Origin: a virus
Strand: one strand, 5' to 3'
IMG/VR virus record: IMGVR_UViG_3300010157_000096
Location: 1 to 49,445 of that record
Length of the DNA stretch: 49,445 nt
Of this stretch, positions 1-49,445 are shown one piece after another. The position numbers and the translations under genes were made by a program. Under the pieces are notes generated by a model. That model had not been told where the DNA came from. It made no database searches and saw only the letters and a list, made by a program, of their open reading frames with translations. The stretch's first letter is position 1; the number at the start of each line of letters is the position of its first letter.

Positions 1-281
1 AACTTGATAATGGTGAATTTATTGAATGTACTCCAGATCATAAGTTTATTTTAAGAGACGGATCTTTATGTGAAGCACAAAATCTTAATGAAAACCAATC
101 GTTGATGTCATTATATACCAATGCAGATGAATATAAAAGGGGATGTAATTATAACCACAAAGTTATTTCAGTAACATTCTTAGAAAAAAAACAGGATACA
201 GGAACTTTAACAATTGATGAAAATCATGAAATTCATGGATACCACAATTTTGGATTAAGTTGCGGAATTTTTGTAAAGAAT
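1..281 (+). mobile_element. Intein 1 of the portal gene, C-terminal part
   Basis: The visible part begins within the Hint fold: block B reads CTPDHKF at about bases 18-38. It ends with block F/G, GTLTIDENHEIHGYHNFGLS, then FVKN followed by Ser+1 of the extein at 282. The terminal Asn is at 279-281. The residue before Asn is Lys, not the usual His. No endonuclease domain lies between block B and the C-terminal blocks, so it looks like a mini-intein, but its N-terminus is outside the window. Confidence 0.85.
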
Positions 282-2399
282 TCAGATAACAAATCTACAG
301 AGATTACAACGCTTCCGGGCGGGTGCTTTTCAATGGATACAAAAGTTTCTCTTTTAGATGGAAGAGAATGTTCAATACGAGAAATTGAAAGCGAGTTGAA
401 TATTGGAAAAGAGCTTTGGACATATTCTTGCGAACCAAAAAGCGGAAAAATTGTTCCTGGGTTAATTTCTTGGGCAGGCGTTACTCAAAAATCTGCAAAG
501 GTCATGGAACTTACTTTAGATAATGGTGAAATTATAACATGTACACCAGAACACAAATTTCCAATATATGACCAACAATATAAAGAAGCAAAAGATTTTG
601 TTGTTGGGGAATCTTTAATTCCTTTATATAAAAGAAAAACTCCACTTTCAAAAAATTCAACCCTTGAGTATGAAGAATATTTTGATAATGAAGAAAAAGT
701 TTGGAAATTTACTCATAGAACAGTTTCTGATTATTTGAAAGACGTTGGAGTCAATTATAACACATATAATGAAGATTTTTCTGATGGAAAATATGACGTC
801 CGACATCATATTAATTTTAATCGTTTTGATAATTCCCCAAACAATTTATGTTTTATGTCTTGGAGAGATCATTCAAAACTCCACCAAGATAATATAAAAT
901 TACTACATGAGAGAGAAGATTATATTGAAAACTTAAAATTTGGCGTGAACAAATACTATGAAACCAGGACCGACGAAGAAAAACAAGAACATAGCAACCG
1001 CTCTAAAGATATATGGACTAAGTTTTCAAACGAAGAATATAAGAATGTTTGTTCAAAAATAAGTATCGGAATGAAAACATTTTGTGATAATCTTGATGAT
1101 GAAGCAAAACATTTAAGAGCAGAAAGGTGTTTAAATAATTCCTCATTGGGAGGACAAGCATATTCCGAAAAATTAAAAAATGATGAAGATTTTAGGAATT
1201 ATATTTGTGATATAAGAAAAAGTGTATGGACTGATCAAAGAAAACTAGAAACAGCAAAAACTTTTTCTGAATTTAATAAAAAGAGATGGGAAGATGAGAC
1301 TACAAGAATAACTCATAGAGAACAGCAAAAGGTAATTTTTTCTCATGATATGCTTCTTTTTACTATTGATTTAGTAAAAGGAAAAACCACACATCAAGTT
1401 ACATTATGTAATGTGTTAAATGAATTAAATAATAATTCGGAGTTACTGGATCAGTTAAAAAATCTTAATTCCGATAAATCTGTTCCTAATTGGTGTATTA
1501 ATGATGGGTTTACTGCGACATTAATACCAAAAATGGTTAAACAATTTGGATATGAGTCGTGGAAGGATTTTAGAATTAAAGAGAGTTTACACAATCACAG
1601 AATTGTAAAAATCAGATATTTGGAAGATCCAATTGAGGTTGGAACATTAACAATTGATTTTAATGAACACTATCATAATTATCACACATTTGCTCTAAGT
1701 TGTGGAGTTTTTACTTTCAATTCTAATCTTGGACAAATGGAAGATGTTAATTATTTTGAAAGAAAGTTATATAAATCTTTAAATGTTCCAGTCTCTAGAT
1801 TAGATCCATCACAACTTCCGGTTTCTATTGGTAGATCTAACGAAATTACTAGAGATGAATTAAAATTCTCTAAGTTTGTTGAGAAATTGAGATATAAATT
1901 TGCGGAACTATTTGACCAAGCATTAAGAATACAATTAGTTCTAAAGGGAATTTGTACGGAAGAAGAATGGAAAGAATTTAACGAAAAAATATCCTATGAT
2001 TTTATCAAGGATAATAATTTCGTAGAACTAAAAGAAGCAGAAATGATGCAGGAGCGTTTGGGAGTTCTTGCTATTGTTGATCAATATGCTGGTAAGTATT
2101 ATTCAAAACGTTGGATTCAACAACACATTCTTCGGTTGAATGATCAAGAAATTGAAGAGATGGAAGATGAAATTCAAGAAGAAAAACAAGTAGATTTCCA
2201 TCAGCAAACAGAAGATCAAGAACGACAAATCCTTCTTCAGAAACAAGCAAGTGATTTCCAAGAAAAGGTAAATCCTCAACAAAATCAACAAGTTGGTGGA
2301 CAAGAACAAGGACAAGAACAGGAAGAAGAGCAACCAGAAGAACAAGAAGAAACTGCACAACAACCTATTAAAAGAAATACAAATCCATATAATATTTAA
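1..2399 (+). CDS. 20: Portal protein gp20, C-terminal part, interrupted by two inteins (5' end outside window)
   Basis: The open frame runs from base 3 to the TAA at 2397-2399, so the true start lies upstream. After removal of two inteins (to 281 and 324-1721) the exteins are 14 residues at 282-323, ending TTLPGG, and 225 residues at 1722-2396, beginning SNLGQMEDVNYF. This is the conserved gp20 region TLPGG-NLGxxxDVxYF...LYKSLNVPVSRLDP. The portal is the dodecameric ring at the capsid vertex through which DNA is packaged and to which the neck binds. The C-terminus is rich in Gln and Glu. The downstream head genes support the call. Family assignment is firm; that splicing happens is inferred from intact intein motifs and from perfect rejoining of the gp20 sequence. 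Confidence 0.93.
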   Translation, partial: LDNGEFIECTPDHKFILRDGSLCEAQNLNENQSLMSLYTNADEYKRGCNYNHKVISVTFLEKKQDTGTLTIDENHEIHGYHNFGLSCGIFVKNSDNKSTEITTLPGGCFSMDTKVSLLDGRECSIREIESELNIGKELWTYSCEPKSGKIVPGLISWAGVTQKSAKVMELTLDNGEIITCTPEHKFPIYDQQYKEAKDFVVGESLIPLYKRKTPLSKNSTLEYEEYFDNEEKVWKFTHRTVSDYLKDVGVNYNTYNEDFSDGKYDVRHHINFNRFDNSPNNLCFMSWRDHSKLHQDNIKLLHEREDYIENLKFGVNKYYETRTDEEKQEHSNRSKDIWTKFSNEEYKNVCSKISIGMKTFCDNLDDEAKHLRAERCLNNSSLGGQAYSEKLKNDEDFRNYICDIRKSVWTDQRKLETAKTFSEFNKKRWEDETTRITHREQQKVIFSHDMLLFTIDLVKGKTTHQVTLCNVLNELNNNSELLDQLKNLNSDKSVPNWCINDGFTATLIPKMVKQFGYESWKDFRIKESLHNHRIVKIRYLEDPIEVGTLTIDFNEHYHNYHTFALSCGVFTFNSNLGQMEDVNYFERKLYKSLNVPVSRLDPSQLPVSIGRSNEITRDELKFSKFVEKLRYKFAELFDQALRIQLVLKGICTEEEWKEFNEKISYDFIKDNNFVELKEAEMMQERLGVLAIVDQYAGKYYSKRWIQQHILRLNDQEIEEMEDEIQEEKQVDFHQQTEDQERQILLQKQASDFQEKVNPQQNQQVGGQEQGQEQEEEQPEEQEETAQQPIKRNTNPYNI
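324..1721 (+). mobile_element. Intein 2 of the portal gene, with embedded HNH homing endonuclease domain (466 aa)
   Basis: Starts with Cys1 at 324-326 (CFSMDTKVSLLDG, block A), has block B CTPEHKF at about 540-560, and ends with GTLTIDFNEHYHNYHTFALS and FTFN before Ser+1 at 1722. The terminal Asn is 1719-1721 and the penultimate residue is Phe instead of His. Between the splicing blocks is an insertion of about 330 residues. It opens with an HNH-like segment (DVRHHINFNRFDNSPNNLCF, about bases 798-857, then a further His pair) and continues as charged helical repeats that may bind DNA. Its C-terminal blocks resemble those of intein 1, suggesting a common origin. HNH activity is inferred. Confidence 0.88.
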
Positions 2400-2405
2400 T
2401 AAATA
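2398..2405 (+). promoter_or_regulatory. Possible late promoter, one mismatch
   Basis: AATAAATA followed by C, one base from the T4 late box TATAAATA, directly after the portal stop and 33 bases before the next start codon. The position fits a late promoter for the core-protein gene; the mismatch keeps confidence low. Confidence 0.35.
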
Positions 2406-2438
2406 CTCAATACTCAAAAATCTTAGAGGAAACTTCTA

Positions 2439-3329
2439 ATGAACGAACATATTAAAAACGCAACCGATTACGCATTTTCTGATAATGTTGCCGATATGAC
2501 TAAGGAACTTGAAAATGCGCTTCAGTATAAGATCATTAATGCTTTAGAGCAACAAAAAATCGCAATCGCCCAATCTTTAATGAATACTAATGAATCCTAT
2601 GAAGAAGAGTTGGAAGAAGAATATGGGGATATGTCTCATGCAGCAAAAGAATTAGTTCTTCATGCTGATAATGACCAACATCTATATCATTCAAGTCATG
2701 TTCCAATTATGAATAATCTTTCAAAGAAGATGAAAAGTGGGAAATATGAACCAGAGAAGGCAACCAAACTTTGGGCATACCACTCAGATCGTGCTGCACA
2801 ATCTTATGCGAAAAGTCACGGTGATGGGACTCCTTGGCACAAAATGTTTTCTCCTAAAGATAGAAAGCAAGCTGCTGCCCATTGGGAAGATATGCACAGA
2901 CACGAACTAAATGAAGAATTATGTGGAGATCAACATAAGATTGATGCTAATAAAGATGGTAAAATTTCTTCTCATGATTTCAAAATTTTAAAAAAAAAGA
3001 AAGTTCAAAGAGAAGCATACATTGAAGAAGTTCTAAAAGTTTCTGATGGAGTTGATGCTTGGATTCATGATTTTGTTCATTCCGAAAACCCAAAGTTTGA
3101 AGGAAAGTCAAAGAAAGAAAGAATTCAAATGGCATTAGGAGCATTTTATGCTGCTAAGAAAGAAACCAATGAAGCTTGGGATGATGAAGATGATGCTGAT
3201 GTTCGCAAGGCAGATGCTGAATTAAAAAGAATGAAAGCAAAACCAATTAAGGCAGCAAAAGGTGTTGATCCAGACAAAGACATCTCCAAACTTGCGAAAA
3301 AAGAACCAAAAGAAGTTGAAAATGATTAA
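2439..3329 (+). CDS. gp67-like prohead core protein with an extra EF-hand-like segment
   Basis: Predicted 296-residue acidic protein. Residues about 16-50, including EQQKIAIAQSL, resemble the start of T4 gp67 (KEEKIAIARNF) and its cyanophage homologues, and the gene sits directly after the portal as gene 67 does. T4 gp67 is only about 80 residues. Here the protein continues with a basic helical region, an EF-hand/dockerin-like calcium loop (DANKDGKISSHDF, about residues 169-181) and a conserved-looking segment ending IQMALGAFYAAKKE. Gp67 is a component of the scaffolding core that is degraded during maturation. An SD-like GAGGA lies before the ATG. Function in core assembly is inferred from position and the N-terminal match. 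Confidence 0.6.
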   Translation: MNEHIKNATDYAFSDNVADMTKELENALQYKIINALEQQKIAIAQSLMNTNESYEEELEEEYGDMSHAAKELVLHADNDQHLYHSSHVPIMNNLSKKMKSGKYEPEKATKLWAYHSDRAAQSYAKSHGDGTPWHKMFSPKDRKQAAAHWEDMHRHELNEELCGDQHKIDANKDGKISSHDFKILKKKKVQREAYIEEVLKVSDGVDAWIHDFVHSENPKFEGKSKKERIQMALGAFYAAKKETNEAWDDEDDADVRKADAELKRMKAKPIKAAKGVDPDKDISKLAKKEPKEVEND

Positions 3330-3735
3330 TCTTCAAGAGAAAAAGGGAGAGATCTTAAAAGATCCTCCACAAACCCTAATTCTCCAAAGAAAGGCAATAC
3401 AAACCTTTTTGGGTAGTCAAAAGGTTGTTTTATACTACTGCCCAACACTAAAAAGATATTTTTCTTTTACATACGGCAAAGATGGTATAGAACTTATGGA
3501 ATCTGATTTCTCAATAATTGAAAAATTAAAAAACATCAATAATGTTGAAACATTATATTTCAATAATGGAACTTCCATAAATATAGATAAAGAATGTTCA
3601 AATCATATTTTAGAACTCTATTCCGAATTATCGGAAGGAAAGTGTGATTTTGAAGAATTTATTTTGGAGTCGGATAAAAATTTCTTGGACATTTTAGAAT
3701 ATTCAGTAAACAAATTTAAACAGGAAACAAAATGA
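3322..3735 (+). CDS. Hypothetical protein in the gene 68 position
   Basis: Start chosen at ATG 3322, which overlaps the stop of the preceding gene by eight bases; a longer frame from 3262 would run through that gene. The product has 137 residues, with no signal peptide or membrane segment. It begins MINLQEKKGEILKDPPQ and contains CPTLKRYFSFTYGKDG. In T4 the prohead core gene 68 lies here, but I cannot show sequence similarity to gp68, so only the position suggests a head-assembly role. The downstream gene overlaps its end at 3732. Confidence 0.6.
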   Translation: MINLQEKKGEILKDPPQTLILQRKAIQTFLGSQKVVLYYCPTLKRYFSFTYGKDGIELMESDFSIIEKLKNINNVETLYFNNGTSINIDKECSNHILELYSELSEGKCDFEEFILESDKNFLDILEYSVNKFKQETK

Positions 3736-4271
3736 GCGTTTCAAGAATAAAATATATTAAACAATACGTTCCGGTTAGTTCATATACATATGACTCCGGA
3801 AATAATGTTGTATCAATTACAACATCATCAAACCATCTCTTGTTTACTGGAGTTCCAATTTTTCTAACTTCAGATAAACAATATTCAGCATATAATACTG
3901 TTGCTACAGTAATTTCTGCGAATACAATAACTGCTCCAGTTACAGCAGTAAATTATATTCAAGGATTGACTCATGTTGGTTTATTTGGATATCTACCAAC
4001 ACAAATTGGTGCACAAGAAGCACAAACTTTACCAAGAGCAACCGGAACACAATCTGTTGTTCAATCGTATGTAAATGGAGCGGGTGGTGCAGAATATGGT
4101 ATTGAAGTTTCTTTAGATACGTCACATTGGATTGCTGTTAATACAGTTACTCATGGAGCAACATCAGGTAACACAATGTACTCTACTATATCCCCAGGTT
4201 GGGCATATATGAGAGCAAATGTTACTTCTATTGGTACAAATACCAATCTAGTAATTATGACTGGAGAATAA
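3732..4271 (+). CDS. Predicted virion structural protein
   Basis: 179 residues, rich in Ser, Thr, Val and Asn with alternating polar/hydrophobic residues, suggesting an all-beta fold. There is no signal peptide. The ATG overlaps the stop of the previous gene (ATGA arrangement), and the gene is in the late head operon. Short proteins of this composition occur in virions of T4-like phages of aquatic bacteria, where they may decorate head or neck. No specific motif is recognised; the structural role is inferred from composition and neighbourhood. Confidence 0.55.
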   Translation: MSVSRIKYIKQYVPVSSYTYDSGNNVVSITTSSNHLLFTGVPIFLTSDKQYSAYNTVATVISANTITAPVTAVNYIQGLTHVGLFGYLPTQIGAQEAQTLPRATGTQSVVQSYVNGAGGAEYGIEVSLDTSHWIAVNTVTHGATSGNTMYSTISPGWAYMRANVTSIGTNTNLVIMTGE

Positions 4272-4272
4272 A

Positions 4273-4689
4273 ATGTTAACTTCTGCGGAATGTTATTCAA
4301 AGTATGGAAACCCATTCAAGGAAACTTGGATGAAAGTTTGGGTTGTCCCAAACTATTTACATATTGGACCAATTCCAAAGAAAATTTATTGTAATAAAGA
4401 TTTAGTTGTTCCACTAACAAATGCGTTTGAAAATATTATTAAAGATGGATTATCCGACCAATTAAAGACATGGGATGGTTGCTTCAATATTAGATCAAAA
4501 AGAGGAGCAAAATCTATGTCATTACATTCTTGGGGAATTGCCATTGATATAAATGCCGCATGGAATAGATTTGGCAAAAAACCAACAATGTCACCAGAAC
4601 TTGTTAAATGTTTTACAGATGTTGGATTTGATTGGGGTGGAGTTTGGGGTAAACCGGACGGAATGCACTTCCAACTATCAAAAATTTAG
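4273..4689 (+). CDS. M15 family peptidoglycan peptidase (D-Ala-D-Ala carboxypeptidase/endolysin-like)
   Basis: 138 residues. The zinc-site signature of M15 peptidases is present: SLHSWGIAIDIN (His85 and Asp92) and DGMHFQ (His132), with a conserved Trp-rich loop (DWGGVWGKPDG) before the last His. The family cleaves peptidoglycan stem peptides, either D-Ala-D-Ala or L-Ala-D-Glu. No signal peptide or cell-wall-binding domain is present. It lies inside the head gene cluster rather than beside the GH19 endolysin at 47087, so it may be a virion-carried wall hydrolase; a second endolysin is the alternative. Confidence 0.85.
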   Translation: MLTSAECYSKYGNPFKETWMKVWVVPNYLHIGPIPKKIYCNKDLVVPLTNAFENIIKDGLSDQLKTWDGCFNIRSKRGAKSMSLHSWGIAIDINAAWNRFGKKPTMSPELVKCFTDVGFDWGGVWGKPDGMHFQLSKI

Positions 4690-4696
4690 GAAAAAC

Positions 4697-5092
4697 ATGA
4701 ACAAGTTAGACAAATTGGTAGATAATATAATATCTGGAAATTTAATTGATTCTAAAGAATTGATTGAATCTTTATTATATGAAAAATGCGATTCCAAAAT
4801 GAAGAAGAAGAAAAAAGAAATTGATATTTCTGCACATGCTACAGACTCTCCTGGATTTGGAAATCCAGATGGATTAGGATCTTCAGATTCTGGAGGAGAT
4901 TCTGGAGGATCTTCGGATTCTGGAGTCAATGAAGGAAATGGATTAGGACTAGCACCAAATTTTATTTTAAAATTAAGAAGACATATTAAGTGGACGCATC
5001 CAGAAATTTCTAGAGAAAAAAATAATGCTCATAGAGAAAAATTAGAAGTAAAGTTGGATTCTATGGCGAAAAAGAGATTCAAAAAACTTTAA
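4697..5092 (+). CDS. Hypothetical protein with a Gly/Ser/Asp-rich linker
   Basis: Start taken at ATG 4697, preceded by AGGA; the longer frame from 4553 would overlap the peptidase gene. The product has 131 residues: an N-terminal helical part (MNKLDKLVDNIISG...), a Lys run, a low-complexity Gly/Ser/Asp segment from about residue 52 to 80 built on repeats of SSDSGG/GDSGG, and a basic C-terminal helix. The domain-linker-domain layout suggests a two-ended connector in the head, but no family is recognised. Confidence 0.55.
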   Translation: MNKLDKLVDNIISGNLIDSKELIESLLYEKCDSKMKKKKKEIDISAHATDSPGFGNPDGLGSSDSGGDSGGSSDSGVNEGNGLGLAPNFILKLRRHIKWTHPEISREKNNAHREKLEVKLDSMAKKRFKKL

Positions 5093-5111
5093 TTTAAAAA
5101 GGAAACAAAAA

Positions 5112-5774
5112 ATGAAACTTTTAAAAGAAGATATTGAAGATTTTGAAGTCATTACAGAATCAACATCTTCAGGCAATAAAAACTATTTTATCCAGGGCCC
5201 ATTCATGCAGTTTGGCGTTCAAAATAGGAACGGTAGATTGTATAATGAAAATGTTATGGTTCCGGCAGTTCAAAAATATATTGACGAATTAGTCAGTAAA
5301 AACAGAGCGGTCGGTACATTAGGACACGAAGATTCACCAAAGATTTCGGAAAATAAGATTTCTCATATTATTACTGAATTGAAAATTATTAATGATGGAA
5401 ATGGAATTGGAAATATTTGGGGCAAAGCAAAAGTTCTTGAAACAGCGTCTGGTAAAGAACTTAAAGCTTTGATTGATGGAGGAGTTTCTTTTGGTTGTTC
5501 TTCAAGAGCATTAGGTTCTTTGAAGGAAGAAAATGGTATCAAAGTAGTACAAAACGATTTTACAATCTCTTGTATTGATGCTGTTTTACAACCTTCTGGA
5601 ATTTCTTGTTGGGTTGATGGCATCATGGAAGATGTAGATTGGGTATTTGTAAATGGACAAGGTTGGGTCCAACAATATAGAGAAGAAACAAAGAAAACTC
5701 TACAAAAGACCAAATCAAAAGATATTGAAGCAGTCGCTTTAAGAATATGGGAAAATTATATCAACAAACTATAA
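5112..5774 (+). CDS. 21: Prohead core protease gp21
   Basis: 220 residues, matching the T4 gp21 serine protease family. The GPFMQFGVQNRNGRLY motif lies near residues 29-44. The catalytic His is predicted at His72 in GHEDSP, and the nucleophile Ser at 130-131 in SFGCSSRALGS. The protease is packaged in the prohead, cleaves scaffold, core and capsid proteins at (L/I)xE sites, and then digests itself. Its position before the scaffold and major capsid genes is the T4 order. GGAAAC precedes the ATG. Confidence 0.93.
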   Translation: MKLLKEDIEDFEVITESTSSGNKNYFIQGPFMQFGVQNRNGRLYNENVMVPAVQKYIDELVSKNRAVGTLGHEDSPKISENKISHIITELKIINDGNGIGNIWGKAKVLETASGKELKALIDGGVSFGCSSRALGSLKEENGIKVVQNDFTISCIDAVLQPSGISCWVDGIMEDVDWVFVNGQGWVQQYREETKKTLQKTKSKDIEAVALRIWENYINKL

Positions 5775-5797
5775 TTAATTGTTAAAATTAATATTTT

Positions 5798-5805
5798 TAT
5801 AAATA
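5798..5805 (+). promoter_or_regulatory. T4-type late promoter (TATAAATA)
   Basis: Exact TATAAATA followed by AC, 43 bases before the scaffold start. This is the box recognised by the gp55 sigma with the gp45 clamp in T4. A strong AAGGAG ribosome site lies between it and the ATG at 5849. Confidence 0.85.
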
Positions 5806-5848
5806 ACATTATATAGTATTATATTAAGTAAATCTAAGGAGATTATAA

Positions 5849-7231
5849 ATGTCAAAACTAAACTTATCTGAGGCTGCTGCGGATATTCTCAACAAGAGTT
5901 TCTCAGATGCTAAGGCAAAAGAAGAAAAATTTGGTGTTGGTTATCAACCAAAAGTTTCTACATCACAACAACAAGTTGTTGATGCTGGAACCGCTGGTCA
6001 TAAGACAACAGGCAACAATTACGATGCTACTAAGGGCGTTCCAACCGCAACTCCTCCTGGAGCAACTCCTCCAGTCGGGTCTGAAAAGTGGGGCGACAGT
6101 CCATCAAAGGGATCGGATGCTTCCGCATATAAAACACAACCTGCTGAAAAGGGCGTTTTAGTCCAACCAGAAGATGGCGAAATGTCTACACAAGATATCG
6201 CTGATCGTAAGAAGGGACCAAAGGTTAAGCAAACTTTTTCTGCTAATAAGGGCGCAATCGTTCCAGAATCTTCAGAAGGCGATGATGAATGGGAAGATGA
6301 AGACGAAGAGGATGAAGAAGAAGAACTAGAAGAAGCATCGCATGAAGAAGTTGAAGCAGATCTAAAGTCTCTTTCTAATAAAGAATTTATGTCAAAATAC
6401 AACATGTCTAAGAAAGATGCTAAGGCACACCTTTCTGATGAAGATGAAGATGAAGACGAAGAAGACGAAGAAGGTTGTAAAGTTTCTGATAAGATGAAAG
6501 AAAAGATGAAGGAAGATGTTGATGCTATGCTTTCTGGTGAAAATCTTTCAGAAGAATTCAAGCAAAAGGCTGCAATGATCTTTGAAGCTGCTGTTGAAGC
6601 AAGAGTAGAAGAAATTGCTTTTGAACTTGAAGAAAAGTATACTCAAGAATTTGAAGAAACTCTAGAAGTAGTTAAGGAAGACTTTGCTTCTAAACTAGAT
6701 TCATATCTAGATTATGTTGTAGAAAATTGGATGGAAGAAAATAAACTTTCCATTGAAAAAGGACTTCGTTCGGAAATCGTAGAAGATTTCATCGGAGCAT
6801 TAAAGAATGTGTTTGTTGAACATTATATTGATATTCCAGAAGACAAGGTTGACATCGTTGAACAACTAGTTGAAAAAGTTGATGAACTAGAAGATCAAGT
6901 CAACGAACAAATTCTAAAGAATATTGATCTAAAGAAATCTTTAGCAGAACAACAAAAAGTAGAAGTTATTCATTCTGTTTGTGAAGGACTATCACTTTCT
7001 CAAGTTGAGAAAATCAAGTCACTAGCAAAGAATGTTGAATTTGTTTCTGAAGAAGATTTTGGGGAAAAACTAAACTCTATCAGAGAAAGTTATTTTCCAT
7101 CTGGTGTGAAGCAAGCAACTACTGAGTCATTAAATGACACAATTGAAGTCGATGAAGATTATACGACAAAAGTTGTCGATCCCTTAATCGAACAATATGT
7201 TAATAAAATCTCAAAACTAACTAAATTTTAA
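5849..7231 (+). CDS. 22: Prohead scaffold protein gp22
   Basis: 460 residues. Predicted parts: a Pro/Gly/Thr-rich N-terminal third; two very acidic blocks (about residues 146-165 and 197-211); and a long helical, coiled-coil C-terminal half. It lies between gp21 and gp23 and has its own late promoter, as expected for gp22, the main scaffolding core protein removed by gp21. The family is poorly conserved; the call rests on position, acidity, helix content and several LxE/IxE sites. T4 gp22 is about 270 residues, so this one is much longer, mostly through the acidic N-terminal part. Confidence 0.8.
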   Translation: MSKLNLSEAAADILNKSFSDAKAKEEKFGVGYQPKVSTSQQQVVDAGTAGHKTTGNNYDATKGVPTATPPGATPPVGSEKWGDSPSKGSDASAYKTQPAEKGVLVQPEDGEMSTQDIADRKKGPKVKQTFSANKGAIVPESSEGDDEWEDEDEEDEEEELEEASHEEVEADLKSLSNKEFMSKYNMSKKDAKAHLSDEDEDEDEEDEEGCKVSDKMKEKMKEDVDAMLSGENLSEEFKQKAAMIFEAAVEARVEEIAFELEEKYTQEFEETLEVVKEDFASKLDSYLDYVVENWMEENKLSIEKGLRSEIVEDFIGALKNVFVEHYIDIPEDKVDIVEQLVEKVDELEDQVNEQILKNIDLKKSLAEQQKVEVIHSVCEGLSLSQVEKIKSLAKNVEFVSEEDFGEKLNSIRESYFPSGVKQATTESLNDTIEVDEDYTTKVVDPLIEQYVNKISKLTKF

Positions 7232-7236
7232 TTTTT

Positions 7237-7244
7237 TATAAATA
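7237..7244 (+). promoter_or_regulatory. T4-type late promoter for the major capsid gene
   Basis: Exact TATAAATA followed by AGTAATA, 28 bases upstream of the gp23 ATG, with AAGGAG in between. Confidence 0.88.
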
Positions 7245-7272
7245 AGTAATAACCATTAAGGAGATACCAACA

Positions 7273-8562
7273 ATGTACTTAAACGAAGACCAAATCGTAG
7301 AAAAATGGAGTCCAATTCTGGATCACCCAGAATTAGCTCCAATCACAGACCCATACAAGAAAGCAGTTACTGCTATGATTCTTGAGAATCAACAGAATGC
7401 GATGGATTCTGAAAGAGGAGCAATCAACGAAACCGCACCAACCAACGTTTCTGGTGGTTCGCAAAACTTTGATCCAATTCTAATCAGTCTAGTTCGTCGT
7501 TCACTTCCAAACCTAATTGCATATGACGTTGCTGGCGTTCAACCAATGACTGGTCCTACTGGACTAATCTTTGCTCTACGTTCACGTTACGCTACGCAAT
7601 CAAGTGGAGAAGCATTCTATGATGAAGCAAATACCATTTTCTCTGGTATTATCGGAACTTCTATCAACTCTGATACTTCTACTAACCCAGCTGCTAACGT
7701 TGCTAACTCTGCTGCTTTCACTACTGGTAAAGGATACAAGACCTCTGACGCAGAACAGTTAGATACTGCTACCTTCCCACAAATGGCAATCAGCATTGAC
7801 AAAGTAACTGTTACTGCTAATACCCGTGCGTTAAAGGCAGAGTACTCACTAGAACTAGCACAAGACTTGAAGGCAATTCATGGTCTTGACGCTGAAACCG
7901 AACTAAGCAACATTCTTTCTACTGAAATCCTAGCGGAAATTAACCGCGAAGTTATCCGTACAATCTACACTGTTGCGAAGCCAGGTGCACAATGGGGTAC
8001 TGTTACTCCAGGCGTATTTGACCTAGATACCGATTCTAATGGTCGTTGGTCAGTTGAACGTTTCAAGGGTTTAATCTACCACATTGAACGTGAAGCGAAC
8101 GCAATTGCGAAAGAAACTCGTAGAGGGAAGGGTAATATCCTTATCGTTTCTTCTGACGTAGCATCTGCACTAGCAATGGCAGGTGTACTACAGTACACTC
8201 CAGCACTATCTGCTGATCTACAAGTTGACGATACTGGTAATACTTTCGCTGGTCTATTACATGGTCGTATTAAGGTCTATATTGACCCATACTTCGGTGG
8301 AATGAGCGCAGGTACCGAACTAGTTACTGTTGGTTATAAGGGAACTTCTCCTTATGACGCAGGACTATTCTACTGTCCGTATGTTCCTCTCCAAATGGTT
8401 CGTGCGGTTGATCCAGGTACTTTCCAACCTAAGATCGGGTTCAAAACTCGATATGGTATGGTAGCAAACCCATTTGCTGAAGGTACTACACAAGGATCAG
8501 GTGTTCTAAACGCTCGTAGAAACGTTTACTACAGAATCTTTACTGTTAAGAACATCATGTAA
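7273..8562 (+). CDS. 23: Major capsid protein gp23
   Basis: 429 residues, homologous along its length to gp23 of T4-like phages (HK97 fold). The N-terminus MYLNEDQIVEKWSPILDHPE and the segment PILISLVRRSLPNLIAYDVA are typical. A predicted gp21 cleavage site AINE/TAPT lies after Glu53, which would remove the delta domain; T4 gp23 is cut after residue 65. Codon use differs from its neighbours: more C-ending codons and CGT for Arg, as expected for the most abundant virion protein. It has its own late promoter and strong SD, and is followed by a terminator. Confidence 0.96.
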   Translation: MYLNEDQIVEKWSPILDHPELAPITDPYKKAVTAMILENQQNAMDSERGAINETAPTNVSGGSQNFDPILISLVRRSLPNLIAYDVAGVQPMTGPTGLIFALRSRYATQSSGEAFYDEANTIFSGIIGTSINSDTSTNPAANVANSAAFTTGKGYKTSDAEQLDTATFPQMAISIDKVTVTANTRALKAEYSLELAQDLKAIHGLDAETELSNILSTEILAEINREVIRTIYTVAKPGAQWGTVTPGVFDLDTDSNGRWSVERFKGLIYHIEREANAIAKETRRGKGNILIVSSDVASALAMAGVLQYTPALSADLQVDDTGNTFAGLLHGRIKVYIDPYFGGMSAGTELVTVGYKGTSPYDAGLFYCPYVPLQMVRAVDPGTFQPKIGFKTRYGMVANPFAEGTTQGSGVLNARRNVYYRIFTVKNIM

Positions 8563-8587
8563 TCTGAGAAATAACGAAAGTTATTAT

Positions 8588-8612
8588 AAAGGGGTCTTCG
8601 GACCCCTTTTTT
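8588..8612 (+). terminator. Intrinsic terminator after gp23 (UUCG tetraloop)
   Basis: AAGGGGTC, loop TTCG, GACCCCTT, then a T run. The stem is GC-rich in a very AT-rich genome. The A run on its left also gives a U tract on the minus strand, so it probably ends the convergent endonuclease gene as well. Confidence 0.92.
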
Positions 8613-10203
8613 ATTTCTTTAATACGAATTTTATCTTTCCGCAGTCATAAATTTTAGGAATTCCAATCCGTTTCATATTTTGAGATTCAGATTCATTTGG
8701 ATCATATTCATTCGGAAAGTGTTTTTCTATTAATTTTTTTCTGAAATTAAATTTGTGAATTCTTTTATTTCCAATAACATATGAATAATCTGGAACTAAT
8801 ATTTTATCCTCAATAAAACCGTTTTTATAGTAAGATTCTCCATCATGCCATCTTAAATCGGCAAAAGTTATTATTTCATCCCAATTATAATTAGATTTAA
8901 AATGTGCTAGTAATTTTGAAAAACCCCCAACAATAGTATATTTTGTCGCATATCTTGTAAGTTCAAATTTATTATTTTTATGATTTATAAATCCCATTAC
9001 TGCAACCAGGGCATCGCTATAATAAAGTCCAAAATTTATCGAACTGTTTCCATTTCCTTGTATATGATAAGAATTAAAAAAATCTATTTTATCTTTACCA
9101 ACATAATCAACTTTACAGTTTCTCGCATATATTTTCATATCATAATTATGTCCTAATATATGAGATATCTTTTTCTTTGTTAGTTCTTTATTATTAACCC
9201 ATTCATCTTCAAATATAGTCAATAACCTAATTCCATTATTTTTACAGATAGTATATTTTTCTTTATGTTGATTTCTTCCTCTATATTTTTCTTGATGCCA
9301 ATATAGTCCACAATACTCTATACCAACTTTTAATTCTTCATTAAATATATCAATCTCAATTCCAAAAATTCTTTCCTTTTTAAATCCATCTTTTAGGGAA
9401 TTACAAAAATTTAATATTTCCGTTTCTGCTTTCGATGTGCTTCCAATCGGATGATAATGAACTCCATATTTTTTTATAAATGTATTTTTTATTTTTTCTT
9501 TTATATCTTCCAATTCAAAGATATGATTAACTCCATATCTTTCAATATTTTTTTCGATAATTTTAGGCAAAACTTTGATTTTTATTGTATTAGAATGATT
9601 TAATTTTTTAATATTATATTCATCAAACCATTTTGATATGGTTACATTAGATACATTAAAAATTTTACCAATATCAACAAGGGTTTTTGTTTTATACAAT
9701 TTAATAAGGGTTTCTTTATCTGGAATTTCTTCTTTTTTATTCTTTACATTAGTTTTTTTTACTTCAATACAAAATTCAACCAATTTTTTTGTTATTGGTA
9801 CTGGAGAGCATCCTAATTCTTGTGCAATCAATTCTTTTGATTTTTTTAAAGTGATTCGTTGCTCATATAACCATTCCTTATCATTAAGAAATTTTTGATA
9901 TGGTTTATCCGAATCTTTATTTGCGCGAGAACACTCAGACCCACAATAATCTGAGAATCCTTTTGCTGGGTAATCTGCTTTATATTTTACAAGATTATTA
10001 CAACATTTACATTTGGGGATTGTATGTACTTCATTGAAAATACAATAATATCTTAAAGATAGAGGAACTATGGTATAAACATTAAGAAAGGAAGTTTCTT
10101 CCATTAAAATGGATTTAAATTTCAATTCATTAGAATTTTTTGATACGGACAATTTTATTGGTTTTATTAAAGTACAAAACTCTACAATTTCTTTTGAATA
10201 CAT
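8611..10203 (-). CDS. Free-standing homing endonuclease, Vsr/EDxHD-like
   Basis: 530 residues on the minus strand, convergent with gp23. Predicted parts: a Cys4 zinc-finger-like segment (CKCCNNLV...DYCGSEC, about residues 64-91); HTH-like repeats (about 125-200) including DIGKIFNVSNVTISKWFDEY; and a nuclease core with SKAETEIL, EIDIFNEELKVGIEYCG, LYWHQEK and IRLLTIFEDEW (about 258-340). This is the pattern of the Vsr/EDxHD group that includes I-Bth0305I-type enzymes. A C-terminal domain of about 170 residues follows. Such enzymes spread by cutting cognate alleles. There is no intron or intein here, so it is a stand-alone insert between gp23 and a tail gene. Confidence 0.8.
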   Translation of the reverse strand: MYSKEIVEFCTLIKPIKLSVSKNSNELKFKSILMEETSFLNVYTIVPLSLRYYCIFNEVHTIPKCKCCNNLVKYKADYPAKGFSDYCGSECSRANKDSDKPYQKFLNDKEWLYEQRITLKKSKELIAQELGCSPVPITKKLVEFCIEVKKTNVKNKKEEIPDKETLIKLYKTKTLVDIGKIFNVSNVTISKWFDEYNIKKLNHSNTIKIKVLPKIIEKNIERYGVNHIFELEDIKEKIKNTFIKKYGVHYHPIGSTSKAETEILNFCNSLKDGFKKERIFGIEIDIFNEELKVGIEYCGLYWHQEKYRGRNQHKEKYTICKNNGIRLLTIFEDEWVNNKELTKKKISHILGHNYDMKIYARNCKVDYVGKDKIDFFNSYHIQGNGNSSINFGLYYSDALVAVMGFINHKNNKFELTRYATKYTIVGGFSKLLAHFKSNYNWDEIITFADLRWHDGESYYKNGFIEDKILVPDYSYVIGNKRIHKFNFRKKLIEKHFPNEYDPNESESQNMKRIGIPKIYDCGKIKFVLKK

Positions 10204-10219
10204 TTTACTTAAATAAATA

Positions 10220-10227
10220 TATTTATA
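10220..10227 (-). promoter_or_regulatory. Late promoter for the minus-strand endonuclease
   Basis: On the minus strand the sequence is TATAAATA followed by TATTT, 16 bases from the ATG at 10203. The resulting leader would be only about ten bases and has no clear SD. Confidence 0.65.
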
Positions 10228-10249
10228 ATAATCCTATTTTTGACTGTTA

Positions 10250-10278
10250 AGTATACCATATATTGAAATATTTGTCAA
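10250..10278 (-). promoter_or_regulatory. Sigma70-type early promoter for the minus-strand endonuclease
   Basis: On the minus strand: TTGACA (10278-10273), a 17-base spacer, TATACT (10255-10250). Near-consensus, and pointing at the endonuclease start. Confidence 0.7.
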
Positions 10279-10279
10279 T

Positions 10280-10287
10280 TATAAATA
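10280..10287 (+). promoter_or_regulatory. Late promoter for the tail gene
   Basis: Exact TATAAATA followed by CTAAA, 27 bases before the ATG at 10315. It lies back-to-back with the two minus-strand promoters. Confidence 0.85.
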
Positions 10288-10314
10288 CTAAAATAAAATA
10301 CTGGTAAACATATT

Positions 10315-10842
10315 ATGGCAGCAATAAATCGCAATCCACAAAGTTCAAATTACTTACAACCCACAAAGTTTCAAGTAAACTTTTCAAGAATTTCTACCCT
10401 AACATATTTTTGTCAAGAAATTAATATTCCTGGATTGAGTTCTAATGTAGTGCTCCAAACAAATCCATTTATTGATCTACCAAGACCTGGAGATAAAATG
10501 GTTTATGGAGCGTTTGATATTGATTTCATTGTTGATGAAGATTTATGGTCTTGGCAAGTTATACACGATTGGTTGAGAGGATATACCTTTCCATGTTCGT
10601 TTGATGAATATAAAAACTTGGATAGAACATCTCTTATGTCGTTACATGCTCAACAACCACAATATTGTGATGGACAATTGACTATTTTAAACGCACTAAA
10701 TAATCCCAAGTTGAAAGTTAAATTTTTTAATGCGTTTCCAGTTGAACTATCTCCAATAAAATTCAGCACAACATCAAGTGCGGATACCATAATTACAGCA
10801 TCAGCATCATTTAGGTTTCATTTGTTTAATATTGAAAGATAA
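10315..10842 (+). CDS. Tail-tube-fold structural protein (tail completion/tube-like)
   Basis: 175 residues. Contains NYLQPTKFQVNFSR, FCQEINIPGLS and DLPRPGDKMVYG followed by FIVDEDLWSWQVIHDW, a pattern of myovirus tail tube and tube-like baseplate proteins (gp19/gp54 group): beta strand, QEINIPG-like turn, aromatic helix. In related aquatic T4-like phages the gene between gp23 and uvsY is often labelled gp3, tail completion/sheath stabiliser. The tube-type fold is well supported; which T4 gene it corresponds to is uncertain. A late promoter precedes it. No good SD is visible before the ATG. Confidence 0.7.
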   Translation: MAAINRNPQSSNYLQPTKFQVNFSRISTLTYFCQEINIPGLSSNVVLQTNPFIDLPRPGDKMVYGAFDIDFIVDEDLWSWQVIHDWLRGYTFPCSFDEYKNLDRTSLMSLHAQQPQYCDGQLTILNALNNPKLKVKFFNAFPVELSPIKFSTTSSADTIITASASFRFHLFNIER

Positions 10843-10861
10843 TTTTTGAGGTTTTTATATA

Positions 10862-11299
10862 ATGGATAAAGTTGAAGATGTCCTAGATCATTGGACAAAA
10901 GACTGTGGTTTTGATGAAACGAATATTCTGGGGGAAATCGCAAGAATCCCCCAAATCCACGCAAAATACCTTAGATTTTTGAATGATCATAAAAAAGAAT
11001 CATTTAAGGCAAAACTAAGATATGATAAGATGAAAGAGATTAGATCTGCATATTATCTTGGACATTTGGACCAAGAATCCCTAGAGACATATGGATGGGA
11101 ACAATTTGATCTTCGCATTTCAAAGTCATCATTAGAAGGATACTTAAATTCAGATAAACTTCTAACAAAATTATTACAAACAAAAACATTTCATGATATT
11201 GCTGTGAGCAATTGCGAACACATTATGGCAGAAATACGAAGTAGAAGTTTTCAAATGAAATCTTATGTTGAATATCAGAAATTCTTGAGTGGGGCATAA
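10862..11299 (+). CDS. uvsY: UvsY recombination mediator
   Basis: 145 residues (T4 UvsY has 137), mostly helical, beginning MDKVEDVLDHWTKDCGFDET. The pattern IPQIHAKYLRFLNDHKKESFKAKLRYDKMK is typical of UvsY. UvsY loads the UvsX recombinase on ssDNA covered by gp32. Its stop is directly overlapped by the uvsW start at 11299, and the partner uvsX lies at 28198. An SD-like GAGG precedes the ATG. Confidence 0.9.
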   Translation: MDKVEDVLDHWTKDCGFDETNILGEIARIPQIHAKYLRFLNDHKKESFKAKLRYDKMKEIRSAYYLGHLDQESLETYGWEQFDLRISKSSLEGYLNSDKLLTKLLQTKTFHDIAVSNCEHIMAEIRSRSFQMKSYVEYQKFLSGA

Positions 11300-12801
11300 T
11301 GGTTGATGTTGTAATTGAAAAATGTAATGAAGCATATCTAAATATTCTAGCAGAACAATCAACTCTCCAAGAATTACAAGATGTTTTTACATTCTTTGCC
11401 GAAGGATATAAGTTTCACCCAAGATATAAAGCAAAGATGTGGGATGGAAAAATTCGCATCTTAAAGATAGTTTCTCGCAACAAAGGAATTATATATTATG
11501 GACTCCTTCAACAAATTATTGATTTTTGTAAGTCAAGAGAATATACATACCAACAAAAAGATATTATTGATAATAATTTAATATCAAATGAAGAACTAGT
11601 TCAATATGTTAAAAAATTAAATCCAAGCAATAAAGGAAGTCCAATAGAACCTAGAGATTATCAAGTAAAAGGGTTTATTGATTCAATAAAGAACAAAAGG
11701 AATGTTTGTCTGTCGGTTACGTCTTCTGGTAAATCTTTTATCATTTATATGATTACTCGTTACCTTCAAGATCAAGGACTTACAGGATTGATCATAACTC
11801 CAAACGTTTCACTTATTCACCAACTATATTCTGATTTTAAAGATTATTCCGAATTAAATCATTGGAATGTTGATGATCATATTCATAAAATTTATTCTGG
11901 ACAAGATAAATATACAAAAAAAAGTATTTGTAAATCAACTTGGCAATCTTTACAGAACATAAAAGATAAATCTTGGTTTGAACATTTTGATTATGTTATC
12001 GTTGACGAGGCGCACGGAGCAAAAGCTACACAATTAACAGCAATTCTTGAAAAATGTACAAACGCTTCGTATAGGTTAGGGTTTACTGGAACTGTTGATA
12101 ATATCAAGTCTAATATTAATACATTAATTGGATTGTTTGGACCCATTAATAGATTGAATACGACAAAAGAATTGATTGACCGAGGACAGGTTGCTAATTT
12201 TAATATAAAATGTTTAATATTAAAATATGATGTTGAAATTTGTAAACTAGTAAAAAAGGCAAAATATCAAGATGAAATAAAATTTCTGGTTGCCAATAAA
12301 AAAAGAAATTCTTTCATAAAAAATTTAGCATTATCTTTAGATAAAAATAGCATCATTCTTTGTAATTTTGTAGAGACTCATGGAAAAGTTATTTTTGAAT
12401 TGATAAAAAATTCAAAACATCTGGGGAACAGAAATGTATATTTTATTCATGGTGGAGTTGAGGGAGAAGAAAGAGAGAGAATTCGTAAAATACTGGAAAC
12501 TGAAAAAAATGCTATTGTTGTAGCATCAAGCGGAACCATGAGTGTTGGAGTTTCTATTAAGAATTTACATAATATTATATTTGCTATTTCTGGAAAATCC
12601 AGAATAAGAACATTACAATCTATAGGAAGAGTTTTAAGATTACATGAAAATAAAGAAATTGCTACACTATATGATATAGTAGATGACCTTTCAATTGGAA
12701 AGCATCAAAACTTTTCTTTAAAACACTTTCTTGAGAGAGTAAAGATGTATAACCAAGAACAATTTGATTATAAATTAAAGAAGATAGATTTTTCTCAATA
12801 A
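11299..12801 (+). CDS. uvsW: UvsW RNA-DNA/recombination helicase
   Basis: 500 residues (T4 UvsW 503). N-terminal domain with FAEGYKFHPRYKAKMWDGKI; superfamily 2 motifs follow: Q-like PRDYQ, motif I SVTSSGKS (about 140-147), motif II DEAH (about 236-239), motif III GFTGT, and motif VI IQSIGRVLR in the C-terminal RecA-like domain. UvsW unwinds R-loops and branched intermediates and helps switch T4 from origin- to recombination-dependent replication. It overlaps uvsY by one base. SGKS replaces the more usual GKT/GKS context, which is still a valid Walker A. Confidence 0.94.
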   Translation: MVDVVIEKCNEAYLNILAEQSTLQELQDVFTFFAEGYKFHPRYKAKMWDGKIRILKIVSRNKGIIYYGLLQQIIDFCKSREYTYQQKDIIDNNLISNEELVQYVKKLNPSNKGSPIEPRDYQVKGFIDSIKNKRNVCLSVTSSGKSFIIYMITRYLQDQGLTGLIITPNVSLIHQLYSDFKDYSELNHWNVDDHIHKIYSGQDKYTKKSICKSTWQSLQNIKDKSWFEHFDYVIVDEAHGAKATQLTAILEKCTNASYRLGFTGTVDNIKSNINTLIGLFGPINRLNTTKELIDRGQVANFNIKCLILKYDVEICKLVKKAKYQDEIKFLVANKKRNSFIKNLALSLDKNSIILCNFVETHGKVIFELIKNSKHLGNRNVYFIHGGVEGEERERIRKILETEKNAIVVASSGTMSVGVSIKNLHNIIFAISGKSRIRTLQSIGRVLRLHENKEIATLYDIVDDLSIGKHQNFSLKHFLERVKMYNQEQFDYKLKKIDFSQ

Positions 12802-12827
12802 TATGGAGATAAATATTTTCATTTAGA

Positions 12828-13205
12828 GTGAAAATTATGTCAGGATATATTAATGTGATACGGTTTAAGACTGGAGAAGATGTCATCTCTTTTACGGAAG
12901 AAAGTGAGGACTCAATTAAATTGGTCCATCCATTAAGCATTTATATAACTTTCAACACAAGCACAGAAGAGCAAGAATTGGTTTTAAGTTTTTGGTTGCC
13001 AGTTAATCTTCTAAAAACAAACTCAGCAGACATTCCAAGATCAGAAATACTGTTAATTCTTGAACCAAGACAAGAATTTAAAGAATATTATTTGAATTTC
13101 CTTAATACTTACAATATTGAAACTAAATCAAATAAGAAAGATAAAGAGAAGATAAAAGCAATGCTTGAAAGTCTTGATGCTAAAGTACTGAAACAAATAC
13201 ACTAG
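12828..13205 (+). CDS. Hypothetical protein, 'TGEDV' family (paralogue 1)
   Basis: Start GTG/ATG choice: the frame opens at 12828, but ATG 12837 (AAAATTATGTCAGG) gives MSGYINVIRFKTGEDVISFT and fits the family. Small, mainly beta protein; the same pattern (TGEDV, then a Pro-containing strand, an EP motif and F..Y..F at the end) recurs in the product at 24725, so the two are paralogues. Proteins with a KLxTGEDVxA start are common in T4-like phages of aquatic bacteria, and a Sm/Hfq-like beta barrel is possible but unproven. Placed between uvsW and the gp55 promoter. Confidence 0.65.
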   Translation: MKIMSGYINVIRFKTGEDVISFTEESEDSIKLVHPLSIYITFNTSTEEQELVLSFWLPVNLLKTNSADIPRSEILLILEPRQEFKEYYLNFLNTYNIETKSNKKDKEKIKAMLESLDAKVLKQIH

Positions 13206-13263
13206 ATATATTTGATAAGGTATCATCAACCCAGAACATAGTTATTATCACATTAAAAAAAAC

Positions 13264-13314
13264 AAAAGTCAAGCCTTTTATTGATTTGACTTTTAGTGTA
13301 TTGTAAAGTATAAT
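13264..13314 (+). promoter_or_regulatory. Composite terminator-like hairpin and sigma70 promoter upstream of gene 55
   Basis: A perfect 9-base inverted repeat (AAAAGTCAA at 13264-13272, TTGACTTTT at 13286-13294, 13-base loop) can form a hairpin followed by a short T run. Its right arm contains the -35 element TTGACT (13286-13291), then a 17-base spacer and a perfect -10 TATAAT (13309-13314). The same module occurs at 48980-49030. Confidence 0.8.
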
Positions 13315-13344
13315 ATATTTTTGTAATATTGAGAGACTACAGTT

Positions 13345-13908
13345 ATGGATAACCAACAAAATCCTGTTGATAATAGAAAGAAACAACAATACATTAATAA
13401 TGAAGACTTTTTGAATGCTCTTATTAAATATAAATCGGAAGTTCTTTCCGCAAAAGACGAAGAGTCAAAAAAACCAAAGATTCCAGAATACATTGGTCTA
13501 TGTTTTATGAAGATTGCCAATAATTTGGCAAAGCGACCTAATTTCTGTCAATATACTTACAAAGACGAAATGATATCCGATGCAATAGAAAATTGTCTAA
13601 TGTATTTTGAAAACTTTGATCCAGAAAAATCCTCCAATCCATTCGCATATTTTACTCAAATTTGTTGGTATGCCTTTATTCGTCGCATTGCCAAAGAAAA
13701 GAAACAACAATATGTCAAATATAAAGCAACCGAACAATTTGGAACTCTTGATGAAGAAGAGATGCGAGAATTGGGAGATGGTTCGGTTCAACAAATCCAA
13801 ATTTACGAAAATTTATATGAGTTTATTGCTCAATATGAAAATAGTGTTAAGGAGAAGAAAGAAAACCTAAAACGAAAAAAAGGAATTGAGAATTTCCTAG
13901 AGGAATAA
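13345..13908 (+). CDS. 55: Late-transcription sigma factor gp55
   Basis: 187 residues (T4 gp55 185). It contains PEYIGLCFMKIANNLAKRPNFCQYTYKDEMISDAIENCLMYF-type residues, corresponding to sigma region 2 core-binding helices, and NPFAYFTQICWYAFIRRIAKEKKQ, the region 2.4-like helix that reads the TATAAATA box. With the gp45 clamp (20306) it directs host RNA polymerase to late promoters, of which this window has many. The strong sigma70 promoter just upstream fits early/middle expression. Confidence 0.94.
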   Translation: MDNQQNPVDNRKKQQYINNEDFLNALIKYKSEVLSAKDEESKKPKIPEYIGLCFMKIANNLAKRPNFCQYTYKDEMISDAIENCLMYFENFDPEKSSNPFAYFTQICWYAFIRRIAKEKKQQYVKYKATEQFGTLDEEEMRELGDGSVQQIQIYENLYEFIAQYENSVKEKKENLKRKKGIENFLEE

Positions 13909-13912
13909 TAAT

Positions 13913-15700
13913 ATGAATAAACAACTATTAGTTAGGGTATTGGTTATATTTACTTTGGTATTTGTCGGAGTAACCGCATTTAATTATTTTACCCAACCAA
14001 AGCAGAATATGGATGAATTCTTACCATCTTATACAAGATTTATTAAGATGGTTAATAATGATGGAGTATTTAAAGTAAGAATTCAAGGTAACGTTGTTAA
14101 CGTTATCGCAAAAACTGGAGAAGAATTTATAGTTACTGCTCCAGACCACGATCCAAATATGATTAATGACCTTCTACACCATAATGTAGATGTTTTAGTT
14201 TTGGCTTCTCCAAAAAGAAATTTATTCTTTGAAATCTTCATCAATTCAATTCCATTTCTTCTTTTGATTGGGGTTTGGATTTATTTTATGAGAAAGCAAA
14301 ATGGTGGGGGTAGATTAGGGTCAATCGGAAACTCTAAAGCAAAACTCCTTGAAAAAGATGAACATAATGAAGTGTCTTTTGCTGATGTTGCTGGTTGTGA
14401 CGAAGCAAAGGAAGAGATGGAAGAAATTATTGATTTTCTAACTTTTCCGGAAAAATATAGTAGATTGGGCGGTAAAGTTCCAAAAGGAGTTTTATTGACA
14501 GGAGAGCCGGGGACTGGCAAGACTTTACTATCTAAAGCAGTTGCTCATGAAGCTGGTGTTCCGTTTTACTATTGTTCTGGATCTGATTTTGTAGAAATGT
14601 TTGTTGGAGTTGGATCGTCTAGAGTTCGTGACATGTTTGTTGAACTGAAGAAAAATGAATCGGCAATATTATTCATTGATGAGATTGATGCTATTGGTAA
14701 GTCTAGAAGTTCTGGAATGGTTTCAAATGATGAGCGAGATCAAACTCTAAATGCTCTGTTGGTTGAAATGGATGGGTTTGGAACAAATTCTAGAATCATT
14801 GTTATTGGTGCAACAAATAGACCAGATGTTCTAGATAAAGCACTTCTTCGTCCAGGAAGATTTGATCGTCAAGTTTCTGTTGGACTACCGGATTTAAATG
14901 GTAGACGACAAATATTAGAAGTTCATGTCAAGAACATTCCATTAGATGTCGGAGTTGATTTAGAACGTATTGCTAGAGGAACTTCCGGATTCTCTGGGGC
15001 AGAATTAGCAAATCTTGTTAATGAAGCAACTATTTTTGCTTCTAGAGAAGATTCTGAATCTGTTGAAATGGATCATTTTGAAAAGGCGAAAGATAAAATT
15101 TTAATGGGTGTTGAGAGAAAAACATTCACTATGTCTGATGATGAAAAGAAAATGACGGCGGTGCATGAATCTGGGCACGCAGTTGTTGGGTACTATTCAA
15201 AAGACCACGATCCAATTTATAAAGTTTCAATTATCCCAAGAGGAATGGCATTAGGTATTACTATGTTTTTGCCAGAAAGAGATTTTGTTTCTGTTAGTAG
15301 GACAAAATTAGAAAGTCAAATTGCTTCCCTATATGGTGGTAGGATTGCTGAAGAATTATATGCTGGTTTTGATGGGATCACTACTGGCGCTTCAAACGAT
15401 ATTGAACGAGCAACAATAATAGCAACAAAGATGGTAACTGAATGGGGAATGAGTAAAAAAGTTCCTCCGATAAAATTTGTTGATGAAAATGGATTTACTA
15501 ATTCTGTTCAACTAAAGTCCGGCATGGAAGAAATTACAACAGTGGTCCAAAAGGAAGTTGAATTGATTATTAAAAAGAATTATTCTGCTGCTGAAAAAAT
15601 TCTAAAGAAGAATTGGACTAAAGTTGAAAAAATGGCAGATTTATTGATGGAATATGAAACTATTGATTTTGCTCAGATTAAAAATATTATGGAGAATTGA
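13913..15700 (+). CDS. ftsH: FtsH-type membrane AAA+ zinc protease
   Basis: 595 residues, with all parts of a bacterial FtsH. Transmembrane helix 1 at about 5-24, a short periplasmic domain, helix 2 at about 104-126; AAA+ module with Walker A GEPGTGKT (197-204), Walker B ILFIDEID (252-259), pore motif FVGVGSSRVRD and second region of homology with Arg fingers (ATNRPDVLDKALLRPGRFDR); protease domain with HESGH (418-422) and third zinc ligand Asp496 in TTGASNDI. FtsH is a hexamer that degrades membrane and regulatory proteins. It lacks the long acidic C-terminal tail of many cellular FtsH. GAGGAATAA precedes the ATG; its stop overlaps the gp47 start. Likely acquired from a bacterium; role in infection unknown. 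Confidence 0.96.
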   Translation: MNKQLLVRVLVIFTLVFVGVTAFNYFTQPKQNMDEFLPSYTRFIKMVNNDGVFKVRIQGNVVNVIAKTGEEFIVTAPDHDPNMINDLLHHNVDVLVLASPKRNLFFEIFINSIPFLLLIGVWIYFMRKQNGGGRLGSIGNSKAKLLEKDEHNEVSFADVAGCDEAKEEMEEIIDFLTFPEKYSRLGGKVPKGVLLTGEPGTGKTLLSKAVAHEAGVPFYYCSGSDFVEMFVGVGSSRVRDMFVELKKNESAILFIDEIDAIGKSRSSGMVSNDERDQTLNALLVEMDGFGTNSRIIVIGATNRPDVLDKALLRPGRFDRQVSVGLPDLNGRRQILEVHVKNIPLDVGVDLERIARGTSGFSGAELANLVNEATIFASREDSESVEMDHFEKAKDKILMGVERKTFTMSDDEKKMTAVHESGHAVVGYYSKDHDPIYKVSIIPRGMALGITMFLPERDFVSVSRTKLESQIASLYGGRIAEELYAGFDGITTGASNDIERATIIATKMVTEWGMSKKVPPIKFVDENGFTNSVQLKSGMEEITTVVQKEVELIIKKNYSAAEKILKKNWTKVEKMADLLMEYETIDFAQIKNIMEN

Positions 15701-16776
15701 TGAAAGTTGCTATCCTAGGCGATACTCATTTCCTTATAAGAAATGGGTCCAAATCATTTAATTCTTATTTTGAAAAATTTTTTACAAATGTATTTTTTCC
15801 TTATTTGATTAATAATAATATTAAAACTGTTATTCAATTAGGGGATTTGATGGACAATAGAAAGAATGCCCATTTACAGGGATTGTCTGAATGTAAGAAA
15901 TATTTTTTTGATAAGTTTGATGAATATGATATTGAACTTATCACTCTGGTAGGAAATCATGACTCTTTCTATCGTGATAGTATTGAAGTTAATTCTCAAA
16001 AACTATTACTAAAAGAATATAAGAATGTCCGAATTATTGATTCTCCTCAAAATATTGAGTTGTATGATGTTCCTTTGACCATTATTCCTTGGATCTGTAA
16101 TGATAATTATGATCAATGTATTTCAGTTATACAAGAAAGTAAATCTGATATCTGTTTGGGACATTTGGAACTTAGAGATTTCTCAATGTATAAGGGAATC
16201 GTATGTGAAGAAGGAATGAGTCCTGAGATATTTAATAAATTTGAGTTTGTCTTCACGGGACACTACCATCATCGTTCACACAGAGATAATATTTACTATG
16301 TTGGTACTCCTTCAGAATTGACATGGCATGATTATTCAGATCCAAAAGGATTTCATATTTTTGATTTGGAAACTAGGGAAGTTGAGTTTATTCAAAACCC
16401 ATATGCCATGTTTAATAAGTTGTATTATGATGATAATCTTCAAGAAGATGTTATAAAACAAGCAATTGAAGATGGAGAGTTTGAAAAGTTAACAAATACT
16501 TATATAAAAGTGGTTGTTAAGAATAAACTGAATCCATATTTATTTGACTTATTCATTGATGCTTTATATAAAATAAATCCGATTGATTTGGTTATCATTG
16601 AGGATATGACTGATGTTTTAAGTGAAGAAATTCAAGATGTTGATGAGACTGAAGATACATTGACAATTCTTGGAAAATATATTGATGGTATTAAAACTAA
16701 AGAATTGGATTCAAATAAGATAAAATCCATTCTGAGTACATTATATAATGATGCAATGAGTATTGAGTCTATATGA
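15700..16776 (+). CDS. 47: Recombination nuclease subunit gp47 (SbcD/Mre11-like)
   Basis: 358 residues. Metallophosphoesterase motifs GDTH (residues 8-11), GDLMDNR, GNHD, then GHYHHRS. With gp46 it forms the exonuclease complex that resects DNA ends for UvsX recombination and degrades host DNA. ATG 15700 was chosen because it overlaps the ftsH stop (TGATG) and has GGAG upstream; a TTG three bases earlier is less likely. It overlaps gene 46 by four bases (ATGA). Confidence 0.94.
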   Translation: MKVAILGDTHFLIRNGSKSFNSYFEKFFTNVFFPYLINNNIKTVIQLGDLMDNRKNAHLQGLSECKKYFFDKFDEYDIELITLVGNHDSFYRDSIEVNSQKLLLKEYKNVRIIDSPQNIELYDVPLTIIPWICNDNYDQCISVIQESKSDICLGHLELRDFSMYKGIVCEEGMSPEIFNKFEFVFTGHYHHRSHRDNIYYVGTPSELTWHDYSDPKGFHIFDLETREVEFIQNPYAMFNKLYYDDNLQEDVIKQAIEDGEFEKLTNTYIKVVVKNKLNPYLFDLFIDALYKINPIDLVIIEDMTDVLSEEIQDVDETEDTLTILGKYIDGIKTKELDSNKIKSILSTLYNDAMSIESI

Positions 16777-18494
16777 TTATTTTTAAATCAATAAAAATCA
16801 AAAATTTTCTATCTGTTGGTAATTCTCCAATTGAAATAAATTTAAATTCTCATAGAAAGACATTAGTTGTTGGGGCTAATGGTGCTGGAAAAAGTCAATT
16901 GTTGGATGCTATTGTTTTTGCTCTTTATGGGAAACCATTTCGCAAAACAAATAAACCAAACATAATTAATTCTATTAATAAATGTAATCTATTGATTGAA
17001 TTATTCCTTTCAATCGGTAAACGAGAATATAAGATTGTTAGGGGATTAAAACCAAATATATTTGAAATTTATTGTAACGACATATTAATTAATCAAGATG
17101 CGAAAACAAAGGATTATCAAGAACATCTTGAGAAATATATTCTAAAGGTAAATTATAAATCATTTATTAATGTTGTTATTCTTGGTTCTGCCAGATACAA
17201 TCCTTTTATGGGGATGTCTGCTGCTGATAGAAGATCAATCATTGAAGAGTTATTGGATATTCAAATTTTTTCTTCAATGAATCTTTTAGTTAAAGATAAA
17301 TTATCAAAAATAAAAGAAGAAATTTCTAAGAGTGATTATGGCATTGATGTCACCAATGAAAAAATTGATCTGCAAAAACAAAATATTAATGAGCATAAAC
17401 AGAATACCCAAGATCAAATAAAGAAAAGGCAAGAGGAAATTGATAAGTCTAATCATCAGATTGAAAAAATTCAATCTGATATACTATTAATTGAAAAGCA
17501 TATTTCTATATTACAAAAAAGAATTATTGATAAAACTTCAATTGAAAAGTCAAAAGATAAACTAATTTCTTTTGAATCAAAGTTGGAGACTAATATTAGT
17601 AAGTTGAAGAAGGATTGTTCTTTTTATGAAAATAATGATAATTGTCCTACTTGTAAACAATCTATTGAAGATGAATTTAAGAATAAACAAATTGAAGAAT
17701 CAAAACTGAAACAAGAGAAGTTAATTTCTGGGTTGGATAAGTTAAATGTTGATTTGTTAAATATTCAAAATAGACTTTCCGAAATTACTTCAATATCTAA
17801 ACATATAACTGACCACCAAACTGAAATTGTTAGATTAAATGCTTCTGTCATTGCAATTCAGAAATATATTCAAAAAGAATTATCTGCCATTTCTGAAATT
17901 TCAAGTCATGTTGATGGATTTGAAGATACTAATGATAGATTAAATGAATTGTTGGATCAATTAGAATTTTATAAGAAAGAAAAGGATTCATTTTCTACCA
18001 ATAAAAAATATTATGATTTTGTTTCTTTATTATTGAAAGATGGAGGTATTAAAACCAGAATCATCAAACAATACCTTCCTATCATGAATAAATTGATAAA
18101 TGCTTATCTGTCTCAATTAAATCTATTTGTTAATTTTAATATTGATGAAAATTTTGAAGAAGTTATTAAAAGCAGATATAGAGATGAATTTAAATATGAA
18201 AATTTCTCAGAAGGAGAAAAATTAAGAATTGATCTTTCAATATTATTCACATTTAGACAAATTGCCAAAATGAAGAATTCTGTCAATACTAATCTATTGA
18301 TTTTTGATGAAACTTTGGACTCAGCTTTAGATTTAAATGGTATTGATCAATTTTTAGATTTGATTGAATCCCTAGATACTAATACTAATGTTATTGTGAT
18401 TAGTCATCGTGGTGATGCTTTAGGAGATAAGTTTGATAGAACATTAAAGTTTGAAAAGAAAAAGAATTTTACTAAAATGATTGAAGCGAGATAA
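16773..18494 (+). CDS. 46: Recombination endonuclease subunit gp46 (SbcC/Rad50-like)
   Basis: 573 residues. Walker A GANGAGKS at 34-41, long coiled coil with a zinc hook CPTC (Cys291 and Cys294) in the middle, C-terminal signature NFSEGEKLRIDLS and Walker B LLIFDETLD near residue 510. Gp46 is the ATPase partner of gp47 in end resection and recombination-dependent replication. It overlaps gp47, so the two are translationally coupled. Length matches T4 gp46 (560). Confidence 0.95.
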   Translation: MIIFKSIKIKNFLSVGNSPIEINLNSHRKTLVVGANGAGKSQLLDAIVFALYGKPFRKTNKPNIINSINKCNLLIELFLSIGKREYKIVRGLKPNIFEIYCNDILINQDAKTKDYQEHLEKYILKVNYKSFINVVILGSARYNPFMGMSAADRRSIIEELLDIQIFSSMNLLVKDKLSKIKEEISKSDYGIDVTNEKIDLQKQNINEHKQNTQDQIKKRQEEIDKSNHQIEKIQSDILLIEKHISILQKRIIDKTSIEKSKDKLISFESKLETNISKLKKDCSFYENNDNCPTCKQSIEDEFKNKQIEESKLKQEKLISGLDKLNVDLLNIQNRLSEITSISKHITDHQTEIVRLNASVIAIQKYIQKELSAISEISSHVDGFEDTNDRLNELLDQLEFYKKEKDSFSTNKKYYDFVSLLLKDGGIKTRIIKQYLPIMNKLINAYLSQLNLFVNFNIDENFEEVIKSRYRDEFKYENFSEGEKLRIDLSILFTFRQIAKMKNSVNTNLLIFDETLDSALDLNGIDQFLDLIESLDTNTNVIVISHRGDALGDKFDRTLKFEKKKNFTKMIEAR

Positions 18495-18497
18495 AAA

Positions 18498-19091
18498 ATG
18501 AGCGATTTTATTACAATTGACACATCAAATCCAACTGCTGTAAGGGTTAAAGATGTATATGAACCATATAAATTGGTTTCTGAAAATGATCCAATATTGA
18601 AACAAGTCATGCCAAAATTTGATTTTAATTCTGATGTTGATCCAAAAGAGTTGGCAAATAGATTACAAGAAACAGCAAAACAACATCGTGCATTTGGTGT
18701 TGCTGCTCCTCAATGTGGGTTGCCATATAGAGTGTTGTCGATGGGTGCTGAAGATGAATATATGACATTATTCAATCCGGAAATTGTAAATTCATCTCAA
18801 GAAACCACTCATTTGGATGAAGGATGTTTGTCGTTTCCGTTTCTAATTCTTGGAATTAGTAGATCAAAAACTGTTACAGTTAAGTTTCAAACAGAAACTG
18901 GAGAAAATAAAGTCTTTACTTTAGATGGAATGTCTGCTAGAATAGTACAACATGAGATAGACCATTTAAATGGTATAACTTTTGAATCTGTTGCCAAACC
19001 TCTAGCATTAAAGATGGGATTAAAAAAGAAGGAGAAGAGAATGAAGCAATGGGCAAAAACTGTTCTTTCACAAAGAATGAATCAACAATAA
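18498..19091 (+). CDS. def: Peptide deformylase
   Basis: 197 residues with the three signature motifs: FGVAAPQCG (66-74), EGCLS (108-112) and QHEIDH (151-156), which supply the Cys and two His metal ligands and the catalytic Glu. The enzyme removes the formyl group from nascent peptides. Phage-borne deformylases are well known in cyanophages and related phages, where they are thought to speed maturation of abundant proteins. It starts three bases after gp46. An N-terminal extension of about 20 residues precedes the usual start of the domain. Confidence 0.95.
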   Translation: MSDFITIDTSNPTAVRVKDVYEPYKLVSENDPILKQVMPKFDFNSDVDPKELANRLQETAKQHRAFGVAAPQCGLPYRVLSMGAEDEYMTLFNPEIVNSSQETTHLDEGCLSFPFLILGISRSKTVTVKFQTETGENKVFTLDGMSARIVQHEIDHLNGITFESVAKPLALKMGLKKKEKRMKQWAKTVLSQRMNQQ

Positions 19092-19097
19092 AAAAGT

Positions 19098-19126
19098 TTG
19101 ATTTTTTCGCATATATATATTATAAT
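19098..19126 (+). promoter_or_regulatory. Sigma70-type early promoter
   Basis: TTGATT (19098-19103), 17-base spacer, TATAAT (19121-19126), 30 bases before the next ATG; SD TGAGGT in between. Confidence 0.75.
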
Positions 19127-19155
19127 AATATTGTAATGTTTAATTGAGGTAAATT

Positions 19156-19953
19156 ATGCAGATTAAAATTAGTAAGGAAGAATTAACTAAGAAGAGTCTT
19201 TTTATCGGAATGCCATGTTATGGTGGTATGATGACTGGTATGACTGCGAAGAGTCTTCTTGATCTTCAGACAATGTTGGCAAATTATGGAGTTTCCACAA
19301 AGTTCTCATTTCTATTTAATGAGAGTTTGATTCAACGTGCAAGAAACTATATTGTAGATGAATTTCTAAATCGTAGTGATTGTACTCATATGATGTTTAT
19401 TGATGCTGATGTTGCATTTAATCCACAAGATATTATAGCAATGCTTGCCTTGGATAAGGAACTTGTTGGTGGTCCATATCCAAAGAAGTCTGTTGAATGG
19501 AAACAACTTTATAAGGCGATCCAGAAGAATCCAAATCTTCCTTTGGAGGAATATGAAAAGTTGACCGGAGCAATGGTATTCAATCCAGTTGGTGGTACTG
19601 AACGCTTCTCTGTTACTGATCCTTTGGAAGTTTCTGAAATTGGAACCGGATTCTTTATGGCAAAGCGTGAAATCTTTGAGAAGTTCCAAGCTGCACATCC
19701 AGAGTATATGTATAAACCAGATCATGTTGGTCAAGCAAACTTTGATGGTTCTAGAGAAATCTGCTCATTCTTTAATGTTTTCATTGATCCAGAATCTCGC
19801 AGAACTCTTTCTGAAGATTATTGCTTCTGTCATCAAGTAAGAAAACTTGGTATTAAGGTTTGGTTATGTCCTTGGATGCAGCTTAGTCATGTTGGAACTT
19901 ATATCTTCACTGGTAATCTTCCAGCAGTTGCTCAACATTTGGGTGAACTATAA
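19156..19953 (+). CDS. Glycosyltransferase-like protein (GT-A fold)
   Basis: 265 residues. N-terminal FIGMPCYGGMMTGMTAKSLL, then the nucleotide-sugar/metal motif MMFIDADVAF (DxD) at about 78-87 and the segment LVGGPYPKK. This pattern occurs in conserved proteins of cyanophages and their relatives, located near the clamp genes as here. The sugar and acceptor are unknown; DNA or surface glycan modification are both possible. It heads a transcription unit with its own early promoter. Codon use is richer in C-ending codons than most neighbours, hinting at good expression. Confidence 0.75.
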   Translation: MQIKISKEELTKKSLFIGMPCYGGMMTGMTAKSLLDLQTMLANYGVSTKFSFLFNESLIQRARNYIVDEFLNRSDCTHMMFIDADVAFNPQDIIAMLALDKELVGGPYPKKSVEWKQLYKAIQKNPNLPLEEYEKLTGAMVFNPVGGTERFSVTDPLEVSEIGTGFFMAKREIFEKFQAAHPEYMYKPDHVGQANFDGSREICSFFNVFIDPESRRTLSEDYCFCHQVRKLGIKVWLCPWMQLSHVGTYIFTGNLPAVAQHLGEL

Positions 19954-19956
19954 AAA

Positions 19957-20283
19957 ATGAAAGAGTATTCACATTATTATAAAAAAGTCCCATATGACTA
20001 TGTAGATATTTATAGGGTACTAGAATTATTTAATGTGACGGATCCCTGCATCCAACACGCAATTAAAAAATTGTTGGTTGCAGGAGGTCGTGGTCATAAG
20101 GGACTTGAAAAAGATGTAAAAGAGGCTATTGTATCTCTTAATAGAAGAATTGAAATGTGGGAAGAGGAATTGATTGATAATTCAATTGATTCTTTCGATA
20201 AAATTTCAAGCGATCATTATTCTACTGGAGATGTTGGCAATATACAATCTACATTTCATATTCAGAGTGATAGTGAAAAATAA
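19957..20283 (+). CDS. DUF3310-like small protein
   Basis: 108 residues beginning MKEYSHYYKKVPYDYVDIYR, with DPCIQHAIKKLLVAGGRGHK followed by KDVKEAIVSLNRRIEMWEE. The pattern (His-Tyr start, helix, IKKL..AGGRG.K..EKDVKEAI) matches small phage proteins of the DUF3310 (SaV-like) group, often found next to nucleotide metabolism genes. Function unknown. It is four bases from the glycosyltransferase stop and probably co-transcribed with gp45. The C-terminal 30 residues are acidic and Ser-rich. Confidence 0.65.
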   Translation: MKEYSHYYKKVPYDYVDIYRVLELFNVTDPCIQHAIKKLLVAGGRGHKGLEKDVKEAIVSLNRRIEMWEEELIDNSIDSFDKISSDHYSTGDVGNIQSTFHIQSDSEK

Positions 20284-20305
20284 TTGATAATTGAGGTAAT
20301 ATATA

Positions 20306-20989
20306 ATGAAACTTTCTGTTGAAACGTTAACACTACTGAAGAATTTCTCTACGATTAATTCTGGTATTTTATTTAAGCAAGGAGATACTCTTTCTACAGT
20401 ATCCCCACAAAAGAATATCTTAGCAGATGCTAAGATTTCAGAAACCATCCCTCAAGATTTTGGAATTTATGATCTAAACAATTTTCTTTCGGTAATCTCT
20501 CTATATAAGGATAGTGCAGAATTGGAATTTGATACCAAGCACGTTATTATTAAAGGGGGAATGGATGGAAGATCGAGAATCAAGTATCGGTTTACTGACC
20601 CATCTATGATCGTTACTGCTCCGGATAAGCGTCCAAATCTACCTTCAGTGGATGTTACGTTTTCTCTGACTGAAGATGATTTTAATTGGATTTTAAGAAC
20701 GGCAAATGTTTTAGGATCTCCAAATATTTCTATTGTATCTGATGGACAATCTGTAGATCTTCAGGCATTTGATGTTAATGATGATAGTTCGCATAAAAAT
20801 TATCTAACCCTTTCTAATGTTCCTTCAAATGGTAATTCATATCGGTTAGTATTTAAAACTGAAAATTTAAAGTTAATTCCAGGAAATTATGAAGTTGAAA
20901 TTTCATCAAAGGGTATTGCCAAATTCTATGATAGTAATAGAGAATTGACATATTTTATTACCTTAGAAACTTCTAGTTCGTTTAATTAA
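20306..20989 (+). CDS. 45: Sliding clamp gp45
   Basis: 227 residues (T4 gp45 228), with the clamp pattern MKLSVETLTLLKNFSTINSG... and two repeated beta-alpha-beta domains. The trimeric ring gives processivity to gp43 and also activates late transcription through gp55. GAGGT precedes the ATG; DsbA, gp44 and gp62 genes follow, the T4 replication gene block with small insertions. Confidence 0.93.
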   Translation: MKLSVETLTLLKNFSTINSGILFKQGDTLSTVSPQKNILADAKISETIPQDFGIYDLNNFLSVISLYKDSAELEFDTKHVIIKGGMDGRSRIKYRFTDPSMIVTAPDKRPNLPSVDVTFSLTEDDFNWILRTANVLGSPNISIVSDGQSVDLQAFDVNDDSSHKNYLTLSNVPSNGNSYRLVFKTENLKLIPGNYEVEISSKGIAKFYDSNRELTYFITLETSSSFN

Positions 20990-21001
20990 TTGGAGGAATA
21001 G

Positions 21002-21289
21002 ATGACTACTGTTGTATCATCCACTTTTGGAACTCTTACTGAAGAACAGCTTCGCATTCTAAAGAATGGAATGAAGGAAATGTCTGATGTTTTTACAATG
21101 CAGGAAAGTCAGAGAGAAGTTATTAAAGATATTCTCGACAATCTTTATGAAGAATTAAAAATCCCAAAGAAACTTATTCGTAAGATGGCAAAGACCTACC
21201 ACAAGAGAAATTTTGAAGAAGTTGTTGCCGAACAAGAAGAATTTGAACTTTTATATGAAGGTATCGTAGCAAAGTCTAAAGAAGTATAA
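21002..21289 (+). CDS. dsbA: DsbA-like dsDNA-binding transcription protein
   Basis: 95 helical residues. REVIKDILDNLYEELKIPKK, KMAKTYHKRNFEEV and EEFELLYEGIVAKSK match the pattern of T4 DsbA (IKDI...EELG, YHKDN, ELYDTVFSK), a small dsDNA-binding protein linked with late transcription. T4 DsbA has 89 residues. GGAGG lies just before the ATG. Its place between the clamp and clamp-loader genes fits a role with gp45 in late transcription, but this is inference. Confidence 0.65.
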   Translation: MTTVVSSTFGTLTEEQLRILKNGMKEMSDVFTMQESQREVIKDILDNLYEELKIPKKLIRKMAKTYHKRNFEEVVAEQEEFELLYEGIVAKSKEV

Positions 21290-21293
21290 TTTT

Positions 21294-21524
21294 ATGATTG
21301 ACATTGATGCTGTTCTTTTGGATAAAAATAGATTTTTAATTGCCAAAAAGAACGGAATCTTTGTCAAAGCAATCCAAATTAATCACCCAAAAGGATTTTT
21401 TATAACGACCGAGCAAGGTCGTTTTTATGGAAATCCTGGGGACTATTTGATTATTGATATTAATGGGGAGCGATATCCATGTGATAAAAATGTCTTTGAA
21501 CTTAATTATGATATTGTAGAATAA
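21294..21524 (+). CDS. PGDYG-type small protein
   Basis: 76 residues with the signature NPGDYLIIDINGERYPCDKN near the C-terminus, typical of the short PGDYG family seen in phages and bacteria, whose function is unknown. The N-terminal half is a beta-rich segment (FVKAIQINHPKGFFITTEQG). Lies four bases after the DsbA-like gene with no clear SD, so translation is probably coupled. Confidence 0.6.
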   Translation: MIDIDAVLLDKNRFLIAKKNGIFVKAIQINHPKGFFITTEQGRFYGNPGDYLIIDINGERYPCDKNVFELNYDIVE

Positions 21525-21540
21525 TTTTGAGGTCTATATT

Positions 21541-22479
21541 ATGAGTAGAGATGATTTTTTGTGGGCAGAAAAATATCGCCCACAAACAGTGGAAGACTGT
21601 ATTTTACCAGAATCAATTAAAACTACTCTTCAAGAATATGTTAATAGGAAAGAAATTCCAAATCTAATTCTTGTTGGTAGTTGTGGAACCGGAAAGACTT
21701 CTGCTGCGAAAGCAATGTGTGATCAGATTGGGTGTGATCATCTATTTTTAAATGGTTCTTCCGAAAATGGTATTGATACTTTTAGGGTAAAGATTACAAA
21801 TTACGCATCTTCTGTTTCTTTATCTGGTGGAAAAAAAGTAATCATCATTGATGAAGCGGACTTTTTAACACCAAACTGTTTTGCTGCTTTGCGTGCTGGT
21901 ATTGAGGAATTTTCAAAGAATTGTACATTTATTCTAACTGGAAATCATAAGAATAAATTTTCCGATGCTATTCAATCAAGATGTGCTGTTATTGATTTTC
22001 ATGTAAATAAGACAGAAAAGAAGAATTTGTTAACACAATTCTTTAAGCGTGTTTGTAATATCCTTGATATGGAAGGTGTTGAACATGATAAGGAAGCAAT
22101 TGCATCTTTTATAACTAAGTGGTATCCAGACAATCGTAAGATTCTATCTGAACTACAAAGGTATGGTATTAATGGAAAAATTGATATTGGTATTCTAACT
22201 CAAGTTGGAGATCTACAACTAAAAGATCTCATTAACTTCTTGAAAGATAAGGATTTTACTAAAGTTAGGGAATGGGTATCTAATAATTCTGATAATTCTC
22301 CAGATTTGATTTATAGGAGGATTTATGATGGACTTTATGATTTTGTCCATCCTGGATATATTCCACAATTGGTCCTAACGGTTGCTAGATATCAATATCA
22401 AACAGCATTTGTTGCTGATGTTGAACTTCAACTATTAGCATTTTTTGTTGAAATTATGTCTGAAGGGACTTGGAAGTAA
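21541..22479 (+). CDS. 44: Clamp loader ATPase gp44
   Basis: 312 residues (T4 gp44 319). WAEKYRPQTVEDC start, Walker A GSCGTGKT (46-53), Walker B VIIIDEAD (about 99-106), sensor 1 ILTGNHKNK and SRC box IQSRCAVIDF, all typical of RFC/gp44 clamp loaders. Four gp44 with one gp62 open and load the gp45 ring. GAGG upstream of the ATG; the gp62 start overlaps the stop (TAATG). Confidence 0.95.
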   Translation: MSRDDFLWAEKYRPQTVEDCILPESIKTTLQEYVNRKEIPNLILVGSCGTGKTSAAKAMCDQIGCDHLFLNGSSENGIDTFRVKITNYASSVSLSGGKKVIIIDEADFLTPNCFAALRAGIEEFSKNCTFILTGNHKNKFSDAIQSRCAVIDFHVNKTEKKNLLTQFFKRVCNILDMEGVEHDKEAIASFITKWYPDNRKILSELQRYGINGKIDIGILTQVGDLQLKDLINFLKDKDFTKVREWVSNNSDNSPDLIYRRIYDGLYDFVHPGYIPQLVLTVARYQYQTAFVADVELQLLAFFVEIMSEGTWK

Positions 22480-22868
22480 TGGCAGATTTATTTGGCGATA
22501 TCCTTCCTTCTTTATTACAAACAAAGAAATATGCGTTTGGAGATGTTGTTGAAGAAAGGGAATATAATCCTTTTATAGTCAATAAGGCACTTTCAGTTCA
22601 TATTGATTGTTTGTATTATGTTAATGAGATGAATCATAATCATATTCTTGATAAGAAGTTACATTATGATTTTTATTATCATGGATTAAAATCATTCAAA
22701 AGACCTTATCAGAAATGGTTTAAGGTAGAAAAAATGAAATCCTTAGAATTAGTGAAAGAATATTATGGATATTCGGATCATAAAGCAAAGCAAGTACTTT
22801 CTCTTTTGACAAAGGAACAGTTGAAATATATTGAAGATAAGTTAGACAAAGGCGGAAAATCCAAATAA
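22479..22868 (+). CDS. 62: Clamp loader small subunit gp62
   Basis: 129 residues starting at ATG 22479, which overlaps the gp44 stop. Contains NKALSVHIDCLYYVNEMN and YHGLKSFKRPYQKW, seen in gp62 of T4-like phages of aquatic hosts. It is shorter than T4 gp62 (187). Overlapping coupling with gp44 resembles T4, where it helps set subunit ratios. Confidence 0.85.
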   Translation: MADLFGDILPSLLQTKKYAFGDVVEEREYNPFIVNKALSVHIDCLYYVNEMNHNHILDKKLHYDFYYHGLKSFKRPYQKWFKVEKMKSLELVKEYYGYSDHKAKQVLSLLTKEQLKYIEDKLDKGGKSK

Positions 22869-22912
22869 CATAAATATTAATAATTATATTTTATATTTGG
22901 AGAAATATTAGC

Positions 22913-23335
22913 ATGAGTATGGATCTATTTAAAGGTTATGGAGTTCCTATTGAATTAAAAACTGATGATGATTTTTTAAAAGTCAAAGAAACGCTGTCAA
23001 GAATTGGTGTCGCATCAAGAAAAGAAAAAGTCCTTTGGCAGAGTTGTCACATTTTACATAAACAAGGATTTTATCACATTTTACACTTTAAAGAATTGTT
23101 TCTTTTAGATGGAAGAACTTCCGATCTATCGGAAAATGATATTGCTAGAAGAAACACCATTACCATACTATTGGAACAATGGGAGTTGTTGGAAATTAAA
23201 GATAAAAATTTGGTTGAATCTAATGTTGTAGATTTGAGTCAAATTAAAATTTTAACTCACCGAGAAAAAAATGAGTGGATTCTAGAGCAAAAATATTCTA
23301 TTGGATCTAAGAAAAATTATAACAAAAATATATAA
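22913..23335 (+). CDS. regA: RegA translational repressor
   Basis: 140 residues. DDFLKVKETLSRIGVASRKEKVLWQSCHILHKQGFYHILHFKE aligns closely with T4 RegA (DFLKVKETLTRMGIANNKDKVLYQSCHIL...), and the end EWILEQKYSIGS matches its C-terminus. RegA binds early mRNAs near the start codon and blocks translation. The gene keeps its T4 place after 62, but here an RNA cassette and four small genes separate it from 43. The N-terminus is about ten residues longer than in T4; a second ATG at 22919 is possible. A late box overlaps its stop. Confidence 0.93.
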   Translation: MSMDLFKGYGVPIELKTDDDFLKVKETLSRIGVASRKEKVLWQSCHILHKQGFYHILHFKELFLLDGRTSDLSENDIARRNTITILLEQWELLEIKDKNLVESNVVDLSQIKILTHREKNEWILEQKYSIGSKKNYNKNI

Positions 23336-23338
23336 ATA
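23331..23338 (+). promoter_or_regulatory. Late promoter heading the structured RNA
   Basis: Exact TATAAATA followed by GATATT, overlapping the regA stop codon. Transcription should begin near 23344. No coding gene follows before the terminator at 23447-23472. Confidence 0.82.
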
Positions 23339-23343
23339 GATAT

Positions 23344-23472
23344 TAAAGTCTTCGAGTCCAGATCATGCGAAGTAATAAATAAAAAATCTGGCGTCTAATA
23401 TAACCGATCCATACGAAAAAGGGATGCTGGCGGCGGAACCAGCAACTACTTTGCCTTCGGGAAAGTATTTTT
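23344..23472 (+). ncRNA. Predicted structured non-coding RNA (about 130 nt) with 5' pseudoknot
   Basis: Lies between an exact late promoter and an intrinsic terminator and has no ORF. The first 50 nt fit an H-type pseudoknot: stem 1 CTTCG (23350-23354) with CGAAG (23368-23372); stem 2 CCAGAT (23358-23363) with ATCTGG (23386-23391). Loop 1 has 3 nt and loop 3 is A-rich (13 nt), geometry typical of true pseudoknots. Then comes ATCC/GGAT (23407-23410/23422-23425), a hairpin GCTGG/CCAGC (23426-23430/23439-23443) with loop CGGCGGAA, and the terminator. G+C is clearly above its surroundings. I recognise no known RNA family; it is not a tRNA. Folding is by eye only. Confidence 0.6.
23447..23472 (+). 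terminator. Intrinsic terminator of the structured RNA (UUCG loop)
   Basis: TACTTTGCC, loop TTCG, GGAAAGTA, then TTTTT. Eight base pairs with one bulged G. Confidence 0.85.
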
Positions 23473-23530
23473 AATATAATTGTTGGTCAAAATAATTATA
23501 TATATTCTGCCAAAATTGGGGAATCCCCCC

Positions 23531-23559
23531 TTGACTTATATTTCAAATTATATTATAAT
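23531..23559 (+). promoter_or_regulatory. Sigma70-type early promoter
   Basis: TTGACT (23531-23536), 17-base spacer, TATAAT (23554-23559). A short GGGGAATCCCC hairpin lies just upstream. It drives the genes from 23590 toward gene 43. Confidence 0.8.
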
Positions 23560-23589
23560 ATATGTTTGCTAAAACATTGGAGAATAAAA

Positions 23590-23787
23590 ATGGCTAAGAA
23601 GAAAGGTCTTATCTCACCACTAGTAAAGGTAAAGAGTAAAATCAATTCTGACCTATATTACACATCAAAAGATTTTCCGGAAAAAGTTATTGAAGGAAAA
23701 ACATTCATGGCAGTAAAGAAGGCTCCAACCGATAGAACATTGCGCTATATGTTGAAGGAAAATATGTCATTTGTATCAAACGAATAA
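23590..23787 (+). CDS. Small basic hypothetical protein
   Basis: 65 residues from ATG 23590, preceded by TTGGAG; the frame extends 8 codons upstream, but the SD fixes this start. Begins MAKKKGLISPLVKVKSKINSD and is Lys-rich; no motif recognised. First gene after an early promoter, so it is expressed early. Confidence 0.65.
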   Translation: MAKKKGLISPLVKVKSKINSDLYYTSKDFPEKVIEGKTFMAVKKAPTDRTLRYMLKENMSFVSNE

Positions 23788-23801
23788 ATCTGTTTTTTGA
23801 T

Positions 23802-24317
23802 ATGAAGCAAAGAATGATTGATTATTATATGGATGTTGCTGAAAGAACTGCACAATTATCATATGCTCAAAAATTGAAAGTTGGTGCGGTTCTGGTTAAG
23901 AATGATAATATAATCAGTTTTTCTTGGAATGGCACTCCTCGTGGATGGGATAATGTTTGTGAAAATAAAATTTTTGTAACTGAAGAGGATTCTTCCAATT
24001 TAGAATTTTATGAACTATATGAAAAATATCCATATGAACAAAAATCCAACATACTCACTGATGAGTGGAAGCGATATTATTTAAAAACAAAATCTTGTGT
24101 GACTCATGCGGAAGAAGCAATGTTGATGAAGATATCTTCTTCTCATGAGTCTTCCGAGGGTGCTAGTTTATTTTGTACGCATAGTTGTTGTATGAATTGT
24201 GCAAAATTGATTTATGGGGCAAAAATAAAAGAATTCTATTATAAGAATGAATATAGAAGTTCTGAAGGTATTGAATTTTTAAAAAAATGTAAAATTAATA
24301 TAATAAAATTGGGATAA
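23802..24317 (+). CDS. cd: dCMP deaminase-like protein
   Basis: 171 residues. Zinc-site motifs HAEEA (102-106) and SCCMNC (129-133, the usual PCxxC with Cys in place of Pro), plus SYAQKLKVGAVLVKNDNIIS at the start, as in deoxycytidylate deaminases such as T4 Cd. Converts dCMP to dUMP for dTMP synthesis. No SD stands out; the gene is 14 bases after the previous stop. A second, different deaminase is at 32159. Confidence 0.88.
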   Translation: MKQRMIDYYMDVAERTAQLSYAQKLKVGAVLVKNDNIISFSWNGTPRGWDNVCENKIFVTEEDSSNLEFYELYEKYPYEQKSNILTDEWKRYYLKTKSCVTHAEEAMLMKISSSHESSEGASLFCTHSCCMNCAKLIYGAKIKEFYYKNEYRSSEGIEFLKKCKINIIKLG

Positions 24318-24320
24318 ACT

Positions 24321-24725
24321 ATGGAAGAAGACTTAAATAAAATTGAGTTTAGTAAACTTAATTTACAAAAAAACGACATTCTCATTTTAAAAGTTAATGT
24401 ATATGGACTTGATGAAAAGTCTGCTACAGAAAAACTGTCAGAAGTGAGGAATGATGAATTTGTAAAATATATTGAAGAGCAGGGGAATAAAGTTATTGTA
24501 TCATATACTGGATTAGATTTTCAAATTTTAAGGACACAAGAAGATGATAAAGTTGTTGCTTATGCTGATGTCTCAATGATGACTGATAATCAAGCTGAAG
24601 AATATTTAGACTTGATTAAGTCAAAGTTGTATGATAGTATAGGTGATAAACTGATTTGTGTTCCAACAAAAAATGGATCGCCAGTTTTAAAAATTGAACC
24701 CCCACAAACAAAAGAGGAAGAATAA
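24321..24725 (+). CDS. Hypothetical acidic protein
   Basis: 134 residues, acidic at both ends, starting MEEDLNKIEFSKLNLQKNDI with a strand (ILILKVNVYG) and helices. No known motif. Its stop overlaps the next gene by one base, so the two may be produced together. The acidic tail ends KEEE. Confidence 0.6.
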   Translation: MEEDLNKIEFSKLNLQKNDILILKVNVYGLDEKSATEKLSEVRNDEFVKYIEEQGNKVIVSYTGLDFQILRTQEDDKVVAYADVSMMTDNQAEEYLDLIKSKLYDSIGDKLICVPTKNGSPVLKIEPPQTKEEE

Positions 24726-25021
24726 TGTCAAATATTAAATGTGTGAAGTTAACTACTGGAGAAGATGTTCTTGCTGATTTTAGCACTAACAATGGACTAG
24801 CAACTCTAGAAAATGTTGTTCAAGTAATTATGGTTCCTTCCCGAACTGGGGAACCAAATTTTCAATTCATTCCATTTCCAATCATGTCTAATGATAAAAA
24901 GATTGAAATTGAAAATTGTCATATTATGTTTGTTTGTGAACCATCCGAAGATTTTCTAAATCAATATAATAGTATCTTTGGCGCTGGAATTATCGCTCCA
25001 CAAAAGAAATTGATTGTTTAA
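24725..25021 (+). CDS. Hypothetical protein, 'TGEDV' family (paralogue 2)
   Basis: 98 residues. IKCVKLTTGEDVLADFSTN at the start and IMFVCEPSEDFLNQYNSIFG near the end parallel the product at 12837 (TGEDVISFT, ILLILEPRQEFKEYYLNF). Small beta-rich protein without catalytic motif; a Sm-like barrel is a guess. It directly precedes the DNA polymerase gene (two bases between stop and start region). Confidence 0.65.
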   Translation: MSNIKCVKLTTGEDVLADFSTNNGLATLENVVQVIMVPSRTGEPNFQFIPFPIMSNDKKIEIENCHIMFVCEPSEDFLNQYNSIFGAGIIAPQKKLIV

Positions 25022-25023
25022 TC

Positions 25024-27162
25024 ATGAGTGATTTTTATTTAAATGCCAAGCAATATGGGGATAATATTCTCTATACTGGTATTAAAAATGGAAAGAAAAT
25101 TAGACAAAAAGTTCCATTCAAACCTTCATTATTTGTTCCAACAAATGAAGAATCTCCATACAAAACTCTGTATGGAGATCCCCTAAAAAAACTGAAGTTT
25201 GAATCTATCAAAAAAGCAAAAGAATTTGTCTCTCAATTTGAAAGTGTTGGAAACTTTCATGTTTATGGTAATACTCAATATGAATATTGCTTGATTTCTG
25301 ATATGTTCCAAACAGATATTGAATGGGATTATAATAAAATAAGAATTGCTATTTTTGATATTGAAGTAAATTCAGATCCAGAAACCGGAGGATTTGCTTC
25401 TGCTCAAGATACATTCCAACCAATAACATCTATTGCGCTAAAGTTTGTTGGTGAAGAAAAATATTATCTTTTTGGGTATCATGATTTTGATTGTCCCGAT
25501 AATGTTTATTATATCAAATGTCAAGATGAATGGACTCTTTTAAAGAAGTTTATTGAAATTTGGTCTTTGGAATATCCAGATATTATGTCTGGATGGAATT
25601 CTTCTGGGTTTGATATTCCATATCTTATCAATCGTTGCTATAGAATTATTGGTGAGAAAGAAACTAGGAAATTGTCTCCGTGGAATATTATCCATGATAG
25701 AAGAACAAAGAAATTTAATCCTAAATTTAATCAGTATGAGGACGAAGTTTCTTATTCAGTTCTTGGTATATCTTCTCTTGATTATCTTGATCTCTATAAA
25801 AGATATCAACCAGGAGGTACATCCCAAGAATCTTACAAACTAGACTTCATTGCCGAAGAAGAACTTGGCGAAAATAAAGTTGATTATGATGGTTCTCTCC
25901 ATAAATTTTATACTGAAGATAAGCAAAAATTTTATGAATATAACGTAAAAGACGTTTATCTGGTTGAAAAGTTGAATGAAAAGTGTAAGTTGTTTGAACT
26001 TTGTTTAACCTTGGCATACGATTCAAAAACAAATTATGAAGATGTGTTTAAGCAGACCAGAATGTGGGATTCTTTAATTTATGATTATTTGAGACAAAAG
26101 AATATTCAAATTCCACAAAAAGAAGATCGTGAGGATGTTGAATATGCTGGTGCTTATGTAAAACATCCTATTACTGGAATGCAGAGGTGGGTTGCTACTC
26201 TTGATGCGACTTCTCTATATCCTTCAATCATTATGACAAAGAACATTAGTATTGAGACTTTGGTTAGTCCAGAAGATTATACTGATGACATGAGAAGAAT
26301 TCTTTCTAGTGGAGTTTCTGTAGATAAATTATTATCAAAATCTGTGGATCTTTCAAAGTTGAAAGATAATAATGTAACATTGACTCCAAATGGACAATTC
26401 TTTAGGACTGATAAAAAAGGATTTCTTCCAGAAATGGTTGAAACAATGTTTAAGGCTAGACAAGATTATAAAAAGAAGATGTTGTCTGCTCAAAAAGAGT
26501 ATGAAGTAGTATCGGCAGAATTGAAGAAGAATAATTCTCCAGAATTGAAAAGAAGATTGAGTAAGTTACAATATGATATTTCAAAATTTAATAATCTTCA
26601 AAATTCAAAGAAATTATGTTTGAACTCTCTTTATGGGGCAACTGGTAATAAATATTTTAGATTTTTTGATGTTAAATTAGCAGAAGCAATTACATTGGAG
26701 GGACAACTATCCAATCGTTGGGTTGAAACTGGCATGAATAAGTATTTGAATTCTGTATTAAAAACAAAATCCGATTATGTTATCTATATGGATACGGATA
26801 GTTGTTTTGGAGATAGTATAATATATGTTAATGGTGAAAAAGTAAAAATTGAAGATTATTTTGACCTTGTAGCACAAAAGACAGATTCTTTATATTTTGA
26901 TGAGTTTAATCAAAATTTTGCTTATCCTTCTAATGATACGACATTAAGTGTTTCTACAACTAGCAAACTCGTTGAAGAAAAGCAGATAAAATATGTTATG
27001 AAACATAAGGTTAAAAAGAGAATGTTTAAAATTAAAATTGATAATAAAGAAGTTATTGTTACTGAAGACCATTCAATTATGATTGAAAGAAATGGTAGAA
27101 TTATGTCAGCAACTCCAGAAAATATTAAAACTTCTGATAAACTTTTATATCTAGACTCTTAA
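25024..27162 (+). CDS. 43: DNA polymerase gp43, N-terminal part fused to split-intein half IntN
   Basis: 712 residues: 593 of polymerase, then a 119-residue IntN. Family B motifs: Exo I FDIEVNS (near residue 112), motif A DATSLYPSII (near 395), motif B KKLCLNSLYGATGN (near 535) and motif C YMDTDS, the last extein residues (588-593). Cys1 of the intein follows (CFGDSIIYVNGEKV) and block B VTEDHSIMI. Translation stops at TAA 27160-27162, after the IntN. The remaining polymerase (269 residues) is in the next ORF. Joined exteins make 862 residues, near T4 gp43 (898), and restore YMDTDS-SLAISFEKL. An active enzyme should therefore require trans-splicing. Confidence 0.93.
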   Translation: MSDFYLNAKQYGDNILYTGIKNGKKIRQKVPFKPSLFVPTNEESPYKTLYGDPLKKLKFESIKKAKEFVSQFESVGNFHVYGNTQYEYCLISDMFQTDIEWDYNKIRIAIFDIEVNSDPETGGFASAQDTFQPITSIALKFVGEEKYYLFGYHDFDCPDNVYYIKCQDEWTLLKKFIEIWSLEYPDIMSGWNSSGFDIPYLINRCYRIIGEKETRKLSPWNIIHDRRTKKFNPKFNQYEDEVSYSVLGISSLDYLDLYKRYQPGGTSQESYKLDFIAEEELGENKVDYDGSLHKFYTEDKQKFYEYNVKDVYLVEKLNEKCKLFELCLTLAYDSKTNYEDVFKQTRMWDSLIYDYLRQKNIQIPQKEDREDVEYAGAYVKHPITGMQRWVATLDATSLYPSIIMTKNISIETLVSPEDYTDDMRRILSSGVSVDKLLSKSVDLSKLKDNNVTLTPNGQFFRTDKKGFLPEMVETMFKARQDYKKKMLSAQKEYEVVSAELKKNNSPELKRRLSKLQYDISKFNNLQNSKKLCLNSLYGATGNKYFRFFDVKLAEAITLEGQLSNRWVETGMNKYLNSVLKTKSDYVIYMDTDSCFGDSIIYVNGEKVKIEDYFDLVAQKTDSLYFDEFNQNFAYPSNDTTLSVSTTSKLVEEKQIKYVMKHKVKKRMFKIKIDNKEVIVTEDHSIMIERNGRIMSATPENIKTSDKLLYLDS

Positions 27163-27369
27163 ATCGGTGTCTATAAGGACAATTTCAATTTTACCAAAAA
27201 TATTCACTAGAAGATCATATTAATAGAGTATTGGAAGAAATATATGCCAGAATTGAAAAAAACAACAAATTTTAAAATTGAAGATCTTGGGGTAATTAAA
27301 ACTTATGTATATGACCTTGAGGTTGATGATAATCATAATTTCTTTGCTAATGATATATTGATTCATAAT
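26803..27369 (+). mobile_element. Split intein in gp43 (IntN 26803-27159, IntC 27244-27369)
   Basis: IntN: 119 residues from Cys1 to the stop. IntC: 42 residues from its own ATG, with block F/G VYDLEVDDNHNFFANDILIH followed by Asn and Ser+1, a textbook splice end. Between them are 81 bases with an in-frame TAG, no ORF and no endonuclease. A good SD (GGAAG) seven bases before the IntC ATG argues for a real second gene rather than a damaged one. The site is the polymerase motif C, known as an intein site in other family B polymerases. Confidence 0.88.
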
Positions 27370-28179
27370 TCTTTAGCAATTTCTTTTGAGAAATTAGTTG
27401 ATAAAATCTGTCCAAAGGAGTATAATAACGAGCAGATTCTGAATTTTATTATCAAGATGATTACCCAAAAAGTTCAACCGGAAGTTGATAATTTTTGTCA
27501 AAATCTAAGTGATTATGTAAATTCATATAAGAATGATCTGTCATACAAACTAGAAAAGATATGTTCAAATTCTGTATTCGTTGCTAAGAAAAGATATGCT
27601 CTTAATGTATATTCAAATGAAGGTGTAATTTATGCGGAACCAAAAATTAAAGTTACTGGATTGGAAATCGTAAAGTCTTCTACTCCAGCAATTGTTCGGG
27701 GCGCATTGAAAGATTGTGTTAAGATTATTCTTAATGATACTGAACATAAACTCCAAGATTATATTGGAGACTTTAAAGTAAAGTTCAAATCATTAAGTGT
27801 TGAAGAAATATCATTTCCAAGAGGGATGCGAGGATTATATAAGTATTCGGACTCTGTTATGCTATATAAAAAAGGAACTCCAATTCATGTTCGTGGCAGC
27901 ATTCTTTTTAATAAGTTGCTGGTTGAGCGAAAATTAGATTCTGAATATGAATTTATTAAAGATGGAGATAAGATTAAGTTTTGTTATTTGAAAGTTCCAA
28001 ATTTTCTTAAAGAAAATGTCATTTCTTTTCCAGAAAAACTTCCAAAAGAATTTGATTTGGTTGAATTTATTGATTATGATTTAATGTTTAATAAAGTATT
28101 TTTAGAACCATTGACCGCAATAACAGAAACGATTGATTGGCAAACTGAAAAGAGGTTTTCATTTGAAGATTTCTTTTAG
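27244..28179 (+). CDS. 43: DNA polymerase gp43, C-terminal part preceded by split-intein half IntC
   Basis: 311 residues: IntC (1-42) then 269 of polymerase from Ser+1 (SLAISFEKLVDKICP) including thumb-domain KKRYALNVYSNEG, GLEIVKSSTPAIVR and a C-terminal clamp-binding-like end SFEDFF. The ATG at 27244 has GGAAG at 27233-27237. Lies in the same frame as the upstream half, separated by two in-frame stops. The tail ends in Phe-Phe, resembling the gp45-binding C-terminus of T4 gp43 and other clamp clients. Confidence 0.93.
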   Translation: MPELKKTTNFKIEDLGVIKTYVYDLEVDDNHNFFANDILIHNSLAISFEKLVDKICPKEYNNEQILNFIIKMITQKVQPEVDNFCQNLSDYVNSYKNDLSYKLEKICSNSVFVAKKRYALNVYSNEGVIYAEPKIKVTGLEIVKSSTPAIVRGALKDCVKIILNDTEHKLQDYIGDFKVKFKSLSVEEISFPRGMRGLYKYSDSVMLYKKGTPIHVRGSILFNKLLVERKLDSEYEFIKDGDKIKFCYLKVPNFLKENVISFPEKLPKEFDLVEFIDYDLMFNKVFLEPLTAITETIDWQTEKRFSFEDFF

Positions 28180-28197
28180 AAATATTGAGGAAAAATT

Positions 28198-29106
28198 ATG
28201 AGTTTAATGGATAAGATTAAAAAGAATTCTACTATCAAAGAAGCTTCTATTCTTTCAAAATCAAAGTTCTTTACTGATAGAGATATGATCTCAACATCAA
28301 TTCCAGTATTGAATGTTGCTCTTTCCGGAAAGATTGATGGAGGATTTGCTTCCGGATTGACTATGTGGGCAGGTGTTAGTAAAATGTTTAAAACAGGATT
28401 TTCTTTGCTTATGGCGAAGGCTTATATGGATAAGTATCCTGATGCGGTTTTAATGTTTTATGATTCTGAATTTGGTTCCCCACAATCATATTTTAATTCT
28501 TTTGGAATTGATTTGGAAAAGGTTCTTCATGTTCCAATTATGGATATTGAACAATTGAAATTTGATATAATGCAGCAAATTACTAACATTGAACGGGGAG
28601 ATAAGATTATCATTCTTATTGACTCTATTGGTAATTTGGCATCAAAGAAAGAAGTTGAAGATGCTCTTGATGGAAAATCTGTTGCTGATATGAGTAGAGC
28701 AAAACAAATAAAGAGTCTTTTTAGAATGGTAACTCCACATCTATCAATTAAAGATATTCCTATGGTTGTTGTAAATCACACATACAAGACTATGGAATTA
28801 TATGCTAAAGATATTGTTGGTGGAGGGTGTTTAGTTGAAGGGACTAAAATCAAATTGGCAGATGGTTCATTTAAGAATGTTGAAGAGTTTTTGGTTGGAG
28901 ATTTAGTTAAAACTTTAGATGGGGATAAAGAAGTCACTTATACATGGAATCCAGAAACCTTAGATGACGGTGAACCTGAATGTTTTGAAGTTGAATTTGA
29001 AGATGGATATAAGGTAATCTGTTCGGATAAACATAAATTTTTAATTAATAATGAATGGGTTGAGGCTAAAAATTTATTTGTTGGTGATGATGTATCTGTA
29101 GTATAA
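28198..29106 (+). CDS. uvsX: UvsX recombinase, N-terminal part fused to split-intein half IntN
   Basis: 302 residues: 210 of UvsX, then a 92-residue IntN. Walker A GVSKMFKT (59-66), Walker B IIILIDSIGN, and VVVNHTYKTMELYAKDIVGG in the L2/DNA-binding area, ending at GGG. Intein Cys1 is at 28828 (CLVEGTKIKLADGSFKNVEE), block B near CSDKHKFL, stop TAA 29104-29106 with a tandem in-frame TAG. The rest of UvsX (153 residues) begins at 29951. Joined exteins total 363 residues (T4 UvsX 391). GAGG before the ATG. UvsX is the RecA-like strand-exchange protein. Confidence 0.94.
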   Translation: MSLMDKIKKNSTIKEASILSKSKFFTDRDMISTSIPVLNVALSGKIDGGFASGLTMWAGVSKMFKTGFSLLMAKAYMDKYPDAVLMFYDSEFGSPQSYFNSFGIDLEKVLHVPIMDIEQLKFDIMQQITNIERGDKIIILIDSIGNLASKKEVEDALDGKSVADMSRAKQIKSLFRMVTPHLSIKDIPMVVVNHTYKTMELYAKDIVGGGCLVEGTKIKLADGSFKNVEEFLVGDLVKTLDGDKEVTYTWNPETLDDGEPECFEVEFEDGYKVICSDKHKFLINNEWVEAKNLFVGDDVSVV

Positions 29107-29146
29107 TAGAAACTCTCTGTTTTATAAATACCTATTATACTACAGA
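29095..29146 (+). promoter_or_regulatory. 15-bp inverted repeat enclosing a late promoter (29123-29130): RBS-sequestering switch
   Basis: TCTGTAGTATAATAG (29095-29109) is a perfect reverse complement of CTATTATACTACAGA (29132-29146). The 22-base loop contains TATAAATA (29123-29130). The right arm covers the start of the endonuclease SD (AGAGGA, 29144-29149). Read-through mRNA from uvsX should fold and hide the SD; mRNA starting at the late promoter (about 29136) lacks the left arm. The same logic is known for I-TevI and MobE in T4-type phages. The left arm also covers the last three IntN codons and both stop codons. Confidence 0.85.
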
Positions 29147-29154
29147 GGATTACT

Positions 29155-29856
29155 ATGAACTACGCTAAAATATACAACCAAATAATTAATAGGGCTAATA
29201 TTAGAAGTATTAATGATTTAAATTATTATGAAAACCACCATATAGTGCCCAAATGTATGGGTGGATTAGATATTAAAGATAATTTAGTAAAATTAACTGC
29301 CAGAGAACATTTTATATGTCATTGGTTATTATTTAAACAATATAGAACTTCTAAATTAGCACACGCTTGGTTTATGATGTATATGTCATCGGATAATCAA
29401 TCCAGATATTCTAGTAAACATTATGAATATGCTAGGAAAGCTCATAGTCAAGCAGTATCAATACAAATGACGGGTGAAGGAAATCCATTTTTTGGGAAAA
29501 CTCATAATAAAGAAACAATTGAAAAAATTAAAGAATCTAATAGAAATAACATAAAAAGTCAGGAAGTTATTGATAATTGGGTATCAAAAGTTGCTAAAAA
29601 ACCTAAGTCTTTAGAACATAGGGCTAAAATAGGAAGAAAAGGTTTTACAAATTTGCAAAATATACACACTATGGAAATTATCCGAGCACCTATATCGGAA
29701 ATTGGTTTGATTTATAGTGAATTAGAATGGGTCAACCCTAAAAAATTAAACCCAGAATTGAAACATAAATGTGTTTATTGCGATGTTGTAACAATTGCCG
29801 GAAATCTAAAAAGATGGCATAATGATAATTGTAAAAGGAAAAATGATGCAAATTAA
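29155..29856 (+). CDS. HNH homing endonuclease with NUMOD3 motif, inside the split uvsX
   Basis: 233 residues. HNH core YENHHIVPKCMGGLDIKDNL and LTAREHFICHWLL (about 25-58); NUMOD3-type DNA-binding motif GEGNPFFGKTHNKETIEKIK (about 104-123); C-terminal zinc-finger-like CVYCDVV...HNDNC. Expected to nick or cut uvsX alleles lacking the insert. SD AGAGGA six bases before ATG. Its last codons contain the SD and start of the UvsX C-terminal ORF, so the two are coupled. Confidence 0.9.
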   Translation: MNYAKIYNQIINRANIRSINDLNYYENHHIVPKCMGGLDIKDNLVKLTAREHFICHWLLFKQYRTSKLAHAWFMMYMSSDNQSRYSSKHYEYARKAHSQAVSIQMTGEGNPFFGKTHNKETIEKIKESNRNNIKSQEVIDNWVSKVAKKPKSLEHRAKIGRKGFTNLQNIHTMEIIRAPISEIGLIYSELEWVNPKKLNPELKHKCVYCDVVTIAGNLKRWHNDNCKRKNDAN

Positions 29857-30412
29857 AACTGTAAATGCAATAGGTAAAAGAAAAGTATATGATATTTCTG
29901 TTAAAGATGCGGAACATTATGTATTAGAAAATGGGGTGGTTACTCATAACACTGGCTCATATTATGCTGCCGATAACATCTACATTCTTGGTAGACAGCA
30001 AGAGAAAGAAGGTACTGAAATTTCTGGATATAATTTCATCATTAATGTTGAAAAATCTAGATATGTCAGAGAGAAATCCAAGATTCCAATTTCAATTTCA
30101 TTTGATAATGGAGTAAGTAAATATTCTGGGTTAATTGATATTGCCCTAGAGTTGGGATTTGTAACTAAACCATCAAATGGTTGGTATTCTAGAGTTAATA
30201 TTACAACTGGAGAGGTTGAAGAAAAGAAATATAGATTAAAAGAAACTAACACAAAAGATTTTTGGGATTCAATTTTAAACTCAAATAATTTTAAAGATGC
30301 TATATATAACAGATATTCTATTTCTTCTGGTGCTATTATATCTTATGAAGAAATTGATTTGGAAATTGATACAGAAATTAACACAAAAGACGAGGACATT
30401 GAAAATGATTGA
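29846..30412 (+). CDS. uvsX: UvsX recombinase, C-terminal part preceded by split-intein half IntC
   Basis: 188 residues from ATG 29846 (tandem ATG at 29843 possible; AAGGA at 29835-29839 fits 29846 better). IntC is residues 1-35, ending GVVTHN; the extein begins Thr+1 (TGSYYAADNIYILGRQQEKE), the standard UvsX sequence after the L2 loop, and ends with an acidic tail, as in T4 UvsX. It starts inside the end of the HNH gene. Needs trans-splicing to the 28198 product. Confidence 0.93.
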   Translation: MQIKTVNAIGKRKVYDISVKDAEHYVLENGVVTHNTGSYYAADNIYILGRQQEKEGTEISGYNFIINVEKSRYVREKSKIPISISFDNGVSKYSGLIDIALELGFVTKPSNGWYSRVNITTGEVEEKKYRLKETNTKDFWDSILNSNNFKDAIYNRYSISSGAIISYEEIDLEIDTEINTKDEDIEND

Positions 30413-30710
30413 TTTAACACAAGATGTAGATTTTAAATTTGTTGATCCAACAGAAGAAAGTACAATTGTTAATGTTGAACTTTTGACTGGAGAATTTGAA
30501 GGGGTTGTATATCGTTATGGTAGAGTTAATGTTAATGAAGATGAAGAATCTGGAGAAGCGATGCTATCGTATGAATTTGACCTTGTAGATTCAAACGGAC
30601 TTGATAGTCTTTTAGAAAATGAAGATTTTAAGAATCATATTGGACATGTTTTATCTAATATAATGATTCAAAATCAATCAGTATCGGAAGAAGAATCACA
30701 AATCCAGTAA
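30405..30710 (+). CDS. Hypothetical protein in the gene 40 position
   Basis: 101 acidic residues from ATG 30405, overlapping the uvsX stop by eight bases; GAGGA upstream sets the start (a longer frame from 30297 overlaps uvsX). MIDLTQDVDFKFVDPTEEST, then a beta-rich stretch with GVVYRYGRVNVNEDEESG and a helical end. In T4 gene 40 lies between uvsX and 41, but I see no clear similarity to gp40. Conserved linkage with uvsX and 41 in related phages suggests a replication or head role. Confidence 0.6.
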   Translation: MIDLTQDVDFKFVDPTEESTIVNVELLTGEFEGVVYRYGRVNVNEDEESGEAMLSYEFDLVDSNGLDSLLENEDFKNHIGHVLSNIMIQNQSVSEEESQIQ

Positions 30711-30722
30711 TTTGGAGATAAA

Positions 30723-32117
30723 ATGAGAATTGAAAATGCGATTTTAAAGCATTTAATATATGATGAAGAATATACTAGAAAAGTTCTGCCTTTTATTAAG
30801 GCAGAATATTTTTCTGATAGAACCGAAAGATTGGTATATGAGCAAATTTCAGATTTTGTAAATCAATATAATACAAATCCAACATTTGAATCTTTAATAA
30901 TTCAATTAAATGAAAATAACATCTCCGAAGATGATTATAAAAAAAGTGTTGAGATTTTAGAAGAAATTCATTCTTCAAAAGATGAATTAGCAAAACAAGA
31001 TTGGTTGGTTGATAAGACAGAAAAGTTTTGTCAAGATCAGGCAATTTATAATGGAGTTCTTGAATCAATTTCAATTCTTGATGGTAAAAACAAATCCTTA
31101 GATAAGGGGTCTATTCCACAAATATTGTCGGATGCTTTAGCAGTATCTTTTGATCAAAGTGTTGGGCATGATTTCATTGAAGATTTTGAATCAAGATATG
31201 AATATTATCATAGAAAAGAAGAAAGGATTCCATTTGATCTTGAATATTTTAATAAGATAACTAATGGGGGACTTCCAAAAGGAACTCTGAATCTTTTGAT
31301 TTCTGGAACTAATGTTGGTAAAACTTTGACAAAATGTCATTTTACTTCACATTATCTCCAAATTGGAAAGAATGTTTTATATATTACTCTGGAAATGTCT
31401 GAAGAAGAAATCGGCAAACGTGTTGATGCTAATCTTATGAATGTTTCTATGGATGATCTAATGACAATGCCAAAGGATTTGTTTGATAAGAAAATTGCCA
31501 GAATTAGAAATAATACTGTTGGTAAATTAATCATTAAACAATATCCGACAGCATCTGCTGGAGTTGTTCATTTTAGAACTCTTCTAAATGAATTAAACTT
31601 AAAGAAGAATTTTGTTCCTGATATTATTGTTATTGATTATATGAATATTTGCTGTTCTTCAAGATTAAAATCAAATTCAACGGTAAACTCTTATACATAT
31701 GTTAAGGCAATCGCCGAAGAACTGAGGGGATTGGCAGTTGAACATAAAGTCCCAATTTTAAGTTCATCTCAGTTTAATCGTGGAGGTGGGTCAAGTTCTG
31801 ATCCAACTATGGAAGATGTCTCCGAATCTCATGGAACCAGCATGACCGCAGATTGGATTGTTGCTTTAATTGCCACTGAGGAATTGGATTCTCTTGGTCA
31901 AATCATGATTAAGCAAATTAAAAGTAGATATGGTGATAAGAATCACAATAAAAGATTTGTTGTTGGTATTGATAGGGCAAAGATGAGATTATATGATGTT
32001 GAGGCTACTGCCCAAACTCAAATAACTGATTCTGGACAGGAACCAAAACTTCCTCAACAATCATTACATTCAAAATTCAACCAACCAAAAAAATCATTTG
32101 AAGGATTTAAGGTTTAA
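30723..32117 (+). CDS. 41: Replicative DNA helicase gp41 (DnaB-like)
   Basis: 464 residues (T4 gp41 475). RecA-like domain with Walker A SGTNVGKT (near 195-202), YITLEMSEEEIGKRVDAN, Walker B IIVIDYMNIC and QFNRGG arginine-loop; the N-terminal helical domain binds the primase. The hexamer unwinds DNA at the fork with gp61 primase, whose gene lies at 49066. TTGGAG upstream. No intein here, although gp41 is a known fractured-gene locus in related phages. Confidence 0.95.
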   Translation: MRIENAILKHLIYDEEYTRKVLPFIKAEYFSDRTERLVYEQISDFVNQYNTNPTFESLIIQLNENNISEDDYKKSVEILEEIHSSKDELAKQDWLVDKTEKFCQDQAIYNGVLESISILDGKNKSLDKGSIPQILSDALAVSFDQSVGHDFIEDFESRYEYYHRKEERIPFDLEYFNKITNGGLPKGTLNLLISGTNVGKTLTKCHFTSHYLQIGKNVLYITLEMSEEEIGKRVDANLMNVSMDDLMTMPKDLFDKKIARIRNNTVGKLIIKQYPTASAGVVHFRTLLNELNLKKNFVPDIIVIDYMNICCSSRLKSNSTVNSYTYVKAIAEELRGLAVEHKVPILSSSQFNRGGGSSSDPTMEDVSESHGTSMTADWIVALIATEELDSLGQIMIKQIKSRYGDKNHNKRFVVGIDRAKMRLYDVEATAQTQITDSGQEPKLPQQSLHSKFNQPKKSFEGFKV

Positions 32118-32123
32118 TTTATA

Positions 32124-32152
32124 TTGACTTTTTTATTGTCATAGTGTAAACT
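32124..32152 (+). promoter_or_regulatory. Sigma70-type early promoter, nearly leaderless
   Basis: TTGACT (32124-32129), 17-base spacer, TAAACT (32147-32152). The next ATG is at 32159, about where transcription should start, so the mRNA may be leaderless; no SD is present. Confidence 0.65.
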
Positions 32153-32158
32153 ATTTCA

Positions 32159-32587
32159 ATGAAAGTAAATCTTAAAATTTTAAATAATTTGAAAGTTCTG
32201 GCGCATTCTGGATCTCATCCAAAAGTTTGGATTGCGTCAGCACTAGTTCATAGAAATAGAATTATTTCGTATGGTGTAAATAGAATGAAAACTCATCCAT
32301 ATCAAAGAAAATATGGAAGGAATGCTGATGCTATATTTTGGCACGCAGAAACTTCAGCAATTTTCAATGCTGATAAAAGAATTGGATTTGATAAATTTGA
32401 AAATTCTTTTTTATATGTTGCTAGAGTAAAATATGATTCTTGTAGGAAAAATAATTTTATTTCTGGGTTAGCAATGCCTTGTATTGGATGTATGAAATGT
32501 ATTAAAGATTATGGTATTAAAGCAGTCATCTATACTCTAGACCATATTGAAGACGCAAAAGAAAATTATGGAGTTTTAGTTTTATGA
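32159..32587 (+). CDS. Cytidine/dCMP deaminase-fold protein
   Basis: 142 residues with zinc motifs HAETSA (62-67) and PCIGC (107-111, PCxxC). Sequence differs from the dCMP deaminase at 23802, with a HPKVWIASALVHRNRIISYG start. Substrate unknown: dCMP, cytidine or a modified base. Four bases overlap (ATGA) with the next glycosyltransferase gene, so it leads the sugar gene cluster. Possibly translated from a leaderless mRNA. Confidence 0.82.
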   Translation: MKVNLKILNNLKVLAHSGSHPKVWIASALVHRNRIISYGVNRMKTHPYQRKYGRNADAIFWHAETSAIFNADKRIGFDKFENSFLYVARVKYDSCRKNNFISGLAMPCIGCMKCIKDYGIKAVIYTLDHIEDAKENYGVLVL

Positions 32588-33312
32588 GACTATCTAGTGT
32601 TATTATTCCAACAACTGGTTCCGAAACGTTAAAATCTGCTGTGGAATCAGTTTTCAATCAGTCCTATGACGTTCAGGCATATGTTGTTATTGATGGATAT
32701 CAGAACAAAGAGAAAGTCACTGATATTTTATATGATATAGATCATACCGAAAGAAATTATGTCGTAATGACAATTCCAGAAAATGTTGGAGCAAATGGAT
32801 TCTATGGACATAGAGTTTATGCTTCAATCCCACATTTAATAAATTCAAAATATGTTTTCTTTCTGGACCAAGATTGTTGGTTTGAAAAGAATCATGTTAA
32901 ATCAATGATTGATCTTATTGAAAAGAAGAATATAGACTGGGCATACTGCCTTAGAAATATTGTTGATAAATCTGGAAAATATATTTGTAAAGATGATTGT
33001 GAATCTTTGGGTAAATGGAATCCGTTCGCAAATTATAAACATATTGATACCAATTGTTATGCTCTAAAGACAGAGGTAGCAATTAAGATTTGCCATGCGT
33101 TTCATGGCGGTTGGGGACAAGACAGAGTATTTTATCGGGCAATGGAACAATATTTTCCACAATATGATTGTACTGGAGAATATACTCTAAATTATAGATT
33201 AGAGGGGAATGTTGGTTCTGTAAGTCCGGAGTTTTTCAAATTTGGAAATGAACAAGTGAAACAAAAATTTAATGAATTCCCATGGAGACAAAATGCCAAA
33301 GATCACATTTAA
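32584..33312 (+). CDS. Family 2-type glycosyltransferase
   Basis: 242 residues. SSVIIPTTGSETLKSAVESV start, QSYDVQAYVVIDG, and FLDQDCWF (the DxD metal site, near 97-104), then a C-terminal acceptor part with HGGWGQDRVFYR. GT-A fold, inverting type likely. Acts in the cytoplasm on a nucleotide sugar; acceptor unknown. Starts the run of overlapping sugar genes to 40433. Confidence 0.85.
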   Translation: MRLSSVIIPTTGSETLKSAVESVFNQSYDVQAYVVIDGYQNKEKVTDILYDIDHTERNYVVMTIPENVGANGFYGHRVYASIPHLINSKYVFFLDQDCWFEKNHVKSMIDLIEKKNIDWAYCLRNIVDKSGKYICKDDCESLGKWNPFANYKHIDTNCYALKTEVAIKICHAFHGGWGQDRVFYRAMEQYFPQYDCTGEYTLNYRLEGNVGSVSPEFFKFGNEQVKQKFNEFPWRQNAKDHI

Positions 33313-33634
33313 TATTGAAAATCCAGGTCAAATTTCTGATGGATATCACACATTTGATCAATTATATGCTCATAGAATTTTACTATTCATTTCATTAATG
33401 AAATGTAATAAATCAATTTCTTGGAAATCTAAACTTCATAACGATGAACCTGCATATGATGGATGGTTTATTGCTGGGATGAATTTATTTTCCGGCAATA
33501 TTACATATCATATTCCAGATACCTTTTGGAATATGTTAATTGATATTCCAACATTAGACAAGGCTCCAGAATTGGATGGACATACTTCCGAAGAAGTTAT
33601 TAAAAGATTGAACGATTGGGCAAAAACATTATGA
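33293..33634 (+). CDS. WDGH-type conserved phage protein
   Basis: 113 residues from ATG 33293, with GGAGA upstream. ISDGYHTFDQLYAHRILLFI, YDGWFIAG, ITYHIPDTFW and KAPELDGHTSEEVIKRL match a widespread small phage family with the pattern DGYHTFxELYxHR...APxWDGHTSxDV. Function unknown. Here Leu replaces the usual Trp of WDGH. It overlaps both neighbours and sits among sugar genes, but the family is found in many contexts. Confidence 0.8.
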   Translation: MPKITFNIENPGQISDGYHTFDQLYAHRILLFISLMKCNKSISWKSKLHNDEPAYDGWFIAGMNLFSGNITYHIPDTFWNMLIDIPTLDKAPELDGHTSEEVIKRLNDWAKTL

Positions 33635-34290
33635 GAGTTTCAATACACTCTCTTTATTGGGATAATGGAAAAAGATTACAAGAATCCAACAAAAAAGTTT
33701 CTGATCATTTTGGATTCAATGTCCAATATCATAATATGAATGGTGCACCCCATGGATTGTGGATGAATGCCGTTTTAGATCAAATTGATTCTGATGTTTT
33801 TGGATTCTTTGATAATGATTGCGTACCTACAAATTTTAATGTTGTAGAAAATGCGATTAAGTATGTCACAACCAATGATTCTTTTATTGGAATTGCTCAA
33901 TGTAGTAATCACATTGCGCCATATTCTCATGTTTTTGCTGCCCCAGCATTTTTCTTCATTACGAAGAGTTGTTATGAAAGATTGGGAAAACCTCAATTTT
34001 CTGAAAATTCAAGATCTGATGTTGCCGAAGAAGTTTCTTATGTAGCAGAAGAAAAGGGCGTTAAATATAGAGCATTATATCCAACACACTATGAAAGACC
34101 TTCAACAGAAGGGGTTTGGAATCTTGGTAATTATGGAGGATTTGCCGTAGGAACTCATTTTCATGGAGGAGTTTATCATCTATATCAAGGCAGATTTGAA
34201 AATAACGTTGAATTATTTGAAAGCAGATGTAATGAAATCATTTCCGGAACATTTTCAACAGAAAATATGATCCGTTCTCTGGAGTTTTAA
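33631..34290 (+). CDS. Predicted glycosyltransferase (GT-A-like)
   Basis: 219 residues from ATG 33631 (ATGA overlap with the previous stop). RVSIHSLYWDNGKRL start, VFGFFDNDCVPTNF (DxD-like DND, near 48-51), then HVFAAPAFFFITKSC and a His-rich C-terminal part. Looks like a GT-A enzyme, without match to a named family. Overlapping genes suggest one operon. Confidence 0.65.
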   Translation: MRVSIHSLYWDNGKRLQESNKKVSDHFGFNVQYHNMNGAPHGLWMNAVLDQIDSDVFGFFDNDCVPTNFNVVENAIKYVTTNDSFIGIAQCSNHIAPYSHVFAAPAFFFITKSCYERLGKPQFSENSRSDVAEEVSYVAEEKGVKYRALYPTHYERPSTEGVWNLGNYGGFAVGTHFHGGVYHLYQGRFENNVELFESRCNEIISGTFSTENMIRSLEF

Positions 34291-34291
34291 A

Positions 34292-35266
34292 ATGAAAGTA
34301 GCATTTCAAACAAATACAATTTGTCATAGGGGCACTACTATTGCAGTAAAAGATTATGCCAAATATAATCAAGAAATTCTAGGTAACGAAAGTGTAATTG
34401 TTTATCCGGAAAGTTTCTATGATCCTGGAGTCAGTCAAGATTCTTTAACTCAAGCAGATGTTCTTGAAGATTTAAAAAATAATTATAATGTAATTACATA
34501 CTCTTCCCTAGCAGATCTCAATAATATTTGTGAAAAGGAAAACATTGATGCTACTTATTTTATTAAGGCTGGATTCAATGATGGATTAGTCACTAAGACT
34601 TCAAAAAATCTAATTCATGCGGTATTTCAATCTTTTGATCCACATGGAGATAGATATGCCTACATCTCCGATTGGTTGGCAAAGACTGTTTCTAATGGAA
34701 AAGTGGATTATGTGCCACATATTGTTGATATGCCAGAAACAAGAGTTCACAATATTAGAGATATATTAAATATTCCAAAAGATAAAATTGTTGTTGGACG
34801 ATACGGTGGACTCCATCAATTTGATATTCCTTTTGTGATGCAGACTGTATTTGATATTGTAAATAATGATTCTTCTTTTGTTTTTGTATTTGTAAACACC
34901 GCAAAATTTATAGATCATCAAAATATTATATTTTTAAATCCTATCATTGATCCCCAATTAAAATCAGATTTTATTAATTCTTGTGATGCTATGCTTCATG
35001 CTAGATCTGGAGGCGAATCTTTTGGGTTGGCAATTTGTGAGTTTCTGTTCCACAACAAACCAGTATTTGCTTGGGAAGATGGAACTGATAAAAATCATGT
35101 TGAAATTTTGAAGAATACTGGAAATTTATACAATATACATAATATTAGAGAACAACTTTTTAAATTAAAAGATAAAGAAGTTTATGATTATGATTATAAG
35201 AGTTTGGTGTCTGAATTTAAACCAAACCCAGTAATGGAAAAATTTAATACTATATTTTTGAAATGA
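34292..35266 (+). CDS. Family 4-type glycosyltransferase (GT-B fold)
   Basis: 324 residues. The C-terminal half holds the GT4 signature: IVVGRYGGLHQFD, then HARSGGESFGLAICEF (the EX7E motif) and PVFAWEDG. The N-terminal half begins MKVAFQTNTICHRGTTIAVKD, the acceptor domain. Retaining transferases of this family build surface glycans. It starts one base after the preceding stop. Confidence 0.88.
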   Translation: MKVAFQTNTICHRGTTIAVKDYAKYNQEILGNESVIVYPESFYDPGVSQDSLTQADVLEDLKNNYNVITYSSLADLNNICEKENIDATYFIKAGFNDGLVTKTSKNLIHAVFQSFDPHGDRYAYISDWLAKTVSNGKVDYVPHIVDMPETRVHNIRDILNIPKDKIVVGRYGGLHQFDIPFVMQTVFDIVNNDSSFVFVFVNTAKFIDHQNIIFLNPIIDPQLKSDFINSCDAMLHARSGGESFGLAICEFLFHNKPVFAWEDGTDKNHVEILKNTGNLYNIHNIREQLFKLKDKEVYDYDYKSLVSEFKPNPVMEKFNTIFLK

Positions 35267-35275
35267 GGGGATATT

Positions 35276-35845
35276 ATGACTGATGAATTTATTTTTGATA
35301 CGTCTTATGGAATGATGGAACTTCCAAAATCTGGGTTTAAATGTTCTGGATTTGGACTGGTTGATTTGGTTGATCGTAGAACAGATCTAATTGGTTTGGA
35401 GATTGGATGTGATGTTGGGGACACATCTTTTCATTTATTAAATACTCTAAAAAAATTGACTCTTCATAGCATTGACCCATATACTGATTATATTGATTGG
35501 AATGGTAATGATTTAGTATCAAGACATGATACTCTTGATGTAGCAACGAAACGGTTATCAACATTCGGAGAACGATTCGTTCTTCATAAGAAAACTTCTG
35601 ATGATGCGGTTGAAGATTTTCATGATGATCAATTTGACTTTATCTTTATTGATGGACTTCATACTTATGAACAACTAAGTAAAGATTGTGAAAATTATTA
35701 TTCCAAATTAAAGGTTGGTGGTATCTTTGCTGGGCATGATTTTACAGCAATTGCAGGAGTTAATAGAGCAGCAACAGAATTTGCCAATAAGATTGGAAAG
35801 AAAATTTCTTTAACTGACGTTGATGTGTGGTATTGGGTAAAATGA
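35276..35845 (+). CDS. Class I SAM-dependent methyltransferase (Methyltransf_24-like)
   Basis: 189 residues. SAM-binding motif I LIGLEIGCDVGDTSFHLL (near 41-58), SIDPYTDY, FDFIFIDGLHTYEQLSKD (motif II) and GGIFAGHDF. This group methylates sugars or small molecules and is common in polysaccharide clusters. GAGGGGAT precedes the ATG. Target unknown; DNA base methylation is less likely because no (D/N)PPY motif is seen. Confidence 0.85.
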   Translation: MTDEFIFDTSYGMMELPKSGFKCSGFGLVDLVDRRTDLIGLEIGCDVGDTSFHLLNTLKKLTLHSIDPYTDYIDWNGNDLVSRHDTLDVATKRLSTFGERFVLHKKTSDDAVEDFHDDQFDFIFIDGLHTYEQLSKDCENYYSKLKVGGIFAGHDFTAIAGVNRAATEFANKIGKKISLTDVDVWYWVK

Positions 35846-36525
35846 ATTGTATAGTACTATCTGGGGAATTTAGATCTTTCCCAAGAACAAAAGAAAAAAT
35901 CAAAAAATTTATTTCATTGAATAACCTTGATGTCTATTGTCACTTATGGTCAACTAATGATGATGAATCAAATTATATTATTGAAGAATTGAATCCAAAA
36001 AAGATTATTAGTGAAGATTATAATAATTATAAATCTATTTTTGATGAAATTGAAACTAATATAAAAAAGAACAATCCAAAAAAATCAACCATTGATAAAT
36101 TGGCAAATCATGCCTCTATGAATTTTGGAAGAAAGAAGGCTTTTGAATTGATTGATGGGGAATATGATACATTAGTTTATTGTCGATATGATATTGACTT
36201 TAATCCTGTATTTACATTTCAAAATGTTGATAGAGTAACTACTCCATTTGAACAGGCATATAATATTATTTCTGATATTTTTTGTATAACTCCATTTAAA
36301 TATTCAAAACATTATTTCATTTATGACGTTTTTGAGGAATTACATTCTAAAAAATTTGAACCTACTTTTGATGAGTTTCTTAGATTTGGAATGAAGTATG
36401 GGGAAGAAAATATTATGATACATAATGAAGAACGATATTGTCCCCATATGGTTTTATTGAGAAATCTAATTAATAATAATGTTCCTCATGAACACCTTAA
36501 TTATCCTGTGAGTATTCTACGATGA
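35842..36525 (+). CDS. Predicted glycosyltransferase-like protein (paralogue of the next gene)
   Basis: 227 residues from ATG 35842 (ATGA overlap). MNCIVLSGEFRSFPRTKEKI, DVYCHLWSTNDDESN and ELNPKKIISEDY parallel the next gene (CFSGQPRG, DVFCHSWNSDVNDD, LYNPKSYKFEDY). CRYDIDFN may be a DxD-like site. This layout (SGQxRG..., DvfxHxW, RyD) occurs in putative sugar transferases of large viruses and bacterial surface clusters. Activity not demonstrated from motifs alone. Confidence 0.65.
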   Translation: MNCIVLSGEFRSFPRTKEKIKKFISLNNLDVYCHLWSTNDDESNYIIEELNPKKIISEDYNNYKSIFDEIETNIKKNNPKKSTIDKLANHASMNFGRKKAFELIDGEYDTLVYCRYDIDFNPVFTFQNVDRVTTPFEQAYNIISDIFCITPFKYSKHYFIYDVFEELHSKKFEPTFDEFLRFGMKYGEENIMIHNEERYCPHMVLLRNLINNNVPHEHLNYPVSILR

Positions 36526-37220
36526 AAATTGCGCTATGTTTTTCCGGACAACCAAGAGGACTAAAAGTAGCATATAATTATTATAAAGAAAATCTTTTAG
36601 ATTTATATGATATTGATGTTTTTTGTCATTCTTGGAATAGTGATGTTAATGATGATATTTTAAAATTATATAATCCAAAATCATATAAATTTGAAGATTA
36701 TATATTTGACGAATCTTATGATGGAAAATATACCAACACACCAAACCCAGAAAAATATCCCCCCAGATTTACACTCTCATCATTTTATTCAATAAGTCAA
36801 TCAAGCATTTTGAAAAATGAGTATGAGACGAAAAATAATTTTGTTTATGATTGGGTTATAAGAACCAGATATGATTTTGCTCTGAATATTAAGATTCCTT
36901 TTGAGGAACTCTGTAGTAATAAAATATATGTTCCGAATTGTCATATGACTCCAGAGAAAGATTTTTGTAATGATCAATTCGCATTCTCCAATTCAGCATT
37001 CATGTCAAAATACATGAATACTTTTTCAAATATTGATGAATATTATGAAACTGGAGTTGAGTTGATTGGTGAGCGAATGCTTCAAGCAAATATCAAAGCA
37101 TATGAATTGGTTGGAAAAAATCTTCAATATATAGATGTAAACCATCCTTTTCCACCAGGTCTTCATAACGGAACATGGCATTCTTTAGTTAGGGAAGACT
37201 ATGAATCTTGGGTAAAATGA
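36522..37220 (+). CDS. Predicted glycosyltransferase-like protein (tandem paralogue)
   Basis: 232 residues, ATGA overlap. KIALCFSGQPRGLKVAYNYY, DIDVFCHSWNSDVNDD, WVIRTRYDFALN (RxRYD site) and C-terminal DVNHPFPPGLHNGTW. Same family as the previous product, with clear tandem similarity. A pair of such enzymes may add successive sugars. Confidence 0.68.
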   Translation: MKIALCFSGQPRGLKVAYNYYKENLLDLYDIDVFCHSWNSDVNDDILKLYNPKSYKFEDYIFDESYDGKYTNTPNPEKYPPRFTLSSFYSISQSSILKNEYETKNNFVYDWVIRTRYDFALNIKIPFEELCSNKIYVPNCHMTPEKDFCNDQFAFSNSAFMSKYMNTFSNIDEYYETGVELIGERMLQANIKAYELVGKNLQYIDVNHPFPPGLHNGTWHSLVREDYESWVK

Positions 37221-37973
37221 ATGAATTACGATTTGGTTGTGTTAATAACTTTTTATGAAAATAAGGAATGTCTGCTTGATCTTATTTTAAATATAAAAAA
37301 ATTCAATAAAGAAAATGTTGCTATAATAATATCTAATGGATCAACCGAAAACTTAGATGATATAAAGACTCAAAATTCTGTTTTTATTGTTGATAGAAAA
37401 CAACAAATGGTTGAAAAGTTTGGAACAATGATTCCATTACACTTAGAACTCTTTGATTTCATAAAAGAATCTGAAATAACAGCAACCCATATTTTACTTT
37501 TGGCATCAAATCAATTATTTGTAAGGCATGGATTTTATGAATTCATGAAGAAATTTGATTTTGGATATTATGAAAGGAGAATTCCAAACCAAGATTATCT
37601 TAGTTTTTGGGAGGGAAGTCCAATGTTTCAGAAATTTAAAGAAGAGATAGGTGCTGAATTTTTTACTCTCCAATCAAATCATGATGGAATGTTCTTTAGG
37701 TTTGATATATTTAAAGATATGATGGAATATTTTGAATCATATAGAAATACTTGTAGTCTACATCACCATGAAGAGTTTATGTATATTTCTTATTTGAATA
37801 AATTTCACGATAAATCAAAATCTGTTGAATTTAATACTTATAATTGTTTCAATATGGTTGAATTGGATGAGGAGAGAGTAAGAAATGCTATAAATTCAAA
37901 CCAGTTCATAGTAAAAAGAATCCCTAGAGATATTAATAATCCAACTAGAATATATATAAAAAATTTGAGTTGA
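37221..37973 (+). CDS. Predicted glycosyltransferase-like protein
   Basis: 250 residues, begins directly after the previous stop (TGAATGA). LVVLITFYENKECLLDLILN start, AIIISNGSTENLDD, HILLLASNQLFVRHG where a DxD would be expected, and CSLHHHEEFMYISYL. Overall order resembles GT-A/core-2-like transferases, but the usual Asp pair is missing (SNQ). Family assignment is tentative. Confidence 0.55.
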   Translation: MNYDLVVLITFYENKECLLDLILNIKKFNKENVAIIISNGSTENLDDIKTQNSVFIVDRKQQMVEKFGTMIPLHLELFDFIKESEITATHILLLASNQLFVRHGFYEFMKKFDFGYYERRIPNQDYLSFWEGSPMFQKFKEEIGAEFFTLQSNHDGMFFRFDIFKDMMEYFESYRNTCSLHHHEEFMYISYLNKFHDKSKSVEFNTYNCFNMVELDEERVRNAINSNQFIVKRIPRDINNPTRIYIKNLS

Positions 37974-38719
37974 TGGAAACCATAATAAGGAAGTTATCTG
38001 GATTTTCTGGTAGTGAAGTTTTTCTTATTAAAGATAATGATTCAATCTTTGTTAGAAAAATTGAAAATGTTGATAGGAACTATGAAAGATTGTCTCATTT
38101 AAAAACTCTAGGATTTAATGTTCCAGACATTTATAAAAAAGAGTCTAACGTTTTGGATATACAATATATTCCGAGTTTAGACATTAAATCATATCTAAAG
38201 TTTAATTCTACTTCAAATCTGGTTGAATTTATTTTAAACACTCTAGAAAAACTTTCAAATAATAGAGAACCCAAAGATTATTCAACTATATATGAAAATA
38301 AATTAAATGATATAGATTTTTCTCTACTTCCATTTAATAAAGAACAAATATTTGACAAACTACCAAAAATATTGTATAATTCGGAATATTTTGGAGATTT
38401 GACCTTAGAAAATATATTGTATGGAAATGATAATCAATTCTATCTTATAGATGGGGCTACTATAGAATATGATTCATATATATTTGATATAGCAAAATTA
38501 AGACAAGATTTAAAATGTAAATGGTTTTTGCGATTAGACTCTTTATCTTTAGATATTAAATTAAATGCTATTGAAAAACAAATTCTAGATATGTACCCAG
38601 AAGCAAATGATGATTATATTTTAATATTGATGCTTTTGAGAGTATACAAACACGCAAAAGAAAATTCTTTTGAGCAACAATTCTTATTGAAAGAGATTAA
38701 TAAATTATGGAAATTATAG
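37973..38719 (+). CDS. APH/choline-kinase-like small-molecule kinase
   Basis: 248 residues from ATG 37973 (TGATG overlap). YFGDLTLENILYG (Brenner-type motif with Gly-Asp in place of His-Gly-Asp) and FYLIDGATIEYDSYIFDIAKL (metal-binding Asp) near residues 142-175; KIENVDRNY may hold the ATP lysine region. Kinases of this group phosphorylate choline, aminoglycosides or sugars. It overlaps by 13 bases the nucleotidyltransferase gene, suggesting that its product is nucleotide-activated next. Confidence 0.75.
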   Translation: METIIRKLSGFSGSEVFLIKDNDSIFVRKIENVDRNYERLSHLKTLGFNVPDIYKKESNVLDIQYIPSLDIKSYLKFNSTSNLVEFILNTLEKLSNNREPKDYSTIYENKLNDIDFSLLPFNKEQIFDKLPKILYNSEYFGDLTLENILYGNDNQFYLIDGATIEYDSYIFDIAKLRQDLKCKWFLRLDSLSLDIKLNAIEKQILDMYPEANDDYILILMLLRVYKHAKENSFEQQFLLKEINKLWKL

Positions 38720-39726
38720 TACCCGCTGCTGGATTATCTTCAAGATTTGCCAATATGCGTCCAAAGTATACTCTGGCAACATATGAAAAGAGTATTATGT
38801 TGGAGTCAGCAATTAACCCATACCTACATAAACATAATATTACCATTGGAGTTCTTAAAGAACATCAAGATCAATACGATGTTATAAAACATATTAGATC
38901 TTATCTTGGAGATCTTGTTAATATTGTCGTTATTGACTCCTTAACAAAAGGACCAGCAGAAACTGTATATAGAATTATAAAGCAAGCAAATATTGATCCA
39001 ACTTCACCAATTCTAATTAAAGATTGTGATAGTTTTTTTGATCATGATATTTCAGAAGATAATTATATTTGTGTTTCTAAGATTTCTGATCATGATGTAT
39101 TAAAGAAACTTCATTCAAAGAGTTTTACAATTTCTAATGATCAGGGAATTGTTAAGAGTGTTGTTGAAAAGAATGTTGTTTCCGATACTTTTTGTGTTGG
39201 GGGATATGCTTTTAGATCCGCGAAACTATTTTGTGATGCGTTTGAGAATATTTCTGTAGATTCAGAATTCTTCGTTTCTCATGTGATCCAACATTGTATT
39301 CAAAATGGAGAAATTTTCTTAGAAAAGAAAGTTGAAAATTATACTGATGTTGGTACTGCCGAAGATTGGTTTGAGTATAATGATAAACCAGTATTCTTTT
39401 GTGATATTGATGGAACTATCGTTAAAGCGCAAGGGCATAAGGATCATGGACAACCTCCAGTAGTTCTAGAAAAAAATGTTGAAGTTCTTTTGGATTGGTA
39501 TCATAAAGGCGCACAATTTATATTTACTACTGCTAGAATGGAATTCGCTAAAGAAGATACTGAAAGAATGATTAGATCATTAGGATTTGATAATTTTCAA
39601 GTTATCTATGGATTACAAAATTCAAGAAGAATTTTGATTAATGATTATAACCATGCCAATCCATATCCAAGAGCAGAGGCAATTAATATTTTTAGAGACT
39701 CCGATACTTTGGGAGACTTTCTATGA
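38707..39726 (+). CDS. Bifunctional nucleotidyltransferase-HAD phosphatase fusion
   Basis: 339 residues. N-terminal sugar/alcohol-phosphate nucleotidylyltransferase: EIIVPAAGLSSRFANMRPKY (near 2-21, modified GxGxR loop), IKDCDSFF, VGGYAFRS. C-terminal HAD domain from about 228: FFCDIDGTIV (DxDGT nucleophile), FTTARMEF (motif II Thr) and ILINDYNH (motif IV). Such a fusion could activate one phosphorylated compound and dephosphorylate another, or edit intermediates. Overlaps the kinase gene, so the three activities form one pathway unit. Confidence 0.85.
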   Translation: MEIIVPAAGLSSRFANMRPKYTLATYEKSIMLESAINPYLHKHNITIGVLKEHQDQYDVIKHIRSYLGDLVNIVVIDSLTKGPAETVYRIIKQANIDPTSPILIKDCDSFFDHDISEDNYICVSKISDHDVLKKLHSKSFTISNDQGIVKSVVEKNVVSDTFCVGGYAFRSAKLFCDAFENISVDSEFFVSHVIQHCIQNGEIFLEKKVENYTDVGTAEDWFEYNDKPVFFCDIDGTIVKAQGHKDHGQPPVVLEKNVEVLLDWYHKGAQFIFTTARMEFAKEDTERMIRSLGFDNFQVIYGLQNSRRILINDYNHANPYPRAEAINIFRDSDTLGDFL

Positions 39727-40433
39727 TATTTCCAAATAAAAATGTTTTTTTGGTGACATCATGTATAAAACCAACAATTGGAGTTTTTTCTGCCAATCAA
39801 CGTTTAGAACAAACAATAGAAACTTTTAATAGTATTTTAAAAAAAGTTCCAGATGCTACTATTATATTATGTGACTGTTCCGTAATCCCTCTGGAAAAAA
39901 ATGAATTGGAAAAATTTCAAAATAAAATTTCTGGTTTTTTGGACTTGAGTTTTGATGAAAATTTAAACAATCTCTGTAAATCTGGGATGAAAAGTCATGC
40001 CGAAACATTATTGCTTCTCAATGTTTTACAACAATTAAAACAAAATCCCAACTTAATGAAGTTGATTCATTCAACAAAAAGATTATTTAAGATTAGTGGA
40101 AGATATAAATTACAAGATTCTTTTGATATTAGTGCATATGATAATTTATATGGCAAGTATGTTTTTAGAAAAAGAATTCCTTCTTGGTTGAGTGAAAATG
40201 ATCAGAAATTGACTGGTGCTACAGATTTATTGGTTACTAGATTATTCTCATTTTGTCCATCTTTGATTGATGAATATATCAATGTTTTGATTAATAATTT
40301 TAAATCTCTGGATATGGGATTGGATACGGAACACTCTCATTTCCTTAATATTGATAAAAAACATCTGGTTGAATTTGAAAAAGTTCATTGTGAAGGATTG
40401 ATCGCCGCTAATGGTGAGTTGTTGGAAGATTGA
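39723..40433 (+). CDS. Predicted glycosyltransferase-like protein
   Basis: 236 residues, ATGA overlap. NVFLVTSCIKPTIGVFSANQ start, ATIILCDCSVIPLEK, LFKISGRYKLQDSFD (an ISGRY motif common in putative viral sugar transferases) and HSHFLNIDKKH. Last gene of the sugar cluster; a late promoter starts at its stop. No exact family recognised. Confidence 0.6.
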   Translation: MIFPNKNVFLVTSCIKPTIGVFSANQRLEQTIETFNSILKKVPDATIILCDCSVIPLEKNELEKFQNKISGFLDLSFDENLNNLCKSGMKSHAETLLLLNVLQQLKQNPNLMKLIHSTKRLFKISGRYKLQDSFDISAYDNLYGKYVFRKRIPSWLSENDQKLTGATDLLVTRLFSFCPSLIDEYINVLINNFKSLDMGLDTEHSHFLNIDKKHLVEFEKVHCEGLIAANGELLED

Positions 40434-40438
40434 ACTTA

Positions 40439-40446
40439 TATAAATA
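40439..40446 (+). promoter_or_regulatory. T4-type late promoter
   Basis: Exact TATAAATA followed by CTCTAAA, right after the last sugar gene. Marks the change to late genes; next start is GTG 40478 with TTAGGG as SD. Confidence 0.85.
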
Positions 40447-40477
40447 CTCTAAACAATATTTAATATTAGGGTATTTT

Positions 40478-41353
40478 GTGTTATCTTTTAAAAATTTTCT
40501 TCAAGAACAAAAACTTAGACAAGGACTTGAGCATTTAAGTAAATTATCTCACGAAAGACTGGGAGATTTACTTAAAGGCGATTCTTTACAAGGAACAACC
40601 ACCCCAAAAACAGATGGAGCTGCTGGAGAGGTTGGGTATGATGAACATGGATTCTATACCCGTTCTGCTCGTTCAGATAAAGTAAGAAATTCTGGAGAAT
40701 ATTCTGCATATACAAGAAACAAAAGGGGCGAAGATGCCGACACTTCCGTTTCTTCTCAATATGATGCGATGCATCACAAATTACAAAATAATCCAAAATT
40801 AGTTTCTTATCTAAAATCCAGACATGAAGAAGGGAAACCTTCTACAGTTAAGGGTGAATTCTTTCTTAAAGGTTTAGGAGAGAAGACCGATAAAGGAATC
40901 AAATTTGTAGGAACATCATATAATCCCAAAGCAATGGGTAACACTGGAATGTTTATTATGCACCATAAACTTCCAGAAAATTCTACACATAATCCAAATC
41001 ATATTGCTTCTCTTGGGGATTCTCATGTAACATTTGATCATGATAAGTCCGAAGGTAATAAATTCAATATTGATACTTCTATTGAAAGAAAATTACATGG
41101 CGAAATTAATCCAGAATTGTTAAAATCAAGAAAATTGGCAGATAAAGAAGCAAAAGAGGTAGAACACGCAAAATTGAATGTTATTAGAAATTCTTTAGAG
41201 AATAAATTAAAAACACATTCAAAATCAATAGGTTCAAGACCTTGGGAAGTCTCTGGAGAATCTGAAGGTCATGTATTTCATCCAAAAGGAAATTTCCCAT
41301 TTAAAGTCCAATCCGATTCATTTAAAAGTTTTAAAGCAGATCAGAAAAAATAA
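40478..41353 (+). CDS. Predicted head-internal protein with capsid-targeting-like N-terminus
   Basis: 291 residues starting at GTG 40478; the frame opens earlier (40430) but lies before the late transcript start. N-terminus MLSFKNFLQE/QKLRQ resembles the T4 capsid targeting sequence of IPI-III and Alt (MKTYQEFIAE/A), with an LxE cut site for gp21 after residue 10. The rest is rich in His, Lys and Ser, contains FLKGLGEKTDKGIKFVGTSY and looks like a soluble domain without known motif. Targeting is inferred from the N-terminus and late promoter. Confidence 0.65.
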   Translation: MLSFKNFLQEQKLRQGLEHLSKLSHERLGDLLKGDSLQGTTTPKTDGAAGEVGYDEHGFYTRSARSDKVRNSGEYSAYTRNKRGEDADTSVSSQYDAMHHKLQNNPKLVSYLKSRHEEGKPSTVKGEFFLKGLGEKTDKGIKFVGTSYNPKAMGNTGMFIMHHKLPENSTHNPNHIASLGDSHVTFDHDKSEGNKFNIDTSIERKLHGEINPELLKSRKLADKEAKEVEHAKLNVIRNSLENKLKTHSKSIGSRPWEVSGESEGHVFHPKGNFPFKVQSDSFKSFKADQKK

Positions 41354-41363
41354 AGGAATAATT

Positions 41364-43259
41364 ATGCTAAGTTTTAAGAAATTCTTAATGGAAGGAGGAA
41401 ATCTCCCATTCACAGATCCAAATAAACCGGAACAAGGAAACAGAGTTTCCGATTCTATCCAGTCCAGTAGAAGGGATGTTGAAGGGAATCATTTTAAAGA
41501 GATGTTCCATTCCATTGATAAAGGATTTCACCAACAACATGGACATAATTTGTTTGGAAATGCTTTAAAAAAGAATACATTTGCTTCTGGGTCTGCCGAA
41601 GTTTATAATGATCCAAAAGTTTCTACAGAAAGGTTTACGAAAGCAAAGTCAACTATGGGAGATTATGATGTCCAGATTCCAGAAGAACATAAAGAAAAAC
41701 TAAAAAATTATCTACAACCTGGACAAAAACATGGAAAATTTACTGTTGTCCATGTTAATGGTACTGGAAGTCAGGTTCATGCTATTGTTAAACATCAAGA
41801 TACTGGACTACATCACCAAGTTGATTTTGAGCCAGTAGAATATGATAAGAAAACTCAAGAACCAACCCAATTTGAAAAATTTGCTCATAATAGTCATATT
41901 AATGATCTAGAACAGGGATTGAAAGGTGTTCATCACAAATATTTACTCCAATCAGCATTGGCAGCACAGTCTAAACCAGGGATCATTTCCAAGATGGTTG
42001 GTAGAGGAAAAGCAAGATCAGAAGTTCAAGAAGAGGGTACATATTCCCCACATAGTTTTTCTGTTGATAAAGGATTGAGAGAAAAGTGGAAAAAAGTTGG
42101 TGAAAAAGGCGATAAACCAGTTGTTCAAGAGCAACCTTCTAAGGGAGCCGAATATACAAAACACCTTCCAACAATTTATAAAACAATGTTTAAAAGAAAT
42201 CCATCTGAACAAGATGTTCATGATATCCATTCTTTTGGGGGAGTTGTTAGTCATATTAAACAGCATATACCACAAGAACACCATCAAAAGATTTTTGATT
42301 CTTTTGCTAATAAATTGTGGCATCCTTCTGCCCAAGAAACTAGCATTGATCCAAAGCAAGATAAAAAAATAAAAGAAACTGCCTATAATGAAATGGCGAA
42401 GCATTTTCCTGGGGAAGCGACTGCTAGAAAAGAAAAAACAGAGCAACAAAAGAAAGAATATTATGATCCAGAAGGAAAGAAGTTCAAGCGAGGAGCAAAA
42501 CTTATTCCATCTTCAGATACTGAAAACAATCCAATAAAAGAAGATCATGGCGATTCTCACCATGTAGTTTTTGCTGCTGGTAGATTTACCGGACCTACAG
42601 AAGAACATCATAAATTATTATCCAGAGTTTTTGGGACTAAAGCAGATTCTCATAGAGTTTATGTTATGGGTCCAGAATCCAAAGAAAAGACTACATCAAA
42701 AGATCCATTAACAGTTGATGAAAAAATCACACAACTAAAAAAATTATATCCAGAACATTCCGATTCTTTTATTGCTGGAACGGAAAGACATACAAAGAAT
42801 CCGCAAAAAGCATTAATCCACACTTGGCATAATATAAATAAACCTGGAAGAAAAGTTAATATCACAGTTGTTGCTGGTTCTGGTGATGAAGGAATTCAAA
42901 AGAAATCGGCAGCAGGTGGATCATTAGAACAATATAAGGGATTAATAGATAAGTATAATAAAACCAGATTTCCAGAATCTGTTGATGAGAATGGAAATAA
43001 ACGTGGTGGTGATTTAAGAATGGATTATGAATCAGCAAAATTTGTTGAAAATCCAAGAGGTAAAACTTCCGGTTCGGTGATGAGGAGGACTGCCACAGAA
43101 TTGGATCATACTAATCCAGAACACGTTGAAAAATTCAAAAAATTACTACATCCAGATTTTTCTCATAAAGATGCTTCCAACCTAATGAAAAAAATCAAGG
43201 ATAGAACAGCTGGCATTAAAGAATCAATGCTATTAAGAATAAGGAATATTTTAAACTAA
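41364..43259 (+). CDS. Large predicted head-internal protein with two nucleotidyltransferase-like domains
   Basis: 631 residues from ATG 41364 (AAAGGA upstream). N-terminus MLSFKKFLMEGG, again CTS-like with LME cut site. Near residues 70-110: FASGSAEVYND...MGDYDVQIP, resembling a pol-beta-type nucleotidyltransferase (GS followed by DxD). From about 395: VVFAAGRFTGPTEEHHKLLS, like the T/HxGH cytidylyltransferase/NMNAT motif region, with KKLYPEHSD and VVAGSGDEG further on. The middle is basic and His/Lys-rich. Late-transcribed, with a P-loop kinase gene overlapping its stop. Enzyme roles are inferred from short motifs only. Confidence 0.65.
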   Translation: MLSFKKFLMEGGNLPFTDPNKPEQGNRVSDSIQSSRRDVEGNHFKEMFHSIDKGFHQQHGHNLFGNALKKNTFASGSAEVYNDPKVSTERFTKAKSTMGDYDVQIPEEHKEKLKNYLQPGQKHGKFTVVHVNGTGSQVHAIVKHQDTGLHHQVDFEPVEYDKKTQEPTQFEKFAHNSHINDLEQGLKGVHHKYLLQSALAAQSKPGIISKMVGRGKARSEVQEEGTYSPHSFSVDKGLREKWKKVGEKGDKPVVQEQPSKGAEYTKHLPTIYKTMFKRNPSEQDVHDIHSFGGVVSHIKQHIPQEHHQKIFDSFANKLWHPSAQETSIDPKQDKKIKETAYNEMAKHFPGEATARKEKTEQQKKEYYDPEGKKFKRGAKLIPSSDTENNPIKEDHGDSHHVVFAAGRFTGPTEEHHKLLSRVFGTKADSHRVYVMGPESKEKTTSKDPLTVDEKITQLKKLYPEHSDSFIAGTERHTKNPQKALIHTWHNINKPGRKVNITVVAGSGDEGIQKKSAAGGSLEQYKGLIDKYNKTRFPESVDENGNKRGGDLRMDYESAKFVENPRGKTSGSVMRRTATELDHTNPEHVEKFKKLLHPDFSHKDASNLMKKIKDRTAGIKESMLLRIRNILN

Positions 43260-44095
43260 TGAATAATAAGGCAATTTTTTTAGTTGGTGGTCCAGGATCT
43301 GGGAAAGATATCATGTTAAAAGATATCGTTAATAATTATGGTATAAAAGAATTTACTATTGAACAGGTAGAATCTGTATTTAATAATCCAATTTCAGAAA
43401 ATGATAAGAAATATTCCATCATGAAAAAAGAAGGAATTATAATTTCCACAAATGCCTATAGATTCAATAATATTGAAAAGGTTAAAGGATTATTGGAAAA
43501 TTTTGGATATTCTACTGCTATGATTTTTGTTGATGTTTCCGACACCGTTAGTAAAAATAGATTGTCAAAGAGAAGTTTTTCTGAAGATTCTAGAAAAGAA
43601 AAATTAACAATTTCAAAACATAATATTCCTTTCTTTGATCAATTGTTTGAGCATTTTATTTTATATGACAACAGTTCCATTTTGGAAGATGGGGAACAAT
43701 TAAATTCAATAAAAGAATTTTGTAATATATTTCTAAATGGTGATTTTTTAAAAATATTTGAAAAGCATGATAAAAAAGTAACTAAGAAATTTTCAATTAA
43801 GAAGAAACTTTTAGGTGTTACGCCTGGAGTTTTGAATAAAATACCAACAGATAGCATTTCCCAAGGATTTGATACTAGAGGATCTGGTATTGGATATTCA
43901 TCAACATCCACAGTTGGTCCTATGTATTCGGAAACATATGCTGCGGATATTGATGTTAGTCTTCCAATGTTTACTTCTCCAGAGAGAGGAAATGAAAGAA
44001 CTGAATATCCAACAGAGCCAGTAAAAGTAGATAATAAAAAAGTAAAAATAATTAAAAAATTGGCAAAGCAGAAATATTCAAAGGAAATTCAATGA
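43259..44095 (+). CDS. P-loop kinase-like protein
   Basis: 278 residues; ATG overlaps the previous stop (TAATG). Walker A LVGGPGSGKD (near 7-16) at the N-terminus, AMIFVDVSDTVSKNRLSKRS (lid/Arg region near 90-109). Like zeta-toxin or small-molecule kinases. The C-terminal 100 residues are Ser/Thr/Pro-rich without motif, possibly a structural tail. Substrate unknown. Linked in one operon with the large nucleotidyltransferase-like protein. Confidence 0.72.
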   Translation: MNNKAIFLVGGPGSGKDIMLKDIVNNYGIKEFTIEQVESVFNNPISENDKKYSIMKKEGIIISTNAYRFNNIEKVKGLLENFGYSTAMIFVDVSDTVSKNRLSKRSFSEDSRKEKLTISKHNIPFFDQLFEHFILYDNSSILEDGEQLNSIKEFCNIFLNGDFLKIFEKHDKKVTKKFSIKKKLLGVTPGVLNKIPTDSISQGFDTRGSGIGYSSTSTVGPMYSETYAADIDVSLPMFTSPERGNERTEYPTEPVKVDNKKVKIIKKLAKQKYSKEIQ

Positions 44096-44706
44096 GATCA
44101 TTAAAAGAAAAGATCCTCTCCTCATATTTTAAAGATGAATATCTTTTTGAGGCAAGATTAACTCCATTGAGAAGATTTATCACATCTATTGGATTGGATT
44201 ATACTCATTTAACAAGAAAGCAATTATATAAATGGGCAAGATCAAAGCGTTATCAAATGTTTAAAAAGTTACTAAAGATCAAAAGAATTGCCGATGAAGC
44301 AAATGTTGATGAATTATTGATTTATAATAATATTGAATTATTTCTAAAAGAATTTTATCTAGACGATTCCACAGACAACTTAATTACAGAAGAAGAAGTT
44401 GTTAGTTTTATATCTCTTATGGAAAAAATTAAACAAATTGATTTTATGGCAAAGAAGGCACATCAATTTGGAAAAAGAGGATCGTATAAATCTAAAGCAG
44501 AAAGACAAGAAGTCATGAGAAACAGAACTCTCCAAACCATCAATACTGGTGGAATGGTTACTTCCGGAGAAAGTAACATCCTATATGGTGTAACGGCAAA
44601 GAAAAGAAGAGCGAGAGCATTGGGAACTGGAAAAATGATGTTTCTAAAGAGAGTTCCTGGTTCAACTGGAATGAAATATCACAGAAAAACATACAAAGTA
44701 TACTAA
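44092..44706 (+). CDS. Hypothetical basic protein
   Basis: 204 residues, ATGA overlap with the kinase gene. Strongly basic, helical (LTRKQLYKWARSKRYQMFKK) with a C-terminal Gly/Arg/Lys region (KKRRARALGTGKMMFLKRVP). Nucleic acid binding or a head-interior role are possible; nothing conclusive. Confidence 0.6.
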   Translation: MRSLKEKILSSYFKDEYLFEARLTPLRRFITSIGLDYTHLTRKQLYKWARSKRYQMFKKLLKIKRIADEANVDELLIYNNIELFLKEFYLDDSTDNLITEEEVVSFISLMEKIKQIDFMAKKAHQFGKRGSYKSKAERQEVMRNRTLQTINTGGMVTSGESNILYGVTAKKRRARALGTGKMMFLKRVPGSTGMKYHRKTYKVY

Positions 44707-44715
44707 GGAACTAAA

Positions 44716-44880
44716 ATGGATAAAAAGACGGAAAAAGTTATGAACACTGTCAGAAAAAATAGGACTATGACAGGACAACCAAGAAATCCTATTGAAACTT
44801 CTGAGTTGGAAACTAAAAATGTAGCTAGTAATGAAAAACCAAAAAGCGATCATTTACAAATTCCATATCAAAAATTATAA
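44716..44880 (+). CDS. Small hypothetical protein, 54 aa
   Basis: ATG 44716 with AAGGAA nine bases upstream, TAA 44878-44880. Begins MDKKTEKVMNTVRKNRTMTG and ends IPYQKL; hydrophilic. The strong SD, spacing and fit in a continuous operon support it as a gene; no family known. Confidence 0.6.
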   Translation: MDKKTEKVMNTVRKNRTMTGQPRNPIETSELETKNVASNEKPKSDHLQIPYQKL

Positions 44881-44891
44881 ATTAAAAATAT

Positions 44892-44899
44892 TATAAATA
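44892..44899 (+). promoter_or_regulatory. T4-type late promoter
   Basis: Exact TATAAATA followed by CAGTAATA, 39 bases before the ATG at 44939. Confidence 0.82.
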
Positions 44900-44938
44900 C
44901 AGTAATAAATATTCATTAACTTCAATAGGAATACTATC

Positions 44939-45451
44939 ATGTCATGGGGAATTAACGATTACGCTAATAATATACCAAAATATTTAACAACAAACTTTCC
45001 AGGAAATACAAATGTTTTTCTAGTGGATGCTGCTAGATTAGCAAACGCAACTTTCTCAAATGGGAAGGTTGTTACACATCAAGGTTGGGTAAAGATCTTC
45101 CAAGGAATTGGATATGTGTCTGCTCTTTCGGTTTCTGCCAATACCGATCCAAAATATACATACGCAAATACATTCTTAACTTTCACTGGTGCTAATACAA
45201 CTGGTGCAAATGCTAGACTTGTTGTTCTAAATGGTAACAACGTTTCTGTTGTACTAAATGCTGGTGGAACAGGATATTCATCTGCTCCAACAATTTCAGC
45301 GAATGTTGCTGGTTCAAATAACAACATTTTATCATTCACAATTACTCCAGGTGGAAGAATGGGTAGAGTTCAAGCAGAAACTCTAGTTTGTTTGTCTTCT
45401 CCAAATGTAACGGATGCCAACTCTGGATTACCATACTTTACTGGATTGTAA
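44939..45451 (+). CDS. Predicted virion structural protein
   Basis: 170 residues. MSWGINDYANNIPKYLTTNF start, beta-rich middle (TGANTTGANARLVVLNGNNV), and a conserved-looking end SFTITPGGRMGRVQAETLVC. The GGRxGRVQxETLV end occurs in small structural proteins of cyanophage-type T4-like phages. Own late promoter. Position in the virion unknown. Confidence 0.65.
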   Translation: MSWGINDYANNIPKYLTTNFPGNTNVFLVDAARLANATFSNGKVVTHQGWVKIFQGIGYVSALSVSANTDPKYTYANTFLTFTGANTTGANARLVVLNGNNVSVVLNAGGTGYSSAPTISANVAGSNNNILSFTITPGGRMGRVQAETLVCLSSPNVTDANSGLPYFTGL

Positions 45452-45453
45452 TA

Positions 45454-45849
45454 ATGAAAACGTTTAAACAATTTGTTTCTGAGGTTTATAATGTTCCCGT
45501 TGTTTCAATTGACAAAACACAAGTTGATTTAAACGATCCAGAAACAGTAAACGAAATCAACAAAAACTTGGCAATTGCTCTATCCAAAGACTTTTCTAAT
45601 ATTGGGGAAGGATTGAATGGCGCAAAGAAAATTTTAACTATGTATGGTATTGAACTTCCAAAAATTGATTTTAAAGATCAAAAGAAAGGATCTATTGTTG
45701 TTTCTATCGGACAGTATAAAACTTCTGGCGAAAGTCATTCTAACATTACTGGTCCTTTCCAAGAAAAAAATGAAAATCATAACTTTAAATTTACTTATGA
45801 ATTAAAAGATGGTGTATATGATATTCATTCTGAGGTAGTAGAAAAGTAA
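45454..45849 (+). CDS. Small protein with capsid-targeting-like N-terminus
   Basis: 131 residues from ATG 45454, two bases after the previous stop; the frame extends upstream, but MKTFKQFVSE/VYNVP begins exactly like T4 internal proteins (MKTYQEFIAE/A), with a VSE site for gp21. The rest (KNLAIALSKDFSNIGEGLNG, ILTMYGIELP) resembles a family conserved in cyanophage-type T4-like phages near DUF7207 and DUF5856 genes. Possible packaged/injected protein. Confidence 0.65.
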   Translation: MKTFKQFVSEVYNVPVVSIDKTQVDLNDPETVNEINKNLAIALSKDFSNIGEGLNGAKKILTMYGIELPKIDFKDQKKGSIVVSIGQYKTSGESHSNITGPFQEKNENHNFKFTYELKDGVYDIHSEVVEK

Positions 45850-45866
45850 ATTTTTAAGTATTTTTA

Positions 45867-46253
45867 ATGATTGATAATTTGACCAATGAGAATTTTTTGA
45901 TATATGCGGCGAAGCACTATGTTTCGCCGCATTATTTGGAGCAAGAATTTTTTCAAGACTTGAAGCGAATTAAATATATAAAACGTTTGATTCAAAAGTA
46001 TAGACTTTCTGGCGATCTAAAAGAACGGTTGATATTAAATCATATTATACTAATATATAATGTATTTGATCCATATGCGTGTACAAAAATGTTATTTTTA
46101 AAAATGAAAGAATCTGATCATTCATGTTTAAAGACATTTTTGATATATTTGAATTATATGCCAAATAAAATTGAAGATATTGATGGACGTATAATATATT
46201 CATCAGACATCCCAATAGATTTTAATATCGCAAACGAACTAAGAAAACTATGA
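45867..46253 (+). CDS. DUF7207-like conserved phage protein
   Basis: 128 residues. MIDNLTNENFLIYAAKHYVS, KRIKYIKRLIQKYRLSGDLK, RLILNHIILIYNVFDPYACT and FLIYLNYMP match a widely conserved small protein of T4-like phages, labelled DUF7207 as far as I recall. All helical; function unknown. Codons 14-22 form a strong hairpin (see 45904). Confidence 0.7.
   Translation: MIDNLTNENFLIYAAKHYVSPHYLEQEFFQDLKRIKYIKRLIQKYRLSGDLKERLILNHIILIYNVFDPYACTKMLFLKMKESDHSCLKTFLIYLNYMPNKIEDIDGRIIYSSDIPIDFNIANELRKL
45904..45932 (+). other. Strong GC-rich hairpin inside the DUF7207-like gene
   Basis: ATGCGGCGAA (45904-45913) pairs with TTCGCCGCAT (45923-45932): ten perfect pairs, loop of nine, extended by a G-T wobble. 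Lies about 37 bases after the start codon. No T run follows, so it is not an ordinary terminator. Confidence 0.7.
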
Positions 46254-46513
46254 ATAAAATCAAAAAAATCAGAAAATTAATTAAAGAACTAAAATCAATC
46301 AAAGAAGATGGTGCTGGTGGTCTTGGCGGAGGTCCAACAAATGCGGTTGGGACTGGCGCTATTGCTGGTGCTGGTGTTGGTCCACAGGGAGAACCTGGCG
46401 TTCATCCAGAAAACCAACCTGGAAATAAAAGGAGAAAAAAAGATTTTCCAAAAGAAAACCCAAAGTCTCCAGTAATGAGTGGCATATATAAAAGAACTCC
46501 CCCAAAAATGTAA
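46250..46513 (+). CDS. Small Gly/Pro-rich protein
   Basis: 87 residues, ATGA overlap. Lys-rich helix (MNKIKKIRKLIKELKSIKED), then a Gly/Ala/Pro region (GAGGLGGGPTNAVGTGAIAG) and a basic Pro-rich end. Low-complexity middle; likely a virion minor component, because relatives sit between similar genes in T4-like phages. No function known. Confidence 0.55.
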   Translation: MNKIKKIRKLIKELKSIKEDGAGGLGGGPTNAVGTGAIAGAGVGPQGEPGVHPENQPGNKRRKKDFPKENPKSPVMSGIYKRTPPKM

Positions 46514-46523
46514 GAGGATTAAT

Positions 46524-46946
46524 ATGGGAATCACATTTAAAGAAATTACAACCCAAATTGAAGAAGATATTCAAGACCCAGGTTCTGCTAAGGCAAAGGG
46601 TGCTGAATTATTTGCTCGTTGTAGATCGGCATCTACTGCTGCCCATTTCGCACACTTAATGACTTCAAGTTATGCTGCACATATGGCATTGAATGCGTTT
46701 TATGATGGTATCATTCCATTAGTAGATGCTTTCGCTGAAAGTTATATTGGTAGATATGGAAAATTTGAATCTTTTCCAAATGCTAAAGAATCATCTACAG
46801 ATGGATTACAAATTGTTGGTAATCTAACAAAGTGGATTGATTCTAACAGAGAAATCATTTCCGATTTATCTGAAATTCAAAATGACATTGATTCTATAGT
46901 TTCTCTTTGTAATTCTACCGCATATAAATTACGCGAATTGAAGTAA
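46524..46946 (+). CDS. DUF5856-like helical protein
   Basis: 140 residues from ATG 46524 (AGAGGA upstream). FARCRSASTAAHFAHLMTSSYAAHMALNAFYDGIIPLVDAFAES matches a phage family (DUF5856 as far as I recall) with ferritin/Dps-like helical character: repeated His/Glu/Asp in long helices. Function unknown; a metal- or DNA-binding role is speculation. Confidence 0.72.
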   Translation: MGITFKEITTQIEEDIQDPGSAKAKGAELFARCRSASTAAHFAHLMTSSYAAHMALNAFYDGIIPLVDAFAESYIGRYGKFESFPNAKESSTDGLQIVGNLTKWIDSNREIISDLSEIQNDIDSIVSLCNSTAYKLRELK

Positions 46947-47060
46947 ATGGACCCAAAAGAAAGTTTTAAAGAAAACTTAAAGAAGCAAAGAGAGGGGTTA
47001 GGAGTTTCTTCTAACCCCTTGTCTTTATTTGAGAAATTTATTAATATCAAATTGTTATAA
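46947..47060 (+). CDS. Possible small protein, 37 aa
   Basis: ATG 46947 follows the previous stop immediately (TAAATG) and the frame reads to TAA 47058-47060, product MDPKESFKENLKKQREGLGV and on. It contains the hairpin at 46993-47019, which encodes its centre. Could be real by coupling, or only a chance frame over a terminator. Confidence 0.35.
   Translation: MDPKESFKENLKKQREGLGVSSNPLSLFEKFINIKLL
46993..47025 (+). terminator. Probable intrinsic terminator
   Basis: AGGGGTTAG (46993-47001), nine-base loop, CTAACCCCT (47011-47019), then TGTCTTTATTT. Nine perfect pairs; the U tract is imperfect. It separates the small structural genes from the endolysin. Confidence 0.7.
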
Positions 47061-47061
47061 T
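47053..47061 (+). promoter_or_regulatory. Possible extended -10 promoter for the endolysin
   Basis: TGTTATAAT, an extended -10 (TGnTATAAT) without a clear -35, 26 bases before the endolysin ATG. A seven-codon frame (MRAEKFI, 47067-47090) ends in TGA overlapping that ATG. Confidence 0.4.
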
Positions 47062-47086
47062 ATAAAATGAGAGCAGAAAAATTTAT

Positions 47087-47869
47087 ATGAATACATTATT
47101 AAAAATATTTTCAATTTTCGCAAAGAAAAATTCTGAATCTGAACAAATTTTACAAGATGCTATAGATGAGACATATTCTGATTTGAAATATGAAATGCCT
47201 ATGGATAAAAAACCATCAGAAAAAATTATTGTTGATGTTCCACAAAATCCTTATACTTTTGAGTTTACTTATGAAAAGTTTTCTAGAATTATAATTAATC
47301 CAGAATCAGAAGAATGGTTTGACGCATTATATTTTATATTACCAGAATATAAAATCAATACCCCAGAAAGAGTTGCTGGATTCCTAGCACAAACTGGACA
47401 CGAAAGTTCGGATTTTACTGATGTTGAGGAGAACCTAAAGTATTCTGCCCAAGGATTGAGGAAAACTTTCCCAAGAAGATTTGCTTCTGTAGTTGCAGCA
47501 AAACCATTCGCTAAGAATCCGCAATTAACCGCCAATAAGATATATGGCGGTAGGATGGGCAATGGACCAGAAGAAGGATGGAAATTTAGGGGTAGAGGTC
47601 CAATTCAAATTACAGGAAAATCTAATTATATTCAATGTTCAAAATTTCTATTTAAAGATTTGAGATTAGTTAGTGATCCAGATTTAATTTTAACTAGTAA
47701 AGAAATTTGTATTAAATCCGCCTGTTGGTATTGGAATTTTAAAAATATCAATAAAACTTGCGATAAAAATGATATAGTAAAAATGACAAAATTAATTAAT
47801 GGCGGGACTATTGGATTGACAGATCGTAAAGTTCGTTTTACAAAAGCACTGTTTATTCTCAAATCTTGA
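47087..47869 (+). CDS. GH19 endolysin (chitinase-like lysozyme)
   Basis: 260 residues. The GH19 domain covers about 62-260: AGFLAQTGHESSDF with catalytic Glu106, VEENLKYSAQGL with second Glu115, then YGGRMGNGPEEGWKFRGRGP, IQITGKSNY and LINGGTIGLTDR. Phage GH19 enzymes cut peptidoglycan glycan strands. The N-terminal 55 residues are an extra, charged segment that may be a linker or localisation part, with no clear signal peptide. Two predicted membrane proteins follow. Confidence 0.9.
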   Translation: MNTLLKIFSIFAKKNSESEQILQDAIDETYSDLKYEMPMDKKPSEKIIVDVPQNPYTFEFTYEKFSRIIINPESEEWFDALYFILPEYKINTPERVAGFLAQTGHESSDFTDVEENLKYSAQGLRKTFPRRFASVVAAKPFAKNPQLTANKIYGGRMGNGPEEGWKFRGRGPIQITGKSNYIQCSKFLFKDLRLVSDPDLILTSKEICIKSACWYWNFKNINKTCDKNDIVKMTKLINGGTIGLTDRKVRFTKALFILKS

Positions 47870-47881
47870 GTTTCAAATGAT

Positions 47882-47889
47882 TATAAATA
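47882..47889 (+). promoter_or_regulatory. T4-type late promoter
   Basis: Exact TATAAATA followed by GTATTG, upstream of the membrane protein genes at 47971 and 48382. Leader of about 75 nt. Confidence 0.82.
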
Positions 47890-47912
47890 GTATTGAAATC
47901 AATATAAATTTT

Positions 47913-47962
47913 GGGGGACGCAAATCCCTTTATTGAAAACCTCAAAAACATTTAATAAAGGA
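47913..47962 (+). promoter_or_regulatory. Leader with two mutually exclusive hairpins, one hiding the SD
   Basis: CCTTTATT (47927-47934) is the exact complement of AATAAAGG (47954-47961), which contains the SD AAAGGA of the gene at 47971. The alternative GGGA/TCCC (47915-47918/47925-47928) would compete for the CCC and free the SD. Confidence 0.5.
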
Positions 47963-47970
47963 ATAAGATA

Positions 47971-48375
47971 GTGTCACAAAATAATCAACAAGATCCTTGG
48001 TCAAAGATCTTTATATTAGAAAGAGATCTTCTAGAAAACCAAAAATATCTAAATAAGTTAGATGAGAAATATTCAGAGTTATTAAATAAATTAGACGCTC
48101 TAAAAGACGATATTCGCAGTCAAAAGAATGTTGCCGACTTTGAAGAAAGAATTTGTGATTTGGAAGAAATGGTAGATTCTTTGAGGCAAGAAATGCCTGA
48201 GATGCGGTTAATACGGAAATTATTCTTTGCTTTGGTTGGATTCGTCCTAATGTCATTCTTGGGTTTGATTTGGAACAACGTAGTTTTAAATTCATCTAGA
48301 AACGAATCAATGACAAATGCCGAAAGTTCAAAAGCACTCGTGCATAAAGTTATTGAGGAATATAATAAAAGGTAA
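47971..48375 (+). CDS. Coiled-coil protein with one transmembrane segment (lysis candidate)
   Basis: 134 residues from GTG 47971 (AAAGGA upstream). N-terminal 80 residues form a charged coiled coil (LDEKYSELLNKLDALKDDIR), then LIRKLFFALVGFVLMSFLGL (about 80-105) is a single membrane helix, followed by a short polar tail. Cytoplasmic coiled coil with C-terminal anchor. Next to the endolysin and late-promoted, it could be a holin-like or membrane-fusion protein, but no family is recognised. Confidence 0.65.
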   Translation: MSQNNQQDPWSKIFILERDLLENQKYLNKLDEKYSELLNKLDALKDDIRSQKNVADFEERICDLEEMVDSLRQEMPEMRLIRKLFFALVGFVLMSFLGLIWNNVVLNSSRNESMTNAESSKALVHKVIEEYNKR

Positions 48376-48381
48376 ATCCAA

Positions 48382-48924
48382 ATGGTAAAAGAAGAAACCA
48401 AAATGTCCTGTTTAGATTTCAAATCAAAATTAAAAGTTTTTAGTCTGGGAATTGTTCTTGGGTGTATTGGCGGTCTTTTCTGGCAAGAATATTTTACCCC
48501 AATAAACCTTTCATCAAATATGGATAATCATGAAGAACTTGCTATTCTTCATACCGAAAGTAATGAAAAGTTATTAAAATATATAGAAGGAAAGTGGAGA
48601 TCATCAATCGGAGATTTAATAATCAATATTGATGATGCTGATTTAGATGGAAGTTTCTTAGTTATTGAGAGTGTAGCAGGAAATTTAAAAAGACAAGAAA
48701 TTTATAAAATTGCAGCAATTGATAAAATCAATGGTCTATTAGGAATCATAAAACTCAAGGTTTGTGATCCAAAGCAAGGGTGTGAAGAAAATCAACAAAT
48801 CCCAATTCAAATCAATAAAATCTTCGGAACAACAAAAACAATAACAATGACATTTGATACTAGATTCGCATATTGTATGCCTATTGAGAACTTATGTACA
48901 AGAGCATTCAAAGAAATAGATTAA
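48382..48924 (+). CDS. Signal-anchored protein, possibly periplasmic (lysis/inhibition candidate)
   Basis: 180 residues. Hydrophobic segment VFSLGIVLGCIGGLFWQEYF (about 19-38) after a positively charged start; the rest is soluble with beta-rich middle and four Cys (VCDPKQGCEE; YCMPIENLC) that may form disulfides in the periplasm. Alternative start at ATG 48403. Function unknown; neighbours suggest lysis or superinfection roles. Confidence 0.6.
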   Translation: MVKEETKMSCLDFKSKLKVFSLGIVLGCIGGLFWQEYFTPINLSSNMDNHEELAILHTESNEKLLKYIEGKWRSSIGDLIINIDDADLDGSFLVIESVAGNLKRQEIYKIAAIDKINGLLGIIKLKVCDPKQGCEENQQIPIQINKIFGTTKTITMTFDTRFAYCMPIENLCTRAFKEID

Positions 48925-48979
48925 TTATTTAGAAACAAACTATCAACCGACCACATAGATAGTATATAATAAAAATCCA

Positions 48980-49030
48980 AAAAGTCAAGCTATTTTTTAG
49001 TTTGACTTTTTTATTATGTTAAGGTATTAT
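48980..49030 (+). promoter_or_regulatory. Composite terminator-like hairpin and sigma70 promoter upstream of primase
   Basis: AAAAGTCAA (48980-48988) and TTGACTTTT (49002-49010), 13-base loop; -35 TTGACT (49002-49007), 17-base spacer, -10 TATTAT (49025-49030). Arms and loop length are identical to the module at 13264. Confidence 0.78.
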
Positions 49031-49065
49031 TACACTCTAGATATTAATTTTGTAAGAAAATAAAA

Positions 49066-49445
49066 ATGTCATTTTATATTGATACGAAATATTTAAAGAT
49101 TATTTCTCCCCGTTTGGAAGGATTTATTCAGAAATCTTCTGATTTGTGGAATTGTAGATGTCCTTTCTGTGGGGATTCTCAGAAGAAGAAGACTAAAAAG
49201 AGGGGGTTTCTCTATAAAAAAGGAAATGATCTTTTCTATAAGTGTTTCAATGATGATGGTTGTAGTACAACTTTTTATAATTTTATTCAAAGATTAGATT
49301 CCACTCTTGCCAAAGAATATGCGTTTGAACGTTTTTTTAATGGGGAAACTAAACAACACAATTATAAAAAACCAGAGTTCACATTTAAGAAACCTGTTTT
49401 TAAGAAAAAGACTGAACTAAATATTCCTACCATTGCTTCATTGGT
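49066..49445 (+). CDS. 61: DNA primase gp61, N-terminal part (3' end outside window)
   Basis: 126 residues visible. Zinc-ribbon NCRCPFCGDSQKKK (Cys32/34/37 region) with CFNDDGC as the second half, matching the gp61/DnaG-type zinc domain: MSFYIDTKYLKIISPRLEGF start. Works with gp41 (30723). Preceded by a strong early promoter. Catalytic TOPRIM-like part is beyond the window. Confidence 0.88.
   Translation, partial: MSFYIDTKYLKIISPRLEGFIQKSSDLWNCRCPFCGDSQKKKTKKRGFLYKKGNDLFYKCFNDDGCSTTFYNFIQRLDSTLAKEYAFERFFNGETKQHNYKKPEFTFKKPVFKKKTELNIPTIASL

Follow-up and report, generated by a model that had tools for sequence, protein, structure and literature searches.

Inverted repeats ahead of gp55 and a primase gene in a T4-like phage fragment as candidate back-to-back early promoters

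Genes, repeats and promoters in the window

The window (the whole stretch of DNA analysed, 49,445 bases with a GC content of 30.7%) is a fragment of a T4-like myovirus. The genes for a UvsW-type helicase (11299..12801, + strand; PHROG 16, E=8e-102) and for a small conserved protein (12828..13205, +), both in synteny with cyanophages, precede gp55 (13345..13908, +; PHROG 234, E=1e-60), which encodes the late-transcription sigma factor; the cyanophage counterpart of the small gene is annotated as 'methylamine utilization' or Sm-like. A DNA polymerase gene lies at 25024-27162 and, at the far end, a gene without known family (48382..48924, +) is followed by the N-terminal part of a gp61-type DNA primase gene (49066..49443, +; PHROG 47, E=9e-18) that is cut by the contig end. 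The sole long minus-strand gene (8611-10203, -) has matches in homing/HNH endonuclease families, and a promoter of its own (TTGACA-17-TATACT, 10278-10250, -). An Rfam search of the whole window matched zero families. The genome of this phage is incomplete, and the search for copies covered the 49,445-base record and its relatives; because these records are fragments, copy numbers are lower bounds.

The inverted repeat AAAAGTCAA-13-TTGACTTTT lies ahead of gp55 (copy 1, 13264-13294) and again ahead of the primase gene (copy 2, 48980-49010), with a loop of 13 nt both times, and a direct reading of the sequence agrees exactly with the pattern given in the preliminary description. Those two occurrences compare with none in 100 dinucleotide shuffles, and a third copy is absent from the 49,445-base record. 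Copy 1 has a predicted folding energy of -9.0 kcal/mol and is followed by a weak tract (TTTTAGTG). The stem of copy 2 goes past the 9-base arms, a feature absent from the preliminary description, to form 14 pairs around a 5-nt loop (48979..49011, -15.4 kcal/mol), with a good T-rich tail (TTTTTTAT, T6) behind it. Both stems hold few G-C pairs. When the two intergenic regions were aligned, the score was 87 versus a maximum of 69 among 1000 shuffles, much of it supplied by the hairpin; the part upstream of the hairpin alone scored 38, a value equalled in 11 of 5000 shuffles.

In agreement with the earlier claim, the right arm of each copy is a near-consensus early-type -35 box placed just before gp55 and the gp61-type primase gene, respectively. 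The gp55 promoter (TTGACT-17-TATAAT, 13286..13314, +; predicted start ~13321) matches the consensus at 11/12 positions, which makes it joint best among 106 promoter-like sites in the first 20 kb, and that of the primase gene (TTGACT-17-TATTAT, 49002..49030, +; predicted start ~49037) at 10/12; the predicted starts fall ~24 and ~29 nt ahead of the respective start codons. An A-rich UP-like stretch at about -40 to -44 is absent at copy 1, where T-rich loop sequence is found. The left arms, and this had been missed, are also -35 boxes in both copies, belonging to leftward promoters at 13244..13272 (-; TTGACT-17-GATAAT, predicted start ~13238) and 48961..48988 (-; TTGACT-16-TATACT). Both match at 10/12 and point antisense to the genes upstream, and they may be weak because copy 1 has GATAAT as its -10 and copy 2 a 16-bp spacer. 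Past the leftward -10 the two copies have a conserved leader in common, TATGTnnnnGGTTGA, which reads AACTATGTTCTGGGTTGATGA / AACTATGTTCTGGGTTGATG in copy 1 (13223..13243, -) and ATCTATGTGGTCGGTTGATAG in copy 2 (48938..48960, -).

In both directions and in both copies, these elements have the make-up of T4-like early promoters (TTGAC or TTTAC, a spacer of 16-18 bp and a TATAAT-like -10). By sequence, promoters occupy both strands of one short segment, as in bidirectional promoters; a single pseudo-symmetrical element used both ways is not what is found at these sites, since there are two separate -10s and the -35 boxes stand 13 bp apart. As both promoters share the extended -35 box TTGACTTTT, face away from each other and leave 13 bp between, an inverted repeat results. 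Each copy is therefore probably a back-to-back pair of host-sigma70-type early promoters, and the hairpin would be two inverted -35 boxes.

Distribution of the leftward promoter and its leader

The gp55 region was compared across 80 environmental gp55 loci and 15 cultured Kyanoviridae. The leftward promoter with its leader precedes gp55 in all 15 isolates and in nearly all environmental relatives examined, running antisense to the small upstream gene and uvsW. Its spacer is constant at 17 bp in the environmental gp55 loci examined, six of which (L022, L030, L050, L059, L074 and L078) have the full 12/12 consensus, and the leader reads kTGTnCCnGTTTGA in environmental loci and AACnnTGTnnGGGTTnA in cyanophages. 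Leftward scores in the isolates, to which a 17-bp spacer adds 0.5, range from 10.5 to 12.5 (shuffle p 0.000-0.020). The rightward promoter is also present in the isolates (p <= 0.045 in 14 of them; p = 0.105 in ACG-2014f), and its -35 box is offset from the leftward one by -10, -1, or +7 to +22, so that the two promoters are conserved and the hairpin register is not. Many distant environmental phages have the leftward promoter alone at gp55, and the primase copy, together with its leftward partner, was found only in the close clade of the window (L205-L208).

A gene of ~196-200 aa (MNEYVKTFQKQKYTLVKNFIPKDTA...) is inserted ahead of gp55, between it and the small uvsW-side gene, in L024, L037, L039 and L040; despite this insertion, the leftward element remains beside the small upstream gene in L024 and L040. 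Many distant leftward promoters (many of L013-L082, L430 and L431) have a second TTGAC inside the spacer, 11-12 bp past the first and often with a weaker -10, which may represent an activator site or a backup -35. The tandem TGTCAA repeats of distant relatives were also considered as Pho boxes, a reading that was dropped as no suitably placed -10 was seen by eye.

The same unit is found at other loci with coding sequence in its leftward direction, whose genes (at L286, L288, L296, L366, L406, L128 and L289) were named by eye from their sequences, without family searches. The promoter and leader lie between divergent genes at L288, and at L296 they separate a gene of ~700 aa with a HECGH-type motif from a cobS-like AAA gene, into which the leftward unit reads; L128 and L289 have an L296-like junction with a 154-aa gene first. 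A small membrane-protein gene follows the unit at L366 and L406, and a MazG-type gene at L286, which is in a 168-kb record. Leftward promoter and leader run into a MazG-type gene at L285, L286, L290, L293 and L294, and at L285 an open frame begins within the leader (ATGTGGATGGTTGATG), which could point to a leaderless start.

A profile built from the window and 14 of the 15 cyanophage gp55 sites detected 1-2 extra copies in most genomes of cultured cyanophages, in sense and just before small genes. Environmental B-type records each contained one clear copy. In S-RIM12 (L515, position 13834) the sense copy is 5 bp ahead of CpeT. Small cyanophage genes, CpeT included, are preceded by a sense promoter with a AACnnTGTnnGGGTTCA leader at L515, L516, L517, L521, L523 and L524. 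Because sense copies stand ahead of other genes, the unit appears to be a promoter class that is not peculiar to gp55.

Pairing of the arms and alternative readings

Among 15 elements of the window's clade, 126 of the 135 arm positions are paired, versus a mean of 120.9 when right arms are dealt among elements, a mildly positive result (the observed pairing was reached in 77 of 5000 shuffles), and the two inner pairs show no pairing excess in these elements (17 vs 17.0). The main covariation is from TTGAC/GTCAA to TTTAC/GTAAA. At intergenic promoter-like sites, counted with alternative spacers and with the hairpin elements themselves included, the ratio TTGAC:TTTAC is 8:1 in the window and 8:1 in G005 versus 5:13 in G003 and 5:11 in G004, so the arms change together because those phages switch their -35 box genome-wide. 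It has been described that T4-like early promoters vary between phages at this same -35 base (PMC1524935). RNA compensatory evolution was accordingly rejected as the origin of the covariation, given the genome-wide switch and the inner pairs without excess.

Stem and promoters can also be separated. The stem is broken and both promoters are kept in L004 and L010, and the stem is kept and the U-tract lost in L128 and L289. Less in keeping with a plain promoter pair, TTkACTT promoters of the window's clade lie at a hairpin in 17 of 35 cases, with divergent pairs counted on both strands, versus 43 of 600 random intergenic points; stems and T-tracts longer than two -35 boxes require are found in copy 2, L005 and L206. 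Judged from the sequence comparison as a whole, the hairpin is dispensable, and the common -35 box, not selection on the hairpin, accounts for the pairing of its arms.

The preliminary description proposed that one sequence stops upstream transcription and starts the next early unit. Taken to its full extent, this would be a dedicated terminator-promoter fusion, in which the hairpin ends the upstream mRNA, the right arm is reused as the -35 and the left arm exists to pair. We consider this rather doubtful as an account of the window sites. The rightward -35 does lie in the arm and copy 2 has terminator features, so that it could be a fair intrinsic terminator by its folding energy and T6, and at least 5 T are present within the 8 bases after the CTT start of the arm in 13 of the 15 clade elements. 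Copy 1 is weaker on both counts and L004, L010 and L008 pair poorly; the left arm, moreover, is the -35 of a separate predicted promoter, complete with -10 and conserved leader. L288 and L296 have the same hairpin between divergent genes, where there is no upstream transcript to stop, and cultured cyanophages keep the two promoters without the hairpin register. The term 'insulated', applied earlier to this switch, is doubtful too, because the predicted leftward promoter would send RNA back across the upstream genes. The site would mainly be a divergent promoter, which may also be a modest terminator.

Fusions of the proposed kind are better represented elsewhere. In the window, a short GGGG-AAT-CCCC hairpin (-6.9 kcal/mol) abuts TTGACT-17-TATAAT at 23518..23559 (+), and the orthologous sites in G002 (41129, -18.8 kcal/mol), G003 (49683, -19.1 kcal/mol) and G004 (45574, -15.2 kcal/mol) have strong GC-rich hairpins that follow an hsp20-like gene and continue with their right arm into the -35 TTTACT; no good leftward promoter was found at these three junctions (7-8/12). 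The gene downstream of the hsp20-junction hairpins encodes 65-73 aa, and this is a cleaner terminator-promoter fusion than the reported site. In viral contigs, at least 113 distinct AAAAGTCAA...TTGACTTTT hairpins are among the matches listed, and 66 of their 222 arms have a -10 at a distance of exactly 17 bp versus 0-13 at each other spacing. In at least 60 of the listed hairpins a single arm has a promoter; these lie mostly between co-directional genes, usually within ~20 nt of the upstream stop, which favours the fusion. At least 10 listed hairpins have two promoter arms, mostly between divergent genes (6), whereas the window copies, unusually, combine two such arms with co-directional flanking genes. 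At L115, L096, L091, L092 and L117, among others, a strong hairpin such as AAAAGTCAAGAGG..CCTCTTGACTTTTTT comes shortly behind a stop codon; its right arm is the -35, and TATAAT follows at a spacing of 17 bp, as in a fused terminator-promoter. Among the matches listed, promoters embedded in such hairpins amount to 2 of 124 for TTGACTTTT-17-TATAAT, which tells against the fusion, and 1 of 138 for TTTACTTTT; the hairpin as a common viral promoter design was rejected on these counts. The terminator/-35 fusion imagined in the preliminary description thus exists in the sequences of some phages, but it is uncommon.

The leftward signal at gp55 could instead be a relic no longer in use, or a DNA element that acts in some other process (e.g., in replication or recombination), since a leftward protein-coding gene at gp55 was found in none of the isolates and there is no conserved leftward reading frame. 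We consider this improbable, as very diverged phages have retained the spacer length, the two hexamers and the leader, and elsewhere the unit leads into genes. Finally, the repeat could be an operator that governs both promoters through a dimeric protein, of phage or host, bound to AAAAGTCAA/TTGACTTTT, with half-sites about two helical turns from each other. This would suit the perfect 9-bp dyad and the 22-bp centre-to-centre spacing of both window copies, but is very unlikely given the gap of 11 to 16 nt between -35 hexamers among relatives, the free register in cyanophages and the TTGACTTTT or TTTACTTTT boxes that stand alone with a -10 at other promoters.

Possible function and known systems

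Under the promoter-pair reading, the rightward promoter would serve gp55 or the primase gene, and the leftward one, which at gp55 is conserved more widely than its partner, would start an RNA with the conserved leader. This RNA would be antisense to the upstream genes at the window sites and would enter real genes elsewhere or in other phages. We infer that host polymerase would fire both promoters early and that polymerase on one of them could hinder the other; in cyanophages, where the sites overlap, only one might be occupied at a time. Antisense transcription could damp the upstream genes at early times and might in this way delay UvsW, and the hairpin in read-through RNA, mainly that of copy 2, might stop some upstream transcription. 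As gp55 switches T4-like phages to late transcription, we suggest, tentatively and as something that may well prove otherwise, that cyanophages and their relatives share an antisense early RNA that begins just ahead of gp55 and covers uvsW and the small gene; its promoter would be interlocked with that of gp55, leaving polymerase one direction at a time, as an early/late timing device.

Early and middle control in cyanophages has been described as unclear (PMC2984593), and the promoter pair at gp55, one member of it antisense, offers an exact and testable start site in the 15 of 15 cultured Kyanoviridae checked. Furthermore, a hairpin with covarying arms can come from two inverted -35 boxes, which is a trap for sequence-based terminator calling.

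T4 early promoters, used by host sigma70, have the -35 sequence GTTTAC, with G preferred at that base in RB49, RB43 and Aeh1 (PMC1524935). The window promoters resemble them in the -35 TTKAC with the same T/G alternation, the 17-bp spacer, the TATAAT-like -10 and the position ahead of regulatory and replication genes, and differ in being paired back to back, with -35s that form an inverted repeat and one member having a conserved initial transcribed sequence. As in bacterial bidirectional promoters (PMC12825309, PMC10268837), a short segment is predicted to start transcription both ways, and the polymerase sites overlap in cyanophages; those promoters, however, are a pseudo-symmetrical sequence engaged in two orientations, whereas the window has two separate -35/-10 pairs with the -35s inward. 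In Kayvirus, the early promoter p98 directly follows the terminator t97 (PMC7698491), and a terminator-like hairpin similarly abuts the next promoter in the window, but here the -35 lies within the stem, whose other arm likewise supplies a -35. Finally, the CfrI antisense RNA of S-PM2 (PMC2984593) is likewise a case of antisense transcription in a T4-like cyanophage, that of the window being only predicted; CfrI belongs to the psbA/homing endonuclease locus, whereas the gp55 antisense unit lies at a different locus and is conserved across the family.
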